Made by a program: the position numbers and the translations under genes. 64,000 nucleotides of DNA from Cafeteria roenbergensis (taxonomy: Eukaryota > Sar > Bigyra > Bicosoecida > Cafeteriaceae): NCBI GenBank assembly GCA_008330645.1, contig VLTN01000012.1:496001-560000 (forward strand), in the 5' to 3' direction. The notes under the pieces are model-generated. The model was not told the origin of the DNA and searched no databases. It was given only the letters and a program-made list of their open reading frames with translations. Within the stretch, counting starts at the first letter, position 1. Every line of letters begins with the position of its first letter. Positions 1 through 64,000 of the stretch are shown here, piece after piece.

Positions 1-1809
1 TGTAGACGCTGCGGGTGGCCAGGCGGGCGTCGAAGAGCTTGAAGCCGGTCAGCGAGGCCGTCGAGCCCGAGCCCATGGGGTCGCCCCCGGAGACGGTGCC
101 CAGGGCGTTGTTCATGAGGACCACAGCGCCCGGGACCGTGTTGTCGTCCAGGAAGGCGGTGCCGAGCGCACCGCTGTTGGCGGGGATCTCGTTCACGCCA
201 GCTGCCCGGATCTCGCTCAGCAGCGTGGCCAGGTCACGGTCCTTGTTGGCGTCGACGCCGTCGCTGGTCATGCCCGTCATCGTGAAGCGGGCTGCCCACC
301 ACTTGGACGGCATGGTCAGCTTGAGCAGCTTGTGGGACAGCTTGGCGCGGTTGTCGTCCGTGGAGACCTTCTCAGCATCGAAGGTGATGTCAGCGGTTGC
401 GCCAGGGGACAGCGTCATGGCCTCGGTGAAGGTGTCGGCAGAGCTGCCCATGTTCACGGCGAGGAAGGGGCCGGGGGACCGGGTGATGTCAACACCGACG
501 TTGGTGCTGCCGGTGGTGTCGTACAGCGTGACGCTGAACTGGGTGTAGAGGAGCCCGGCGGCGGTGCGGCCGGCGTTGGTCGGGTAGACGACGGCAGGGA
601 GGCCGATGTGGCCCTTCATGACGTTGGAGCTGAGGCTGGAGTAGTCAGAGCTCTTGAGGTTCGACTTGGTACCCGCCGAGACAGAGTTGAGCCGGATGCC
701 GTCCGGTCCCTTGGCCGTCACGACCAAGTCCTGCACCAGACGGGCGTCGACGCCCGGGCTGTAGCCCATGGCAGTGCCGAACACGCTGCCGCCGAAGCCA
801 GCGAGGGAGACGAACTTGTCGGCGCTTGTTTGGCCGAAGTTGTACCCGATGGGGGTGTCCGCGTTCGCTGCCAAGTGGCCCGCAGTCTCGTCAAGCATCT
901 TGATTGCGACGACGTACTTGACGTTGGTGGTCTTGCTCGAGTCGGTCGTGAATTTGACCACGTAGCGCCCCGACGGGTTGGTGAGCGTGGTCGAATAAAG
1001 GTAGGCTCCAAGGGTGCCGGTGAAGCCAGAGCTGGAGCGGGTCAGAAGCTGGGTGGAGGCTGCGCGGGAGAGGGGGAAGGCGAGCCGAGGTGCGGGGGGA
1101 CACCGGTCATGGGAGCGGCGTGACCGCCGCCGGCTCTGCCGCAGGCGTCGAAGCTGCCGCCTCGCCTCGGGAACGGAGCGCGGAGGACTCACCGAGAGTG
1201 CTGGAGGTCTTGCCCAGCTGTGCGATGTTCGGATTCGTGCCGAAGGTCCAGTCCGCGTCCGTGTCACTGCCCTGGGTGGAGTCGAACACGTACACGCCGT
1301 ACTGGACGCGCTTGAAGGCGTAGAACGCGGGGTTCCCGGCGGGGTTCACGGTCGGGAAGTCCACGTTCACGGTGAGGGTGTTCGACCCGCCTCCGGAGGC
1401 CTGGTGGGCTGCGGTTCGGAAAAGGTCAAAGTACGAAGCAGGGAAAGCGGAGCTGAGGGCCGGCGAGCGCAGGCCGGGGGCAGAACGCGACGAGAAAACG
1501 CCGTGGCAGCGGATCTGCCAAAGAGAGACCTCAACCGCCATCTTCCTGCATTCCCGGGTGCGCCCCGCCCTGGGCGTGGACCCCGCCCTCCGCCGCACCC
1601 CGCGCGAGCACGCGAGGTTCCAGGCTGGCCGGGAGCGCCCGGTGTGCGAGGGCCTTCGCCTCACCTACGGTGCCCTTGGCGCAGGCGGCGGCTGCCGTCA
1701 GGTCAAACGTGAACTCGAGCGCTGTCTGAACGCTGCAGGCCGAGGGGTCGATCTGGGCCCTGACCGAGGCCAAGGCGGCAGCCGCGATGACGGCGAAGAG
1801 GGAGCGCAT
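1..1809 (-). CDS. Secreted protein of unknown family, 5' part (gene runs off the window)
   Basis: The start codon at 1809 opens a classic signal peptide (MRSLFAVIAAAALASVRAQ), so the product is probably secreted or wall-bound. The best exon model is 1669-1809, 1193-1514 and 1-1059. The exon 2/3 junction is clean (G|GTGAGT to CGCAG|CC) and keeps frame. Intron 1 is less sure, because the better donor G|GTGAGG after 1665 has no acceptor in the right phase, whereas ACC|GTAGGT pairs in frame with a pyrimidine-rich TTTGGCAG acceptor. The mature part is rich in Ser, Thr, Gly and Val, with beta-type alternation such as YVVKFTTDSSKTTNVKYVVA and LLYTQFSVTLYDTTGSTNVG. I recognise no domain. The 3' end lies beyond base 1. 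The gene is divergent from the glycosidase at 3070. Confidence 0.6.
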
Positions 1810-3069
1810 GGCTTGGGGGCCCGCGCCTTCGTGGACCTTGGTGTGCTTCGAGCCATGCAGCGCTTCGTCGCGCCAGGAACACATCGCTCTGCAGAAGCTT
1901 CGTCAAACACGGAGCCAAGGATTGCGGCGGAGCGTCGTCCCCCCCTCCCGGCGCCGAGGGGTGTCCGGCTCCCGCATCCTCCTTCGAAATGGGGCGGCCT
2001 TGGCGCGTACTTGGGACTCGGGGAAAGCGGTGGAGCTTCGGGCTGCGCGCGTGGGCGCTGTCCACGGCCGAATCCCAGCGCCGGCACTCTTTGGGAGCGC
2101 CGGCCATCGCTGCGCAGGCCCTCATGCGGTGCATCTCTTTCCCGAGCGCCCGGGGCTGCAACAGAGTGGCTCCAACGTGCACGGGCGCTTGGGGTCCGAC
2201 CCTCGGTGGAGAGTGCTGGCAGATGCCGGGCGAAGTGCCCGAGATGGTGCCTGCAAGTTCAATTTCCAATTCCGCGAGGTTCAAGTGTCGACTCGGGAAG
2301 CCGCGCCGCGCAGCTGCGGCCCGCACACAGCGCGCACTGCAGCCCCTCCAGGCGCACCGAGCCGCTTCGTGCACCAGCAGCGCGCGCTTCAATCGGCTTT
2401 TCCGGAAGGCTGGAGGCGACAGAGTGGCAGCTGCGTGGCAATCCGAGCCGTGCATGCACGACACGACGCTGACTGAGAGTTCCCGCCACCTGCTGAGCAG
2501 GCACCGGGCTTGCTCCAGCCAGCATGCAGGTTGGCGCGCACGAGGGGGGCGGGGAAGGGCCGCCGGGTAGCTGCGCCGGGGACGGACATCGCCGGCAACA
2601 GACTTGCACGGTTGGGTTCACGCGGCGCTGGCAGATGAGGCGTGTTTCTCCGCCAGTTTCGTGATGCTCGCACGTGCGTGCCCGTCGACACGATCAGGTG
2701 CGCTGCACGTCTAGCCCGAGGCAGTAGCCGCATGCACCGGCCCAGTTCCCCTCGCGAGAATGACTGGCTCTGTGCTGCGCGAGTCACGGTCGATGGCTGA
2801 GGCGGAACGCCGACGGTTTGGAGTGAGAGAACAGCGCACTTGCACCGACCGCGGCCAGTCGACGCGTCGGATGCAATCATGCGTCCCTCGTCCATTGCAC
2901 GCTTCCTCGCTGGCCTGCACGAGCACTCGCCGCAAGGGCCCCGGCCGGGACCGAACCCTTGCGTGCTGCTCTTGCAATTGCAGCAGAGCAGGCGACGGCA
3001 GCCGCGGCCAACACGCAGCCCCTCTCGACGTGGTCGCACTCTGATTCCCGAAGAGGGAGTCGCTAGCAG
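1810..3069. other. Intergenic, divergent promoter region
   Basis: About 1.26 kb lies between two divergent start codons. It must hold the upstream regions of both genes. Open frames here on both strands look like GC-driven shadows, with no recognisable domain or consistent splice sites. I see no repeat, RNA gene or clear core promoter motif. Confidence 0.5.
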
Positions 3070-4599
3070 ATGCGGGTCACCACTGCTGCTCTAGCTGCGG
3101 TCGCTGCTGTGTGCCTCAGCCCCGCGTCGGCCCTGGACAATGGGGTTGCGCTAACGCCGCCGATGGGGTGGCTCTCGTGGGAGCGCTTCCGGTGCAACAC
3201 TGGTGAGACTGGCTTTCCCCGCGAGGCGCGGCAAAGACAGCGCGGGCAAGAGATCAGCTCGAAGGGCCAGGAAGGGCAGCGAGGCGCAGGCGCCCCGGCC
3301 CGGGACGGGGCTCGCGCGCGGTGGCGACTGGCGACAACGCGCCCGCGTCACGGCTCGCCCTCAGCTCGGGCATGCGCCTCCCCGGGCCGCGCACAGCGCC
3401 AAGTGCGCCCCCCAATTCATGCATGTTGGGAGAAGGTGGCCGCGACGGGCCACGTTTTCGCGCGTGGCCAGAGAGCTCCCGCGATACCTGTTGTGCTGGT
3501 TGCGGTCGCGCTCCTCACAGACTGCACAAACGACCCCGAGAACTGCATCAGCGAGCAGCTGTACATGGACATGGCGGACCAGATGGTTGCTGACGGATAC
3601 CGCGACGTCGGGTACGAGTACGTCAACATCGACGACTGCTGGCCGGCCAAGCAGCGCGTCAACGGGAAGCAGGTGCCCGACCCGGTGCGCTTTCCCCGGG
3701 GGATCAAGTTCTTGGCCGACTACATGCACAGCCGCGGCCTCAAGCTTGGGCTGTACAGCGACGCGGGTACCGAGACGTGCGGCGGGTACCCCGGTATCGA
3801 GGGCCACGAGAAAGTGGATCTTGAGACGTTCGCGTCGTGGGAGATCGACTCGCTCAAGCTGGACGGCTGCTACTTCAACAACCGGACCGACTACCCGGCT
3901 TACTACGGCATGGTGTCGGGTCTGCTCAACGCCACCGAGCGCCCTATCCTCTTCTCCTGCTCCTACCCGGCGTACCTGCAGGGAAACACGTTCATCAACT
4001 ACACCTACGCGGCGGAAATCTGCAACGGGTGGCGCCTGTACGACGACATCCAGGACAACTGGGGAAGCGTGGAGGGCATCATCAACTTCTGGGGGCAGCA
4101 CCAGGAGGAGCTCGCCCCGGCCGCGGGCCCGGGGCACCAGAACGACCCCGACATGATCCTGGTCGGCGACACCGCGCTGGCGACCCCAGCCGCCGCCCGC
4201 ACCCAGCTGGCCATCTGGTCCATCCTCTCAGCACCCCTCCTCATGTCCAACGACCTGCGCAACATGACCCACTGGCAGAAGGAGATCCTCCTCAACACCG
4301 GCGTCATCGCAGTGAACCAGGACCCCCTCGTCAAGCAGGGCACGCGAGTTGCCCTCTCCGTGGGCGAGGCGTGGTTCAAGCCCCTTGCCAACGGCGACGT
4401 CGCCGTTGGCCTCCGCAACCCTTCGACCTCCGACACCGTCCTGATCACCGCCCCGCTGCACCTGGTCGGCATCCCCAAGGGCTACGCCACCGCCGTGGAT
4501 CTGTGGAACAACTCTGCAGTTGGCACTGTGCGTGCCGCCGTCACCGCGACCGTGGGACCCTACGACACCGCAATGTTCCGCCTCACTCCCCAGACCTAG
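3070..4599 (+). CDS. GH27 glycosidase, alpha-N-acetylgalactosaminidase/alpha-galactosidase family
   Basis: A secreted or lysosomal retaining glycosidase that removes terminal alpha-linked GalNAc or galactose. Exons are 3070-3202 and 3521-4599, giving 403 aa, close to the animal enzymes. The 318-nt intron (ACT G|GTGAGA ... CTCACAG|AC) keeps the frame open, but removing it restores the family sequence RCNTDCTNDPENCISEQL. A signal peptide ends near ALDNG (residues 21-25). Domain signatures run GVALTPPMGW, YVNIDDCW, LKLDGC (nucleophile Asp159) and WRLYDDIQDNW (acid/base Asp220). In the recognition loop the sequence is FSCSYPAY: Ser192 and Ala195 sit where human NAGA has Ser188/Ala191, and alpha-galactosidase A has Glu203/Leu206. 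That points to GalNAc activity. Several N-glycosylation sequons (NRT, NAT, NYT, NMT, NNS) fit a secretory route. The gene is convergent with pyruvate kinase. Confidence 0.93.
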   Translation: MRVTTAALAAVAAVCLSPASALDNGVALTPPMGWLSWERFRCNTGETGFPREARQRQRGQEISSKGQEGQRGAGAPARDGARARWRLATTRPRHGSPSARACASPGRAQRQVRPPIHACWEKVAATGHVFARGQRAPAIPVVLVAVALLTDCTNDPENCISEQLYMDMADQMVADGYRDVGYEYVNIDDCWPAKQRVNGKQVPDPVRFPRGIKFLADYMHSRGLKLGLYSDAGTETCGGYPGIEGHEKVDLETFASWEIDSLKLDGCYFNNRTDYPAYYGMVSGLLNATERPILFSCSYPAYLQGNTFINYTYAAEICNGWRLYDDIQDNWGSVEGIINFWGQHQEELAPAAGPGHQNDPDMILVGDTALATPAAARTQLAIWSILSAPLLMSNDLRNMTHWQKEILLNTGVIAVNQDPLVKQGTRVALSVGEAWFKPLANGDVAVGLRNPSTSDTVLITAPLHLVGIPKGYATAVDLWNNSAVGTVRAAVTATVGPYDTAMFRLTPQT

Positions 4600-4960
4600 T
4601 TGGTCAGCCTGGCGCACCTCTCCGCAGCGCCTGCGCGCGGGCTTGCCCCTTCGCCCTTGCTGGACAGCCCAGCGGCGGGTCGACTTCAAGGCAGGCCATG
4701 CGGCGCGGCGCATGTCGCACTCCCTGCAACGCACATTCACTGTCCCACCAACTGCGTGATCGCGGCCCTGCGGCGCCATTTTTGCCGCTGTGATCGCGCG
4801 TGTCGCAGCGCCCCGGCCAAACAAATGCAAGTTGCTGCGGGTGGCATGCGCCCGTGCGACACTCGATCAGGCGTTGCGCCCTCGGCAGCAGCACGGAGCC
4901 GGCGGCGAAGCCACAACTCGACGAAGGGGACGGAGCCGTTCCAGCCGCACCGCGCGGGAG
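4600..4960. other. Intergenic between convergent genes
   Basis: This 361-bp stretch lies between two convergent stop codons and presumably holds both 3' UTRs. I see no gene, repeat or clear polyadenylation motif. Confidence 0.5.
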
Positions 4961-7170
4961 TCACGCGCGGTCGGCATCCTCCTCGTCTTTGGCACGAATC
5001 GACGCGAACAGCAGAGTCTTTGGATCGCCGTGGCGCGGCTCCCCCGACACGCTGTGCACCGCGAGGTACTTCTCGCCGGGGCGAGCGAGGCCCATCGCCT
5101 CAATGGCGCGCTCTCCCTCGGCCAGCAGCTGCTCGGTGTTGAAGGACGACGGCACAACCAGCGGCTGCGAGGAGGACCGGAGGGCGGTGGAAATGTGCGG
5201 GGCGGGCGCATCAGTGAAGGAACCGAGCCAACAAGGGGGGGAAGGGGAAGCTTGAGCGGGTCGCGCCCAAGGCGGGCCGGCCGCATCGGCGCGGTGAGCG
5301 GCGCGCTCAACTCGCGCGTGGCTCCGCTCTCGCGGCAGCTGCTGCTCACGTGAACGCCCTTGCACAGCTGCAGCGCACGAGCGGTTTTTGCCGAAAACGT
5401 CAGGCACACGATGGGGCAGCGGGGCCGGAACTTGCTGATCTGGCGGGCGGTCGTGCCCTGCGTTGTGATGGCAAGGATGGCCTTGGCGTCGTGGTCCACA
5501 GACGCGTGGACAGCCGCGGCAGCCAGCGCCTCCTCGGGGGAAAACGCGTGGTGGTTCCTGATGGCGCCGTGGATGTCAAGCGTGGCCGCTCGGGAGTCCT
5601 CAGAGGCCTCCGCCACCTTGCAAAGCTGAGCCATTGTCGCGACTGTCTTGACGGGGAACTTGCCCTTGGCGGTTTCGCCCGAGAGCATCACGGCGTCAGC
5701 CCCGTCCATGCACGCGTTGCCGACGTCGACGCACTCGGCGCGAGTGGGAAGGGGCGCGTACGTCATGGACTCGAGCATTTGCGTGGCGCAGATGGCGGGC
5801 TTGCCGGCCCTGCGCGTCGCTCAAGCGAGGACCACCCCCAGCGGCAGCGAGCGAAACGGCGGCGGTCAGCGGCGCGGAGGGCTCGCCGCCCGACAGGTCG
5901 AGCGGTCGCTGCGGCGTGCGCGAATTACGGCGCGAATTACGGCGCCGAGCGCTGCAGGGGTTGCAAGCGGGGCGGCTCACCGGTTGCACTTGGCAATCAG
6001 CTGCTTCTGGATCAGGAAGACGCGCTCCAGCGGCACTTCGATGCCAAGGTCGCCCCTGCGGACCGGGAAGCGGGATCGGGGAGTCTGGCTGGGGATGAGT
6101 CTGTGTCGCAAGCGCCCGGGCAAAGCGGCGGCCGTTTGCCCGACGGGGGGCTTCAGGGCGGGGGGCAAGCCACCAAAGGCCCCGGCTGCCGGTGCCGCAG
6201 CTGCGGCGGAGAGCGCCCGCTATATGCGCTCCGGCAGCGGCACCCTCGCTGCGTGCCCTTGCTTGGCGGCCTCTCACCTGGCCACCATGATGCCGTCCGA
6301 AGCGCTGAGGATGGCGTCGAAGTTGTCCACGCCTTGCTTGTTCTCGATCTTTGAGATGATCTGGATGTTCGGCCCCGCCAGCGCCCGGATGGCCTCCACC
6401 TGTCCGGCCTCCCGAATGAAAGACGCGAAGATGAAGTCTGCGCCGAGTCGCTTGGCACAGGCGATGTCCTCCAAGTCCTTGTCTGACACGGCAGGCAGGT
6501 CAACGGGCACGCCAGGGAGGTGGACGCCCTTGCGCGAGCCGAGGATGCCGCCCGCGACCACCTTGCATCGCACCTCACCCTGCGAGCGGGCCACGCTGAC
6601 CACGTCGAGGGCAATCACGCCGTCGTCCAGCACCACTCGCTGCTTGGGCTTCACGCGCTCCGCGAGCCGCGCCCAGTCGACGAAGACGCGCTCCGCGCTG
6701 CCGGATTCGCGCGCCGAAGCGTTGGTAGTCAGCACGATCTCGTCGCCTGGGGCGAGCTCCAGTTCCGCGTCGTCCTTGTTGATGCCGGTACGGATTTCCG
6801 GCCCCTTGGTGTCGAAGGCGATGGCACACACGTCCTCCCGGGCCCCGTCGCTGAAGTCAACGCTACCTGCAGCGTTGATCGAGTCCACAGCCGCCCGCAC
6901 GGTGCTGACGACCTTTTCGTAGTACGCTGGGTCGCCGTGCGAACAGTTGATCCTGGCAACTGCAACGCCCGCGCGGATCAGGTCCTCCGTCACGCTCAGT
7001 GTCTTGGGGCCGAGCGTGGCCACGATCTTCGTCTTGCGGTCGCGCATCAGCGGCGCAAACGGGTCGATGTTGATCGCGAGCTGGACGCGGTTGAGCGCAG
7101 ATGCGGTCGAGTGCACATGCCGGCTCCACAAGGCAGCAGCGGCGCGCGTCGGTGCGCGGCGCGAGAGCAT
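4961..7170 (-). CDS. Pyruvate kinase
   Basis: Converts phosphoenolpyruvate and ADP to pyruvate and ATP, the last step of glycolysis. Four exons (6278-7170, 5981-6055, 5350-5809, 4961-5164) join in frame to 543 aa, a full-length enzyme. Introns are GTGAGA, GTGAGC and GTGAGC, each ending in CAG. Signatures in order: [34 protein letters not shown], the active-site stretch [25 protein letters not shown] (split by intron 1), [17 protein letters not shown] (rebuilt across intron 2), and [17 protein letters not shown]. The first ~25 residues ([21 protein letters not shown]) are rich in Arg and Ala with no acidic residue, like a mitochondrial or plastid presequence. This is inferred, because cytosolic forms also carry variable N termini. 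The ATG at 7170 is the first in frame. Confidence 0.95.
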
Positions 7171-7453
7171 GGGTCCCGGTCTTTTTGCGTTGGCGGGGAT
7201 GCACGTGGGCTGCTCGCGACAGCGCCTCGGCCGCCAGAGTGCGGGGCGCCCGCGCGCAGCGCGGCAAGGCGTTCCGGCAGCCAGAGCTTTACCATCCGGT
7301 TGCGGTTTTTTTGAAAAAGTACTGACCGAGCTGTTCGACTACCCCGTAAACGTCACCAATTCGCAGTCCATCGTATTTCAGGCGCGTAGCCGCAAGGGCT
7401 GCCGGTTTGAATGCGGTCCCCACCAGCTACGAGGGGAAACATAAAATGCCCCG
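7171..7453. other. Pyruvate kinase upstream region and outer flank of the pogo-like element
   Basis: The part nearest 7170 is the pyruvate kinase promoter side and contains a short T/A-rich run near 7308-7320. From about 7375 the sequence shows weak, gapped inverted similarity to 15195-15235, which would be the outer part of the pogo-like inverted repeat. The exact element end and a TA duplication could not be fixed by eye. Confidence 0.4.
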
Positions 7454-7494
7454 GCAGAGCACGTGACCAAATGGTTACAGTTTGCATTTCTCGC
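7454..7494 (+). repeat. Left core of the pogo-like imperfect inverted repeat
   Basis: GCAGAGCAC, a short spacer, CCAAATGGTT and then TGCA. The same blocks in the same order occur on the opposite strand at 10721-10755, just upstream of the transposase start codon. Confidence 0.5.
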
Positions 7495-7817
7495 GCCCAG
7501 CTCAAGGCCCCGGTCGCTTCTTTTGGTACCCACGGGTGCCCTTTGCAGTGTAGGTGGCGGCAAGGCTCGAGCGCATGGCCGGGGCAGCGTCCACCGGATG
7601 TGGCGATCCGTTTCCGTGGCGCTCGTCACAGGCAGTTTGAAAAAATGCCCGCCGCTGCGCGTGAGACCCTCCCCTCGGTCTAGCTAGGCAGCGGACATTT
7701 GGGCCGAGCGTAATGTGCGTGGGATTGCGGTGGCAGCCAGGCCGTCAAGCCTTCGGTTGGCGAGTACCGGCCAGGAACAACAGCACAACATTCAAGCACA
7801 AAAACCTCAACAACATG

Positions 7818-10706
7818 TCAGAGACGCATTTGTGCGGCCAGTGCCCGTGCTGACGGGCTTCTGGCTAGCTCACTCGCCCTAACAGTGGGCGCGGGGGAAG
7901 GAGACGGCGCGCTGGCGGCTTGTGGACTTTGCGCGCGCGTTTCCGCCGGTGCAGGCGCCCCACCTGGTGAAGGAGGGGTAGGAGCGAGCGCTCCTGACAC
8001 GGAGGCAACCTGAAGACCCACGAACACCAGCTGCTTGACGAGACGGAGCTTGTCCATCACCAGGCTCGCCGCTGGAGAGTCGAGAAGCAGGTCTCGCTTC
8101 AACACCGCCTTGGTCGGTGTTGCCTGGGTGTTAAGCACAGAATCGATCATCGCCAGGGACGTGGATGCCTGCTGGGCCACATCCGTGCCAGAAATCGTCT
8201 TCAAAGTGGTTCGAGCCTTCGCATTGGCCCGCTTGGCCTGCTCCAGCAACCCCCTGAGCGACTTCAGGACATGGTCAGCACGGGCCTGGGCCCCAATCTG
8301 ATTGAAATGCGCGTCGGTGACGTCGAGCTGTCTTTGGTGCCGCTCGTAGCGCTCGTTGCCCCTCAAAAAGTCGTCTGTCGTCCGGGCGACTAATTGGCGA
8401 TTATCTAGGTCTAAAGCCATGCGTTTGGCTCGATTTGGCCCGTCGACGTCGTCGACGAAACCGTAGTTCGTCGCCACCCGAATGATGTCCAGCTCCTTCT
8501 TCATGCGACTGGTGAATTCGGGAGTCAAAACAGACTTGTCCGAGATCGACTTCATAGCCCGCTCTACCACCGCAGCGGCGATGGCATCGCGGTCATAGCC
8601 GCCACGGTGAGCCTCCATGCGTTCGAGGATCTTTTCAGGGTCGCAGGTGGGCTTTGAGTCGGGCGTGAAGCCCTTGGCGAAAGTCCCAGTCCGAACGAAG
8701 CCGCCAGCACGCACGGCCGGAGTCGCCGCCGCGACCCAGGCGTGGTACCCTGCACACAGCGTGTCAGAGGGGTGCACTTTCGTCTTGCGAGCGTCCTTGA
8801 GTCGAACAAAAATGCCGCTAGGTTTGCCCTCGCCCGAATCGACCTCCAGCTCGGCGAACACTTTGGGGCTGGTAACGCCCTTGCGGAGCCCAATAATGGT
8901 CGCAGGGCAAGGCACAGCACCCGTAAGAGTAGCAGCCGCGGCCCCCAAGCGGATTCGCGCGAACTCCTTGCGAAAGACGCCCATCGGCCCGTTGTCCAAA
9001 ACTTGCCACATGTGCGAGGAGGCGCCAGGAGGCACGGCACACCGCATGCCTACGTCCTGAAGATGCTTGATAGACGCAACGTCGGTGTGTGCCGCGTGGC
9101 CGTCCATCAGCAAGAGTTTGGGCCGTTTCTCCCAGTCCGAGTCTTGAATCTGCTCCCACGCCGTCCAGCGATCCATGGCCTCCTTGAAGATGGACCGAGT
9201 CACCCAGCCGCCGCAGGAGACGGAGAACAGGTGTAGGGTGCCATCCGTGTGCATTTGGGAGACGGTAGCCAGACTGGGCACGTGCTTCACCGACATGGCG
9301 GCGGCACTGCGCTGAGGCTCGACCGATTTCCGGCGCCTCGTTCCTGTCGAGCTACGCGAGCACCGCGCCGGAGTCGCCCCTGCCACAGCGGCAGATGCTG
9401 CTGCTGCTGTCATGGCGGGCGGGGGAGGCGCTCCGTCGCCGTTGTCATCATCAATCGTGTCGTCGGCGGCACTTGAGTCAGCGTCACAGTCGTCGTCGTC
9501 ACCGTCGTCGGCATGATCAGCCGGCTCTTCAATGGTCTCGGCATGGTCTTCGGCTGTGAGATGAATCTCTGACGTCTGTCCACAAGTGCCCAGGGGACCT
9601 GAGGGGCTGCCTGGCGGGGGTACGGGAGAGTTCGTGCAGGCAGAGAGCACGCGAACGGAGCCCTGCGATGCTCTGCTGATGCCCTCCGCTGCTTCGACCG
9701 TCGGTGCCAGCAGTGTCCCAGCGGTTAGTTGCATGCGTGCGTCGTCCGCGGCCTTGGCGCTCTTGGCAACCCTAATGACGCAGCGGGTGGACTCGCAGTT
9801 GCTGATCGGAAGCATGGTAATCGACTCCCGCGTGCCGCCCAGCTTGACCTGGTCCATGCGACGACGTGTCTCTGCGAGTGACAAGAACCTCTCGTCCATG
9901 CGAAGCCACTGCAGGCACACTTCGTCCAGTTGGTACACATCCCTGCACCTCCCGAGACGAGCAAGCTCAGAACTCAACACCTCAGTGTAGGATTCCGCAG
10001 CTGAAAGCTGCTCCGCGTCGCTGCGCGACCCGGCCTTCGCCGTCGTGTGCAAAAGCTGCAAGCGGGCGAACTCCATACGCCGTGACATTCGCCGCCACAG
10101 CCTCTTGCCAAAAGGGTCGGTCGTCTCTTCCTCGGTGTAGCGCCTGACCAGGGCGTCCAGCGCCGGTGGGCTGAGACCCGCTTTGACTGGCTGATCATCT
10201 CCTTCCGTCAAGAGCAGCTGCAAGCAGTTGCTGCGCGCGCAGGCGCATGCAGTGCGAATGACGGCCAAGCTGTCTCCGGGCATCACGCTCCGCAGCAGAG
10301 TGATATCGCCGTACAGCGACGCCTGCAACATGAACACACACAAAATACACAATGTCCATGGGCGGCGTCTCATGGGCAAGTCTGCAAGGCGGGCAGCGAG
10401 GGGACTCACTACAACGAACTCGTGATCCACCGTCGAGTCAGGCCGGAATGACAGCTCGGCCGCCCGCGCCCGCAGCCCAGGCGCCGTCCAATTCCGCATG
10501 CTGCCATTTTTCGACCGGATGGTGGACTCGGGAACCCCTGTGGCCTCGCATATGGACGGCCAAGAGAAATGTGCTGAACTTTCGACCAACTTTGCGAGGT
10601 ATTCCCCGACTTCTTGGAGCTTCCTCCTCCCCCACCCAACGTGAGCAATGTGCGTCTTGGTTCTGGGCAAGGACCGTCGCCGATCCGTTGCCTTGGTGGC
10701 GAGCAT
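7818..10706 (-). CDS. Pogo-like (Tc1/mariner superfamily, DDE_1-type) transposase
   Basis: A cut-and-paste transposase. Exons 10410-10706 and 7818-10322 give 933 aa. The 87-nt intron (GTA|GTGAGT ... TGTTGCAG|GC) is a multiple of three and stays open if retained. The start is the first ATG, 10706; the open frame continues upstream with no earlier ATG. An N-terminal helix-turn-helix-like stretch (FSWPSICEATGVPESTIRSK) is followed by a DDE core: Asp232 in VYQLDEVCLQW, Asp506 in LLLMDGHAAH, and Asp542 in QVLDNGPMGVFRKEF. The last two are 36 apart (DD35D), and the pattern matches pogo/jerky-type enzymes. A long acidic, Pro/Ala-rich insert (about residues 330-440) separates the first two catalytic residues. 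The frame is intact, so the copy may be recent, active or domesticated. I favour a transposon because of the flanking repeats. Confidence 0.75.
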   Translation of the reverse strand: MLATKATDRRRSLPRTKTHIAHVGWGRRKLQEVGEYLAKLVESSAHFSWPSICEATGVPESTIRSKNGSMRNWTAPGLRARAAELSFRPDSTVDHEFVVVSPLAARLADLPMRRRPWTLCILCVFMLQASLYGDITLLRSVMPGDSLAVIRTACACARSNCLQLLLTEGDDQPVKAGLSPPALDALVRRYTEEETTDPFGKRLWRRMSRRMEFARLQLLHTTAKAGSRSDAEQLSAAESYTEVLSSELARLGRCRDVYQLDEVCLQWLRMDERFLSLAETRRRMDQVKLGGTRESITMLPISNCESTRCVIRVAKSAKAADDARMQLTAGTLLAPTVEAAEGISRASQGSVRVLSACTNSPVPPPGSPSGPLGTCGQTSEIHLTAEDHAETIEEPADHADDGDDDDCDADSSAADDTIDDDNGDGAPPPPAMTAAAASAAVAGATPARCSRSSTGTRRRKSVEPQRSAAAMSVKHVPSLATVSQMHTDGTLHLFSVSCGGWVTRSIFKEAMDRWTAWEQIQDSDWEKRPKLLLMDGHAAHTDVASIKHLQDVGMRCAVPPGASSHMWQVLDNGPMGVFRKEFARIRLGAAAATLTGAVPCPATIIGLRKGVTSPKVFAELEVDSGEGKPSGIFVRLKDARKTKVHPSDTLCAGYHAWVAAATPAVRAGGFVRTGTFAKGFTPDSKPTCDPEKILERMEAHRGGYDRDAIAAAVVERAMKSISDKSVLTPEFTSRMKKELDIIRVATNYGFVDDVDGPNRAKRMALDLDNRQLVARTTDDFLRGNERYERHQRQLDVTDAHFNQIGAQARADHVLKSLRGLLEQAKRANAKARTTLKTISGTDVAQQASTSLAMIDSVLNTQATPTKAVLKRDLLLDSPAASLVMDKLRLVKQLVFVGLQVASVSGALAPTPPSPGGAPAPAETRAQSPQAASAPSPSPAPTVRASELARSPSARALAAQMRL

Positions 10707-10720
10707 GGGGCCGTCAAAGT

Positions 10721-10755
10721 CGCGATTTGCATTCCGCAACCATTTGGTGCTCTGC
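10721..10755 (-). repeat. Right core of the pogo-like imperfect inverted repeat
   Basis: On the minus strand this reads GCAGAGCACCAAATGGTT and then TGCA, matching 7454-7494 in inverted orientation. It lies 15 bp upstream of the transposase ATG. Confidence 0.5.
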
Positions 10756-10775
10756 AACCGGATGGTTCGCCTCTG

Positions 10776-10794
10776 GGGTCTGCCGCTCACCTCT
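10776..10794 (+). repeat. Left terminal inverted repeat of the Harbinger-type element
   Basis: GGGTCTGCCGCTCACCTCT, preceded by the target duplicate CTG (10773-10775). Its reverse complement is at 15173-15191. Read outward it contains AG|GTGAGC, the usual splice donor of this genome. Confidence 0.88.
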
Positions 10795-11038
10795 GCCAGA
10801 ATGGTCTTCGAATATGCTTTTTAAATATGAATTCGAAACGCTCCTTTCATATTCAGCACATGCTTGCGTCCGAATATTGACTCAGCAGAGCTGGCGGCCG
10901 CGGGTTCGCTGCAGCACTCAACCGCCCCAAGCGGGCCACCGGGTGCGGCTTGACCCCCAGGAACAACGCTGCCCGACTGAAGCAAGTGATCCCCAGTCTC
11001 CATGGCTGTAGCACAGTCTGAGTCACACTCCATGGCGC

Positions 11039-12559
11039 ATGGCGCCGAGGCATCTCACGCAGGTCAGCATTCGTCGCGGCGGCACGCCTGCCAAGGCGAA
11101 GGAATCAGGCGCCATGGCTTACGCAGGGGTTGTGCGTTGTGCTTTTCGTTTGACCCGGCGCGCAGGGGGCGCCCGGACGGCCTTTATGGACGCGGAACAG
11201 TTCTTTGACATTTTGCGCTCGTTCAAGGACCGCCTTCCCGGGCTGATTGCCACAGCCAACCACACCCTGAGAAAGGGCACTCACGTGCGACGGCCAGGCA
11301 AGGTGAAAGAGTCTACCATGCGGCTCAGGGTGACGTCTCATCTCAGGCATCAGGTTTGGTCGTACGTGGCAGACCATGTCAAGCTTCCTCACGTGACTGC
11401 GGAGTACCTTGATCTGCGATTCAAGCGTCACTTCAATGCTGCAAATGCTACATGGAAGGTCGCGCAGCAGCAAGCCTCCGAAACTTCAACGGCGACTCAG
11501 GCTCGCCGCGCTGCTGGCAAGCCTGACGTGATCATGACCGTGAACGAAGAGCTGCTGATTTTCTACGCGACGGAGTTCGGTGTCGTTTGCCACCTGGAAC
11601 TATCCGAATCTATCCGGAAGCGGGTTGAAGCCACCGCGCAGCCTCCGCTTCGGGGCCCAGCATCTCATCAGCAGGACTTGGTGGCCGCTGCTTCAGGTTC
11701 CGGGCCCTGGTCATTGCCCGAAGCCGCAACCGACTCTTCGCTCGACTCGAGTGCTGATTCCGACGACGGCGAACTTGTGCCGCCACGCTCGTCCACTGGG
11801 GCTTCGGCTGGACGGCCAAGCCAGACCAGCGGCTCCTGGGTGGGCAGTGATCGTGCTGCGCATGCGGCGGCTGGACAATCTGCCATTGAAGCAGCTCGCT
11901 TGGCCAGACAGCGGGAGAAGAAGCGTGCTCGTGAAGAGGAGCGCCTCCGGCAGCTGGAAGGATTACGCTCAAAACGGCCGAACACTGCGCTGCTGGCTTC
12001 GATGATCGGAGGCGACCACGAGCCGCGGGACACAGACCCGCGGCAAATGGCAGTCGAAATGGCTCTCAAAGCGGACGTTTTCCAGGCTATCACTGTGCTT
12101 GAAATGTTCCAGGCCCTTCACCCCGACGGGTGCGCGCTGCATGGCGTGGCGCTCTCCGCCATCGCCAAGGCTCTCCTGTTCCATCTGTCCGCGGACGACC
12201 GCACGCGGCTGGGATTTTTTCTCATACCCCACCCGGACGCCCAGAAAGCCGTAGTGACCAGACGGCCTCTCTGTCCAACGGACGCACATGCAGTGCTTGA
12301 CCAGTATCGCACAAGCTTGGAGTTGTTTGCATCTCTCAGCCCCGCAGCCAGAGTTGTCCTGGAACGGATGGCAGAACGTTCCACCCTGACAAGTATGTCT
12401 CCCCACACCTCGGGACAGAGCTTCGGCACGGCCGTGGGAGCTGGATCGGAAGCCGCTGCCGCTGCGGCTTCATCGGGGCCTGGAACAGCCACCTCATTGC
12501 CTTCCTCTTCCGCAGGTTGGCAGTCTCGCCTAGACGGCGCCGATCCCAGAACCAACTGA
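11039..12559 (+). CDS. Harbinger element accessory protein (second ORF), family not recognised
   Basis: A 506-codon single-exon frame lies wholly inside the Harbinger-type element and converges on its transposase. PIF/Harbinger elements usually encode a second, Myb/SANT-like DNA-binding protein that helps the transposase bind the ends and enter the nucleus. I infer that role from position; I do not see a clear Myb repeat. The N-terminal ~170 residues are mixed and basic, with helices such as AEQFFDILRSFKDRLPGLIA and a stretch MRLRVTSHLRHQVWSYVADH. The middle is Ser/Asp-rich. Then comes a strongly basic helix (residues about 286-306, LARQREKKRAREEERLRQLE) that could be a coiled coil or nuclear localisation signal. 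The C-terminal third is helical with an Ala/Ser-rich tail. A later in-frame ATG (11114, MAYAGVV) is an alternative start. Confidence 0.55.
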   Translation: MAPRHLTQVSIRRGGTPAKAKESGAMAYAGVVRCAFRLTRRAGGARTAFMDAEQFFDILRSFKDRLPGLIATANHTLRKGTHVRRPGKVKESTMRLRVTSHLRHQVWSYVADHVKLPHVTAEYLDLRFKRHFNAANATWKVAQQQASETSTATQARRAAGKPDVIMTVNEELLIFYATEFGVVCHLELSESIRKRVEATAQPPLRGPASHQQDLVAAASGSGPWSLPEAATDSSLDSSADSDDGELVPPRSSTGASAGRPSQTSGSWVGSDRAAHAAAGQSAIEAARLARQREKKRAREEERLRQLEGLRSKRPNTALLASMIGGDHEPRDTDPRQMAVEMALKADVFQAITVLEMFQALHPDGCALHGVALSAIAKALLFHLSADDRTRLGFFLIPHPDAQKAVVTRRPLCPTDAHAVLDQYRTSLELFASLSPAARVVLERMAERSTLTSMSPHTSGQSFGTAVGAGSEAAAAAASSGPGTATSLPSSSAGWQSRLDGADPRTN

Positions 12560-12857
12560 GTCAGAGCAAGCGAACGCGATCTGCGACCCAAGTGCACGTT
12601 CGTGGCGGCTGGACGCGTTTGCGGGCGCTTTGGTCCAAGTCCTGCCTGTCGCCTGCGGCTTTGAGAGCCCGCAGCCAACCTCGGTTGCTTAAAGGTTGAG
12701 TGTGGCATTCCCTCGACGTGTAAAGCCATGCGTGGGTGCACTTGTGTTGGCTAGCCCTAAGCTCTCTGGCATTGCTTGTATTTGGGGTACTTTCGCTCCA
12801 AGCAATCCCTTCGCAGCTCAAACGCTTACGGCTGGTGCAAACACTGTCGTTCGGGGC
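12560..12857. other. Spacer between the two convergent Harbinger genes
   Basis: This 298-bp stretch lies between the two stop codons and presumably contains both 3' ends. It looks less GC-rich than the host genes. I see no further gene. Confidence 0.5.
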
Positions 12858-15013
12858 TCAGTGCACTTCAAACTCGGCATAGCGCCTTGGGCGTGCTCTC
12901 GTTCGGCTCGACCGAGAAGGCGCGACGCCAGGAGGGGTGCTTGTGCGGGCTGCCGCGAAGTGGAGATCGCAAGCAGCGACTCCTTCTGTGGACTCAGCCG
13001 CAGCTGTGTGCTGAGCCTCCTCGGTGCCCACCTCGGACCCTGGCAGGTCCACGTCCAATACGGCGACGACGGGGGCAGACGCTGCAGCCGGGGCTGACGC
13101 TTCCGATGCTGTCGGCACACTGTTCTCGACAGGGCTATCATCCGGGCACGTGGCAAGCACGAACCCGGCTGCGGTGGCAGCTTGCTCGGCCGCCAAAGAG
13201 GTGGCCGCCACGACCGCACTGGGGCTGCTCCCTCGCGCCGGCACGTGGGAAAGGTTCCCAGCAGACGATGCCAGGCCAGAGAAGCTGGCGTATTTGGGCG
13301 GCAAGCCCATTGCAGCCCGCTGCGCCACAACAGCGTCAATCAAGAAGCCGTCTGTTGGCTGTGCAAGCACCATGTTGAACCAAAACAGGTGAAACTTTCT
13401 GTCAGGGCCCATCCGGACAACGACAGACCTGCCTTTGGCAGCAACCCACGCCGTGGCCAGACGGCGGCGGTTGGTCTTGCCTGCCTCTTTGGCCTCAAGG
13501 TCGCCAACTGGACCCTGAGAGCGGTCTAGGCGAACCAGACGAGGTCCTTCCGGAGCAAATCTTCCAGAAGACCTGCACGCGTGCACGCTCCTGCCCAGGC
13601 GGCCAGTTCGGTTTATGGTGTCATGTTGGATGCCAAAGCTCATGAGACCAACGCATGTCCGAGCCAGCCTCACAGCCATGTCGGGTCCACGCTGCTGGCC
13701 GCGGTCCCGAATCGGCGCGCACATCTGTGTCAGCCTGCCGTTGAAGTGCTCAACCTTTTGGCGAGCAGCGCTGAGAAAGAAGTTGAATGCAAGCATCTCC
13801 AGAGGGCAGAGCTCACGCTCCACGGAGTGCTCCAAAAATGGAGTCATAAGCCAGTCCCGAATCATGTACGCGGAGTCGGCAATGACCACCCTGTCCTTGG
13901 GTACTTTGGGAGACTCATGGTTGTAGGACTCCGGGTCCTCCATGGCCTTCCACAGAGTGCTTGAGCGAAGGGCCGTCACATCGTTCGTGCTGCCTGGAAA
14001 GCCGCCCATGACAAACCTCGGCGTTTGGGCGTCGTCGACAGCATATCCCATTGTAATGAACGGGCCCTTGGTACCACAGTAGTAGGCACTGCGCTCGCTT
14101 GGCGCCACAGGTGCTTTGCAACCCACCTTGTGGCCGTCGACGGCAAGAATAATGCACTTCACCCCCACATACTTCGCGAAGCCAAACGCTGCGAGTGTCC
14201 TCCAGTCCTCGCCACCGGGAGGGACGTAGTCAAATGGCATGACCGGATGCGAGAAAAGCAGGACCTCAGCATCCCGCAAGCAGCGGCGCACAGTGTCCGG
14301 GCTAACGCCACACGCCATTCCCAACAGACGGTACCGCCCTCCTGCACAGGGGCACAGGGGGCGCAGGCAGCGGCGAGGGGGGTCGCCGGAGGAAGAGCGG
14401 CGCGAACGGAGGTGCTCCGAGTTTGCACTGGCTCACCGTTGTGCAGATGAAGCAGCGCGATGAGAAGACGCTCTCGTGCGCTTAGTGCCAAGGAGTTTGC
14501 AGTCCGCCCTCGTTGCAGGCGCGCTTCAGAGAGCTGCACGAGCAGCTCAACGGCAGGCTCGCTGAGGCCAAACATGTCCTTGAAGATTTCTGCCGAAAAA
14601 CGGCGCGCCTGGACGAGGAGACCAACAGAACGGAAGGTGGCATTTTCCTTCAGGGAATGGACACGCTGAGCTTGAGCTGCCGCCTTCCTGAACTCTGAGG
14701 CGAAGGCGTCCTTGTGGCCGACACTGGCAAGCGCTCTGATAATGACGCTCCTTGCGAACGCCCCCCACTCTTGCTCCAGGAAAAACTCCATAGACATTTT
14801 CCGGTCATGCTGGGCGACGAGCAGCGAGGCTTGCTGATGGACAGCGGTCAGGAGCGCGCGGTCAAGTGGGGACGTAAAAGCCTCTGCGTCTCCTTCGACA
14901 GCCAAGACAGCCAGATCGTCGAAGAGTTGGCGAAGAGCCTGCTCTAGATCCTCAGAGCGGTCATGCTGGTCCTCGCGGGGCCATTGGGCTCCTTCTGCGG
15001 GTGCGGCGGCCAT
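12858..15013 (-). CDS. Harbinger-type DDE_4 transposase
   Basis: Exons 14437-15013 and 12858-14341 give 686 aa. The 95-nt intron (AAC G|GTGAGC ... GTGCAG|GA) interrupts the helix-turn-helix region and, when removed, gives LHLHNGGRYRLLGMACGVS followed by DTVRRCL, the usual Harbinger HTH. The catalytic triad is visible: Asp261 in LAVDGHKVG, Asp348 in VVIADSAYMI, and Glu390 in RQKVEHFNGRL. Between them are the family landmarks AYYCGTKGPF and FPGSTNDVTALRSS. The family normally ends soon after the Glu. Here about 250 further residues follow, basic and then Ala/Ser/Pro-rich, ending in RTRARPRRYAEFEVH. The start ATG at 15013 is 160 bp inside the right terminal repeat. The frame is fully open, so the enzyme may be functional. 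Confidence 0.9.
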
Positions 15014-15172
15014 TTCAAGTGGCGACCATTTTCTGGCAAGCGGCTGGTTTCTGGGTATGGTTTATCAAAATCAGGCGTCAAATCCTGACTAGAATTTGCG
15101 ACTCAGAATTTGGGGTTAAAATGGTGCTCTGCCAGTCGAAATGCTGAATTTGGGTGTATTTGCCATTTTCAA
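15014..15172. other. Harbinger subterminal region upstream of the transposase
   Basis: Noticeably A/T-rich compared with surrounding DNA (for example around 15055-15170, with repeated AAATTTG- and GAATTTG-like words). It probably holds the transposase promoter and subterminal binding sites. Confidence 0.45.
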
Positions 15173-15191
15173 AGAGGTGAGCGGCAGACCC
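15173..15191 (-). repeat. Right terminal inverted repeat of the Harbinger-type element
   Basis: AGAGGTGAGCGGCAGACCC on the plus strand, the exact reverse complement of 10776-10794, followed by the target duplicate CTG (15192-15194). Confidence 0.88.
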
Positions 15192-15250
15192 CTGGCTGGC
15201 GGTTGCCGCTCTGCTGGCGACGCGTTGCGCTGGCGGGAAATTGCTGGCGG

Positions 15251-17269
15251 TCACACAAGCTCGTCGCTGCCGTATCCCGGCACGGCGGCCGCGCGCGCGC
15301 GGGAGTGCTTGTAGCTCCAGGGCGAGGGCCCCGGCGCGCCCCCGTGCGTGCCGTGGTCTGGAGTCAGGTCGGCTGCCAGGCGCTCGAACGCGTCTTGCAC
15401 CGCCGCCTCGTCGGGCAGGTCGCCGTCCTCCTGCTCCATGGCCGCGAAGAACGCCGCGTCGCCCTCCTCTGCAAACAGGGCGTCGTCGCCACCGGCTGCG
15501 CTGGCTTGGTCGTCGGGCATGTAGGGCGAAAACCCGCCGTGCGGCGTCTGCGCGGCCGGGCCTGTTTGGCCGGGAGCTTGGCGCCGCCCGGCAGGAGCTC
15601 GCGCCGGGCCAGCGGCCGCAGCGCGGCTGGGGCCACGCTCTGGCGCACCCCCGCGCCTGCGGGGCTCCCCGCGCACCGGGGGCCGGGCCGTTGCAGCGCG
15701 ACGGGGGAGCGACGGCCCCAGGCGCCGCCCCGAGGCCGCCTGGACGTGGGCCGCCTCGATATCCTTCCTCGAGAGCCTCCGTGAGAAGTACTTGGCAGCC
15801 TCCAGGGTGCTCTGCTGCCCGCTCGTAGCCTCGGCGTCAAGGCCTTGCGATGCCATCAGGGCAAGCGTGGCCTGCAGCTGCCGGCGCCACACCTGCGGGT
15901 AGCTGAGCACGTCGTACGCCGCCACGGGCACCCCGTGCTCCACCATGCGCCACATGGCACAGCACGACAAGCCGTCCTTGCGCGAGCACGCCCTGGCCTC
16001 GGAGAGGCCGATGTAGGTCGAGAGCACCGCGCCCACCCCGAGCGCCACCACGAAGATTGCCGTGGGCGCGGCAGAGGCCGAGAACACCCAAAGGGCCGAC
16101 CCGAACACACACGAGGCGGCGACGAGCAGGGAGACGGTCGCCACGGCGAGCATCTTGTCGACGGCCCGGCGAGCCACCTTGTACACCTGGTCGTGGTGCG
16201 ACAGGCGGAGGTAAGCGCCCATCTTCAGGTGCTGTTCCCGCGCCCCGCTCGAGGCGAACGCGTCCAGCTGCCCCACGTGCTGGGCCATGCCGCCGGGGGG
16301 CAGATGGCCGGCTGGCGCGGCCGCGCCGACCGCTGCAGGCCGGGATTCGTCAGCTGCCCCGGCGTCGTGCGGCGTGGCCGGGCGCCCCCCCGGCGACGCG
16401 GAGCGGCTTCGTTCCGAGGCGCCGTCGTCTTGCTCTGCCCTGTGGGGGACGTTCATCCCCATTTCTCGCAGCAAGTCCACCTCGTGTTTGACCCCGTCCA
16501 GCACGAAGATATCGCGAATCGCGGACCGCTTTGCCAGCTCCGCGCGCATCAGGGCGGTCACGCGCCGTTGGTTGGTGTAGACGAGCATCATCGTGACGAC
16601 CAGGGTCGCAAACGCAATGCCAAGCGATGCCGCGTAAGCGATGGCAACGGCCTGCGACGTTGATGCCGCTCCCAGGTCCGTAACTCGGCCCTCGATCACA
16701 AACGCAAAGGCCACGCCAAGCATCAGCGTGGTCAAAAGCAACAAAGTGCTGTTCCTGTCGGTCTCGCTTTGCATGCTGTCCCGCCCGGCCTCCTGGGAGG
16801 CGTCGATGTACGACATGACGATGCCGCGAATGTGCTGCACCGAGGCAAGGCGGATAGACTGCTTGTGAAGCGACCGCTCCTGCTGCATGCCCCAGACGGC
16901 CGGGATGTACGACTCGGCCGCGATGCCAATGAGCCTGGGAAGGACTCCCGCGATCATACCGGCCATGGCAAAGGGTGCAAACGGCGGTCGCCGCGGCGCG
17001 CCTGGGCGCTGTTCCCGGCGGCCTGTGGGTGCTGCCCCCGCCTCCCCCCAGAGGGATACACAAAGCCCTTCTTCTCGTGCGACGCGCCAGCCGGCGGTCG
17101 GGCAGCGCGTCTGTGACGTGGGGCATCCGCTCCGTCGCTGGGCACTGGCAGAGCAGCTGGCATGTGCGGCTGTGCAGACGGCGGGGCAATTGGCCCCTGG
17201 GGGATCCGACTCGCGCTCTGGCTCGATTGCCGGCGGCTGCTGGGCGCGTTCTTCAGACTGCGAGGCCAT
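15251..17269 (-). CDS. Multi-pass membrane protein of unknown family
   Basis: An intronless frame of 672 aa from the ATG at 17269. The ATG at 16966 (MAGMIAGVLPRL) is an equally possible start, because the first ~100 residues are low-complexity. About four membrane segments are visible. Two are close together (LLLLTTLMLGVAFAFVIEG and AVAIAYAASLGIAFATLVV), then after a ~170-residue cytosolic-looking linker come two more (MLAVATVSLLVAASCVFGSA and TAIFVVALGVGAVLSTYIGL). The C-terminal third is rich in Arg, Pro, Gly and acidic residues and probably disordered. Four segments with an acidic residue at the end of the first loosely recall Orai-type calcium channels, but I would not call it one. The stop codon at 15251 lies within tens of bases of the outer end of the pogo-like element. 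Confidence 0.6.
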   Translation of the reverse strand: MASQSEERAQQPPAIEPERESDPPGANCPAVCTAAHASCSASAQRRSGCPTSQTRCPTAGWRVAREEGLCVSLWGEAGAAPTGRREQRPGAPRRPPFAPFAMAGMIAGVLPRLIGIAAESYIPAVWGMQQERSLHKQSIRLASVQHIRGIVMSYIDASQEAGRDSMQSETDRNSTLLLLTTLMLGVAFAFVIEGRVTDLGAASTSQAVAIAYAASLGIAFATLVVTMMLVYTNQRRVTALMRAELAKRSAIRDIFVLDGVKHEVDLLREMGMNVPHRAEQDDGASERSRSASPGGRPATPHDAGAADESRPAAVGAAAPAGHLPPGGMAQHVGQLDAFASSGAREQHLKMGAYLRLSHHDQVYKVARRAVDKMLAVATVSLLVAASCVFGSALWVFSASAAPTAIFVVALGVGAVLSTYIGLSEARACSRKDGLSCCAMWRMVEHGVPVAAYDVLSYPQVWRRQLQATLALMASQGLDAEATSGQQSTLEAAKYFSRRLSRKDIEAAHVQAASGRRLGPSLPRRAATARPPVRGEPRRRGGAPERGPSRAAAAGPARAPAGRRQAPGQTGPAAQTPHGGFSPYMPDDQASAAGGDDALFAEEGDAAFFAAMEQEDGDLPDEAAVQDAFERLAADLTPDHGTHGGAPGPSPWSYKHSRARAAAVPGYGSDELV

Positions 17270-17383
17270 GTTGCGGGGCGCGGACCCTCGGCGGCTGTTG
17301 GGCAAAGCAGCCGAGCGGACAGGCTCGAGCACATCCGCGCAGCAGCTGGCGCCTCGGCCAGTGCCGCATGCAGAGAGCCATTG

Positions 17384-17402
17384 CACACACACACATACAC
17401 AC
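17384..17402. repeat. (CA)n microsatellite
   Basis: A run of alternating C and A with one T interruption, in the 195-bp gap between the membrane-protein start and the next gene's stop codon. Confidence 0.8.
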
Positions 17403-17464
17403 CGCGGCGCGCGCCTCTCCCAGCCTCGGGCACCCGGCCGTCGACGGCGAGCATCTGTGCCGCT

Positions 17465-19414
17465 CTAGCCCGCAAAGTCGTCGACAAAGGCCGAGCCCTC
17501 CGGCTGCCAGCGGTGGCCGGCCCGGCGCCAGGCGTAGTGCAGCAGCTCGAATCTGTCCGCGGCGCCACCCTGCTTGTCGGGGTGGTGCTCCTTCGAGAGC
17601 CGGTAGAACAGCTTGCGCCGAGTGCGCGCGTTCTGCGGCCAGCGGGTGTGTTCCAGCATGTCCGTGAGGTCCTGCCAGCGCTCAGCAAGGCCCTCGCGCC
17701 CCTCGAGCTGGATGTGAGCGCCGGCGGGCGGCCTGAGCATGCCGTCGTCCTCGGCAGCAGCGGCCCCGTCAGCGGGCGAGGCTGCCTCCGCGAGCACTCG
17801 CCTGATGCGACGCCCCGCCCCCCTCGTGACAGTGACGGTGGGCGGCACGGGGCCCTGCCCGTCAGCCTGTGCCTCCTCCGCCGCCCTGGACCCCACTGCT
17901 GCCAGGCCCGGCTCCGTGTTCATGGCAACCACCAGAGCCGCGCCGGCGTCCCGCGCCGCTGCCAGCTTCACGGCGAAGCTGCAGAGTCCTCGCTCCACGA
18001 GCACGGCGGCACCTCGAGCTTCGGCGGCGTTGGCAAGCGCCGCCGCGCACGCGGAGGGGGGGTCCGCCATCACCAGCCGCAGCCTTGCGCCCGGCGCGGC
18101 CGCGGCAAACTGGCCAAGCAGGTACTCACCGTCCACCACGCCGGCGCCGTCCTGTGCGGGGGTCCATCCGCCAGAGGCCGCGGAGGCCCCGGCAGCGGCA
18201 ACGGTGGCCCCGGCTGCGACGTCAACTGCCGACACCTCCACAGCCTCGGCGAGGGCCCCTGCGCCTGCGGCGACGGCGGCAGAGGCGGCGTCCGCGGCGG
18301 CGGCAGCGGCACCTTGTGGCCCTCGCGGAAGGATCACCGTGAAGTGGCCGGCAGGGTTCGACAGAGCGATCTCCTTCGCCGCCGCCTCCTGCGCCCTGCT
18401 GGCCGCCTCGTCCGCCGCCTCCTCCTCCGCTGCCTGGCGCAAGGCCTCTCGAGTCGCGCTCTCGGGCGCTCCGCAGAACCGCTCATCCACAAGCAGCCTC
18501 ACGCCCAGGCCCGTTGTTTGGGACTGCAGCGCCCGCGGAGGGGCCGGGGGCCCGCCCGTCGGCGGCCTCTTCCCACGGGCCAAGTCCGCCTCGGTGAGCC
18601 TGCCGAACCCCTCGCTCTCAAAAGTCGCCATACGCCGCACGGCCTGAATCAGGCGCTCGCCCGACTCGCCGCTCACGCTCACCACGGGCAGAGCCACTCC
18701 CTGCCCGAAGGAAGGATCGGCTGGCATGACGAAGGCAGGGCCGTCCGGGTTGACCACGATGAGGCCGCGAGCGCCCACCTGCTCCGCATTGGCCGCCTTG
18801 GCGCTGAAGGCGCAGGTGCCGCGCACCACCACAACCACGGCGTCGGCCACGCTCGCGGCGTTTGCAAGGGCGCTGCATCCGTCGGCGGGCGAGGCCCACA
18901 CGATTGGCGCCTCCCAGCACCCGGTCCGCCCGCCGAAGGAAGCCTGGACGAACCGAAACTGGCCCTGGCCAACGCCGTGCAGAAGCAGCTCCACGCTCCC
19001 CTGCACGCCTTGCAGGCCGCCCGGCCGGTCGCGCAGGCGGCGCATCTCGGCTCTGCGGTCCTCCCCACGGGGCGCTCGGAAACGGAGCACCTTGGGAAGG
19101 TCGGCGTCGGCAATCTTCCTGCTGACAGCCTGCAGGCCTGTGCCAGAGACGTCCTCCTCGTTCACGGCCACCAGCAGGTCCCCGCGCTTGAGCCAGTTGC
19201 TGGCTTCTGCCGGCCCCTTGCTGTCGCCCGAGAACTTGTGGAAGCCCGTGATCCGCAAGGAGGAGTCCAGCAGCATGCCCAGCGGCTTGCGGGTGTCAAA
19301 GGACACCTGGAACTCGTCCGGAGCCAGCGCCTGCAGCGCACCCGAGGCCAGCGTGGCGAACGCAAGCACCCCCGCCGCGCAGCCTATGCGCCAGAACGCC
19401 ATGGAGAACAGCAT
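17465..19414 (-). CDS. Secretory-pathway protein with PDZ-like, two PA and a C-terminal J domain
   Basis: A single-exon gene of 649 aa. An N-terminal hydrophobic segment (residues 1-30, WRIGCAAGVLAFATLASGAL) looks like a signal peptide or anchor. Residues about 33-115 are PDZ-like (RKPLGMLLDSSLRITGF ... LKRGDLLVAVNEEDVSG). Two protease-associated (PA) folds follow, each with the ANAA ... VVVVRGTCAFSAKA type signature: about residues 160-275 and 425-545. The second reads AAVLVERGLCSFAVKLAAAR. An Ala/Glu-rich linker with a possible coiled coil (about 310-345) joins them. The C-terminal ~60 residues form a J domain with the HPD motif (RKLFYRLSKEHHPDKQGGAA). J domains recruit Hsp70, so a lumenal BiP co-chaperone is the natural guess. 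No protease domain accompanies the PA folds. I know no named family with this order. Confidence 0.75.
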   Translation of the reverse strand: MLFSMAFWRIGCAAGVLAFATLASGALQALAPDEFQVSFDTRKPLGMLLDSSLRITGFHKFSGDSKGPAEASNWLKRGDLLVAVNEEDVSGTGLQAVSRKIADADLPKVLRFRAPRGEDRRAEMRRLRDRPGGLQGVQGSVELLLHGVGQGQFRFVQASFGGRTGCWEAPIVWASPADGCSALANAASVADAVVVVVRGTCAFSAKAANAEQVGARGLIVVNPDGPAFVMPADPSFGQGVALPVVSVSGESGERLIQAVRRMATFESEGFGRLTEADLARGKRPPTGGPPAPPRALQSQTTGLGVRLLVDERFCGAPESATREALRQAAEEEAADEAASRAQEAAAKEIALSNPAGHFTVILPRGPQGAAAAAADAASAAVAAGAGALAEAVEVSAVDVAAGATVAAAGASAASGGWTPAQDGAGVVDGEYLLGQFAAAAPGARLRLVMADPPSACAAALANAAEARGAAVLVERGLCSFAVKLAAARDAGAALVVAMNTEPGLAAVGSRAAEEAQADGQGPVPPTVTVTRGAGRRIRRVLAEAASPADGAAAAEDDGMLRPPAGAHIQLEGREGLAERWQDLTDMLEHTRWPQNARTRRKLFYRLSKEHHPDKQGGAADRFELLHYAWRRAGHRWQPEGSAFVDDFAG

Positions 19415-19885
19415 GCGAGGCGCGAGGAAAGCGTTGGCCAGCGCAAGCGCAGGCAGCGACCGCTTCCCGGCGAAGCGAGCACGCCCAGCGCGTGGCCGGA
19501 CGAGGGTCTGGGTTTGTTGCGCACCCCCCTTGGGCCAGGGTGCGCTCCTGGCGCTGGGTGCCGGTGTGCGATTTGGGTAGGCATTCGCGAGAGCCGGCCG
19601 CTTGCTCTACCGGCCGGCGCGCGGCCCGACCCCGTTGCGAGCCCGAGCATTGAGCTGGTTCCCGGTTTGCGGCTTGGGGCCGGGCAGTCCATGTGGTTGG
19701 CTGGCGGTTGTGGCGCTCGGCGCTCGCTCGGAGCTGCCCATCGGTGCACGGATTTTGGTGTCGGCAACTTTGCCACGCATTCCACCCGTGCCCGCAGCAG
19801 CAAGCAGCAAAATAAAGGACAAGGCGCCCCCGCAGTTCGACCATATGGTCACGAGCGAGTTGGCTGGCGCGAGGGGAGCCGCCGC
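19415..19885. other. Intergenic
   Basis: This 471-bp stretch lies between the PDZ/PA/J gene start and the PTEN stop codon. It should hold the former's promoter and the PTEN 3' UTR. I see nothing else. Confidence 0.5.
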
Positions 19886-22354
19886 CTAGGCGTCCGGGGG
19901 CGGCATCATCGGGGCCAATGGCACAATCGGGCCACGTCCACGCGCGCGCTCGGCGTCGGCGCCTCGCCCAGACCCGCCACGAACCGGCTCGGCCGTGTGA
20001 TCGACGTAGTCCTCGTCCTCCTCGTCCGTGGAGTCGTAGTCGTCCCCGAGCTCGTCCTCGTCCTCGTCCTCGTAGTCCGCGTCGTCGTCCTCCTCCGACT
20101 CCCACGCCACTGGCGCGCCCCCCTTGCTCTTCTTCGTCTTGGGCTCCGGCAAGGCAGGCGATGCGTCTCCGGCCACGGGCTCAAAGTACACCTCGATCTG
20201 GAAGGAGGGCGCGAAGACACCCTTTTTGTCCTGCGAGGCACAATCGTCAGCCGGTCACTTGCATATCACAACCGCTTGAAAACTGCCTGCTTCGCCCCCG
20301 ACGCATGGCCAGGATGGGCCCGAGCGAGGGACGCGGCGAGCAGGGACGCGAGGGCGCCGGAGGGCGGCGGCGCGGGCAGCCTCCGCCGCGTCTGCCACCG
20401 GCAAAATCGACTGACCGCCCGCCAGCGCGGCAGCTGCTCTCACCTTGTTCGCCTTGTCCACGGCGCCGCGCGAGAAGACGAGGAAGCAGTCCCTCGTATA
20501 CGCAGTGTGGAACCACAGGTGGCAGAGCTTCTTCCGCTTGCCCAGAGGGGCTTTCGCGGCGCCGGGCGCGCGTGCGCTCGCTGGCAGCGCGGCCAGCGTG
20601 CCGCCCTCCAGCGCGGCCCCAAGCGACGCCCCGCTGCGATGTGAAAGGCCCGGGACAAGACGCGGCATGGACGGTTGGGTGGACCGCGGACAGGGGCATC
20701 GGGAGAGCGGCGGGGGAGGAAGCGGAGCTTGTAGCTAGTGGGGTGGGAAAGGGTGGGGGGAGCTTCAATAACGCGCCTAGTTGAGGGTGGTTGGGAGGGG
20801 GGGGGGTTGCCCGTGCTGCTGCTCGCAGCCTCCCGCCGGGCGCGACCCGAGAAAACGTTTCCGCCGCTCGCACTGGGGAGTGCGGAGTACGGGCAGGCGG
20901 GGCCTGCGACGCAACAGGGCGGCAGACGGGCGCAACGGCGCGCGCCACGGGGCGGCGGGGCGGCTCACCTGTGATGAAAGAACTGAAACTTTACATTCTC
21001 GCGCACCCGCACATCGAACGGCGTGAGGTCCAGGTCCATGTGCTCCGCCGGCCGACGGTAGCGGCGGACCGCGCCGGCGGATCGCGCGTAGTCGAACACC
21101 CGGGCGTTGTTGACCCGGACCTCCACGGACGGCGCGCAGCACTGGCCCTCCGAGGCCGGAACAGTGAGAAACCGGATGTGGCGCAGTCGCAGCGTGAGGG
21201 GGGGGCTGCGGCCGTGTCTGAGCATGTGCCCGTAGTAGTGGACGAAGCGCATTTGCGAGGGGATGGTGACCCCCTGCTCGTTCTCAGTGCGGCGCCGCCC
21301 GAAAAAGGTCAGCGCGTCCTCCACGTCGGCGAACATCCCGCAGTGCACCAGGTAGGCAGCGATGAGGCAGCCGGTGCGGCCCTTGCCGGCCTTGCAGTGA
21401 ACCGCAACCACGTTCTCGGGGTGCGCTCCGAGCCAGGCGTCCATGTGGTCGCAGAAGCGAGGGACCATGGACAGCAGCGGCGGGTTGTGGTCGTCGAAGG
21501 GGAAGCGAGCAGCTCTGCCGAGGAAACAGGCAGGATCGTAGCCGCGCTCCGAGCACAGGTTGTAGATCCTGCGGGACGCAGCCGAAATGGCGGCAGTGGC
21601 GGCGGCGGCGGCGGCCGGATGTGGCAGCGGCAGAATGTGGCGGTGGCGGCAGTGCCAATAGAATTCAGCGGCGGCGGAATGTGGCGGTGAGGGGCAAGAG
21701 GCGGCGGATGGTGCCGAGCGCCGCCCCTGCGCCCGCGTGGGGGCAGCGGGGTGCTCTCTGCCTCCAGGGCTCACATGTACTTGCCGGGGTGGTATTCCTC
21801 AAAGAACCGCTGCACCTCGGGCATCGGGTTCCGGATCCAGCCCTCGCTACCCTCCGATGGGAACCCCATGGCGATGATGCGGGGCGTGATGTACGTCAGG
21901 TCAAGGTCAAAGCCGTCCTTCTGGAAGCGGATTTTCTTTTTGGACACCTTGCCTCGAACCTGCGGGCTCGGCGGGCACTTGTGCGACCGGTGCCGCCCTG
22001 CTGGTCGCAAGCTGGCCAGGCAAAGCCCTCTCCCGCGCGCCTTGCCAACAGCTGCACGCGCGCGGGAATAGCAGCCAGCCATGTCAACCAGCTCGGCCGG
22101 CGCCGCTCTGCGCCCCGGGGACTCACCGTGTTGGCCAGGTTAAACCACTTGCCAGACTTTTTGGCCTTCTTGCCCTTGGCTGCCTCGGCAGCAGCCTGGT
22201 CGACCTTGGCCATCGCCGCGCCTGCAGCCTGGACAGCCGCCGCGGCGTTGTTCAGGATGGCAGCCGAGTATGACGCCCGTCGCCGTCGCCTGCCCGCTTG
22301 CGAACCGTCGGTTGCCCCTGGCTCGCCGGCGCCGGACGCGGCGGCCGCCGCCAT
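19886..22354 (-). CDS. PTEN: PTEN-type phosphatidylinositol-3,4,5-trisphosphate 3-phosphatase
   Basis: Dephosphorylates PIP3 and so opposes PI3-kinase signalling at the plasma membrane. Five exons (22127-22354, 21775-21959, 20969-21568, 20444-20633, 19886-20230) join in frame to 515 aa. A ~76-residue Ala/Lys-rich N-terminal extension precedes the PIP2-binding/phosphatase start ([18 protein letters not shown]). The active site is [10 protein letters not shown] with Cys196 and Arg202. The Asp of the FDDHNPP loop is Asp164. The TI loop GVTIPSQ is present. The C2 domain follows ([14 protein letters not shown] ... [18 protein letters not shown] ... [13 protein letters not shown]). Exon 4 carries an extra ~30-residue Ala/Gly insert in C2. 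The tail is very acidic (a run of ~35 mostly Asp/Glu residues with Ser, Thr and Tyr), like the phospho-regulated tail of animal PTEN. No PDZ-binding end is present. Confidence 0.95.
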
Positions 22355-22552
22355 GCTGAGCCGGCTCGACTGCCCAGGGCGTGCGGGGAGCTCCTGTTCT
22401 GCTCGCCTCGCCTCGGGCCCTTGACGCTGGAGCCGCGCGGCCTGCTGCGGGCGCGAGTGCTCGGCGAACGGCAAGCAAGCCCGGCTCTGCCGTCCGATCG
22501 CTGGTGCCCGGCTGCCGGCACCCGCCCTCAAGCCCCGCTGGACGAGGCAGGA
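22355..22552. promoter_or_regulatory. Bidirectional promoter between PTEN and LSM6
   Basis: Only 198 bp separate the two divergent start codons, so both promoters and 5' UTRs must share this interval. It is very GC-rich, and I see no TATA element. Confidence 0.6.
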
Positions 22553-23181
22553 ATGGCAGACGCCGCCCCAGCAAAGCGCACGCCGTCCGACTTCCTCAAG
22601 GACGTCATCGGCCGCCGCGTCGTCGTCCAGCTCAGGACGGGGACCACGTTCCGCGGTGAGGATGGCAAGCCGCGGCCCGCGATTCGCCCCGACGCTCCTG
22701 CATTGGGGCACAGGCTGGTCCCGTGGGGCGTACGGGGTGCGCATTCCTCCCTTTGTCCAATTGATTCCCAGTGGCATGCGCGCCGACTGCGGAGAGGGTC
22801 CAGGCTGCGCGCAGCGCCCGAGCGGAATTGCCAAGTCACTCGAGGCGCTGGCCGTGGCTCCCCCTCCCGCTCGCTTTGCTCCGCTCTCCGGCGCTGCAGG
22901 CGTGCTTGCCTCCCTTGACGGGTTCATGAACATCGCCATGGAGCAGACCGAGGAGTGGAAGGACGGGCACTTGTCCTCCAAGCTGGGCGACGCGTTCATC
23001 CGCGGCAACAACGGTGAGGCCCGCGCCCTTGCGCTCCCTGCCTCCGCAAAGCTCGGCCGCTCCGCGCCTGTGCCGTATAGAGCGATGCCGCATCCACTGT
23101 CCCCCGCCCCGAGCCTGCCCCTCCTGCCCGCGCGTGCGCCGTGCAGTGCTGTACATCTCTGCGGTGAAGAAGCGAGGATAG
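22553..23181 (+). CDS. LSM6: U6 snRNA-associated Sm-like protein LSM6
   Basis: A subunit of the heptameric LSM rings: LSM2-8 binds U6 snRNA in the nucleus, and LSM1-7 promotes mRNA decapping in the cytoplasm. Three exons (22553-22655, 22900-23013, 23147-23181) give 83 aa, the normal size. Joining them yields PSDFLKDVIGRRVVVQL, then RGVLASLDGFMNIAMEQTEE with Sm motif 1 (xxLDGFMN), and GDAFIRGNNVLYISAVKK with Sm motif 2 (IRGNNV). Both introns start GTGAGG and are phase 1. The start is the only ATG in frame that gives the family N terminus. Confidence 0.95.
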
Positions 23182-23555
23182 AGAGGCCGCGCCGGCCGCA
23201 CTCGACGGTTGTGCTTCCTGTTGCATCCCGGCTGCGTGATTGAGGGCTTGTGGCGCGAATGCTGCGGCTTGTCCGCCCACTCCCGGGCGTGCGACCCTCT
23301 GCAGAAGCACACACATTGGCAATCGACAAACGTGCCCCCTGCAACGCTTGCGCGCGGCATGTGACGTGGGTTTGCTTTCGTCAGCAGGTGCTTGTCTCGT
23401 AGGTGCGCGCGATGCGGTGTGATGCACTGACCAGTTGGGGTGCAGTCTGTCGGGTGGGCAGCGGGGGACGGCGCGGCGAGGAGGCAGCGCCGCCGCACAC
23501 GGCACACACACTGACAGGCAGCGCGACCGGCGATTGGGTCGGGGAGCGCGGGTGC
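23182..23555. other. Intergenic between convergent LSM6 and alpha-tubulin
   Basis: This 374-bp stretch carries the two 3' UTRs. I see no gene or repeat. Confidence 0.5.
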
Positions 23556-25567
23556 TCAGGCATCCATCTCCTCCTCCTCGCCCTCGCCGTCCTGGGTGTC
23601 GGCGGAGATCTCTTCGTAGTCCTTCTCCATGGCCGCGAGGTCCTCACGGGCCTCGAGGAACTCACCCTCCTCCATGCCCTCACCGACGTACCAGTGCACG
23701 AAGGCACGCTTGGTGTACATCAGGTCGAACTTGTGGTCCATGCGGGCCAGCACGCCGGCGATGGCGGTGGTGTTGGAGATCATGCACACGGAGCGCTGCA
23801 CCTTGGCGAGGTCGCCGCCGGGCACCACGGTGGGGGGCTGGTTGTTGATGCCCACCTTGAAGGCGGTCGGGCACCAGTCAACGAACTGGATGGTGCGCTT
23901 GGACTTGATGGTCACGATGGACGCGTTCACGTCCTTGGGCACAACGTCACCGCGGTACATCATGCAGCAGGCCATGTACTTGCCGTGGCGCGGGTCGCAC
24001 TTGACCATCATGTTGGCGGGCTCGAACACGCCGTTGGTGATCTCGGCCACGGAGAGGGCCTCGTGGTAGGCCTTCTCGGCGGGGATGACCGGGGAGTAAG
24101 AGCAGAGGGGGAAGTGGATGCGCGGGTACGGCACCAGGTTGGTCTGGAACTCGGTGAGATCCACGTTGAGCTGGCCGTCGAAGCGCAGCGAGGCCGTGAT
24201 GGAGGACACGCACTGGGCGACGAGGCGGTTGAGGTTGGTGTAGGTGGGGCGCTCGATGTCGAGGTTGCGGCGGCAGATGTCGTAGAGGGCCTCGTTGTCC
24301 ACAAGGAAGGCCACGTCGGAGTGCTCGAGCATGGCGTGGGTGCAGAGCACGGAGTTGTACGGCTCAACCACCACGGTGGAGATCTGGGGGGAGGGGTACA
24401 CCGCGAACTCGACCTTGGTCTTCTTGCCGTAGTCGATGGAGAGACGGTTGAGGAGGAGGGAGCCGAAGCCGGAGCCGGTGCCGCCACCGAAGGAGTGGAA
24501 GATCATGAAGCCCTGGAGGCCAGTGCAGTTGTCCGCGAGCTTGCGGGTCCGGTCGAGCACCAGGTCGATCACCTCCTTGCCGATGGTGTAGTGGCCACGG
24601 GCGTAGTTGTTGGCGGCGTCCTCCTTGCCGGAGATGAGCTGCTCGGGGTGGTACAGGTTGCGGTACGTGCCCGTGCGGATCTCGTCCACGCAGGTGGGCT
24701 CAAGGTCCACCATGAGGCAGCGCGGCACGAACTTGCCGGCGCCGGTCTCGGTGAAGAAGGTGTTGAAGGAATCGTCCTCGATGGCCGCGCCCTCGGGCTG
24801 CTGGCCGTCCGGCTGGATGCCGTGCTCAAGGCAGAAGAGCTGCGGAGAGGAAAGCGCGAGAGACCAGAGCGGGTTTGGGGCAGGAGGGCTGTGGAGGCGG
24901 GCAAGCTGCCGGAGGCTAGGGCTCGAGACGCGAGCGCGATTGGCTTCGACCGTTGGAGCGAGGGGCCGGACGCTGCGCGAGCGAAGCGATGCTCACCTCC
25001 CAGCAGGCGTTACCCGTCTGCACACCGGCTGCGAGGGAGGAGCGCGCAATCGGACACCGGGCGAGTTGGGGCTGGTGGGGTCGGGCGGGAGGGGGCGATG
25101 GCGGCCGCGGGGCTTGCGCGTTGCGCCAGCTGCTCGTTGCAAAGCAATCTGCTCGCGGGACTCACCCTGGCTGCAAGGTCGCGCGGAGGAAGCGCGTTGC
25201 GCGGGAGAGGAGCAAGAGGGAACCAGAGCAAGGAGGCAGTGAGAGGCGCGGCGCTCGTGGTGCGCAGGGGCAGCGGCGGGCGAGGTTCGTCCAACTGAGC
25301 GCGGCAACGGCCTGATGGCGGTTGGGCTGGCGGATTGCGGCCCGCCCGCAGCGCGCCGGCTGCCCCAGCTGGCGGGTGCTCACCCGAGCTGGATGAGGAT
25401 GATCTGCGTACCAAGAAGGTGGGCGCGGGCGGGGACGAGCGCGGGGTGCGGTGGCCTGGGGCGGCGGGGCGCAGGCCGCGGGCACTCCCAACCGCTTGCT
25501 GCGCGCCGGCGTCCGGCACGCCCTGCGCGCGCCGCGGCCGCGCGGCCACGGGGCTCACTTCGCGCAT
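23556..25567 (-). CDS. Alpha-tubulin
   Basis: Forms the tubulin heterodimer of microtubules. Five coding exons join exactly to 449 aa: 25559-25567 (Met-Arg-Glu), 25384-25403, 25166-25170 (a 5-nt microexon), 24997-25028 and 23556-24839. The spliced N terminus is [20 protein letters not shown]. It is alpha, not beta, as shown by [51 protein letters not shown], the GTPase-activating Glu in [18 protein letters not shown], and [19 protein letters not shown]. Two standard modification sites are missing. The Lys40 loop is shortened ([14 protein letters not shown]), and the tail ends [10 protein letters not shown] with no terminal tyrosine. All introns begin GTGAG. This may be one of several alpha-tubulin genes. 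Confidence 0.95.
25166..25170 (-). other. 5-nt microexon (CCAGG) of alpha-tubulin
   Basis: On the minus strand the sequence is ...CTTGCAG|CCAGG|GTGAGTCC. The preceding exon ends CTC GG and the next begins CC GGT. Only this insertion gives CTC GGC CAG GCC GGT (Leu-Gly-Gln-Ala-Gly), the invariant nucleotide-binding GQAG of tubulins, in frame. Confidence 0.85.
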
Positions 25568-26072
25568 TGTGTCTGAAACTAGATCTCAAGAAAGAGAGCG
25601 AGTTGAAAGTTCGGCGAGGCGCGGTGGCTTGTGATGGGCCTTGGCGTCCGTCGAGGGGTGAGTGCGTCGCCAACGGCTGCTGGCTGCCAACGTCTTTTTG
25701 CCGCGCCTCGCCATCCGGGGCTCTGCCGGCCGTTCCGGCGCTCTGCCGCGACCGCTGGCACTGCCAGCGCCGCCGAAAGCTCCGCGGCGCGAAGCGCGCC
25801 GTGCGCTGCCGCTGGACGCCACGACAGCGGGGCGGGGCGTTTGCTCGCTTGGCCTTCGGGCCGGGGCCCTGCAACTGCACTCCCGCGCGCGAAATTGGCC
25901 GCCGGGAGCAGTCGGCACTCAGACCACAATTTCGCCACCGGGCAGCCACCCCAGGTGGCCGCCGCACGCAGCAGCGCGCGCAGGGCAGGGGCACATGATC
26001 GGTAGCACAACGCGCATAGCTCGCGCGACTTGGGCCCCGGAGAGGCGGGGCTGGCCGAGCCGGGCTGAATAC
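25568..26072. other. Intergenic; alpha-tubulin upstream region
   Basis: This 505-bp stretch contains the alpha-tubulin promoter and the methyltransferase 3' end. I see no gene or repeat. Confidence 0.5.
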
Positions 26073-26960
26073 TCAGCGCTTGCGCAGCACGGTCACGCCG
26101 TCGGCGAGCGGGAGCAGGCAGATGTCCCAGCGCGTGTCATCCTTGAGGTCCTCGTTGAGTTTGCGGATGGCGGTGGTGTCGGCGTCCGCGAATTCGGCCG
26201 CAATCACCCTGCCGCTCCAGATGGTGTTGTCGACGACGCACAGGCCGCCGCGCTCCAGCAGGTGGAAGGCGTGCTCAACGTAGGCCGCGTAGCTGGCCTT
26301 GTCGGCGTCAACGAAGACGAGCTGCGCCTGCCCCTCGCCCGCCGCCCCTGCGACCGCGCCGCCGTCCATGCCCGCGCGCACCGCGGCGGCGGCGTCCTTG
26401 CTGAAGCCCAGTGCGCGGATGAGGCGCATGCTGCGCACAGCGGGGCCCTTGACGTGCTCCACGCGCTCGCCGACGCCGGCAGCGTCCCACTGCGCGCGCG
26501 CCTGGGCGAGGTGGTCGTCGGCGATGTCGAGGGTGTACACCCGCTCCTTGGTGCCCAGCGCGAGGCTCAGGGTGCCGTAGCCGGTGAAGCAGCCCACTTC
26601 GACCACGTTGCGGGCAGACACGATCTTCGCCATGGTCTCCAGGAACTGCCCCTCGTCGGCCGAAACGCACATGCGCGAAATTCCTCCCAACTTGTTGGTG
26701 TAGTCGCTGATCTTGAGATGCTGCGGGGTCAGCCGCGTGCCCACCTTGACGCAGTACTCGTGCAGCGCGTCGCTCATGCCCGACGTGCGCTGCTCGCGAT
26801 ACCAGGCCGGCTTGGCGCCTGCGCCCTTGCCGTGGCTCCGGCGCGCCCACGCACGCGCGATGGCGACGCCGGCTGCAGCGCCTGCCGCAGCGCACGCGGC
26901 GCCGATGAGCACCATGCGGCCCGCGTCAGAGGTTCCGGCGGACACATCAGAAGAAGCCAT
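26073..26960 (-). CDS. SAM-dependent O-methyltransferase, COMT/CCoAOMT-like, membrane-anchored
   Basis: A 295-aa single-exon protein of the Methyltransf_3 family, which transfers a methyl group from S-adenosylmethionine to a catechol-type hydroxyl. Residues about 16-38 (MVLIGAACAAAGAAAGVAIA) form one hydrophobic segment, followed by a basic stretch, as in animal COMTD1, so membrane anchoring is likely. The catalytic domain shows SRMCVSADEGQFLETM, the SAM loop VVEVGCFTGYGTLSLAL, the acidic YTLDIADDH, and metal/active-site motifs LVFVDADKASY and GGLCVVDNTIWSGRV. It ends normally at GVTVLRKR. An Ala/Gly-rich insert lies before LVFVDADK. The natural substrate cannot be read from sequence. Confidence 0.9.
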   Translation of the reverse strand: MASSDVSAGTSDAGRMVLIGAACAAAGAAAGVAIARAWARRSHGKGAGAKPAWYREQRTSGMSDALHEYCVKVGTRLTPQHLKISDYTNKLGGISRMCVSADEGQFLETMAKIVSARNVVEVGCFTGYGTLSLALGTKERVYTLDIADDHLAQARAQWDAAGVGERVEHVKGPAVRSMRLIRALGFSKDAAAAVRAGMDGGAVAGAAGEGQAQLVFVDADKASYAAYVEHAFHLLERGGLCVVDNTIWSGRVIAAEFADADTTAIRKLNEDLKDDTRWDICLLPLADGVTVLRKR

Positions 26961-27366
26961 TGCACTCGTCTGCCTCTCGTGGAGGAAGAGTGCGCCGCTG
27001 CGCGCCAATTCCGGTCTGGCAGAGGCCCATAGGCAAACCCTCCCGCACTGTTGCGGAAAAACTCGCCTCGAGCGGCATGCGCGCATGCGCCACGGACAGG
27101 CAAGAGAGCGGGCATGTGCGCTTCCAACGGTGGGACCAAGCGGGGCGCGCGCAGGGCACGCCGGCGCGCGCCAGAGCGCGCAGGGGGAAGATTCCGAACA
27201 ACCCATGTGACCGTGGGTGTGTGTTCCAGACATGTCGGGGAAGGGCGCCGGCAAGCATCCGCCGGCGCCGGCGGGGAGGGGCGGCTGCCGAGCATTCGCG
27301 ACTCGTGCACTTGCGGGAATGGGCCGCCCTTGCCGAGGACACGCATTCGGCAACACCCGCGCTGCG
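26961..27366. other. Intergenic
   Basis: This 406-bp stretch lies between two tandem minus-strand genes: the promoter of the methyltransferase and the 3' end of the small DUF5808-like gene. Nothing else was recognised. Confidence 0.5.
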
Positions 27367-27642
27367 TCAGCGGCGGAGCCACTTGGCCGCCGCGTTGAAC
27401 GCCTTCCCGAACAAGCCGCGCTCTGCGGCCAAAATGACGACCGGGACCGCAACGATTCCCACAATGAGGCACGTCTCCGTCGTCGGGTTGCCGAGGTTCA
27501 AGGTCCAGCCGTAGGACACCATGCTGGGCTGCTTGGGAACCAGCACGCGGGTGTCGGCCTTGCAAAAGTACAGGCTGCCGTTCCAGTTGTCAGGGTTGGC
27601 CCAGTGCGCGTCGTTCGCTGATGCGGATCCTGATGCTGCCAT
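27367..27642 (-). CDS. Small membrane protein with DUF5808-like motif
   Basis: A 91-aa protein from the ATG at 27642. The sequence WANPDNWNGSLYFCKADTRV, then LVPKQ and GWTLNLGNP, follows the pattern I know from bacterial DUF5808 (W..g..Y.np.Dpr.fVpk...GwtlNf..P). One membrane segment follows (CLIVGIVAVPVVILAAE), then a basic end (GKAFNAAAKWLRR). Function is unknown in any organism I can name. The match is by memory of the motif, and the gene is short, so it rests on the motif plus an intact frame. The frame extends upstream to 27669 without an ATG. Confidence 0.6.
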   Translation of the reverse strand: MAASGSASANDAHWANPDNWNGSLYFCKADTRVLVPKQPSMVSYGWTLNLGNPTTETCLIVGIVAVPVVILAAERGLFGKAFNAAAKWLRR

Positions 27643-27812
27643 CGCTGTCCGGGCGGGGCGAGCCGGCAAAGTCGCTGTGGGCAGGCTGGATTGCAGCCAG
27701 ATCCCCAGCGGTTGCGGCGTTTCGGTAGGTCTTCGACAGCATTTGCCGACTCTGGGGCAGAGTTGAAGAGCAGAGTTCTCGGCATTCGGGGGGGCAGCTC
27801 ACGCCACGCCGC

Positions 27813-30800
27813 TCACTCGCCGGCCACGCGGGCTCGCTTAGCCGGCGCAGGGTCGCACGAACTGGCCGACGTGGGCTCGGCCGTGCAGTGCCGCTCCTCA
27901 CGGTCGCGCTTGGTTAAGACAGCCCTGCTGGTTCCAGCCCCGGCCCCGTCGCTGTGCTCAGCGTCGGACAGCGTCAGAGCTGGCGCGGGGCCGTGGCGGG
28001 GCCCCGTCTGCTCGCCCCCCAGCTTGGAAAGCAACACCTGGGCGCGCTCAAGCACGTCTGCCGGAAATCCGGCCATCTTTGCGACTTGGATGCCGAAGCT
28101 GCGCCGGCTCTGCCCGTGGTCCACCCGGTAGAGCATGACCACGTCGGCGCCAGACGCGTCCGCCGTGACGCAGAGGTTCTTCGCTGCGGAGCGGAGGGAC
28201 GCTGAAGCCCTGCTCAGCAGGCCCGAGGCCCGCGCCGCAGCCTCGCCGGGCGCCGCAGACTCGCCGGGCGCCGCAGACTCGCCGGGCGCCGCAGACTCGC
28301 CGGGCGCCGCAGACTCGCCGGGCGCCGCAGACTCGCCGGGCGCCGCAGACTCGCCGGGCGCCGCAGACTCGCCGGGCGCCGCAGACTCGCCGGGCGCCGC
28401 AGACTCGCCGGGCGCCCCCACCCACTCGGCTGCGACCACCGCCGCCAGCTCGTGGAAGTGCGTGGCCATGAGCGAGAGGCAACGGGTGCGGGACGCGAGG
28501 TGGTCCGCAACCGCAGTCGCGATGCCGAAGCCGTCCGAAGACGAGGTGCCGCGACCCAGCTCGTCCACGATCGCCAGCGACCGCGCCGTTGCTGCACGGA
28601 GCATGGAGCTGCACTCGAGCGTCTCGGCCATGAACGCGCTCACGCCCCTGGTTTGCATGTCGCTCGCTCCAACCCTCGCGAAAACAGCGTCGAACACCGG
28701 CAGCTGCGCCGAGTCAGCAGCGACGAGCGAGCCAGCCTGGGCCATCACGGCAGCCAGCGCCACGGAGCGGCAGAAGGTAGACTTGCCGCCCATGTTGGGG
28801 CCCGTCACAACGCCCAGGAGGGCGGCGCTCCCCGGGCTCGGAGTTGCTGCCTCGCAGGTATCGCTGCCCCTCCCACCGCCAACCCCGCTGCAGCCGGAAG
28901 AGCCCGACGACGCCAAAGCCGCCGCCTCCGCCGCCTCCGCCGCCGCTGCTGCTGCTGCCACCGCTTCGGTAGTGCCTTCCGTAGCGACGGCAACCCCCAG
29001 CGACACGTCGTTGGGCACGAACAGCCCCGTCAGCGACCGCTCCACAGTGGGGTGGCGCAGCGCCCGCAACACCAGTCCGCGCGCCTCCCCGCCTGTCGCC
29101 GACGCCTCAAGCATGGTCGGCACGCACCACGGCGCAGGGGCCTCTGTGGCGGCCACCGCAAGCCCGAACAGCGCGTCCAGCGTCGCCACGTCAGCTGCGA
29201 GCGCCTCCAGTGCCGGTGCGTAGGTGCAGCCCACTGCGACAACCCGCGCTGCGGCAGCGGCCTGCTCCGCGCGGTACTCGGCCTCAGCCGCCTCCACCGC
29301 CGACGCTGCAGCGCGCACGCCCACTGTCGAGAAGTGGACCCCGTCGCGCTGCACAGACAGCAGGACGAAGCCATCGTGCAGGGCAGAGCTCTTCTTCGCC
29401 GACGTCCCGGACTTGCCTGTGCCTCCGCGCCCCGCAGAGCTGCGCCGTGCACCGCGCCCACGCCCGCGGCTCCCCGTGACGATGGCCCCGCGCTCTGCCT
29501 TGTAGAGAAGGTTCTGTTGCTTGACCGGCAATCTGAGGTGGATGCCTGTGGTCGCATTCCTCTCGATGTGAACTTTAGACCTGAGAGGCGCCGGAAGGGG
29601 AAGGGGGGTGCATCGGCGAGCACGCGGGGTATTGATAGGCAGGCAGGCGGGGGGGGGGGGCGGGGGAGTGGCGGTCAGGAGAGGGCGGAATGGGCATGGG
29701 CGGGCTGCGAGCAAGATCGCGGCGCTGAGGCCAGGCGCAAGGAAGGCACGGCGGGCACTGGGGGGATGCTTGCCGCCAAGGAGCTGTCGATCTGTCTCGT
29801 TGCCGGGCTGCCAGCCACTCACTCATCTGCCCCCATCGTTGCAGCTGCAGCCGCCCTCGCCGTCCCGAGCGCCGCCTCTGCCCGGTCCAGCCTGTCGCGC
29901 AACCGGCCTAGCTCAGGCACGGCGGTGGGCTTGATCAGCTGCCGGCCGAACCTGCGTTGCTGCGGAGACGCAGGGAAGGGAGGCGCGGACCAAGGCAGGG
30001 CAGGCCGCAGGCATTCTCGTGAGAGACCGCCACAACCAGCGCAAGAGGCGACGTGCGCCCGCACCGACGGATGCACCTCGAGCTGGACCAAGGGTCCGCG
30101 GCCTTGGAGCCGGCGACTGCACCTGCACGCAGCGCTAGCGCTAGCGCTAGCGCCAGCACAGACTCGGTCTAGCGCAGCGCACCCAGACTCACCGCTTCTT
30201 CCAGATCGATCGTCGCCTCCACCAGCGCACGAAACCGCTCAAACTCCGACGCGTGAGCCTCAAAGGCATCGGCCAGCGGCAGCAGTGGCGCCGAGCGGTC
30301 GAAAGATGTGCCGGCAGGTCCAAAGGGGCCCTTGGGCACGCGGTGCTCCGCGACCCGGCGCACAGAGCGCAGCGCCTCTGCAAGCGGCAGAGCCATTGCC
30401 ACGGCCTTGTAGATCCGCACGAGGTCGGCGAGCGTCGCCGATCGCTGGCGCAGCCGCCGCGCCAGCCAGTCCGGGTCCCCCACGTGCGCCAGCTGCCCGG
30501 TGCCCACGGCCGCGAGTGAGGAGGCGTCGTCAGCCAGCGCGGCCACGCAGGCGTGTCGCCACCGGATCGCGCGCACGTCCATGCTCGGCTGAACAATCCA
30601 CCGACGCAGGCACCTCGACCCAGCGCCGGTCCTGCACCTGTCCAGCAATGCCAGGAGCGAGCGCGGGCCGCTCGCGCCCCCTCCGGCTCGGCCGGGGCCT
30701 GATCCGTCCACGCCAACCCGGCCACCACCGCCACCGCCTGCCCCCGGCACCAGCCGGAGGGCGGCCACTGCCGCCGCGTCGAGCCGCATCGTGCTGCCGG

Positions 30801-32476
30801 GCTGCAGTAACGTCAGGGCCCAGCCTCCGTCTCCGCCGCCAGAGAGCGCGCCCTGGTCTCCGCCGGGCGCTGACGACGCCACTGGCGATCCCAGGGGCGA
30901 GGCCGGGTGCCTCTGCGACCGAACCTCGTCAGCAAAGTCACTCCCACCGTCATCGTCGTCGTCGCCGTCATTGTCGTCGTCGCCGCCTTCGTCGGCTCCA
31001 GCACCGCCATCGTCATCGTCGTCGTCATCGTCACCCACCCTCACCGCTTCATCGTCGTCGCCACCACCGCCGCCGGTACTGGCTGTCTCGTCCGCCGAGC
31101 CATCCACAGCAGCGCTGCCTGTGACCGCTTCGCCGGTCTCTCCTCCTCCGCCTGCTGCTGCTGCAGCTGCTGCAGCTGGGGCGAGGGTTCCGCCCCTCCT
31201 CCTCCTCCCCCCAACCCCGCCGCCACCACCGCCGCCGCTGGCGCCGCCGCCCGCAGTGCCGACCAGCCGGCCCCCCACCCCCAACCTCCCCAGAACCGCC
31301 GCAGCTGCCTCAAGCGCGGCCTTGCTTCCTGTGTCGCCCAGCGAGTCAACGTCGCCCGGCGACGCCAGCGCGGACCACGGGCCGGGGACCAGCGACAGGC
31401 CCCCTTGCAAGGCCGCCAGGGCCCCCTGCGACGCGCGGCCAGCCGCCGTGCTTGCGGTAAGCTCGTCTATCGCAAGCTCTGCCGAGCGGGGGCCGCCCCC
31501 CACGCCGGCGGGCGGCTGTGCTGCCAAGGGCCGGGCGCACGCCTGCAGCCTCTCGAAGCCAGCTGTGGCATCGAACTCCGCACCGCGAAGCTCCAGGATG
31601 GAAACCCCGCTGGCCTCGCACACGCGCCTGAGGACGTCGCCGTCAGTCTCCCGTGCCGACAGGGCCGTCGCCCCGTTGGCTTGCGCGCTTGCTCTGCCGC
31701 GGGGCTCGACCATGACCTCGGCAACGTTGGCCTGCGCAAGCACGGCCTCCAGCATAGGGAGCGACGACCGCGTCTCTCCGCCCTGCTGGTGCCCCGCGAC
31801 CCCTTCCTCCCAGCTGCCCAGCGCGACACCTTGAAAGACGGAGGAGACGATGCAAGCCCCCACCCGCAAGCCGCGGTTCGACCTGCGCAGCACCACGCCC
31901 GCCACGCAGCGGGAGTCGTCGAACGAGGAGGCGGCCAGGACGTCAGCGAAGCCGCGCACGTCCCCGGCAGAGGCATGCTGCGCCCGCACCCATCCCCGCA
32001 CGGGAGCTGGAAGGGTTTCCAGAGCGCCGGCGCCGCCTTCCGCCTTGATGTCTGCCGCCGGCCGCCACAGCTCAAGGGACCGTCGCTGAGCCACCAACGC
32101 CGAAACCGCCATGGAAAATACTTTGGGGGACACTGTGAGCGCCGCCAGGCTGTCGTTGGCCACCCGCCGCACCACGGTTCGCGTCCTGTACACCTGCGGC
32201 CGGAAGCGACAGGGCGAAAGGAGGGGAGGGGAGGGGTGGCGGCACCGCCGCGGCAGGGGGCGCGAGACCAGACGCGCCACGATATTCAATCCGTGCGCCC
32301 CAAGTTTCAAGGCGCGAGCGGCCCCGGGGCCTCACAAGGTCCGCGATGTCAAATGCGTCTCGTTCAAACACGGTGAAGCAGTCGTCCCCGTCGCGCCGGA
32401 AGAACCGCACGGCATGCGACCGCGGCATCAGCTTGACGACTCGGTAAAGTGGCGCCGCCGCTCCGGCAGACGCCAT
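27813..32476 (-). CDS. MSH2: DNA mismatch repair protein MSH2
   Basis: The common subunit of MutS-alpha and MutS-beta, which recognise mismatches in nuclear DNA. Four exons (32336-32476, 30193-32193, 29823-29959, 27813-29580) join in frame to 1,348 aa, about 400 longer than usual. The N terminus (AVRFFRRDGDDCFTVFERDA) lacks the Phe-x-Glu of MSH6/MutS, as expected for MSH2. The core has SRCLRRWIVQPSMDVRAI and LIKPTAVPELGRLRDRL (clamp), then the ATPase: Walker A GPNMGGKST (1020-1028), GVSAFMAETLE, Walker B IVDELGRGTSSSDGFG, ATHFHEL, and the dimer helix QSRRSFGIQVAKMAGF. Extra length comes from a Gly/Asp-rich insert in exon 2 (31290-30790 region), an Ala-rich insert before Walker A, and a ten-fold hexapeptide repeat after ATHFHEL. 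The gene is divergent from the MAPEG gene. Confidence 0.93.
28237..28416 (-). repeat. 18-bp coding minisatellite inside MSH2, ten units
   Basis: Nine identical GCAGACTCGCCGGGCGCC units follow one unit with a single change (28237-28254). They encode (Ala/Gly)-Ala-Pro-Gly-Glu-Ser hexapeptides in the MSH2 ATPase domain between ATHFHEL and the C-terminal dimer helices. The near identity implies recent expansion. Confidence 0.95.
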
Positions 32477-32819
32477 GGCGGCCACGGGCGCCAGTGGGGA
32501 GCTTCCGGCCGCCGGCCGGCAGCCGCGGATGTTTGGTTCGGGACAAACAGCCGCGCGTCTGCTCTGCCAGCGCTGCGGACCAACACGACTGCCTCGCGGC
32601 AAGCTCGCACCCGCGAAGCAGCGCACGTAGAGCGGTGAGGCGCCGCGCTCCCCCTGCGGTGCTGCGCCGCTTCGTGGGCGGGCCAGGCGGGGGGCCTCCG
32701 GCAGGCTGCCCGCCGACGATGACGTGGCGAGCCGCCGCGGTGCCACGGGGCTGCCCGGGATCCGAAGCCACGCTGCTGCCCTCACGCTGCCCTGCCGCCA
32801 AGGTTTTGCGACCGCAGAC
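32477..32819. promoter_or_regulatory. Divergent promoter region, MSH2 and MAPEG gene
   Basis: This 343-bp stretch between two divergent start codons must contain both promoters. No core element is recognisable. Confidence 0.5.
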
Positions 32820-33356
32820 ATGAACGCCGCAATCGCAATGGTGCCCCCTGCCATCGACCTGGGCATGGGCCTGGCCGCTCAGTTCGTCCTGCTGTTCCTG
32901 CCGCACGTGTCCAAGGGCATGCAGCTCGCCGCCATCAACAAGGGCTACAAGAACAGCAACCCGCGCGGCTTCTTCGAGGACACGGTCGCCCGCCTCAAGG
33001 GGGAGATCGCCAAGGCTGGCGATGACAAGACGAAGAAGCACAAGGTGGTGGCTCAGCTGAACGGCCTCCAGCGCGCCAAGGCCGCCCACGAGAACGGCAT
33101 CGAGTTCTTCACCTTCTTCGCCGCCGCGGCGCTCGCCGCCCGCGTCGCCGGGGTGGATGCAACCTTCGTCGCCAGCGCCACCACGCTCGCAGTCGCCGCC
33201 CGCGCCGCCTTCGTGGGCTTGTACCTCACCACTTCCGTCGAGTCGCTCAGCCTCCTCCGCACGGCCGCATGGGGCGTGGGCATCGCATCCTGCTTCGGCC
33301 TCTTCTGGGCGGCGTCCGTGGCCGACGGAGGCATCGCGGCAAGCTTCTCCAGCTGA
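32820..33356 (+). CDS. MAPEG-family membrane protein (microsomal glutathione S-transferase-like)
   Basis: A 178-aa intronless protein. MAPEG proteins are four-helix trimeric membrane enzymes of glutathione and eicosanoid metabolism. Here the first hydrophobic segment (residues about 10-28) is followed by a ~55-residue polar, Lys-rich linker, then the family signature RAKAAHENGIEFFTFFAAAA (the RA..NxxE..P position) and three more hydrophobic segments up to ASFSS. The substrate cannot be inferred. The ATG at 32820 is chosen because it directly precedes the first membrane helix; the frame is open upstream but without family sequence. Confidence 0.8.
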   Translation: MNAAIAMVPPAIDLGMGLAAQFVLLFLPHVSKGMQLAAINKGYKNSNPRGFFEDTVARLKGEIAKAGDDKTKKHKVVAQLNGLQRAKAAHENGIEFFTFFAAAALAARVAGVDATFVASATTLAVAARAAFVGLYLTTSVESLSLLRTAAWGVGIASCFGLFWAASVADGGIAASFSS

Positions 33357-33685
33357 GGTGGCGCCTCCGCAAGAGCAGCAGCTGTCGACCCCGCAGAGGC
33401 CGAGGCCCGGCGCCCACGGCCCGCGCTCTGCTCCAAAGGCCGGCGCCCAAGCGAGCGTGCCAGCGTGTCCGTGCTTGCGTGTCGCTGCTGGGTCTGTGTG
33501 GCAAGTGTGAGATGCGGGGCGTCCGGCCAGGCGCGGCCATGTCCTGGCGAGGACGCTGCACTGGCCTTGCGCCCGCTCGCATGCAACAACCTACGCAATC
33601 GACTCGGCGCGAGTCGCACTCGAACACGCACACGGACATGCGCGCAGAGGCCGCTGAGCTTGGTTGGACAGCCGGTGCCGGGCCT
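33357..33685. other. Intergenic between convergent genes
   Basis: This 329-bp stretch presumably holds two 3' UTRs. I see nothing else. Confidence 0.5.
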
Positions 33686-34393
33686 TCAGGCCTGCTGTTT
33701 GGAGTTGGAAATCTCCCGGTTGGCCGCCGCGCGCTCGGCCATGCTCAGGGTAGCATAGGTGCGACCGCTTGCGCGCTCCCACGCCTTGACATCCCGCACG
33801 GAGTGCCGCCGGGGCTCGTAGCGAACGTCTGCCTTGAACCTGCTGTTGTGAGCAGCAAGCACTGCCTCGAGAGAGGGCGCGCCTGCGGGCGCTGCGGGCT
33901 CGCGCGGCACATCTCTCGAGCTTCTCGGTCGCCTTGTCAGTGACTTCCCTGACGATCCCGTTGGTTGCGGCCTTCCAGCAGCCGAGGCCGGGCTCGACGC
34001 AGTTGCCGGTGGCACAGCCCTGCCTGCTCGCCGCGGCGCCCGGGCAGGGGCCGCCGAAGCGCCGCCAGCAGCCCGCCCAAGGGAACGGCTGGACGAAGAA
34101 GGCGCCTTTTCGGCGGGGCGGGACGAGGGCCCTTCCCCAGCTGCCTGGCGGGCGACGGCGGGCGCTCTGGATGGCTGGCGACCAGCGCTGCCAGCCGTTG
34201 CGGGGCGAGCGACCCTGCGCCTAGCTCCCGTGGACATCTTCGGCCGCAACAGCGTCATGTGCGCCTCCAAAAACCACGAATCAAACTCCTTCTGCTCCTC
34301 GTCTGTCCCGGGGGCGTCCCAGCTGCCCGCCGCTCCGCCGTCGCCCAGGAGCGAGTTGGGCACGTCGAAATCAAACATGTCAACGCCCGCCAT
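33686..34393 (-). CDS. Basic low-complexity protein with a conserved-looking HSVRDVKAWE tail, family unknown
   Basis: A single-exon frame of 235 aa from the ATG at 34393. The first ~45 residues are acidic and hydrophobic (MAGVDMFDFDVPNSLLG ... EEQKEFDSWFLEAHMTLLRP). The middle ~125 residues are Arg/Pro/Ser/Ala-rich and surely disordered. The last ~60 residues change character: LEAVLAAHNSRFKADVRYEP, then RRHSVRDVKAWERASG and YATLSMAERAAANREI. This looks like a short conserved helical module, but I cannot name a family. The high charge suggests a nucleic-acid or microtubule partner, which is only a guess. Confidence 0.6.
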   Translation of the reverse strand: MAGVDMFDFDVPNSLLGDGGAAGSWDAPGTDEEQKEFDSWFLEAHMTLLRPKMSTGARRRVARPATAGSAGRQPSRAPAVARQAAGEGPSSRPAEKAPSSSSRSLGRAAGGASAAPARAPRRAGRAVPPATASSPASAAGRPQPTGSSGKSLTRRPRSSRDVPREPAAPAGAPSLEAVLAAHNSRFKADVRYEPRRHSVRDVKAWERASGRTYATLSMAERAAANREISNSKQQA

Positions 34394-34939
34394 TCCGGCA
34401 GCTCCACCGACAGGCGCTGTGGAAGCGCGTTGGGGAAGCAAAAGGATGTCCCACAGGGCCGACGTGTGGCTGGTGGCTGAGGCCTTCCGTGGCGTGACAG
34501 AGTTGCTGCAACTGGACTGCCTGGCACGGCAGAGCTCGATTTGATTCCACGACTAGCCAGGCCCGTGCGAACCCGGCGACGCTGGGACGCTGGGTGCTTG
34601 GCATGGGGCGCGGAGGCGGGTGCTCTCGCGCATCCTCACATGCGGTGCTTGGTGGGACTCGCCGCCAGCCGCTTCGCAGGGTCGTGGCCCGAATGGGCGC
34701 ATGCCCGCGCGGGATGCTCCGACCGGCGACGCCTCCCCAATGGCTCGCGCGGCCCCATCAGGAGAACGCACGCAAAAACAAAAAAAAGCGGCGACGTGAG
34801 CACAGCACCCGACCCTTGCGAGTTGAGGCGCAGGAGCCCGCTCGTTGCGCGGGCGCCGACAGGGTCGGGCCAACTGCCCGTCCGCCGCGCGCGGGCTCCG
34901 CATGCACGGGCACGGGCCCCGTCCGGCAGAGCCGCCATG
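34394..34939. other. Intergenic
   Basis: This 546-bp stretch lies between two tandem minus-strand genes. It includes a short A-rich run (34768-34790). I see no gene or repeat. Confidence 0.5.
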
Positions 34940-36931
34940 TCACGCGACGGTGCAATCGCCGCTGTACGCTAGGAACACGAGCAGGCCGCCTGCCATTCCG
35001 ACGTTCTTGAAGAAGTGAACAAACTCGGAAGCAAACGGGTCGAGGAACGTGGGCACGCCGCCCGCTCCCGCGGGCAGCGCGGAGGCGAACGGGTTGCCTT
35101 CGGGCGCCGCGGGGCCGGGGGGAATCGGCGCGGCGTTGTGGTTGCGCCTGCGACGACGGCCGGACGACGAAGAGCGACGGTATCGCACCAGGAACACCTC
35201 TTGGCCGTCGCTGTCGCCGCCAGCAGCAGCGGGCTCGGCTGCCTCGGCCGAGTCAGAATCGCTCTCCGCCTTCGCCGCGCGCCCCGCTGGAGTTGCCGGA
35301 TCACCGGGGGGGAGCCCGTAGGACCACATGTCGTGGACCACCGGAGTGACTGCCGCCAAGAATACCAGAAGCAGGGCGGCCGACGCACAAGCCTGAACTC
35401 CGAGGCTGAACGCGGCACCGGCGCCAATCTGCACCGCGGTGGCCGCGGCCGCACATGCGCGGCAGAGCCACCCGGGCAGAGCCAGCCCGGTGGCTTCGCG
35501 CATCTTGGCAGTGACCAGAGCGGCCTGCGAGGCAGGAACCGGGCACCGGGCAACAGGGGCGGGGGCACGGTCTCGTTGCCCAGCCCTTTCGCCCAGCGAC
35601 CACGCCGCGGCCCCTCACACGCGCAGGCGCGACTTACCGAGTGCGTCCACATCACGACGTTGTTGACGCCGCCCAGCATGAACAGGACGGCGAGCAGGCC
35701 GCGCCCGGCAGCCGCGGGTGCGGCGATTCCAGCCAGCAGCGCGCCGCCCAGCAGAGTGCCCCACTGGGCCGTGAGCTGGGGCAGGAAGCGCAAGCTCCCT
35801 CGTGAGAGACGCGAAGTGAGCGACACCGCCCAGGGCGCGCACATAGCCAGCAGCATCAGGCCGTGCGCTGCCTGAGGCCAAAAGCCCGGGCAGGGGGACT
35901 GCCCCGTGAGGCAGCGGGAGGCAGCGTGCAGGGAGGCCGACCCAAAGCGGGGAGGCACCCCAGCGTCAGCCAGGCCGGCTCTGCGCGCAGCCGCAGAGGC
36001 GCATGCGAGCACGGCCGCGCCGGCCGCAGTCCAAAGTGCCAGGGTGTACAGGAGTGCGTTGAGCCGCGCACCGAGTGCCTGTGCCAGCGTGAAGGCGCCT
36101 GCCCGTCCGTCCGCGTCCGCGTCCCGAACGTTGTTCGAGTGAAGCACTGCAACAGCCACTGCGCCGAACGGGACTGACGCTAGCAAGCAGTCGTCGGACA
36201 GCGTCCCCGTGAGCGCGAGCGAGGCCGCGGCACCCAGCAGAGGCCCGAAGCACGCAAACACTGTGAGCTCGCCCAGGCCTCGGTACTTCAGGCCGCAAGG
36301 CCCTGCCGTGTACACCACAGCCAGGCATAGCCCCGACGCGAGAATCGCGGCCAGCGTAAGGGCGACCTCCTCCCCTCGGCCGGCGGCCGCGGGGCGGGAG
36401 CCAAGCACGCCAGCCATGTCCACACCAAGGCTCTCTGCTACGAACGCAGACGAGGCGGCGCCGCCAATGAGCGCGCTCAGCCATGCGACCGCGCGCAGCT
36501 GGCCCTCGGACACCAGGCCGTCCACGAGAGTCCGATCGTCAGCCTCGGCGCCTTGGTCCACGCCCTTGGAAAAGTCCACAACGGTGTTCACGAGGTTGGC
36601 TGTCGCGTGCAGCGCCACGACGGCAGTCGCAAGCACCGCCGTTCGCCACAGGTTTGCGCCCTCCAGCCCTGCCTCGCTCGCGGCCACAGCCACAGCAGCA
36701 ACCGGCAGCGCCGAGAGCGGGAACGACCACGGGCGGAGAGCCAGCAGCTGCGGGCAAACGGGCGGGGGCGCGCTCGGGCACGCAGCGCGGTGAGTGGCGC
36801 GCCAGCCGAGCTTTGGCCGCTGGGTGCGGCTTCGGCCCAGCAGGGCGCAGGGGGCTCACGAGCGCCCGGACCTCCGAGGGAAGCCACCCAGCTTGGACTG
36901 CGGCATGGGGAGGCAGGTGCACAGTCTCCAT
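34940..36931 (-). CDS. UbiA prenyltransferase (UBIAD1/MenA-like) fused to a DoxX-like membrane domain
   Basis: Three exons (36860-36931, 35638-36747, 34940-35524) join in frame to 588 aa. Residues about 25-365 are a UbiA prenyltransferase closest to UBIAD1, which attaches a prenyl chain to a naphthoquinone ring in menaquinone or phylloquinone synthesis. It starts LALRPWSFPLSALPV, has the first Asp motif NLVNTVVDFSKGVD (78-88), DDRTLVDGL, KYRGLGELTVF, the second Asp motif SNNVRDADADGRAG (228-239), and ends with SLRFLPQLTAQWGTLLGG as UBIAD1 does. Instead of stopping, it continues without a break into GRGLLAVLFMLGGVNNVVMW, then LPGWLCRACAAAATAVQIGAG, a hydrophobic segment ending TPVVHDMW, and FVHFFKNVGMAGGLLVFLA, the DoxX four-helix pattern. 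An Arg/Ser/Glu-rich insert of ~75 residues lies in the DoxX part. Confidence 0.85.
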
Positions 36932-37537
36932 GAGTGCTGCCCCGATCGGCAAGGTGCGCAGCGGCGAGCGGACTGAGCCGCGCCGCAGCTGTCCCCCGCA
37001 ACTACAATTCGACACAAATCACAACTCTGACGGCGGCACGCAGGTTCTGCAATCGCCACCGCGCCTGTTGCAACGCGAGCTCGAGGGCGTGCAGCTGACG
37101 CCTAGGCTCGCGTGCTGCTGGGTCACCCTTGTGGCCGAGTCGGCGAGCGTCCGCGCGGATCACAGCCTTGAGCCGAGTCAAGGATGCTGCGCCTCCGCAG
37201 CCGAGCGGCTCTCGCAGATGCACCCCTGGCTCAAGGCCCGAGAGACCGAGCTCCCGACTCCGCCGAGTAGCGCGTACTGTACTGCCCAGGCCAGGGCCCG
37301 GGGTGTGGGAGGCGCGCGCCGTTGGTTGCGGCGCTTGGCAAGCCGCAGGGAGCTGTAGGCGGCGCCCGAAGCAGCCGCCCTGCCGCTGCTGCTGGGGCCC
37401 GCGCCAACGGCAGCAAAGGCATGGCCAGGGCCGCCGCGGGCAGCTCGCAAACTGCGCGTGATCTAGCACCCTGCAGCCCCAGCGCGGCCTTGCCAAAGCC
37501 TGCGGTGACGCAGCCACCGCTGCCCGCCGCTTGCAGC
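36932..37537. other. Intergenic
   Basis: This 606-bp stretch lies upstream of the UbiA-DoxX gene and downstream of the reductase gene. Open frames here have no recognisable domain. I see no repeat. Confidence 0.5.
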
Positions 37538-38704
37538 CTAGGGCCGCGGACCGCGTGGCCCCGCCGGAGGTGCCGGCTCGGCTCTCCTCGCCGCGCCGCT
37601 CGACGCCTGAAGGCGCCCGAAAAGCACCATGTCCGTGCCCACGGTCGCGACCCCCGGTGCATCGTCGTCGCCTGGGCCGACCAGGCCCGGGAAGTCTGCT
37701 CGCGGGCGCGGCGCGGACGCGTCGTGCCTCGTTGTTGCGTCGGGAGCAAGGGGCAGGGGGACCGCCCTGGTGCCCCCCACAAACACAGGCGACACTGTGA
37801 TGACGCAGTAATCCACTCCGCACGCCTCCGACACGGCGCTCCCACCGCCGGCACCGCCCGCACCGCCCGCACCGCCCGCACCGCGCGGCACCCTGGGCAC
37901 AGACGCAGCGCTGAGCAGCGATCCGATGATGCGCGACCCACCTTCTACCATGACGCTCCTCACCCCCAGCGCTGGGCCGAGCGACCGCAGCGCGCGAACG
38001 AGGTCGAGGCGGGGTCGCCTGGCACCCGGCGTGGCGTCTGCGCACTGGAGCACCGTTGCACCAAGTGACCGCAAGGCAGCCGCCCGCGCCGCCATCGATG
38101 CGCCTGGGCTCGCTATGGCAGGGGCCTGGTCTGCCTCGCCGTCCGTTGAGAGGGGCTTGCTTGTGGTCGAATCGCTGCTGATGCCGCCTTCGCGCTCCGC
38201 GCCCCGGCAGCTGTTGCGCGGGGGACCTTCGTCGAACGGCAGGCACAATACCACAGGCTTGCGGCACGACGGGGACGTCAGCAGCTTGCAGTCCAGCGGC
38301 AGCTCAAGCTCCGAATCGACCACCACGGGGAGAGGCGTGCGGCCGTCGCAGAGCCGAACTGTCAGGCTTGGGTTGTCCTTCTTCACGGTGCCCACACCCA
38401 CCACGATGGCATCGTGGGCGGCCCGAAGCTCGTGGGTCATCCTCATTGCCGCTGGGCAGGACAGCGCAATCATGCGGCCTGCGCGAGCGCGACAACAAAC
38501 TGCCGCGAGGACGCGTCGAGGGCACCCGGTGAGCGCGAGCCTGGCGCCCGGCCATTTGAGGCAGGGACCAACAAGCTCACCTTCGCGATCGGAAATCGAG
38601 CCATCGACCGATTGGGCGAATGAGAGGCAGATGAACGGCCAAGGGGCAGTGTGGCTGTCTTGAGCTTGCTGCACACACCCAGGCACAGTCGCGCCGGGCA
38701 TCAT
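37538..38704 (-). CDS. RIB7/RibD-type pyrimidine reductase of riboflavin biosynthesis
   Basis: Reduces the ribosylaminopyrimidine phosphate intermediate of riboflavin synthesis with NADPH. Exons 38581-38704 and 37538-38478 give 354 aa. The 102-nt intron (GAA G|GTGAGC ... GCGCAG|GC) is a multiple of three without stops, but removing it gives the family sequence AQSVDGSISDREGRMIALS and MRMTHELRAAHDAIVVGVGT. Further motifs are VKKDNPSLTVRL, PLPVVVDSELELPL, LGVRSVMVEGGSRIIGSLL and VDYCVITVSPVFVGGT. Only the reductase domain is present, with no deaminase, as in fungal RIB7. Two low-complexity inserts enlarge it: one after PVVLCLPFD and a GAG-repeat loop after SVPRV. The start is the first ATG before PFICLSFAQ; a second ATG follows at once. 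Confidence 0.85.
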   Translation of the reverse strand: MMPGATVPGCVQQAQDSHTAPWPFICLSFAQSVDGSISDREGELVGPCLKWPGARLALTGCPRRVLAAVCCRARAGRMIALSCPAAMRMTHELRAAHDAIVVGVGTVKKDNPSLTVRLCDGRTPLPVVVDSELELPLDCKLLTSPSCRKPVVLCLPFDEGPPRNSCRGAEREGGISSDSTTSKPLSTDGEADQAPAIASPGASMAARAAALRSLGATVLQCADATPGARRPRLDLVRALRSLGPALGVRSVMVEGGSRIIGSLLSAASVPRVPRGAGGAGGAGGAGGGSAVSEACGVDYCVITVSPVFVGGTRAVPLPLAPDATTRHDASAPRPRADFPGLVGPGDDDAPGVATVGTDMVLFGRLQASSGAARRAEPAPPAGPRGPRP

Positions 38705-39036
38705 CGAAGGCTTGCTCCCGAGCCCCGCGTGGTCCCGCACGAGATCGATCTGCGTTTCTTGGGGCGGTGGCCAAACTCTCGCCCGCTTCGCAACACTCCC
38801 CCGCCCAGCCGCGCAAGTGGTGGGCGCAGCAATCGCGCTTCTGTCGCCCTGCCAGCCTTGAGTTGCAGAGCTGGGTGCCGGGCATGGCGTCAGACTCGCC
38901 CTGTAAGCTGATGGCGTGGCCCGAACCACGTGGGGGGGTCCCCAGAGGGTCGCGGCCGATGCGCTTGTCTCGCGCAACGGCGGCCCAGTGGCTTGCGGCT
39001 CAAAGCGGCTTGGAGCGTCGGTTTCTCGGTGCCAGG
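38705..39036. other. Intergenic
   Basis: This 332-bp stretch lies between the reductase start and the stop codon of the giant gene, both on the minus strand. Nothing recognised. Confidence 0.5.
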
Positions 39037-42000
39037 TCAGGGGGCAGCAGCACCCAAGCGCGTCGCTGGCGGTCCGGTGTCGCTCTCAAGCAGGTCTTGG
39101 GCCGCAGCTCTGGCTCTGGACAGCACCGCCTCGCGGGTCTCCCACCAGCTTTCGCCCCGGAACGACATGCGCAGCGCCCGCTGAAGCTGCATCGCAGGCA
39201 GCAAAATTTCTGGAACCGCGGAGATGGCCCTTCGAAACGCGTCGAAGGTGACGAATCCCGCGGCGTCGGCGTCGGCAGCAGCAGCCTCCTGCGCAGTGCG
39301 CGCGACCCGTTCCCCGCACGAAAGGCCCCACGCCAGCGTTCCCAGCGCCCGCCTTGCTCCCTCGCTCGGAATTGCGTCGTGCAGGCGGTCCGGTCCCACG
39401 TGGCCGGTCCATCCGACGCGCTCGCCCCTGAATACGCAGAACACGCTCGGGGGAGACGCGGAAGCTGGGCGAACCGTGCCGCCGCGCCGAAACCGGGCAG
39501 CTCGCCAAAAGTGGCGCGGCCAGGCGTCCAAGAGCCGGCGTCGCGCCGCGCTGCCCAGAGCGCTTGTCGGCCTCGACCCCGCCCCGCCGCGGGTCGAAGC
39601 TGCAGAGGCTGGACGGCTGCTGGGAGTTGGGGCCTCGCCTGCCATGTTCCTTCCGACCACGAAAAAGGCAAAGGCGACCAACTCAGCCGGTGTCCATGAG
39701 CACAGCAGGCAAGCAGTGCGCAAAAATGAAGCGCTCGTCAGAAAGTCAAGCGATGCATTCGCGTCGCCAAACACGACCAGAGCCTCAAATAGCGGGCTCC
39801 ATGCTGCGCCTATGACTCGCGCCAACTGGCGAGCCGAGAGTGCGACCCCGCCTTGAAACTTTGCGAGCCTGTCGAAATCGCCTCGAAGGGAGCGGGCGGT
39901 GCCCGCGTCGAAGCCAAACAGCTGGGCGGCGGCAGCCGAGAGGAGCTCCTGCTGCTGCCGCGAAAGCGCACTTTGGTTCTCGAGAAGGCTCCCACGGACA
40001 GCGGCTCGCTCGCGCTCCCTGAGCATCCTCTCCTGGCGCTGGAACGTCGTGGACGGGCTCGGCCCCACAGTTGAGTGCTCCGCTTCGTCTTCAATGGCGT
40101 CTGTTTCGGCGACCGCCTCCAAGTCGTCGGCGTACGCCTGCAGCGCCTCCAGCTCTTGGACCCGGAGCCGCTTCATCTCGTCGTGCACTGCCTCTCTGGA
40201 TGCTGTGCGAGACGTCCGCCTCAGCCACAGGCGAGTGTGGGCGTCGATGAATTCGCTGGACCAGTGGCCCTGCACAGCCGTGAACCCGCGCCTCCGGAGC
40301 TCCTTGGCTTGGCCGGCGTTGATGCTCACTTGCACATCCGTGATTGGACGCGAAGCGCTGCGCCTGACCCAAACGCAGCTCCTGGACAAGCCCTTTGGCT
40401 GCTCGACCGCGGTGTACCCTTTGGCAAGCAGCCGCGACCCCTGCTCTGTTGAACTGTCGCATGTGGCGAGCTTCAGGCTGGCAATGGCGGAGCTCCGACC
40501 AGGTGAGAGCTTGTACCACAAATACACCGGGGTCCCTTCGCTGCAAAGCGGCTGCTTCACAACCCAAAACGGGTCCTCCGCCCGCTCGAGCGCCCGGCGT
40601 TGCGCTGTGGCGAAGCGCGCCGTGCTGCGGAACCCCCACGTGAACGCGAGGTCGCTGACGCACTGAAGCTGCGCATCGTCACTCGCCGCAAGCGCCATAC
40701 TCGTCGTGCAGTGCGCGTGCACGACCTCGGCGACTCGCAGCTGCGCGGCAGCCAACTGGGTCCGGATGATGTCCAACACCTCGGCATCTTGGGAGCGGTG
40801 CGCCATGGCCTCCACGGCCTGGCCGCCAGGGGCACCCGTGCCAGTCTCAACGACGGGGGGGCGGCGCTGTGAAGCGGCGGGCTCGGTGGGGCGACGGGCG
40901 AGTCGGAGCTGGTCAACTGCCTCCTGCGTGTCGGGGCTGGCCAATAGCTCGCGAAGCGGCAAGTCGGCCTCATCCTTGAGCAGCGTAGAGTGGCGGTGGT
41001 CGTGGAAGCCTTCGGCGTGTCCCCTCCGACTTGCGATGGCATGCACTGCGGCTTGCAACTTCCAAGGACGCGACAACACGCGGCGGTCCCACTCATCGCG
41101 AAGGAACTCGGCCCCATTTCCTGCCCATCGAAGCAGTGAGTTGTCCGAGCCCACGACGGCAACAAAGCCGGGCGCATGGAATTGGCCCACGGCCTCCAGA
41201 AGCTGCCTCCCCTCCCTCCGGGCTGCTGCTTCCAGTCGAGCGGTGGCAGCCGCTGCAATTTTCAAGTTGATGCGTTCCCGCAGCAGCACCAGTCTGTGCG
41301 CGCGTTCTGCGGCGAACCGGGCATCTGTCCGCCTTGTGCTGTCAGCAACCACGTTGGAAACGCAGCGAGGGAGCTCGAAACCGGCGACAACGGCTGCCAC
41401 TGCCGCCGTGGCCCCTCGCTGCGCGCCGTCCAGCTTCCTGCTGGCTAGGAGACGCCGCGAACCCGCTGCATCACAAAGGACTTGCGTCCTCCGCAGCTGA
41501 GCGTCGATTTGCCTGACGTATGCCTCTTCCCCGCCCGCAGCAGAGGCGCCACCTGCGAACCCGCGGTCTGGGAACTCTGCGTCATCGGGGGTGCTGAGCA
41601 TCGCCCAGGCACTCGCGTCGTCACGGGCGTCGATTGTGGCTTGCAGCGCCAGCAGCTTCTGAACTGTTGCCTCCGCCTCTCGGAAAGGCAGCCTCGCCAC
41701 TCGGACCCAAGCTCTTGTGCTTCCCGGACCGCCCACGGCCCTTGCCGCCACTGGAGCCTCTAGGACGAGGCGCCGACGCAGCGCCTCTGCGTCTTGCCTG
41801 ATCCGCTCCGCAAGAGAGGCAGCTGCGAGGTGTCGCTTGGAACGCCCACTCCGGGAGGTCAGTTCCGGCGATCCCCGAGCGCTAGCTGGCCCAAACATGG
41901 TAGTCGCGTCCTTCCCGGTCGGGCTAGCATTCCGCGAGGGACTGGTGAGCTGACCGCAAGACGAGAGGCCTGGAGCCATGACTCGCGCCTCGAGCTCGCG

Positions 42001-45000
42001 ATGCTCACCCCAAGTCGGGCGAAACCATGACGTGGCTCCGGAACCAACGTGCCGGAAAAACGCCTTGCTTGTGCCGTGGCCTCCAGGCTTCCCAGGCTCG
42101 TCGATTCGCACCTGCCACACTTCGGGAAACAGCTCCACTGGCATGGGATGGCGGAGTCTGTGCATCTTGTCGGCCTTTCGATCCGGCCGCAGCAGCGTGC
42201 ATCCGAGTTCGTCCCGCGCTGCTATTGCGGCAAGGAGTGCCGCCTCCGAAGCACTGCGGGTGTGCGACTCGGTGTGCCCGGCACCGTCCAGGTCCGCCGA
42301 AGATGTGCCTGTGGCTTGGCCCGTCATCGGGTTGTCCGCTGCCAACTGCAAGGAGTTCGACGCTCCACTCGGCTGTGCCGTTCGGGCCGGCATCGCAGCA
42401 GCGCCTTCCAGGTGGTGTCTTCGCAGTTCCATCCACTCCCGCAGTCCGGGGCTGTCGACGAGTCGCTGTTTGAGGTTTCCATGTGCCAGTCCTGCGAGGA
42501 GGCGCTCGACTCTCGAAAGCTCGTCGCTCCTCACGAAGCCAGGCCTCACAAACTCTTCGTGGCCGAACAGTCGATCGCTCCGTGCGCCGAGCGGGAGCAC
42601 CAGTGGCGGGGACGATGCCAGCCGGCGCCCGCTCCGCAGAGCGGGCGGTTGGTGCTTGCTCCCTTCCTCTTCGGCCCCCTGGGCTGCTTCAGGTTGCGGC
42701 TGGTGGCCAGGAGCTGCGTGCGAGTTGATCGACCTCACAGCGAATGAAATCGTTCCGGGCATGTCCTCTGCCAGCCCAAGCGGCGCAGGCGTGCTTGACG
42801 TTCCCCGGCGGCCATGGCGTGCCAGCAGCCCGTCGCTGCCGACAATCTGTGGTTCCAAGCCCTTGGCTGATCCTCCAACAGCCTGCAGTCGGGCCTGAAG
42901 TGCGGCGTTTGCCCGGTTTCGCCGCTCCTGCCTCACGCGCGCTCGCTTGCGGCGCTGCTTGCTTGCCTCATGCCGCGCCTGCTTGAGCTCTTCCTGCCTC
43001 TCTGCAGACATGGCTGGTACAAGCTCGAGGGCTGAGCTGGAGCCGGAGTCTGACAACGACGAATCGCTCTCTCCGGCTCTGTCTGCCTCCGAAGCCTCCG
43101 GACACTTCGCGCCGGGGACGCCATCTGCCGCTGTTCCGAATCGAATCCTGACTCCGAAGAGGCCCACGCGCTCGCCGCTGTCCGGGCCCGCGTACCAGAA
43201 CGCTGCGTTGCCAATGTCTTCCCCTTGCCCAGTCGACGAATAAAAGCGACGGCTGAGCTCCGACGCGGGTGCTTCCGGTGCTCGGCTCGGCGCATCGCAA
43301 AGCTGCGCACGCGTTTGCGCCAAGGTGCGCGAAGCGACGATGACGACACGCGCGCCCCCCGGTCGGGGCTGCCCATCTGGCCTCACCTGCGCCGGGACTC
43401 CATGTAGTTTACTGATGTGGGGGCTGAGCACGACCGCTCTGTTGCGTCGAATCGATGCTGCAAGCGCGATTGTCTTCGCATTCTCGCCTATCCAGGCGAG
43501 CTTCGTCGACTCAGCCCGGCAGCTTCCCAGCTCCGCTTGAAGGCGCTCCTCCTCGTGGCAGCACCGATAGAGCTCGTTGGCAGCGGCCTCTACCTTGGCG
43601 TATGCCGAAACTGCGCGGTGGTGCACATGCTGAACGTGGGAAAGCAAGGCCCGAAGCGTGGCAGAGATGCGGGCCTGGGCACGAACCAGGTGACCGTGCT
43701 CCTGAACCAGCCAGTTCAGCTTGTGCCATCCATCACCCAGCGAGCGGCTTGCGATCAGTTCCGACCCGAGCGAGCGCTCGCTGGCGGCCGTCGCACGCGC
43801 AGCGGCTGCTTCACCGGCAGGAGACGCCGACTTGCTGCGGCGCCTGTCGTGGCGCCCGAGTTCGCCTCCCCGGCGCGATCCCGCAGCCGCTGGTCCGCCC
43901 TCGGCATCGCTGCAGCACTCGCTGTCGCTTTCGCTTCCGACGTCGCTGTTGCTGTCGCTGCCTGTGCGTCTTCGCCAGACAGTGCGGCGGACAGTCCGAC
44001 GAGTGGTTGTTGTGGCAGGCGTGGTGCCGGGCGGCCAGGTCGGCTTTTCCCACTGGGTGGCCTTGGAAACCTTGTGAAAGTAGTACGGCGCCTGGCCTTC
44101 GCCATCTGGTCTGACCCTTCGCCATCCTGCTTTTCTCCAGTCAAATCGCGCAAGTTTCGTCTCTTCGACTTCTTCCTCGAGCTCCACCTTTTCCCACTCG
44201 TCTGGGTCTCTCTCCTCGCCAGGAACGCAGTTTTCGAACTCACTGTCGCCGTCCTCGGTCACATCTTTCACTTGGCATTGGTGCTCAAGGGCGGCGAGCT
44301 CCTTGCCGCGGGTTTCGCGCTTGCGCAAGCGGCCGAGCCTCACTGCTGCCGGCTCGCCGGCATCTGCTTCGTGCACAGCGTCCAGCAAAGCCCTTGCTCG
44401 CGCAACGGAGCCTGCCCCGGATGCGAAAATTACCGGAGCGACGCTTGGGCTTTCAAGCCGAGCGCTGCCGCTCGCTAGCTCCGTTGCAAGCGATTCCGAG
44501 GCTGCCCCGATTTGCCTCTCCAGCTCGACTTGCGCAGCCGCAGCGTCGTGGAGATGCTGCCGCAGCCGGGAAACTCGTCTAGCCGTTTCGCTTCGCGCTT
44601 CAGAGGCGCGACACTCCAAGTTAGCGGCCCAGTCGCCCAGGCGGCCGAGCTGGTCCGCCGCACCTTGGAACGCTGCGGAAACGACCCGCGCACGCTCGAG
44701 AGCGTCTTCCAACAGGCTGCAGCGGAGCCGAGTGCGGGCATCGGCATGCCTGTCGTCGGGGTCTGAATGCGCAACGCGTTGCGCCTGGCGACGCCTGAGC
44801 GAGTCGAGGCAACGGCCGAGCCTGGCCATGCGAGCTTCGAGTCGGGTTGCCCTGTCGGACGCTGCCGACGCAAGGTCGTCGGCCACAGCAGGGAGTCGCT
44901 GCAAAAGCAGCCGAGTGCCTGCGTCTGCCATCAACTCCGCGTCTGCCACCCGCCAAAGGTCCATGTGCCCGGCATGCCGAGCCACTGCACCTCGCAGGAG

Positions 45001-48000
45001 CTCGACACACTGTTCCGCGTTAAGGAAGCCAGCAGCCAGCTGGTCATGGGCAGGCGTGAACACCTTGAGAGGAAGAGCAGCGGCGGATAGTGCCGTGAGT
45101 GCCATGGTAGGAACGACGTCCGACGTCGCGCGGGACATCGGTCTGGGCTCTCCTTCGGGTGGCCCCTGTGCGAAGCGCTCGCCGTGAGGCCCATAGGCAG
45201 CTTGAGAGCCATCTTTCGGTGACCAGCGACCGGTTGGCCTCAGCTGAAAGAGCGTGTCCAGCCCTGCCTGGAATCGCCCTAGTGACGCTTTCGTCGCAGC
45301 CAGATGCGATTCGCTGTCGCCAAGCTTGGTTTGGGCGTGCGGTCGTCTCCTTGCAAAGGCAATCGCACGGGCTTGCCTGCTGGCGTCGTCAAGATCTTGT
45401 AGGGCAGCGCGGCACTGTCGAATGGCCGCCGAGCTCTCTGCCGCGCGCCCAGAGTGGGTGCGGCGAAACCGACGCGAGCCCCGAAGCAGCCAGCGAGTCG
45501 ATGTCAGGGCGAGGTCGAGCACCCTGCGGAGCTGCAGAGTGTCGACTTGCGCGCGCAAGACGCCGGCAGCGTCGTTTGGAGCACATCCAGCCGCAATGCG
45601 GTCGGCCAGACGCGCAGCCACTGCTGCGCACCGAGCCCGGCGAACGTGAGCCGCCACCAACCTGACCCAGTGGCCTCTCCACGCACATTGGATTGACATG
45701 CAGGCGGCTATTTCCCTGGGGCGCGCCGCGCCGAACCCCCCTCCTTCCATGGCCCGGCGGGAAGTACTCGTCGCTTCGTGAGCTGAAAACTCGCGGTCAT
45801 CCCTCAGTCTTGCGGCAAGTTGCGCCGCTTTGCGGCAGCAGTGCCTGAGGTAGGCCCGCTCAATGCAAGCTGTCAGCCGCCTGGCCCTGCGGCGCGCCAC
45901 CGACAGCGCATCCTCGTGCAGCTTCTGTCGCGCCTTCCCCTTGCAGTTCAGGACTTGCTCGAGCTGGGGCTGCAGCGCCCGAAGCGCGAGGAGCACGTCG
46001 GCACTTGGGCCAATGCTCGCCATCGTTGCAAGGATTGGGTCTGCAGCTCTGGACAGTGGCTGGAGCATGCTGTTGTCATCAAATTTCAGAGCCTCTCCTC
46101 CGCGAGCTGCGAGAAACTGCGTGAGCACCGAGCCCTGCTTCGCAGCTTCAATACCCCCGATAGTATCGGTGCGCGCAAACGTGACCACCATAGGCGTCGG
46201 CCTCGAAACGAAGGGATTCACCCGCGTCCCGTGTGCTGCGCTGCGCGGCCTCGAGTCCCCGCCATCGCTGGTCTGAAGGAGAGACCCCGCCGCTGATCCC
46301 GGACGGGCAGTTGGGCGCGAGGAACTGGGGCGACTCCCGTACTTGGATCTGTGCTGCCAGACCTTTGGCGCAATTGCGAGCGAGTCTGTTGCGCGGTCTT
46401 GGGCTGCGAGGCTGTCCCGCACCCGAGCGTCAGTTTCGAGGCAGCTCATGCGGTGAATGCCAGGCTGAAGGCTTGCCGGCTCATGCTCGATGGTCCCAAA
46501 AGACGGCAGCGTGGGAGTCTGCGAGCCGCTGGCTCTGAGGTCATGCTCCGCCAAGTACGCCTGCATTGCCGCCTCTTTCTCTCCCAGGACCTCAGCTCCG
46601 CCCACAGGAACTGCGATTTGGACGCGAAGCCTGCCCCGTCGGTCGTATGCCGGCTTGAGCCCGCGCGACAAGTTGTCCCGACGCTGGTCCTGCCACCTGC
46701 CGACGAGCGCGCATAGGCGGAGTCGCTCGATCCCGTGCCTGCACCAGACGCGGTCAAACGTTGCAAGCATCATCGCACTGGCAAGTTGCCTCGTCCTCTG
46801 TCGCCGCTCCTTCATGATCCGCTCGGCGAGGCGAGCCGCCAAACGGCGACGAAGCAACCCAGCCCGCCACCAGCACTGGATGCAGCGCGCGGCTAGCAGA
46901 CGATGGAGGCGCTGCGCGCTTGCGAAGGCCCGCATCGACCGCTGGATGACCCTTGCAGCCTGGCTGCGGCGTAGTCGCGCGCGAATCCGCTCCCGCCCGG
47001 TCATCCACAGCCTCAATGACCGCCGCCGCCACGTCCCGTGCAGGACAAGCGCTGCAATCGCCAGAACTGCGGTCTCTTCTTGCCGCCGCCGAACGTCCAG
47101 CAGAATCGCTGCGCGCTGCAGACATGCGCCGCGGACGGGCAGCATGCCCGCAAACCCTCCGGTTCCCGTTCGGCTCGGCCGCGGTGCTGCTGACCTGTCG
47201 CGCTCAGCCTCGGGCGCGCAGCGTTCGGGGAGCACAAGCTTACACCACGGGCGAGATGCAGCAGCCGACGCGAGCTCGCTAGGGGAGAATCCCAAGCAGC
47301 CTGTGGCGTCCAGCAGGTCCAAGCGTGGGGCTGCCGCCAGCAGTCTCGCCGTTTGCCCGGGGCTGAGCCTCCCGGCACCTTGGAGCCGACAACGCGCAAG
47401 CCACGGAAGGGCGCATCGCAGATCTGGCGCGTCTTCGAAGGCATCCGGCAACGCTGCCGCCTCCGTTCGACCGCCGCCGGCCTTGCAGGCGGATGGCGCG
47501 ATGCGGCGGCCAGACAGGTCCAAGTCACGCAAGAACGGGCAACACAGTCCAAGGGCGATGATGAAGTGAAGCAGGCCGCTTGGGAAGGAAGAGTCGGCTT
47601 GTCCATGGCCGCCACCTTCCGCCTCGGCACAGGCTGCGTCCTCGAAAGCGGCATCACGCCTACATGCGACCTGGAGCACACGAAGCAGCCGACACTGTTT
47701 GGCTGCGTTCAGAATGTCGGACGCGAGGATGCTTGGGGAGCAGTCGTTGGCCTGAAGCCACATCAAGCCTTGGCACCTCGCTGCGACTGCGCCGAGCCCT
47801 GGTGCGCCCACGGCTGGGCACCTGGACACGTCCAACCGCTCTAGGTTTCGGCACATCTTGGCAACTACCTGGAGGCCGCCATCCGAGAGCGACGGTGATC
47901 CAGCAAAGTTGAGTCGCCGAATCGCCGTGCCCGGGGCACGCAAGCACTCGAGCGTGGCGTTTGCCAGCCCTGCGATGCCTGGCACTCGCAAGTCTTCGAG

Positions 48001-50955
48001 GTCAAGGCATGCCTGGGCTGTGCCCTCGACATCCCATCCCTGCACCCCGGCGCATCCGGACAAGTCCAAAACGCGGAGGCGCCTCCACTGGGGCTTAATG
48101 GCTCTCGTTGCGACCTTGCTGCGCTCGACAGCCAGCTCCTCGACCGCAGCCTGAGATTCTGGCGCTGCGACTGCGAGCGAGCCTCGCGCAGCGGACTGCG
48201 GGAGCACGGACGGCAGGCCAAGCCTGGCAGAGAGCCCCGTTGATTGCAGCATTGCAACAGCCAAAGGGACTCGAAACATTGGAGATTCTATGCCGTCGCA
48301 GTGTGCGAGCACCAGCTCCAGCAGGTTGCTGCAGCCGAGCGCGATTGCAGTCACAGCCTTGCAAGATAGATCCCGGCAGTGCGCCAGCTTGATCCGTCGA
48401 AGGGATGCGCAGTTGGCCACGAGAGACAATATGGTGTCGTCCGTGACGCCGACAGCAGCTTCGAGGTCAATGTCTTCGATGTAGACCTGCCTCTCAACGC
48501 GATCACCGAGCAGCCTCCCCGACAGCCATGCCATGCCCGCGCCGCCCATGCCTGGACCGGCTGCCAGAGACACCCGCTGCGGGACCCAGCTGGAGAGCTG
48601 CTCCCGCACCGCGCTGCGAGCCCGCCCGGCGCCTGAGCGAGGCAAGCCTTTGTCATGCGCGCCGGCCGATTGACCGACGCCGTCTGTCAAGCAGGCCGTG
48701 AGGGCAGCAGACGGGCCGATGAGCTTGGAGGCAACTCTCGCCATGCCGCGCCCTCGCACAAGTGCATGCTCTCTCCAAACGTCAAAGTCCACTACTTGGT
48801 TCCTCGAAACAGCGTACAGTGGGCGGACTGCTTGCGTGGCGGCTGCGCGCCGTGCCTGGCGGAGCTCAATATCCGAAGAGAAGGCTGATGCGTCAAGGTG
48901 TGCCATGGATGCCGCTACGTCTCTCGCAAGCGCGCCCGCGAGGGCGCTCTGCTTGGGCGCGGTCCGACGTCCTGCGCGCCCAGCGGAGCTGGCCGCGGAT
49001 GCGCCCCGCTGGCTGGCAAGCCTGCTCCTCCCAGCCTCGTCGGCTTCGCTCATGTCCCCTGCATCTGCGTCTCCGTTGGCCGCTGCGGCTACCGCCCGCT
49101 CGGCGGCTCGAAGCGCGGCTGTTGCGTCTGCTGTTGAAACGAACGCCATGCCAAGACCCCGAGCGGCGACGTGAGATATCCGGACGTGGCTCGTCGCCAT
49201 GGCCACGCCAGCAAAGGAGACCTGCGGGCAGTAGGACACGTCTAAGCATGCCAGCTGTGGGGCATGCTTGGCAATCGAAGAGAGTGTTCTGTCCGTCACA
49301 GTGCCACAACCAGAGATGTCAAGCAGCACCAGAGCTGTGCAGGCCTTCAGAATGCGACATGCGCCGGCGTCGGACAAGCTTGCGGCCCCCGAAATTGACA
49401 GCCGCCGAAGGGTGGATGCCAATGGCGCTTGGGCGAGGGTCTTGCAGGCCTCGTCATCGAAACCATCGCAATCTGGGAGCCGAAGCGAGTGCAGCGACGA
49501 CGAACCCGTAAGCAGCGCCGCGAGTCGAGCTGGATGAAGGTTGCGACCCTGAAACGAGTCCAAGCGAATCTCCTTGACCGTTGGAAGACCCCGTACCACA
49601 GCATCCCAATCGGAGCCGGTCAGACTCCACCCTTCAAGCCGAAGCGCTGGCGCAGTTCGCTCCTCCGCGACTGGCAAGTCAGCGAATATCAGCTGCCCTG
49701 TTTGGCACTGGCGGGAGAGTTGTCGCAGGAGCCCAGCGCCAGCTCGGGCACCCCGGCTTGGCGCAGCGGCCTCGAACACCATTGCCTCGCCCCAGCGAGC
49801 CCCACAGCCGCAGGCGCACAGCGAATCGCCACACGCGGGGTGCTCTGAGGACCGCAGCTCGCTCCTCGCCCATGCCTCCTGAAACTGAGCGACGGCTGCG
49901 GCGCGGTGCCCCAAGAAGTCGTGCGTTGCGTCCAAGTCGCTTGGGGCTTGTCGTTCTCTGTTGGTGGGACCAGCCGCAAACTTTCCCCGCAGAGCGTCTT
50001 GCGCGCTTTCAAGGGTTTCCGCGAGACACGGAATTGCTCTGGCGTGGCTGACCATGGTGTCGGCCTGTCCCAGGCACTCGAGCGTGTTCGGCGTTGCAGC
50101 TCCAGCCACGCCAGCTGCTCGAGACCTGCGGAGTTGTGCGTGCTTCTCCAAGGCATCGAGCGCGTCAGCGATGGGAGTTGCGCTCGCAAGTGTCGCCTGC
50201 AAGATCTTGGAGCTGTGAATGAGCGCAGACCGTGTCTTGCAGCGCAGGCTTGATGCGCCAGACTTCGTCGCCAGGACGGGGACGAGCTCCAGCGACAGCG
50301 CGGGAGAGGGGTTGACTTGCATGACCCGGTACGTGCGGTGGACCAGCTGGGGACGAAACGGACAGCCCTCGGGAGAAGTGCCTGGGAATGCAGGGGGCCA
50401 CGGCGGCGCGGGAGGCAACGCCACACCCCAGCGGGTGGGCGAGCATGACAGACGACCCCGCGCTTCAAGAACGACGCGAAGCGCTTCCGTCGTCGCAGCT
50501 TGCGGCACTGCCACTTCCGCCGTAGCCTGCCGCAGTGAAGCTCTGCCTACTGGCGACTCCGTCGGGCCGTCGCACGGACTGTGCAAACGAAGGGCCTGCA
50601 GGGAATCGACTGGGCTCCCTGATCGCGAACGGGCCCTTGCTACCGGCGGGCCAGCCAGCCCAGAGGCGACCTTCGCCTTGTGCCTGGAGGTGCTGGCAGC
50701 GGCTTTCGAAACCGTGGAGCGGACCGACCTCGCGCCAAGGCGGCGCACCCTCGCCATCGAGCGGCCACGTGTCTGATCAACAGCAGTTTCAACCGCTGCT
50801 GTGACAGACACTGGGTGCGCAGCTGCGGACGGCTCAGAGCTGATGCGATGTGGCGAGGCTTCGAAAGCCACGTCTTGCCCCAGCCTCACAAGCAAGCGAG
50901 GTGCGACCCCCTGGCCGCTCGCACCAGGGCCAGCACGACCAGATGCGTCGGCCAT
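39037..50955 (-). CDS. Giant intronless multidomain protein (LRR, IQ, WW, beta-prism-like), 3,972 aa
   Basis: One uninterrupted 11.9-kb frame. Visible parts, with rough residues: basic, disordered N terminus (1-200); first leucine-rich block of the F-box/AMN1 type (450-600: LVLLDISGCGTVTDRTLSSI, LACLDVSYCPQVSFAG); second leucine-rich block (800-1210: LRVLDLSGCAGVQGWDV, LERLDVSRCPAVGAPG); IQ motifs near 1330-1360 (ARVIQRSMRAF, ARCIQCWWRAG) and 1745-1780 (CMSIQCAWRGHWVRL); long helical, probably coiled-coil regions (1800-2200); an acidic linker then a WW domain near 2290 (GWRRVRPDGEGQAPYYF ... ATQWEKPTW); a WW-like unit near 2940-2980 (VWQVRIDEPGKPGG ... TSWFRPTW); tandem beta-prism-like units near 3465-3580 (LLAKGYTAVEQPKG, LRRRGFTAVQGHWS); and an EF-hand-like loop near 3895 (DADAAGFVTFDAF). 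IQ motifs imply calmodulin binding. A cytoskeletal or ciliary scaffold is the reasonable guess. Confidence 0.8.
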   Translation of the reverse strand: MADASGRAGPGASGQGVAPRLLVRLGQDVAFEASPHRISSEPSAAAHPVSVTAAVETAVDQTRGRSMARVRRLGARSVRSTVSKAAASTSRHKAKVASGLAGPPVARARSRSGSPVDSLQALRLHSPCDGPTESPVGRASLRQATAEVAVPQAATTEALRVVLEARGRLSCSPTRWGVALPPAPPWPPAFPGTSPEGCPFRPQLVHRTYRVMQVNPSPALSLELVPVLATKSGASSLRCKTRSALIHSSKILQATLASATPIADALDALEKHAQLRRSRAAGVAGAATPNTLECLGQADTMVSHARAIPCLAETLESAQDALRGKFAAGPTNRERQAPSDLDATHDFLGHRAAAVAQFQEAWARSELRSSEHPACGDSLCACGCGARWGEAMVFEAAAPSRGARAGAGLLRQLSRQCQTGQLIFADLPVAEERTAPALRLEGWSLTGSDWDAVVRGLPTVKEIRLDSFQGRNLHPARLAALLTGSSSLHSLRLPDCDGFDDEACKTLAQAPLASTLRRLSISGAASLSDAGACRILKACTALVLLDISGCGTVTDRTLSSIAKHAPQLACLDVSYCPQVSFAGVAMATSHVRISHVAARGLGMAFVSTADATAALRAAERAVAAAANGDADAGDMSEADEAGRSRLASQRGASAASSAGRAGRRTAPKQSALAGALARDVAASMAHLDASAFSSDIELRQARRAAATQAVRPLYAVSRNQVVDFDVWREHALVRGRGMARVASKLIGPSAALTACLTDGVGQSAGAHDKGLPRSGAGRARSAVREQLSSWVPQRVSLAAGPGMGGAGMAWLSGRLLGDRVERQVYIEDIDLEAAVGVTDDTILSLVANCASLRRIKLAHCRDLSCKAVTAIALGCSNLLELVLAHCDGIESPMFRVPLAVAMLQSTGLSARLGLPSVLPQSAARGSLAVAAPESQAAVEELAVERSKVATRAIKPQWRRLRVLDLSGCAGVQGWDVEGTAQACLDLEDLRVPGIAGLANATLECLRAPGTAIRRLNFAGSPSLSDGGLQVVAKMCRNLERLDVSRCPAVGAPGLGAVAARCQGLMWLQANDCSPSILASDILNAAKQCRLLRVLQVACRRDAAFEDAACAEAEGGGHGQADSSFPSGLLHFIIALGLCCPFLRDLDLSGRRIAPSACKAGGGRTEAAALPDAFEDAPDLRCALPWLARCRLQGAGRLSPGQTARLLAAAPRLDLLDATGCLGFSPSELASAAASRPWCKLVLPERCAPEAERDRSAAPRPSRTGTGGFAGMLPVRGACLQRAAILLDVRRRQEETAVLAIAALVLHGTWRRRSLRLWMTGRERIRARLRRSQAARVIQRSMRAFASAQRLHRLLAARCIQCWWRAGLLRRRLAARLAERIMKERRQRTRQLASAMMLATFDRVWCRHGIERLRLCALVGRWQDQRRDNLSRGLKPAYDRRGRLRVQIAVPVGGAEVLGEKEAAMQAYLAEHDLRASGSQTPTLPSFGTIEHEPASLQPGIHRMSCLETDARVRDSLAAQDRATDSLAIAPKVWQHRSKYGSRPSSSRPTARPGSAAGSLLQTSDGGDSRPRSAAHGTRVNPFVSRPTPMVVTFARTDTIGGIEAAKQGSVLTQFLAARGGEALKFDDNSMLQPLSRAADPILATMASIGPSADVLLALRALQPQLEQVLNCKGKARQKLHEDALSVARRRARRLTACIERAYLRHCCRKAAQLAARLRDDREFSAHEATSTSRRAMEGGGFGAARPREIAACMSIQCAWRGHWVRLVAAHVRRARCAAVAARLADRIAAGCAPNDAAGVLRAQVDTLQLRRVLDLALTSTRWLLRGSRRFRRTHSGRAAESSAAIRQCRAALQDLDDASRQARAIAFARRRPHAQTKLGDSESHLAATKASLGRFQAGLDTLFQLRPTGRWSPKDGSQAAYGPHGERFAQGPPEGEPRPMSRATSDVVPTMALTALSAAALPLKVFTPAHDQLAAGFLNAEQCVELLRGAVARHAGHMDLWRVADAELMADAGTRLLLQRLPAVADDLASAASDRATRLEARMARLGRCLDSLRRRQAQRVAHSDPDDRHADARTRLRCSLLEDALERARVVSAAFQGAADQLGRLGDWAANLECRASEARSETARRVSRLRQHLHDAAAAQVELERQIGAASESLATELASGSARLESPSVAPVIFASGAGSVARARALLDAVHEADAGEPAAVRLGRLRKRETRGKELAALEHQCQVKDVTEDGDSEFENCVPGEERDPDEWEKVELEEEVEETKLARFDWRKAGWRRVRPDGEGQAPYYFHKVSKATQWEKPTWPPGTTPATTTTRRTVRRTVWRRRTGSDSNSDVGSESDSECCSDAEGGPAAAGSRRGGELGRHDRRRSKSASPAGEAAAARATAASERSLGSELIASRSLGDGWHKLNWLVQEHGHLVRAQARISATLRALLSHVQHVHHRAVSAYAKVEAAANELYRCCHEEERLQAELGSCRAESTKLAWIGENAKTIALAASIRRNRAVVLSPHISKLHGVPAQVRPDGQPRPGGARVVIVASRTLAQTRAQLCDAPSRAPEAPASELSRRFYSSTGQGEDIGNAAFWYAGPDSGERVGLFGVRIRFGTAADGVPGAKCPEASEADRAGESDSSLSDSGSSSALELVPAMSAERQEELKQARHEASKQRRKRARVRQERRNRANAALQARLQAVGGSAKGLEPQIVGSDGLLARHGRRGTSSTPAPLGLAEDMPGTISFAVRSINSHAAPGHQPQPEAAQGAEEEGSKHQPPALRSGRRLASSPPLVLPLGARSDRLFGHEEFVRPGFVRSDELSRVERLLAGLAHGNLKQRLVDSPGLREWMELRRHHLEGAAAMPARTAQPSGASNSLQLAADNPMTGQATGTSSADLDGAGHTESHTRSASEAALLAAIAARDELGCTLLRPDRKADKMHRLRHPMPVELFPEVWQVRIDEPGKPGGHGTSKAFFRHVGSGATSWFRPTWGEHRELEARVMAPGLSSCGQLTSPSRNASPTGKDATTMFGPASARGSPELTSRSGRSKRHLAAASLAERIRQDAEALRRRLVLEAPVAARAVGGPGSTRAWVRVARLPFREAEATVQKLLALQATIDARDDASAWAMLSTPDDAEFPDRGFAGGASAAGGEEAYVRQIDAQLRRTQVLCDAAGSRRLLASRKLDGAQRGATAAVAAVVAGFELPRCVSNVVADSTRRTDARFAAERAHRLVLLRERINLKIAAAATARLEAAARREGRQLLEAVGQFHAPGFVAVVGSDNSLLRWAGNGAEFLRDEWDRRVLSRPWKLQAAVHAIASRRGHAEGFHDHRHSTLLKDEADLPLRELLASPDTQEAVDQLRLARRPTEPAASQRRPPVVETGTGAPGGQAVEAMAHRSQDAEVLDIIRTQLAAAQLRVAEVVHAHCTTSMALAASDDAQLQCVSDLAFTWGFRSTARFATAQRRALERAEDPFWVVKQPLCSEGTPVYLWYKLSPGRSSAIASLKLATCDSSTEQGSRLLAKGYTAVEQPKGLSRSCVWVRRSASRPITDVQVSINAGQAKELRRRGFTAVQGHWSSEFIDAHTRLWLRRTSRTASREAVHDEMKRLRVQELEALQAYADDLEAVAETDAIEDEAEHSTVGPSPSTTFQRQERMLRERERAAVRGSLLENQSALSRQQQELLSAAAAQLFGFDAGTARSLRGDFDRLAKFQGGVALSARQLARVIGAAWSPLFEALVVFGDANASLDFLTSASFLRTACLLCSWTPAELVAFAFFVVGRNMAGEAPTPSSRPASAASTRGGAGSRPTSALGSAARRRLLDAWPRHFWRAARFRRGGTVRPASASPPSVFCVFRGERVGWTGHVGPDRLHDAIPSEGARRALGTLAWGLSCGERVARTAQEAAAADADAAGFVTFDAFRRAISAVPEILLPAMQLQRALRMSFRGESWWETREAVLSRARAAAQDLLESDTGPPATRLGAAAP

Positions 50956-51712
50956 CGTCGCCCACTGGTTTCTTGCCGCCTCGGTTGCGGTGAGCTCCGC
51001 GGGGCAGCGGTGCCGACGGGGCCGGGTTCCGCCCAAGGGTGGCGCTGCGGCAGCAGGGCAGAGAGGGCCGCAGTGGACAGTGAAACGCCTTCAAACGTCT
51101 GCGGGGGACAGGCAAGGCGCCACCGCCGGAGCCGCAGTCACCCGCGGGTGCGCCGGCATGGCCGGCACTGCAAGCGCGCTCGCGTTGTCGAAAGGCAAGC
51201 CGCGAGTGTACGTGCAGCTCTTGCCCGCGCACCCACATTTTCGGCGTCCAGTCTCGCACCTGCCGACGCCTTCGCGACAGGCAGGAACAAAGCGCCGATG
51301 GACGGCTTGGCGCGCCCTTCCGGTTTCAGCACGAGTGCCGATTTAGTCGGCTGGCAATTCCAGAATGCTTGCGCTGATTGCCGAGGCCGTCTCCAGAGCC
51401 GCCAAGCTCGAACCCTGCCGTCACAGGTCGGATGCAGTGGCTACTGCCGCAACTCTGGGCGCGAGCGGAGCGATGTTTGGGGCGCCACGAGGCACCAGGG
51501 TCGGAACACGCGCGATAGCCTGGTGGCAAAACAATGTAGAGAGCCGGCTAGTTGTGAGCCCGAGTTGCACGACGCCCCTCGGCCGGAAGGTGGCTCAAAG
51601 TATGCAAAGCCGGAGCGCACAGTCCCGCCGCCACACCCCGCGCCGACCCCCAGGCTTGGCATCGGTCCGCGGGCCTTGCCAATTCCCATCTCCCTGGCTG
51701 GTTGTCGGCTGC
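50956..51712. other. Divergent intergenic region
   Basis: This 757-bp stretch lies between the giant gene and the RRM gene and should hold both promoters. It may also include 5' exons of the RRM gene, whose start is uncertain: the frame is open back to 51365. No repeat or RNA gene seen. Confidence 0.45.
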
Positions 51713-53375
51713 ATGGCTCGGGCCCGCATGCCCCTGGGGTTGGACGTCCCGAAAAGCTCGCCTCACTGCGTTGATGCCCCACGGTCTCCAGCGGTGGCGT
51801 CCCAAGCGTCCCCGGTTTCCGGTGGCTCTCCCGAGCTCTCCGACGGGGCCCGGCTGCTTGCACAGGAGCCGGGGCCGTTCAGCTTGTTCGTGGGGGACTT
51901 GGCGTTCGAGGCTTCGGGCGAGGCGCTCGAAGCTCTTTTCGGCGCACGGTACTCGTCTCTGGTCGAGGCCTACGTGATTTCGGATCGAACCACGAGCAGG
52001 AGCAAGGGGTACGGCTTCGTCAGGCTGGCGGACGTGCAGCAGGCGCAGCAAGCAATCGCGGAGATGAATGGGCAACTATTCATGGGCCGGTGCATTCGGG
52101 TGTCAGCAGCCGGCCCGAAACCGCCTGCCGGGGCGCGCTCGCCGGCCGCCCAAAGCCCCAGGCCCGCGGGCGCCGCAGCGATGCCCGACTTGGGATGGCA
52201 GCCTCGGCCTGCCGTCGTTCCCATGCCCCTGGCTGGACAAAGGGGGGGCTATCCCGGGGCCCGGATCATGCAGCCGGGAATGACGCAGGCCCCACCGCCC
52301 CACACCCCATTTCACCACCCCCCTCACATGCCAGGGGTGCCCGGAATCATGGCAGTTGGCTGCAACTCCATCGCAGGAACTCTGACTCTGCTCGCTGCCA
52401 GCACGCGCCTGTCATGGGTTTGCGCACGCGCGGAGCTAGCCGGCGAGGTGAGACGTGCCAGCACACTTGTGCAACCCGGGACAGCTGCGAACGCAGAAGG
52501 CCTCTCGAGCTGACATACAGTGGCGGCCTTGGGGTCGCCCCGCTCGTCCAAGAAGGGGGCAGCCACCGGCGGCTGGCCGAGGTCCAGCTGTGCAGCTCGG
52601 CAACCGGGGACGCGAGGCGGGCACCGCGAGCAGCTCATCGGCCGAGCGGTCTTAACATGCCAACGTGCCCCTTGCCTGGCCTGCCTTTGGTCATGCGCAG
52701 GTTTCGTCCGTGTCCAGGGCATCGGACGGTGGCACGGTGACAGTGGTGTTTGCTCGACCCGAGAGCGCTGTCAAGGCGGCGACATTGTTTCCGCACGCTC
52801 CTGGGCCGGACGCGGCGGCGTCTCATCCATCTTTGTATGGCGCGCCGCGGTTCGGCCCGATGGGGCCGGCGCCCGAGCCAAGGCAGGCATCTCGTGTTCC
52901 GGCGTACGGGCAGTTCATGCGCCCGCACCGTGGCCCTGCCGCTCGAGTGCCGGTGTCGTCGGAGCACTCCGCGAGTGGCGTGCCGTCAGGTGCTGGGGTG
53001 AGGGCAGAGGGTCCCGGCCTCAGCAGGACTGCCTTTGAGCAACGCGGCCTCGTGTCGTCACCACTCATGCTCCCGGGGGCCGACTTCAGCGCATCCTTGG
53101 CCTTCGCCTCGCTCTCGGACGCCCTTCCTGTCGCTTCCAGCGCAAGCAGACCTCGGGACACTCGGACCTTCGACACGAAGCTGACCGACGCGCTGCGGGG
53201 CCCCAACCACGCGGCTACCTGGCAAGAGGGCGGGACGGCGGGAGGTGCCGAAGAGAGGTGGGGGTCGGAGATCCAGCTCGCAGGGCCCAGCCCAGAAGGG
53301 CCGGCAAGTATCCACCAGCCGTGGCTCCTGGCCCCACTCGGCAGCGGCCACCCTGGCGACAGGCACGCCACGTAG
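51713..53375 (+). CDS. RRM RNA-binding protein, RBP45/47-NAM8-like
   Basis: The clear domain is one RNA recognition motif, about residues 62-140: RNP2 LFVGDL (after PFSLF), the helix ASGEALEALFGARYSSLVEA, then DRTTSRSKGYGFVRL (RNP1) and IAEMNGQLFMGRCIRVSAA. The DRTT-RSKGYGFVR plus AEMNG...R.iRv pattern is that of RRM2 in plant RBP45/47 and yeast NAM8. A Pro/Gly/Met-rich linker follows. The model used is 51713-52447 joined to 52701-53375 (GAG|GTGAGA ... GCGCAG|GTT), both phase 0, giving 469 aa; the second exon begins GTVTVVFARPESAVKAATLF, which looks like the end of another RRM. Upstream and internal exons may be missing, because family members have three RRMs. The start at 51713 is the last ATG upstream of the RRM that leaves a reasonable leader and is not firm. 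Confidence 0.6.
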
Positions 53376-53970
53376 ACGATGCATCGATGCAGCGGTCTCT
53401 TTCACTGGCCATCCTGTCCCAGCCGGTGCGATCGGCAGCGACGGCGCTTGCCAGTGCTGCGACAGCGCCCAGGGCGGTCTGTCCAGAGTCCAACCGAAGA
53501 CCGCGATGGGCGGTTCCAGGCGCAGCAGCTGGCTTCCCTCGACTTCATTTATTGGTTCGCGTTCTGGGCATGCGCACGCATTTCACTTGCGCTGGCTGGC
53601 CCGGTGCTCCTCGGCTTTTCACGTTTCGATTCGCCCCCTTGCGCTTCTTCACCCCCCCCCCTCCCCCACTCCGCCCCCCCCGTCACCCACATCTCCTGTT
53701 GCCTTGGCCCCGCCTTTTGACCCTGCTTTTCTCCTTGCTTCGTTCAATGTGTTGCTGTTGTTGCCGTTGGGCGCGCGGTCTGGTCGCGTGCTCGGGAGCC
53801 CGCATTGCTGCTTCGTCGACCTCCTGAGCACGGATGTGAGTGTATGCGATCTCCCAGCTTGTTTCGCGGGAGAGCGCAGGCTTGGATTGTGTCGAATGCA
53901 CCCTGGCTTTGCACGCATCGCGGCGACAACGCACACGTGTCGTCTCGCACGCCGATCTCAGTGCTCCGCC
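53376..53970. other. Intergenic with a C-rich tract
   Basis: This 595-bp stretch lies between convergent genes. A C-rich, G-poor tract at about 53648-53700 is the main feature. No gene recognised. Confidence 0.5.
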
Positions 53971-54429
53971 TCACGGCCTTGGGAACACGGTGGCGGGGAG
54001 GGACCCGGCCAATCCCGCCTCGAGCGTGTTCCCTGCTGGCACGGGCTTGTTGGCAACTGTCCTGAGAATTGCGAGGAACTCGCGTTTGCCGTGCGCAGTG
54101 TCAGGGTACGCGGCAAGGGCTGCTGATAGCAGCACGGCCTCTTGCGCTGAGCAGGCGAAGCACACCTGCCGCAATTGACTTGCTTCGGCCTCACCAACTA
54201 GCCCCTCAGCCTGAAATGCGTCTGTTGCCCGAACCAGCGCTGCCATTATCTGCTCGGGAGCCGCGCTGTCGAACCGCGACTCCCAGTCCCGTGCCCGCCA
54301 CGCACGCGCGGCAGCCCCGCTGCCAAGCCGCGGGGTGTGCTTCGACGTGTCGTTGTGGGTATTCGCTGGCGGCGGGGTCGGTGCAGACACGCCAGGGGCG
54401 TCGTCGGCGGTCGAAGCAGCTTGGGCCAT
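53971..54429 (-). CDS. Small protein of unknown function
   Basis: A 152-aa frame from an ATG at 54429. The N-terminal ~45 residues are Ala/Thr/Pro-rich. Residues about 45-135 are helical and of normal composition (AWRARDWESRFDSAAPEQIM, then LVRATDAFQAEGLVGEAEAS and AHGKREFLAILRTVANKPV). No family recognised. It is divergent from the carboxypeptidase gene with 385 bp between starts. I keep it because composition changes sharply from low-complexity to a folded-looking segment, but no homology supports it. Confidence 0.4.
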   Translation of the reverse strand: MAQAASTADDAPGVSAPTPPPANTHNDTSKHTPRLGSGAAARAWRARDWESRFDSAAPEQIMAALVRATDAFQAEGLVGEAEASQLRQVCFACSAQEAVLLSAALAAYPDTAHGKREFLAILRTVANKPVPAGNTLEAGLAGSLPATVFPRP

Positions 54430-54814
54430 TGACTGCTGCGGGCATAACGGTCAAGGCCAGGCCCAGCTAGCCGCGCAGGGGAATAGGAAAACTCAAAGGC
54501 TCAACGGGCGCGCAAAACCGTGGCGCCGTTGCACCCCTCTGCGCTGCTTCCAGCGCCTGCGCTGGCGCCTGCACGAACCCGGCGCTTGTCGCCGGGGTGC
54601 GACTCCCAATCGCGAGCGCCGCGAAGCGCCCGCACGGGCCCTCACCAGCGCACCACTGATTTTGCGACGGGAGGCTCACCACTTGTCCGAAGCGCGCGGC
54701 GCCGCGCACGCGCTGCTCTCGCGCAGGTGCGCAGCCCGCAGCGATCGAGCGGCAGAGCCGGGCCCTTGGTCGATCGCGGGTTCCAACACACTGGCGAAGG
54801 AACACTGCACCACG
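54430..54814. promoter_or_regulatory. Divergent intergenic region upstream of the carboxypeptidase
   Basis: This 385-bp stretch presumably carries promoters for the carboxypeptidase and the small minus-strand gene. No motif recognised. Confidence 0.4.
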
Positions 54815-56631
54815 ATGCTCCGCCTCGGCTCCGTTCTCGGTGAGGCCCGTGGCTGCTTGGCTCGGGCACGCAGCCGTGCCGCACGTTGCGCGTGCGTCTC
54901 CGTGTGCCCCGGCCCCTCGCTGGGGTGGCCAGGTGCCAAGCAGCACTTTGTCTGGTGACGGGCTCCTCGCTCCAAGTTGAGGTCGCCCCGCCCCCTGGCC
55001 TTTGAATCGCAAGCCCCGGCCATCCCTCTTCCCCCACCGATTGCCCTGTTTGGTGCTCACGCGCAGCGCTTTGCGCGACCCTCGCTTCGGTCCAGGCCGT
55101 CGTCCCGGCCGATGAGGTGACCTCGCTTCCCCTTTTCAGCGGAACTGTGCCCCCCAAGTCCCAGTACTCGGGCTACCTTGACATCACCTCGCCGGAGGGA
55201 GGCAAGCACATGCACTACTGGCTGGCCAAGGCCCAGCAGGACGACGGCAACGCGCCCGTCGTGTTCTGGTTCACTGGCGGACCTGGCTGCTCGTCTGACG
55301 CCGCATTCTGGACCGAGCAGGGCACCTACCACATGGCCACTGCCACTGGCACCCCCAAGGTTGTCGAGAACCCGTGGGCATGGAACAAGATCGCGCACGT
55401 GGTCTTCATCGATAGCCCGGCCGGCGTGGGGTACAGCTACGCAGACACCCCGCGCGGACTCGTCCACAACGACACCTCCAGCGCCGAGGACAACTACCAA
55501 ACCCTCCTTGCCTTCTTCAAGAGCTACCCCGAGTTCAACACCCGTGACGTGTGGATTACCGGCGAGAGGTGAGCCAGCACCAGCGCGCCCAGGAGCCGAG
55601 CCTCAGCCAAGCGCGCTCCGGCTCTCTTGCGAATTCCGAGGTACTGCCGCCCACGGCTTTGCTTGTTGATTCCCTGCTCCTCACGTGATCGCTGGCTCGT
55701 TCCCTAACCCCTTCCCCCCCCCCTCCCCCCTCCCGCCTCTCGCCTCCCGCGCAGCTACGCCGGAATCTACGTGCCGATGCTGGCGCAGCAGATCGTCAAG
55801 CACGGCGGCATCAACCTGAAGGGCATTGCGGTCGGAAACGGCTGCATCGGAACCGAGAAGGGCGGCTGCTCCGAAAAGGAGAGCGCTCGCATCGACTGGG
55901 AGTTCCTCTCCGGAAACCACCTCGTCTCTCAGGACCAGTTCAACGCCATCAAGCAGGCGTGCAACAACTTCCAGGGCGCCCCCTCCGCCGCTTGCGAGGC
56001 CGAGCAGGCCAAGGGCTACGACTCGGTGGGCCGCCTCGACATCTACGACGTGTACGCCCCCTGCACGGCCTTCTCCGAGACCCACAAGGGTGGCAAGCCC
56101 CGCTTCCACGCCCCCCCCTCGTCGGTCGAGCGCGCCATCCTCGGCGACGGCCCCAACGAGTGCTTCGACGACAACGACACCGTCACCCAGTACCTCAACC
56201 TCCCCGAGGTGCGCGCAGCCCTGCACGTCAAGTCCGAGAGCAGCATCGGCAAGTGGGCCGAGTGCACGAGCAAGATCTCCTACACCAGCACCATGCCCGA
56301 CGAGCCCACCCTCGTCTACCCCGACCTCGTGCGTGCCGGCCTTGACATCACCATCTACAACGGCAACTTCGACCTCTGCGTGCCCGTCAACGGCAACGAG
56401 GAGTGGACCTCCGCCTTCGGCACCACCACCGGCGGAGGCCTCAAGGAGGCATGGCGCCCTTGGACCGTGGACGACCAGGTCCAGGGCTACGTCACCACCT
56501 ACAACGGCGGCAGCAACGGCGGCGCGTTCCGCTTCGTCACCGTCAACGCGGCCGGCCACATGGTGCCCGAGTTCCAGCCCGAGCGCGCGTTCCGCTTCTT
56601 CGAGCGCGCCCTCGGCAACCGCCCGTTCTGA
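54815..56631 (+). CDS. Serine carboxypeptidase (peptidase family S10)
   Basis: Removes C-terminal residues from peptides in an acidic vacuole/lysosome or outside the cell. Three exons (54815-54839, 55067-55568, 55755-56631) join in frame to 467 aa. Exon 1 supplies only MLRLGSVL, and splicing to exon 2 completes a signal peptide (ALCATLASVQA). The catalytic Ser176 is built across intron 2: GAG AG|C TAC gives GESYAGIYVP. Asp382 is in NGNFDLCVPVNG and His444 in NAAGHMVPEFQP. Substrate-site motifs APVVFWFTGGPGCSS and NKIAHVVFIDSPAGVGYSYA are intact, as is NLKGIAVGNGCIG. Cysteines expected for disulfides are present. The gene is convergent with the lipase-like gene. Confidence 0.95.
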
Positions 56632-57000
56632 GCGACGTCCTCGTCCGCCATCTGCCACTGGCAGCATGGGGGTCAATGTGGGGCGCTTCTCTGCCCCACG
56701 CAGTTGGCTTCCGGGTGAGGTGTCGCCGCCAAGCAGCAGCATTTGCGCGGGGGCAGCCACGATGAAATCTGCCCGCGGCCACGGCGCCAGCCACCTTGGT
56801 GGACATGGCTGCCGGAGCCGCCTGAGAGTTTTCATCGGCGCCCCCTGCTGCAGCGCTGTGTGTGAGCGTATGCGTGGCATGCGCCCGCCCGCGGAAACAC
56901 CCGGATCACTGCCCGCCTTGGCGCAGCACAGCAGTCCACGCACGCCCGCCTCTCGGCCGAACGGTGAAACCACCAAGCACCCACCGCCATGCCTTGCGAC
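56632..57000. other. Intergenic between convergent genes
   Basis: This 369-bp stretch should contain both 3' UTRs. Nothing else seen. Confidence 0.5.
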
Positions 57001-58519
57001 TCAGGCCGGCCTGCCGACGCGCCTCACGGCAGCGGGCGGAGCAGCGACAGGAACCCCTCCGGCCGACGCTTTGGGCGCCACTTCCACGGGGTCAAAGGCG
57101 CCGCTGCCTGCGGGCCAGCTGACCTCCTGCTCTTCGGCCGGCACGGCCTTGCGGTTGCCGAGGCCGGCGGCGCGCTCTGACGGCTTTGCGCTGCGAGCCA
57201 AGTCCGCGCGCTCACGCATCCATGCGCCAATGGTGGCCAGCAGCTTGGAGCGTAGGTCGGACGGCTCCCACCTGCGCGGCAGAGCATTCACGAGGGAAGC
57301 GCGTCCGAGATCGTTGCGAGGCGTGGAGCGGCGAGGTTGGCCTGGGCCTGTGCGCGCAGCATCGGCGCGCGGAGAGGCGTTTGCGTGAAAGGCGTGCGTG
57401 TGGGGTCGGACTCACCACAAATTGTGCGCCCCCGCGTCAACGAGCACGTGCTGCTTGTCCGTGACCGCAAGGGACCGGACCCACTCCCGAGAGCGGGCGG
57501 CCGACGTGATGATGTCAGTGGCTGAGTGCACCGCAAACACGGGGCAGCGAATGGACTTGGCGGCGGCCAGCATCAGCTCCCCGGCCGCGAGCATGCGCGC
57601 CGCGGACCCCGCCCGCATGCCGCCAGCGTATCTGTGCGGGTCCGTCTTGGTCTGTGGATAGGAGCATGGAGCAGTCAAGACGAGAAACGAGGGCTTTGAC
57701 TCCGAGCAGGCGCCGCCCCCCTCCCCTCCAAACAAAGGCTGGGGCCACAGAGACGCAAGGGCGGGGGCAAGCCGCAGGCCCCCAACACCGGCGCGCAATC
57801 ATGGCAGGCGGCGCAGCAGGCGTCGGTCGCGGGCTCACGTCCTCGCGCTTCTTCGGGTCAGCAAAACTGTAGTCGCCCGCCTCCACGGCCGCCCGCACGA
57901 CGAGCCCCGGGCACAGCGCGGCAAGGACAGACAGGAAGACATGCGTCACCGTGTTGGGCGGCGCTGGGACGCCCATCAACGGCCACATCAGGCACAGGGC
58001 CTGGCAGTCTGCGGGCGCGAGAGTTGCTGCCATTGTGGCCACCGCACCTCCCAGGCTCTCGCCATAGAAGATGCACGGGAGGCCGCTGGGAAGGTCGAGG
58101 TATGCTTCCTGGCGAACGCGCAAGGCCGCTTCGGCGCACTCCACGATGGGCACCACCAGCCCGCGGTCGCCGTCGGACAAACCGTGACCCGGCAGGTCAA
58201 CCCCGGCGCAGGCAAGCCCCAGCGCGCACAGCTCGGAGGCCAGCCGGTCGAAGAACCCGTCCATGTAGTGGCCGTAGCCGTGAACCAGCAACACTAGTGC
58301 CCGCGGCGCCGACCCGTCGGGGAGCGAGGGGATGCCCCAGAAGCGGGCGTGGATGGCTGCGCCGCTGGGCATTCGCAAGGTGCGGTCCTCGCCCGTCACC
58401 GTCGGCACGCGCCCGTGCCGCTCGTCGCCCAGGAGGCACACCAGACTGCTGGCAATGGACCCGCCACGCATCGCGGACTCCCGTTTCCCCACCAGCGGGG
58501 AGGACTCGCTCGATGCCAT
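57001..58519 (-). CDS. Alpha/beta hydrolase, monoacylglycerol lipase-like
   Basis: Probably hydrolyses monoacylglycerols or lysophospholipids. Exons 57839-58519, 57416-57651 and 57001-57271 give 395 aa. The start is the first ATG (58519). After a ~45-residue N-terminal extension come the fold landmarks: GAAIHARFWGIPS, LVLLVHGYGHYMDGF (oxyanion), CAGVDLPGHGLSDGDRG, the nucleophile elbow FYGESLGGAVA with Ser155, PLMGVPAPP, the acid region VFAVHSATDIITS with Asp273, and VDAGAHNLWWEP with His303. The last motif is rebuilt across intron 2 (TTG TG|G) and matches the family HxLxxEP end. A ~60-residue Pro/Ala-rich tail follows. The HGYGxH and GHGxS signatures are those of plant and animal MAG lipases; the actual substrate is not determined. 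Confidence 0.88.
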
Positions 58520-58849
58520 TGGTTCCAGCCGTGCGTCGTTTTCCGAGACAGCGAGCAATTCGGGGGGCAGGCGCTCTGCTCGAGGCCAGCCTCAGCGACT
58601 CGCCAGCAGGGGCACCGGAGCGCGCCGGGCGTGGGCCCGCGCCAACCCCGCAACCAAGGTGCACGGTGTGGGCAAATCATGCATGTACGCGGGTGGGCCG
58701 CGCAGGGCAAGGCTTTGCGGGCCGCGTTGCGCTCAGTAGAAGCCTGGCTGGAGTTGCTTGACGCCTCGCAGTGCCCCGCCCGTGGCGAATTCCCACGCCG
58801 CTATCAAGCCAAGCGGCAGCGCGACCACTCAAACTGCATGTGCGCGGCG
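58520..58849. other. Intergenic upstream of the lipase-like gene
   Basis: This 330-bp stretch shows no gene or repeat. Confidence 0.5.
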
Positions 58850-59338
58850 TCAGGAGTGCGGGTGCTCCCCGCCTCCGCGCCAGTGCGAGGACCAAAAGCC
58901 TCGGGGCGGCAGCGCATCTGTCAGCCCTTCCGCCCGAAGCCTTGCCGCAAGGCCGGACAAGAACGCGAGCGCGTCCTCAAGCGAGCTGTGAGCAAACGTT
59001 CTCCGGCCCTCGATTCCGCCAGTGGCGTCCACAAGCCACCGCGTGTGAGTGACCCCGCCGGAAGCCTTGGGCCTGAACTCCGCCGCCCACCACGTCGCCC
59101 TGCTGGCCAAGTACACGCGCTGGTTGCCAGCTTGGCCCGCCGCCGTGCTGGCAGTATTCGCTGCCTCCGATGCGCCGCCGGAGCGCAGCCGCGAGACGGC
59201 CGGTCGCGCTGCTTGCGCGCTTGCGAGGGCGGCCGCGTCTGCGACAGGGAGCCTCGACTGCGGCCGCGGTGCTGGCTGCGAGCTGGGGGGACCACGGCTG
59301 GGCCGAGCAACTACATAGACGCCACGAAGGGCCATTTT
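58850..59338 (-). CDS. Hypothetical protein, 162 aa
   Basis: Frame from an ATG at 59338 (MALRGVYVVARPS). Residues 20-75 are Ala/Arg/Ser-rich. The last ~85 residues look folded: QRVYLASRATWWAAEFRPKA, then THTRWLVDATGGIEGRRTFA and LEDALAFLSGLAARLRAEGL. I do not recognise the family. An N-terminal organelle presequence is possible from its composition (Arg/Ser/Ala, few acids). The frame is open further upstream, so an upstream exon cannot be excluded. Confidence 0.4.
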   Translation of the reverse strand, partial: KMALRGVYVVARPSRGPPSSQPAPRPQSRLPVADAAALASAQAARPAVSRLRSGGASEAANTASTAAGQAGNQRVYLASRATWWAAEFRPKASGGVTHTRWLVDATGGIEGRRTFAHSSLEDALAFLSGLAARLRAEGLTDALPPRGFWSSHWRGGGEHPHS

Positions 59339-59777
59339 GAGCGCGGTCGAGTCGGTGGGCTCCCGAGTGCGGTTCTGTCGTGGCGCAGGCAGTTGCCACT
59401 TGGCCGGCCGCAGCGCACATGGCGTGCCAGGTTGCAAGTCACTCTCAATCTCCGCAAAAAGACGCACGCCCAAGCCGATCTGTACTCGGTGCACGCGGTG
59501 CGGCGAACCACAGGGCCACCAGCAGCAGTTGCGCCTTGGTCCGCCGATAGACCCCGCAGCAGGGGAAATCAGTCCGCTCCAAACCAGAGCGGCCTGCTCG
59601 GCGCAGATTGGGTCTTCTCTTGCCCAAGCAGCCCGGCAGCGAAGCTCGCAATCGATCGAGCCAATGCATATCAGAGGCACCACCCGCTCGGTGGGTGGGC
59701 ACAGGAATCGGGAAACAAGAGACTGGCAAGAAGAACAAGTGTTGCTGCCGCAAAGTTCGGGATCGCCCAGGCGTCAG
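59339..59777. other. Intergenic
   Basis: This 439-bp stretch lies between tandem minus-strand genes. No gene, repeat or RNA recognised. Confidence 0.45.
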
Positions 59778-60906
59778 TCAATGCGTCGGCAGCCGCGAGA
59801 AGTTCATGCCTCGGCGCATAGCGCGGTCCGCGACCGCCTGGGCTCGCCCTCTGGAGTCCTCGCCAAGGCCTGCAGGGTAGCCGCTAGCCGCTGGCCCGGC
59901 AAGCGCCCGTCGTGTTGCATCGCTCACGGGCGAGAAAAAGCTTTGTCCAGGCCCGGGGGGCAGCATCTTGAACCCGGAAGCCGCTGGCTGACCGGGCACG
60001 CCGTCGTGCCGCGGCGGCTGCGTGGCTTGGTCGGGAAGCGGCGGCCCGCCAAGTGACAAGCCCTCGATGGCCTCTTGCACGTCTGTGGCCAGCGGGCTAG
60101 CTGCTTGCCGCTGCCGTGCAGCCGCCCAGGATGCCCCCGATGCAGCCCCAGAGCCGACGGAAGCCCGCTCCGTGCTTGCGATGCCGCAGGGCAAGGTCCT
60201 CGTGGTGCCCATGGGCGAGTGGCGAGGGGCCGGTTCTGATGCCGCGACGGACGAGGCCCCTGGCATGATGGCTCGGCAGCCCGCACCCTCCGTGCTGCGC
60301 ATCAGCGCGGGCCAGTCGATGCGCAGCGCCTCGTCGACCAGGTGGCCGCCGGGCAAGGTCGCCATCGCACCGGCCAGCAGCGTCGCTCCGCCAGTGGCCG
60401 CCATCTGGGCAGTCGCGACGGTGACTTCGAGCTCCATTCCGATCCGCAGCGTGCCTCGCAGCGCGTCCTGCTCAGCACGGGAGAGCTCCTCCCCGGGGCG
60501 CGCGGCCCTCGGCGCCCTCGCGCAGCCCAGACGGGTCTGCAGCTCCGACACGGGCACCAGCACCTGGGCCTCTGACGCGCCCCTGCGCACGCTGGCCATG
60601 ATCACTGGGACGCCAGCGGGCACGTCCAGCACGTGGCAAGGACCGTCCCGGCCCGACCACACCTGGGACGCCGCCATGCCCGTGGGGCGCGCCGCCCCCG
60701 CGGCGATGCGGGGGGCGCTCGAGCGCAGGACAGCTGCAGGCGCGGTGATGCGCACGGGACTCGCAAGTGACACGCTGAGCGCAACGACAACCACAGGCCA
60801 GCGGCCGTTGGTCCCTGCGTGCGCCGCGGTGCTGGCGCGCTCTGCCGGCCACCCGCCGGTACCCGGCCCGTGGCGCAGATGCGGGGATGGGCCGTGTCCC
60901 CATGAC

Positions 60907-60939
<33 letters not shown>

Positions 60940-63824
60940 ATGCCGCCGCCCCCACCGCCGCTGCCGCTGCCGCCGCCGCCGCCCCGACCGGCTGCAAGCG
61001 CGGCAGCGTCGCTGGAGGCGGCAAGGGCACTGGCCGCCGCTGCCCCGTCTGACGGGCGGAGCACCAGCGGGCTGCCTGTGGACACGCCGCCCGATATCTC
61101 CCCGTGGTTCTGGCTCCGGGCCGCAGCGAGCGGCGAGGGGTTGGGGGCAGGGGCGCTGGAAACCCGCCCTGCCGCAGACGGCGCGTGCGCCGACGCCACA
61201 GGCGACCCGACCGCTCCGCCCAACGACCCTGCGTGCGCGGACGGCGTTGTCTGGCGAGACGACTGGAGGTGCTGCCGGGGCAGGGGCCCGGGTGCCGGCT
61301 GCAAGTTGGACACGCTCGCCGCTCCGAGCACCGTCCCGGGAGGGAACCCTTGCGGCAGAGCCCGTGAAGCGTCAGCGGCAGAGCCAACACTGCTGCCCCC
61401 GCTGGCGGTGCTGGCAGCGTCCGTCGCCCATGGGAGGGGCCTGCGCCCCGCGCCGTGTGCCGTGGCCAGAGTCGCGGCCGGCGCCGCGCCGCTGGCGCCC
61501 TGCCGGTGGACCGAGGCGGAGCTGAAGGGTCCGTCACGCGCGGGGTGCCACGGGGCTGCGTCCATCGAGAGCCCATGCGGCGCCTGAGCGGGGGGCATGT
61601 CCACGGAGCCGCCGGCAGCGGCGCCGAACTGGCGCCGCATCCTGTCCGCAGCGGGGCTGCCGGCCACGGAGGTGAGCGCGCGCGAGTTGGTGGAGGAGGG
61701 GGAGTCGTCGACCGTGACGGCGGCCGCGCCGTTACTCTCCGAGGAGCGCTGGCGGTGGTGGGCTGGCGGCTGGGCGCGCTGGGGCGCCCGACGCCCGCCC
61801 GTGCGCAGCTGGCCGCGCTGCGGACCCACTGGCACGGGCAGCATGACGCCAAGCGGCAGCGCCGGAACCGACCCAGCCACGGGCGGAAGAATGCGCGTGC
61901 GGGCGGGGGGTGCGTGGCTCTCGATGCCGACGACCCCCGCGAGACCCGACGCCAGCGCGGGGGCGCGCGCCACCCGGCTGCGGTGGCCGCGGCGGCGGCG
62001 GCGGCCCGAGGTCGACGCCTGCTGCGGGCTCGCTCCGCCAGCGCTTGCCGCGCTGCCGCGGCAGCGCGTGTCGTCGCTGCCGGCCACGCTGATGTCGTCG
62101 CGATGGGAGCCGAGCCAGCCCGGGCTGCCGAGTCCCGTCACCCCACCGCCTGCGCCGGCAGCGTCCGCGATGTCCGTCGCGCCGTCAGCGCCGGTGACAG
62201 TGGAGCTTCCTGCCTGCCTGCCGCCCCGCGACCCCATCAGCGACGCAATCACGGGCTTGAGGGACGCAGGCAGCGTCTCGGCGCAGCCGAACGGAATGTG
62301 GCAGCCGATGGCGCCCCCGGCGAAGGCCGCCGCTGCCTTGAGCCAAGGGGCTGCCACTGGCCCGAGGAGGCGAGCGTTGCAGTGGGCCTCGTGCAGCGGG
62401 AGAATTCCCACGAGGTTCAAGTCGCCCGTTTCGCTGCTGCGGACGGCAACTGCCGCAAGCGTGATGGCGGGGACCAGGGACTCCTCCTCGGCCGCCTCGT
62501 ACCGCTCGCGCACCTCGGACAGCTCCCACGGCAGGCCGTCGTCCTCGGAGGTGCTCTCGTCGCTGGCGGACGAGGCGGACCCGCTCGAGGCGGCCTGTTT
62601 TTTGCATGGCACGACGAGCCGCGACATTGCTCTGGCGGTCTCGGCCACCGCGGAGCGCCGCCCCCCGCGCAAGATCGGCAGCGGAAGCAGCAGCTCCATG
62701 CGCTCGTGCTCTGGCCGCCACGCCGCCACGACAGTGCGGGGATCGGCGCGCGCGCGAGCCACTGCCCAGTGGGCGCCCGCCTCGAGCGAGGCCCGCACGG
62801 ACCGGGCGTCTGCATCGCGCAGCGGCTTGGGGAGTAGCTCGCGCAGGTGAGTTTCGCTCATGCGCGCTGCGGCAGGGACTGGCGCCGGCGCGGCGGCGTC
62901 CTCGCCAGCGCAGGCTGCACGAGACGCGTCGCCGGCTGCAGGGGACACTCCGTCCGTGCCGCCCTCCTGCCCAGCCGTGCCCGCGCGCGAAGCCGCCGAA
63001 GCCGTCGAAGGGCCAGCGCCTCCCCGCTCGCTCCCGCTCTTGGCGCGGCGGGCGCCCGTGTCGGACGCGGTCGGCGGCAACTCGTCCCAGGTCAGCACCA
63101 CGGTCGCGTCAACATCGAACGACAGCTCCGCCGCACGCTCGTAAAACTTCACAGCGCGGGGGAGCCTTCGAGGGTGCAGGGGCTCCAGGATGTCAGCCAG
63201 CGTCCGTGCTGCGGAGCTCGCGGCGGCAGCACTGCCGCTCCCCTCTCCGGGTGCTCGCTGGCTGAGCGGGATGGGCGGCGGAGAGGCCAGCTCGTCGGCC
63301 GACAGCAGAAGCACCAAGGACCAGGGCTTGAGCTTGGGCAACAGCTTGGCCTGCGCCTCGGCAAGCAGCAGCGCGGTCGGGAGCACGAGCGCGAACAGGG
63401 GCAGTCCGTTTTCGTTCAGCACTGAGGTGGCAAACACGAGAGCGCGTGTGGGTCGCCCCTGCCCCTCGTCCTCGGGGCTCGAGCCCGCGAGAGGGGCGCC
63501 GAGCTCGCGCAGCCAGGCTGCGTCCGGGCGAAAGACCGCAGGCCCCGCCGAGCCACCCTCGGCCTGCGCGGCCGGGGCGGCCAGGACGCTGACGGCACCG
63601 GTGCGCAGGGCACGCTTGAACACCTCGGTCATATACGAGTAAATTCCCCACAAGCCGCCCCCGTTGTTCCACAGCTCGCTCCCCTCCGCGTTGCAGCACT
63701 CAGCCGCCCATGTGAGCACATGGGGGGACGCTGCGACCTCCGTGCACAGCCCCTGCCGAGTCGCGCGCGCGGCTTCGCCGGCTGCCCAGACGGGTTGGTG
63801 CTGCCAGCGCGCGCCAAGCGCCAT
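59778..63824 (-). CDS. Large protein with a DUF3825-like N-terminal domain
   Basis: A single-exon frame of 1,348 aa from the first ATG (63824). About residues 30-500 resemble DUF3825, a domain of unknown function best known from bacteria: ELWNNGGGLWGIYSYMTEVF, ATSVLNENGLPLFALVL, PRAVKFYERAAELSFDV, MELLLPLPIL, ITLAAVAVRSSETGDLNLVG, and the closing LHEAHCNARLLGPVAAPWLK. Acidic/Ser-rich inserts break it up. The rest is low-complexity Ser/Ala/Gly/Pro/Arg, including a polyglycine run, with one more ordered stretch near 1000-1150 (RWPVVVVALSVSLASPVRIT, LRGTLRIGMELEVTVATAQM). In other proteins DUF3825 is often linked to nucleic-acid functions, which I mention only as context. The 5' end may include an exon outside the frame. 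Confidence 0.6.
60908..60998. repeat. (GCC)n trinucleotide repeat coding for polyglycine
   Basis: Ten or so uninterrupted CCG units (60909-60938), followed by imperfect ones, encode the Gly-rich run of the DUF3825-like protein on the minus strand. Confidence 0.9.
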
Positions 63825-64000
63825 GGGCCGGTCAGAGAGGCCCCGAAGCTCCGGGGGCGCCAAGCTCTCTCTCCGCGCCGCTCTAGGCCGAGCCTAGAGG
63901 GAAGGAAGCCGCCCTGAAGTGGCTCGCCAGGGACGAGCGGAGTGCCAGTCATGGGTCGATTCGCCGGCGCCGCCGGACTGAGCTCTCAAGTCTCGCTCTC
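63825..64000. other. Window end, no gene assigned
   Basis: This 176-bp stretch lies upstream of the DUF3825-like gene. The frame stays open into it (to 63863), so a 5' exon could lie here or beyond. Confidence 0.4.

Follow-up and report, generated by a model that had tools for sequence, protein, structure and literature searches.

A five-nucleotide exon very probably completes the N terminus of a divergent alpha-tubulin gene in the bicosoecid Cafeteria roenbergensis

Can an exon of only five nucleotides be a regular part of a tubulin gene? The question is raised by a minus-strand alpha-tubulin gene (25567–23556) located in a 64,000-nt stretch of the Cafeteria roenbergensis genome, which is referred to here as the window. 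The gene reads as five coding exons of 9, 20, 5, 32 and 1284 nt (Table 1), and the order of elements on the minus strand is ...CAGCTCGG/GTGAGC...TTGCAG/CCAGG/GTGAGT...CTCGCAG/CCGGT.... Joined to the GG before it and the CC after it, CCAGG completes the codon of Gly10, encodes Gln11 and opens the codon of Ala12. The spliced product is an intact alpha-tubulin of 449 aa, with a frame that is open throughout and a terminal stop codon. Its tubulin domains are full-length, with Tubulin and Tubulin_C both above their Pfam cut-offs, and its sequence is of the alpha type: a 390-aa part of exon 5 matches alpha-tubulins in the PDB with a best E-value of 4.8e-231 (among the best 60 of 162 matches). As read from the sequence, CCAGG would be a microexon: it is internal, very short and bordered by a 3' and a 5' splice site. 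The size limit given to microexons differs between sources, being ≤27 or ≤30 nt in the available parts of PMC8378409 and PMC8042270, with upper limits of up to 51 nt in those of PMC10250204; the limits of PMC8378409 and PMC8042270 make the 20-nt exon 2 a microexon too. The original prediction had placed the microexon at 25159–25176, an interval that does contain it; CCAGG itself is confined to 25170–25166, the remainder being the flanks TTGCAG (25176–25171) and GTGAGT (25165–25160).

Table 1. Exons and introns of the alpha-tubulin gene as read on the minus strand of the window
Feature	Position	Strand	Sequence and reading	Basis
Exon 1, coding part	25559..25567	-	ATGCGCGAA = Met-Arg-Glu; donor GTGAGC; coding end only, 5' UTR not delimited	
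Intron 1, 155 nt, phase 0	25404..25558	-	GTGAGC...ACGCAG	Frame enumeration and spliced alignment
Exon 2, 20 nt	25384..25403	-	ATCATCCTCATCCAGCTCGG = Ile-Ile-Leu-Ile-Gln-Leu-Gly; 3' end CTC GG	Frame enumeration and spliced alignment
Intron 2, 213 nt, phase 2	25171..25383	-	GTGAGC...TTGCAG	Frame enumeration and spliced alignment
Microexon, 5 nt	25166..25170	-	CCAGG	Frame enumeration and unprompted spliced alignment
Intron 3, 137 nt, phase 1	25029..25165	-	GTGAGT...TCGCAG	Frame enumeration and spliced alignment
Exon 4, 32 nt	24997..25028	-	CC GGT first, Glu22 last	Frame enumeration and spliced alignment
Intron 4, 157 nt, phase 0	24840..24996	-	After codon 22	Spliced alignment
Exon 5, 1284 nt	23556..24839	-	Rest of alpha-tubulin and stop codon; GC3 0.95	Pfam

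We enumerated the GT/GC-AG two-intron solutions over positions 25403–24997, requiring at least 30 nt for each intron and a product of 57 nt. Exactly one solution of this normal length encodes Gly-Gln-Ala-Gly, and CCAGG is its middle exon. With a single GT/GC-AG intron, four products are in frame and free of stops, all of them carrying 30–33 extra residues. When splice-site rules were dropped altogether, none of the 58 single excisions that leave 57 nt produced Gly-Gln-Ala-Gly; the nearest ones replace Gln by Ala, Ser or a stop and end at non-AG dinucleotides. Ten GT-AG two-intron solutions of at most 75 nt are open when introns of at least 40 nt are considered, and GTGAG and GCAG are found at all four sites only in the solution with CCAGG. 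The claim that the invariant motif can be made only by joining CTCGG, CCAGG and CCGGT is in agreement with this unique GT/GC-AG solution and with the 0/58 single excisions, and the motif, the junction sequences and the frame argument were all borne out by the enumeration. Splicing the gene in silico without CCAGG shifts the frame and leads to a stop at codon 16. Skipping would consequently leave no tubulin, and constitutive use of CCAGG would follow if the gene works.

The same structure was returned by a spliced aligner guided by the other alpha-tubulin of the genome, with a splice-site preference limited to GT over GC, and AG. With no microexon specified in advance, it built exons of 9, 20, 5, 32 and 1281 nt, and once GTGAG and GCAG were mildly favoured, the paralogue and human alpha-tubulin references led to identical small exons. 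As a null, the 672 nt upstream were shuffled 400 times with dinucleotides preserved and aligned to each reference (paralogue and human). The observed score was reached by none of the shuffles with either reference (z 8.9 and 6.2), while some Gly-Gln-Ala-Gly was built in 3/400 shuffles with each reference, at a lower score, and exons no longer than 8 nt were used in five (paralogue) and three (human) of the 400. Without a splice-site bonus, the human reference recovered the microexon at just one intron penalty, the lowest one of 8; at penalties from 14 to 32 (four of the five settings) the first 12 residues were dropped and three introns were not opened. The microexon call thus depends on either the closer paralogue or local splice-site knowledge. 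How often the pattern arises by chance was estimated from its frequency. GCAG-NCARG-GTGAG is found 15 times, the present case included, on both strands of the 36.3-Mb genome (36,303,456 bases in 167 contigs were searched), corresponding to about 7e-5 per 355 nt, with one occurrence in the backward control. For the looser AG-NCARG-GT, four occurrences on the two strands of the window (128 kb) correspond to about 0.011 per 355 nt; dinucleotide shuffles of the interval contain it at a rate of 0.0015, and none of 20,000 contains it with GTGAG. The predicted 5-nt exon therefore draws support from a unique frame solution, an unprompted alignment and 0/400 shuffles, and very probably the second, divergent alpha-tubulin gene of the bicosoecid Cafeteria does contain CCAGG as an exon that is included constitutively.

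The original prediction had proposed looking for a second alpha-tubulin gene of different structure, and such a gene was found at locus L003 (G000:C26), without a microexon. In spliced alignment its codons 2–22 are uninterrupted, the ATG presumably lying in an upstream exon. The window product and the L003 paralogue are identical at 355 of 449 residues, and in our own reading the window copy appears the more divergent of the two and L003 the more canonical alpha-tubulin. An intron after codon 22 is common to the window gene, L003 and three beta-tubulin genes. All three beta-tubulin genes encode codons 1–22 in one undivided first coding exon of 66 nt followed by that intron, and the small exons of the window gene add up to the same length (9+20+5+32 = 66 nt). 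As read, three additional introns divide the codon 1–22 block in the window gene, and both a gain here and a loss elsewhere would fit. We also observed that the Lys40 position is without a lysine in both alpha-tubulins, the local sequences being MPSDTTFGGG in L003 (904–2724) and QPEGAAI in the window copy (24839–23556), and that a C-terminal tyrosine is absent from both as read. Acetylation of Lys40 is typical of axonemes, so that the absence of this residue is odd for a flagellate.

Splice sites of the genome were collected from six well-aligned tubulin genes, in which GTGAG donors are present in 17/17 introns and GCAG acceptors in 16/17, the four introns of the window gene included. The introns flanking the microexon measure 213 and 137 nt, compared with a median of 179 nt and a range of 111–661 nt for 28 reference introns, of which 13 are from other tubulin genes and 15 from eight small-GTPase genes. 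Four of the 28 are 355 nt or longer, which places the 355-nt intron that skipping would create within the observed length range. The GTPase loci were hand-picked from 63 family matches, several of them for gaps between exon matches, and their alignment favoured GTGAG and GCAG by construction; the donor GTGCGA of L075 and similar sites are uncertain. The intron and exon lists behind the length counts were transcribed by hand from the alignments; 62 kinesin, HSP70 and actin loci, with many implausible introns, and the divergent tubulins L007 and L008, for the same reason, were excluded. For reference introns of this genome, both introns flanking the microexon are of ordinary length and have ordinary splice sites. 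The 15 internal coding exons of the reference genes range from 37 to 1048 nt, next to which the 5-nt and 20-nt exons are conspicuous, and this small sample of genes gives no sign of a microexon-rich genome.

Other readings of the locus have to be weighed against the 5-nt exon. Exon 2 could be joined by one longer intron to a cryptic acceptor in intron 3, which would add some 30 residues to the protein; alternatively, the N terminus could have been lost. Four GT/GC-AG single-intron products indeed meet no stop in the 3' part of intron 3, and alignment to the human reference leaves out the N terminus at four of five intron penalties when splice sites earn no bonus. All four products, however, place their 30–33 additional residues at or next to residues 10–12, which we take from tubulin structure to be the nucleotide-binding loop; moreover, it would be a coincidence that upstream exons with consensus sites exist and that the lengths add up to exactly 66 nt, and none of the 400 shuffles matches the score, which makes this reading very unlikely. 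The use of another tiny exon, such as the 5-nt GGTGA with its acceptor CCAG and donor GTCCC, or a lone G as an exon of 1 nt, is extremely unlikely. Both are within the ten open two-intron solutions, but their products have Gly-Val-Thr-Gly or a five-residue deletion where both references have Gly-Gln-Ala-Gly, and GTCCC and CCAG are unlike the GTGAG donor of 17/17 and the GCAG acceptor of 16/17 tubulin introns.

It is highly improbable that the gene is a pseudogene or an assembly error with a meaningless reading frame. The loss of the window copy might be tolerated given that a more canonical alpha-tubulin exists, but the frame is open from end to end, the product agrees with the paralogue at 355 of 449 residues and consensus splice sites are present exactly at the places that the frame requires; an error is also opposed by the polishing of the assemblies with PacBio and Illumina reads, as described in the available part of PMC6972860. 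A further possibility would add to the 5-nt exon reading rather than replace it: the microexon could be a regulated switch, conditionally skipped, with the early stop destroying the mRNA and lowering the output of this isotype. Its length, which is not a multiple of three, the stop at codon 16 upon skipping and a 355-nt skipping intron within the observed range are compatible with such a switch, which we nevertheless consider unlikely, both flanking sites matching the usual sites of the genome and thereby favouring constitutive use. It is likewise improbable, though conceivable, that the 5-nt exon, obligate, frame-breaking and next to one of 20 nt, serves as a gate in splicing, its skipping or inclusion setting the amount of the divergent isotype.

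How might a 5-nt exon with constitutive use be spliced? Most likely, recognition would take place across each flanking intron (intron definition), and removal would be sequential, one intron after the other, in which case U1 and the 3' splice-site factors would at no time be required to bind simultaneously on either side of the 5 nt. The first step would fuse the microexon to its neighbour and the second site would then be in a normal exon context. Sequential removal would be sufficient in view of the ordinary lengths and splice sites of the flanking introns, and neither the special spliceosome nor the recursive splicing that had been suggested for this exon is needed. A recursive splice site is a zero-length exon at which AG/GT regenerates a donor and no exon nucleotides are kept. 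We rejected this candidate, as the message retains the five nucleotides that separate GCAG from GTGAGT and without which the frame is lost. Introner-type introns are recently inserted introns whose sequence is repeated at other loci; such an origin of the additional introns is not supported, as positions 25022–25580 match only themselves in the genome when very common words are skipped. Sequential or intron-defined splicing has been proposed for animal microexons in the available parts of PMC8378409 and PMC10250204, where in the SRRM4 set the downstream intron is more often removed first. The Cafeteria genome has a gene with WW and FF domains of the PRP40/TCERG1 kind (L083, G000:C4), which could be either of the two; its presence is compatible with the proposed mechanism without being specific to it, and offers weak support for a PRP40-dependent route.

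A 5-nt exon had also been described as close to the lower limit for spliceosomes, which does not hold: the available text of PMC8831610 documents 1-nt microexons in the plant genes APC11 and VPS55, confirmed by RNA-seq and sequencing of RT-PCR products, and a rice transcript (Os08t0562700) with a 5-nt microexon, supported by RT-PCR sequencing. These plant cases resemble CCAGG in that the exon is tiny, is not a multiple of three and is needed for the right protein; they were missed by annotation, and the VPS55 exon is flanked by GTRAGT donors (PMC8831610, as far as available). They differ in being RNA-confirmed, with the 1-nt exons conserved across land plants, whereas the Cafeteria case, in a bicosoecid stramenopile, is read from genome sequence. 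With the neural microexons of animals (PRP-40/SRRM4), CCAGG shares the steric problem for which intron definition or sequential removal has been proposed; in contrast, those exons are frequently alternative, frame-preserving and neuronal in the parts of PMC8378409 and PMC10250204 available, while CCAGG breaks the frame and would be constitutive if the gene works. A further comparison is with the L003 alpha-tubulin, of the same family and with the intron after codon 22 in common, but without the microexon. The notion that the exon is part of an essential gene does not follow either, the more canonical L003 being present in the same genome. A narrow search of one open library, which is no proof of absence, found no paper title on stramenopile microexons and, among the titles listed, none on a tubulin microexon; the microexon passages in the available part of the Creolimax paper (PMC4739763) concern methods alone.

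Cafeteria burkhardae is, we presume, the same organism as the Cafeteria roenbergensis analysed here. The name Cafeteria burkhardae is used in the accessible parts of PMC8547959 and PMC10945749. Strain BVI of Cafeteria roenbergensis is represented by an assembly of 170 contigs and 36,327,047 bp with 70.1% GC, gene models were built by BRAKER with splice sites detected by HISAT, and a public transcriptome of strain E4-10P was used for annotation (available part of PMC6972860). Standard annotation does not favour tiny exons, as stated in PMC8831610 where available.

The surroundings of the gene and other loci yielded several separate observations. An LSM-domain gene (22773–23012, plus strand; Pfam LSM, 35 bits), which to us reads like LSm6, lies tail to tail with the tubulin gene, and an O-methyltransferase gene is located at 26960–26076 on the minus strand (Pfam Methyltransf_3, E 2.2e-41). 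A minus-strand stretch of 59 aa (21950–21774) has no Pfam match; from its motif we presume a resemblance to the N-terminal end of a PTEN-type phosphatase. At 51036–39037 on the minus strand a frame stays open for 3999 codons, with only weak LRR and WW matches in Pfam. Relatives of the 390-aa tubulin part were not found in a scan of viral contigs. Elsewhere in the genome, HSP70 is present in at least two copies on G000:C154 (L042, L050, L053, L056 and L057), three matches having an in-frame TGA, and an intact copy is on C16. The actin-related loci on G000:C36/C100 and on C10/C110 are very similar pairs on different contigs, possibly uncollapsed alleles. An rRNA pattern matched only a low-GC organelle contig. 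This contig reads TGA as Trp in our own reading, and this use of TGA is given for Cafeteria mitochondria in the available part of PMC6972860. Neither psaA nor psaB was detected in the genome, a result that speaks against an algal source, although assemblies may also omit plastid contigs.

The published model of the window gene may misread its first 12 residues. If confirmed by cDNA, CCAGG would be a clear-cut stramenopile example of an exon of 5 nt, and it would make a test case for the splicing of a tiny exon because a paralogue in the same cell lacks the microexon. Should the improbable splicing gate prove true, the factors known to act in plants and in animal neurons would be shown to be dispensable for microexon splicing.
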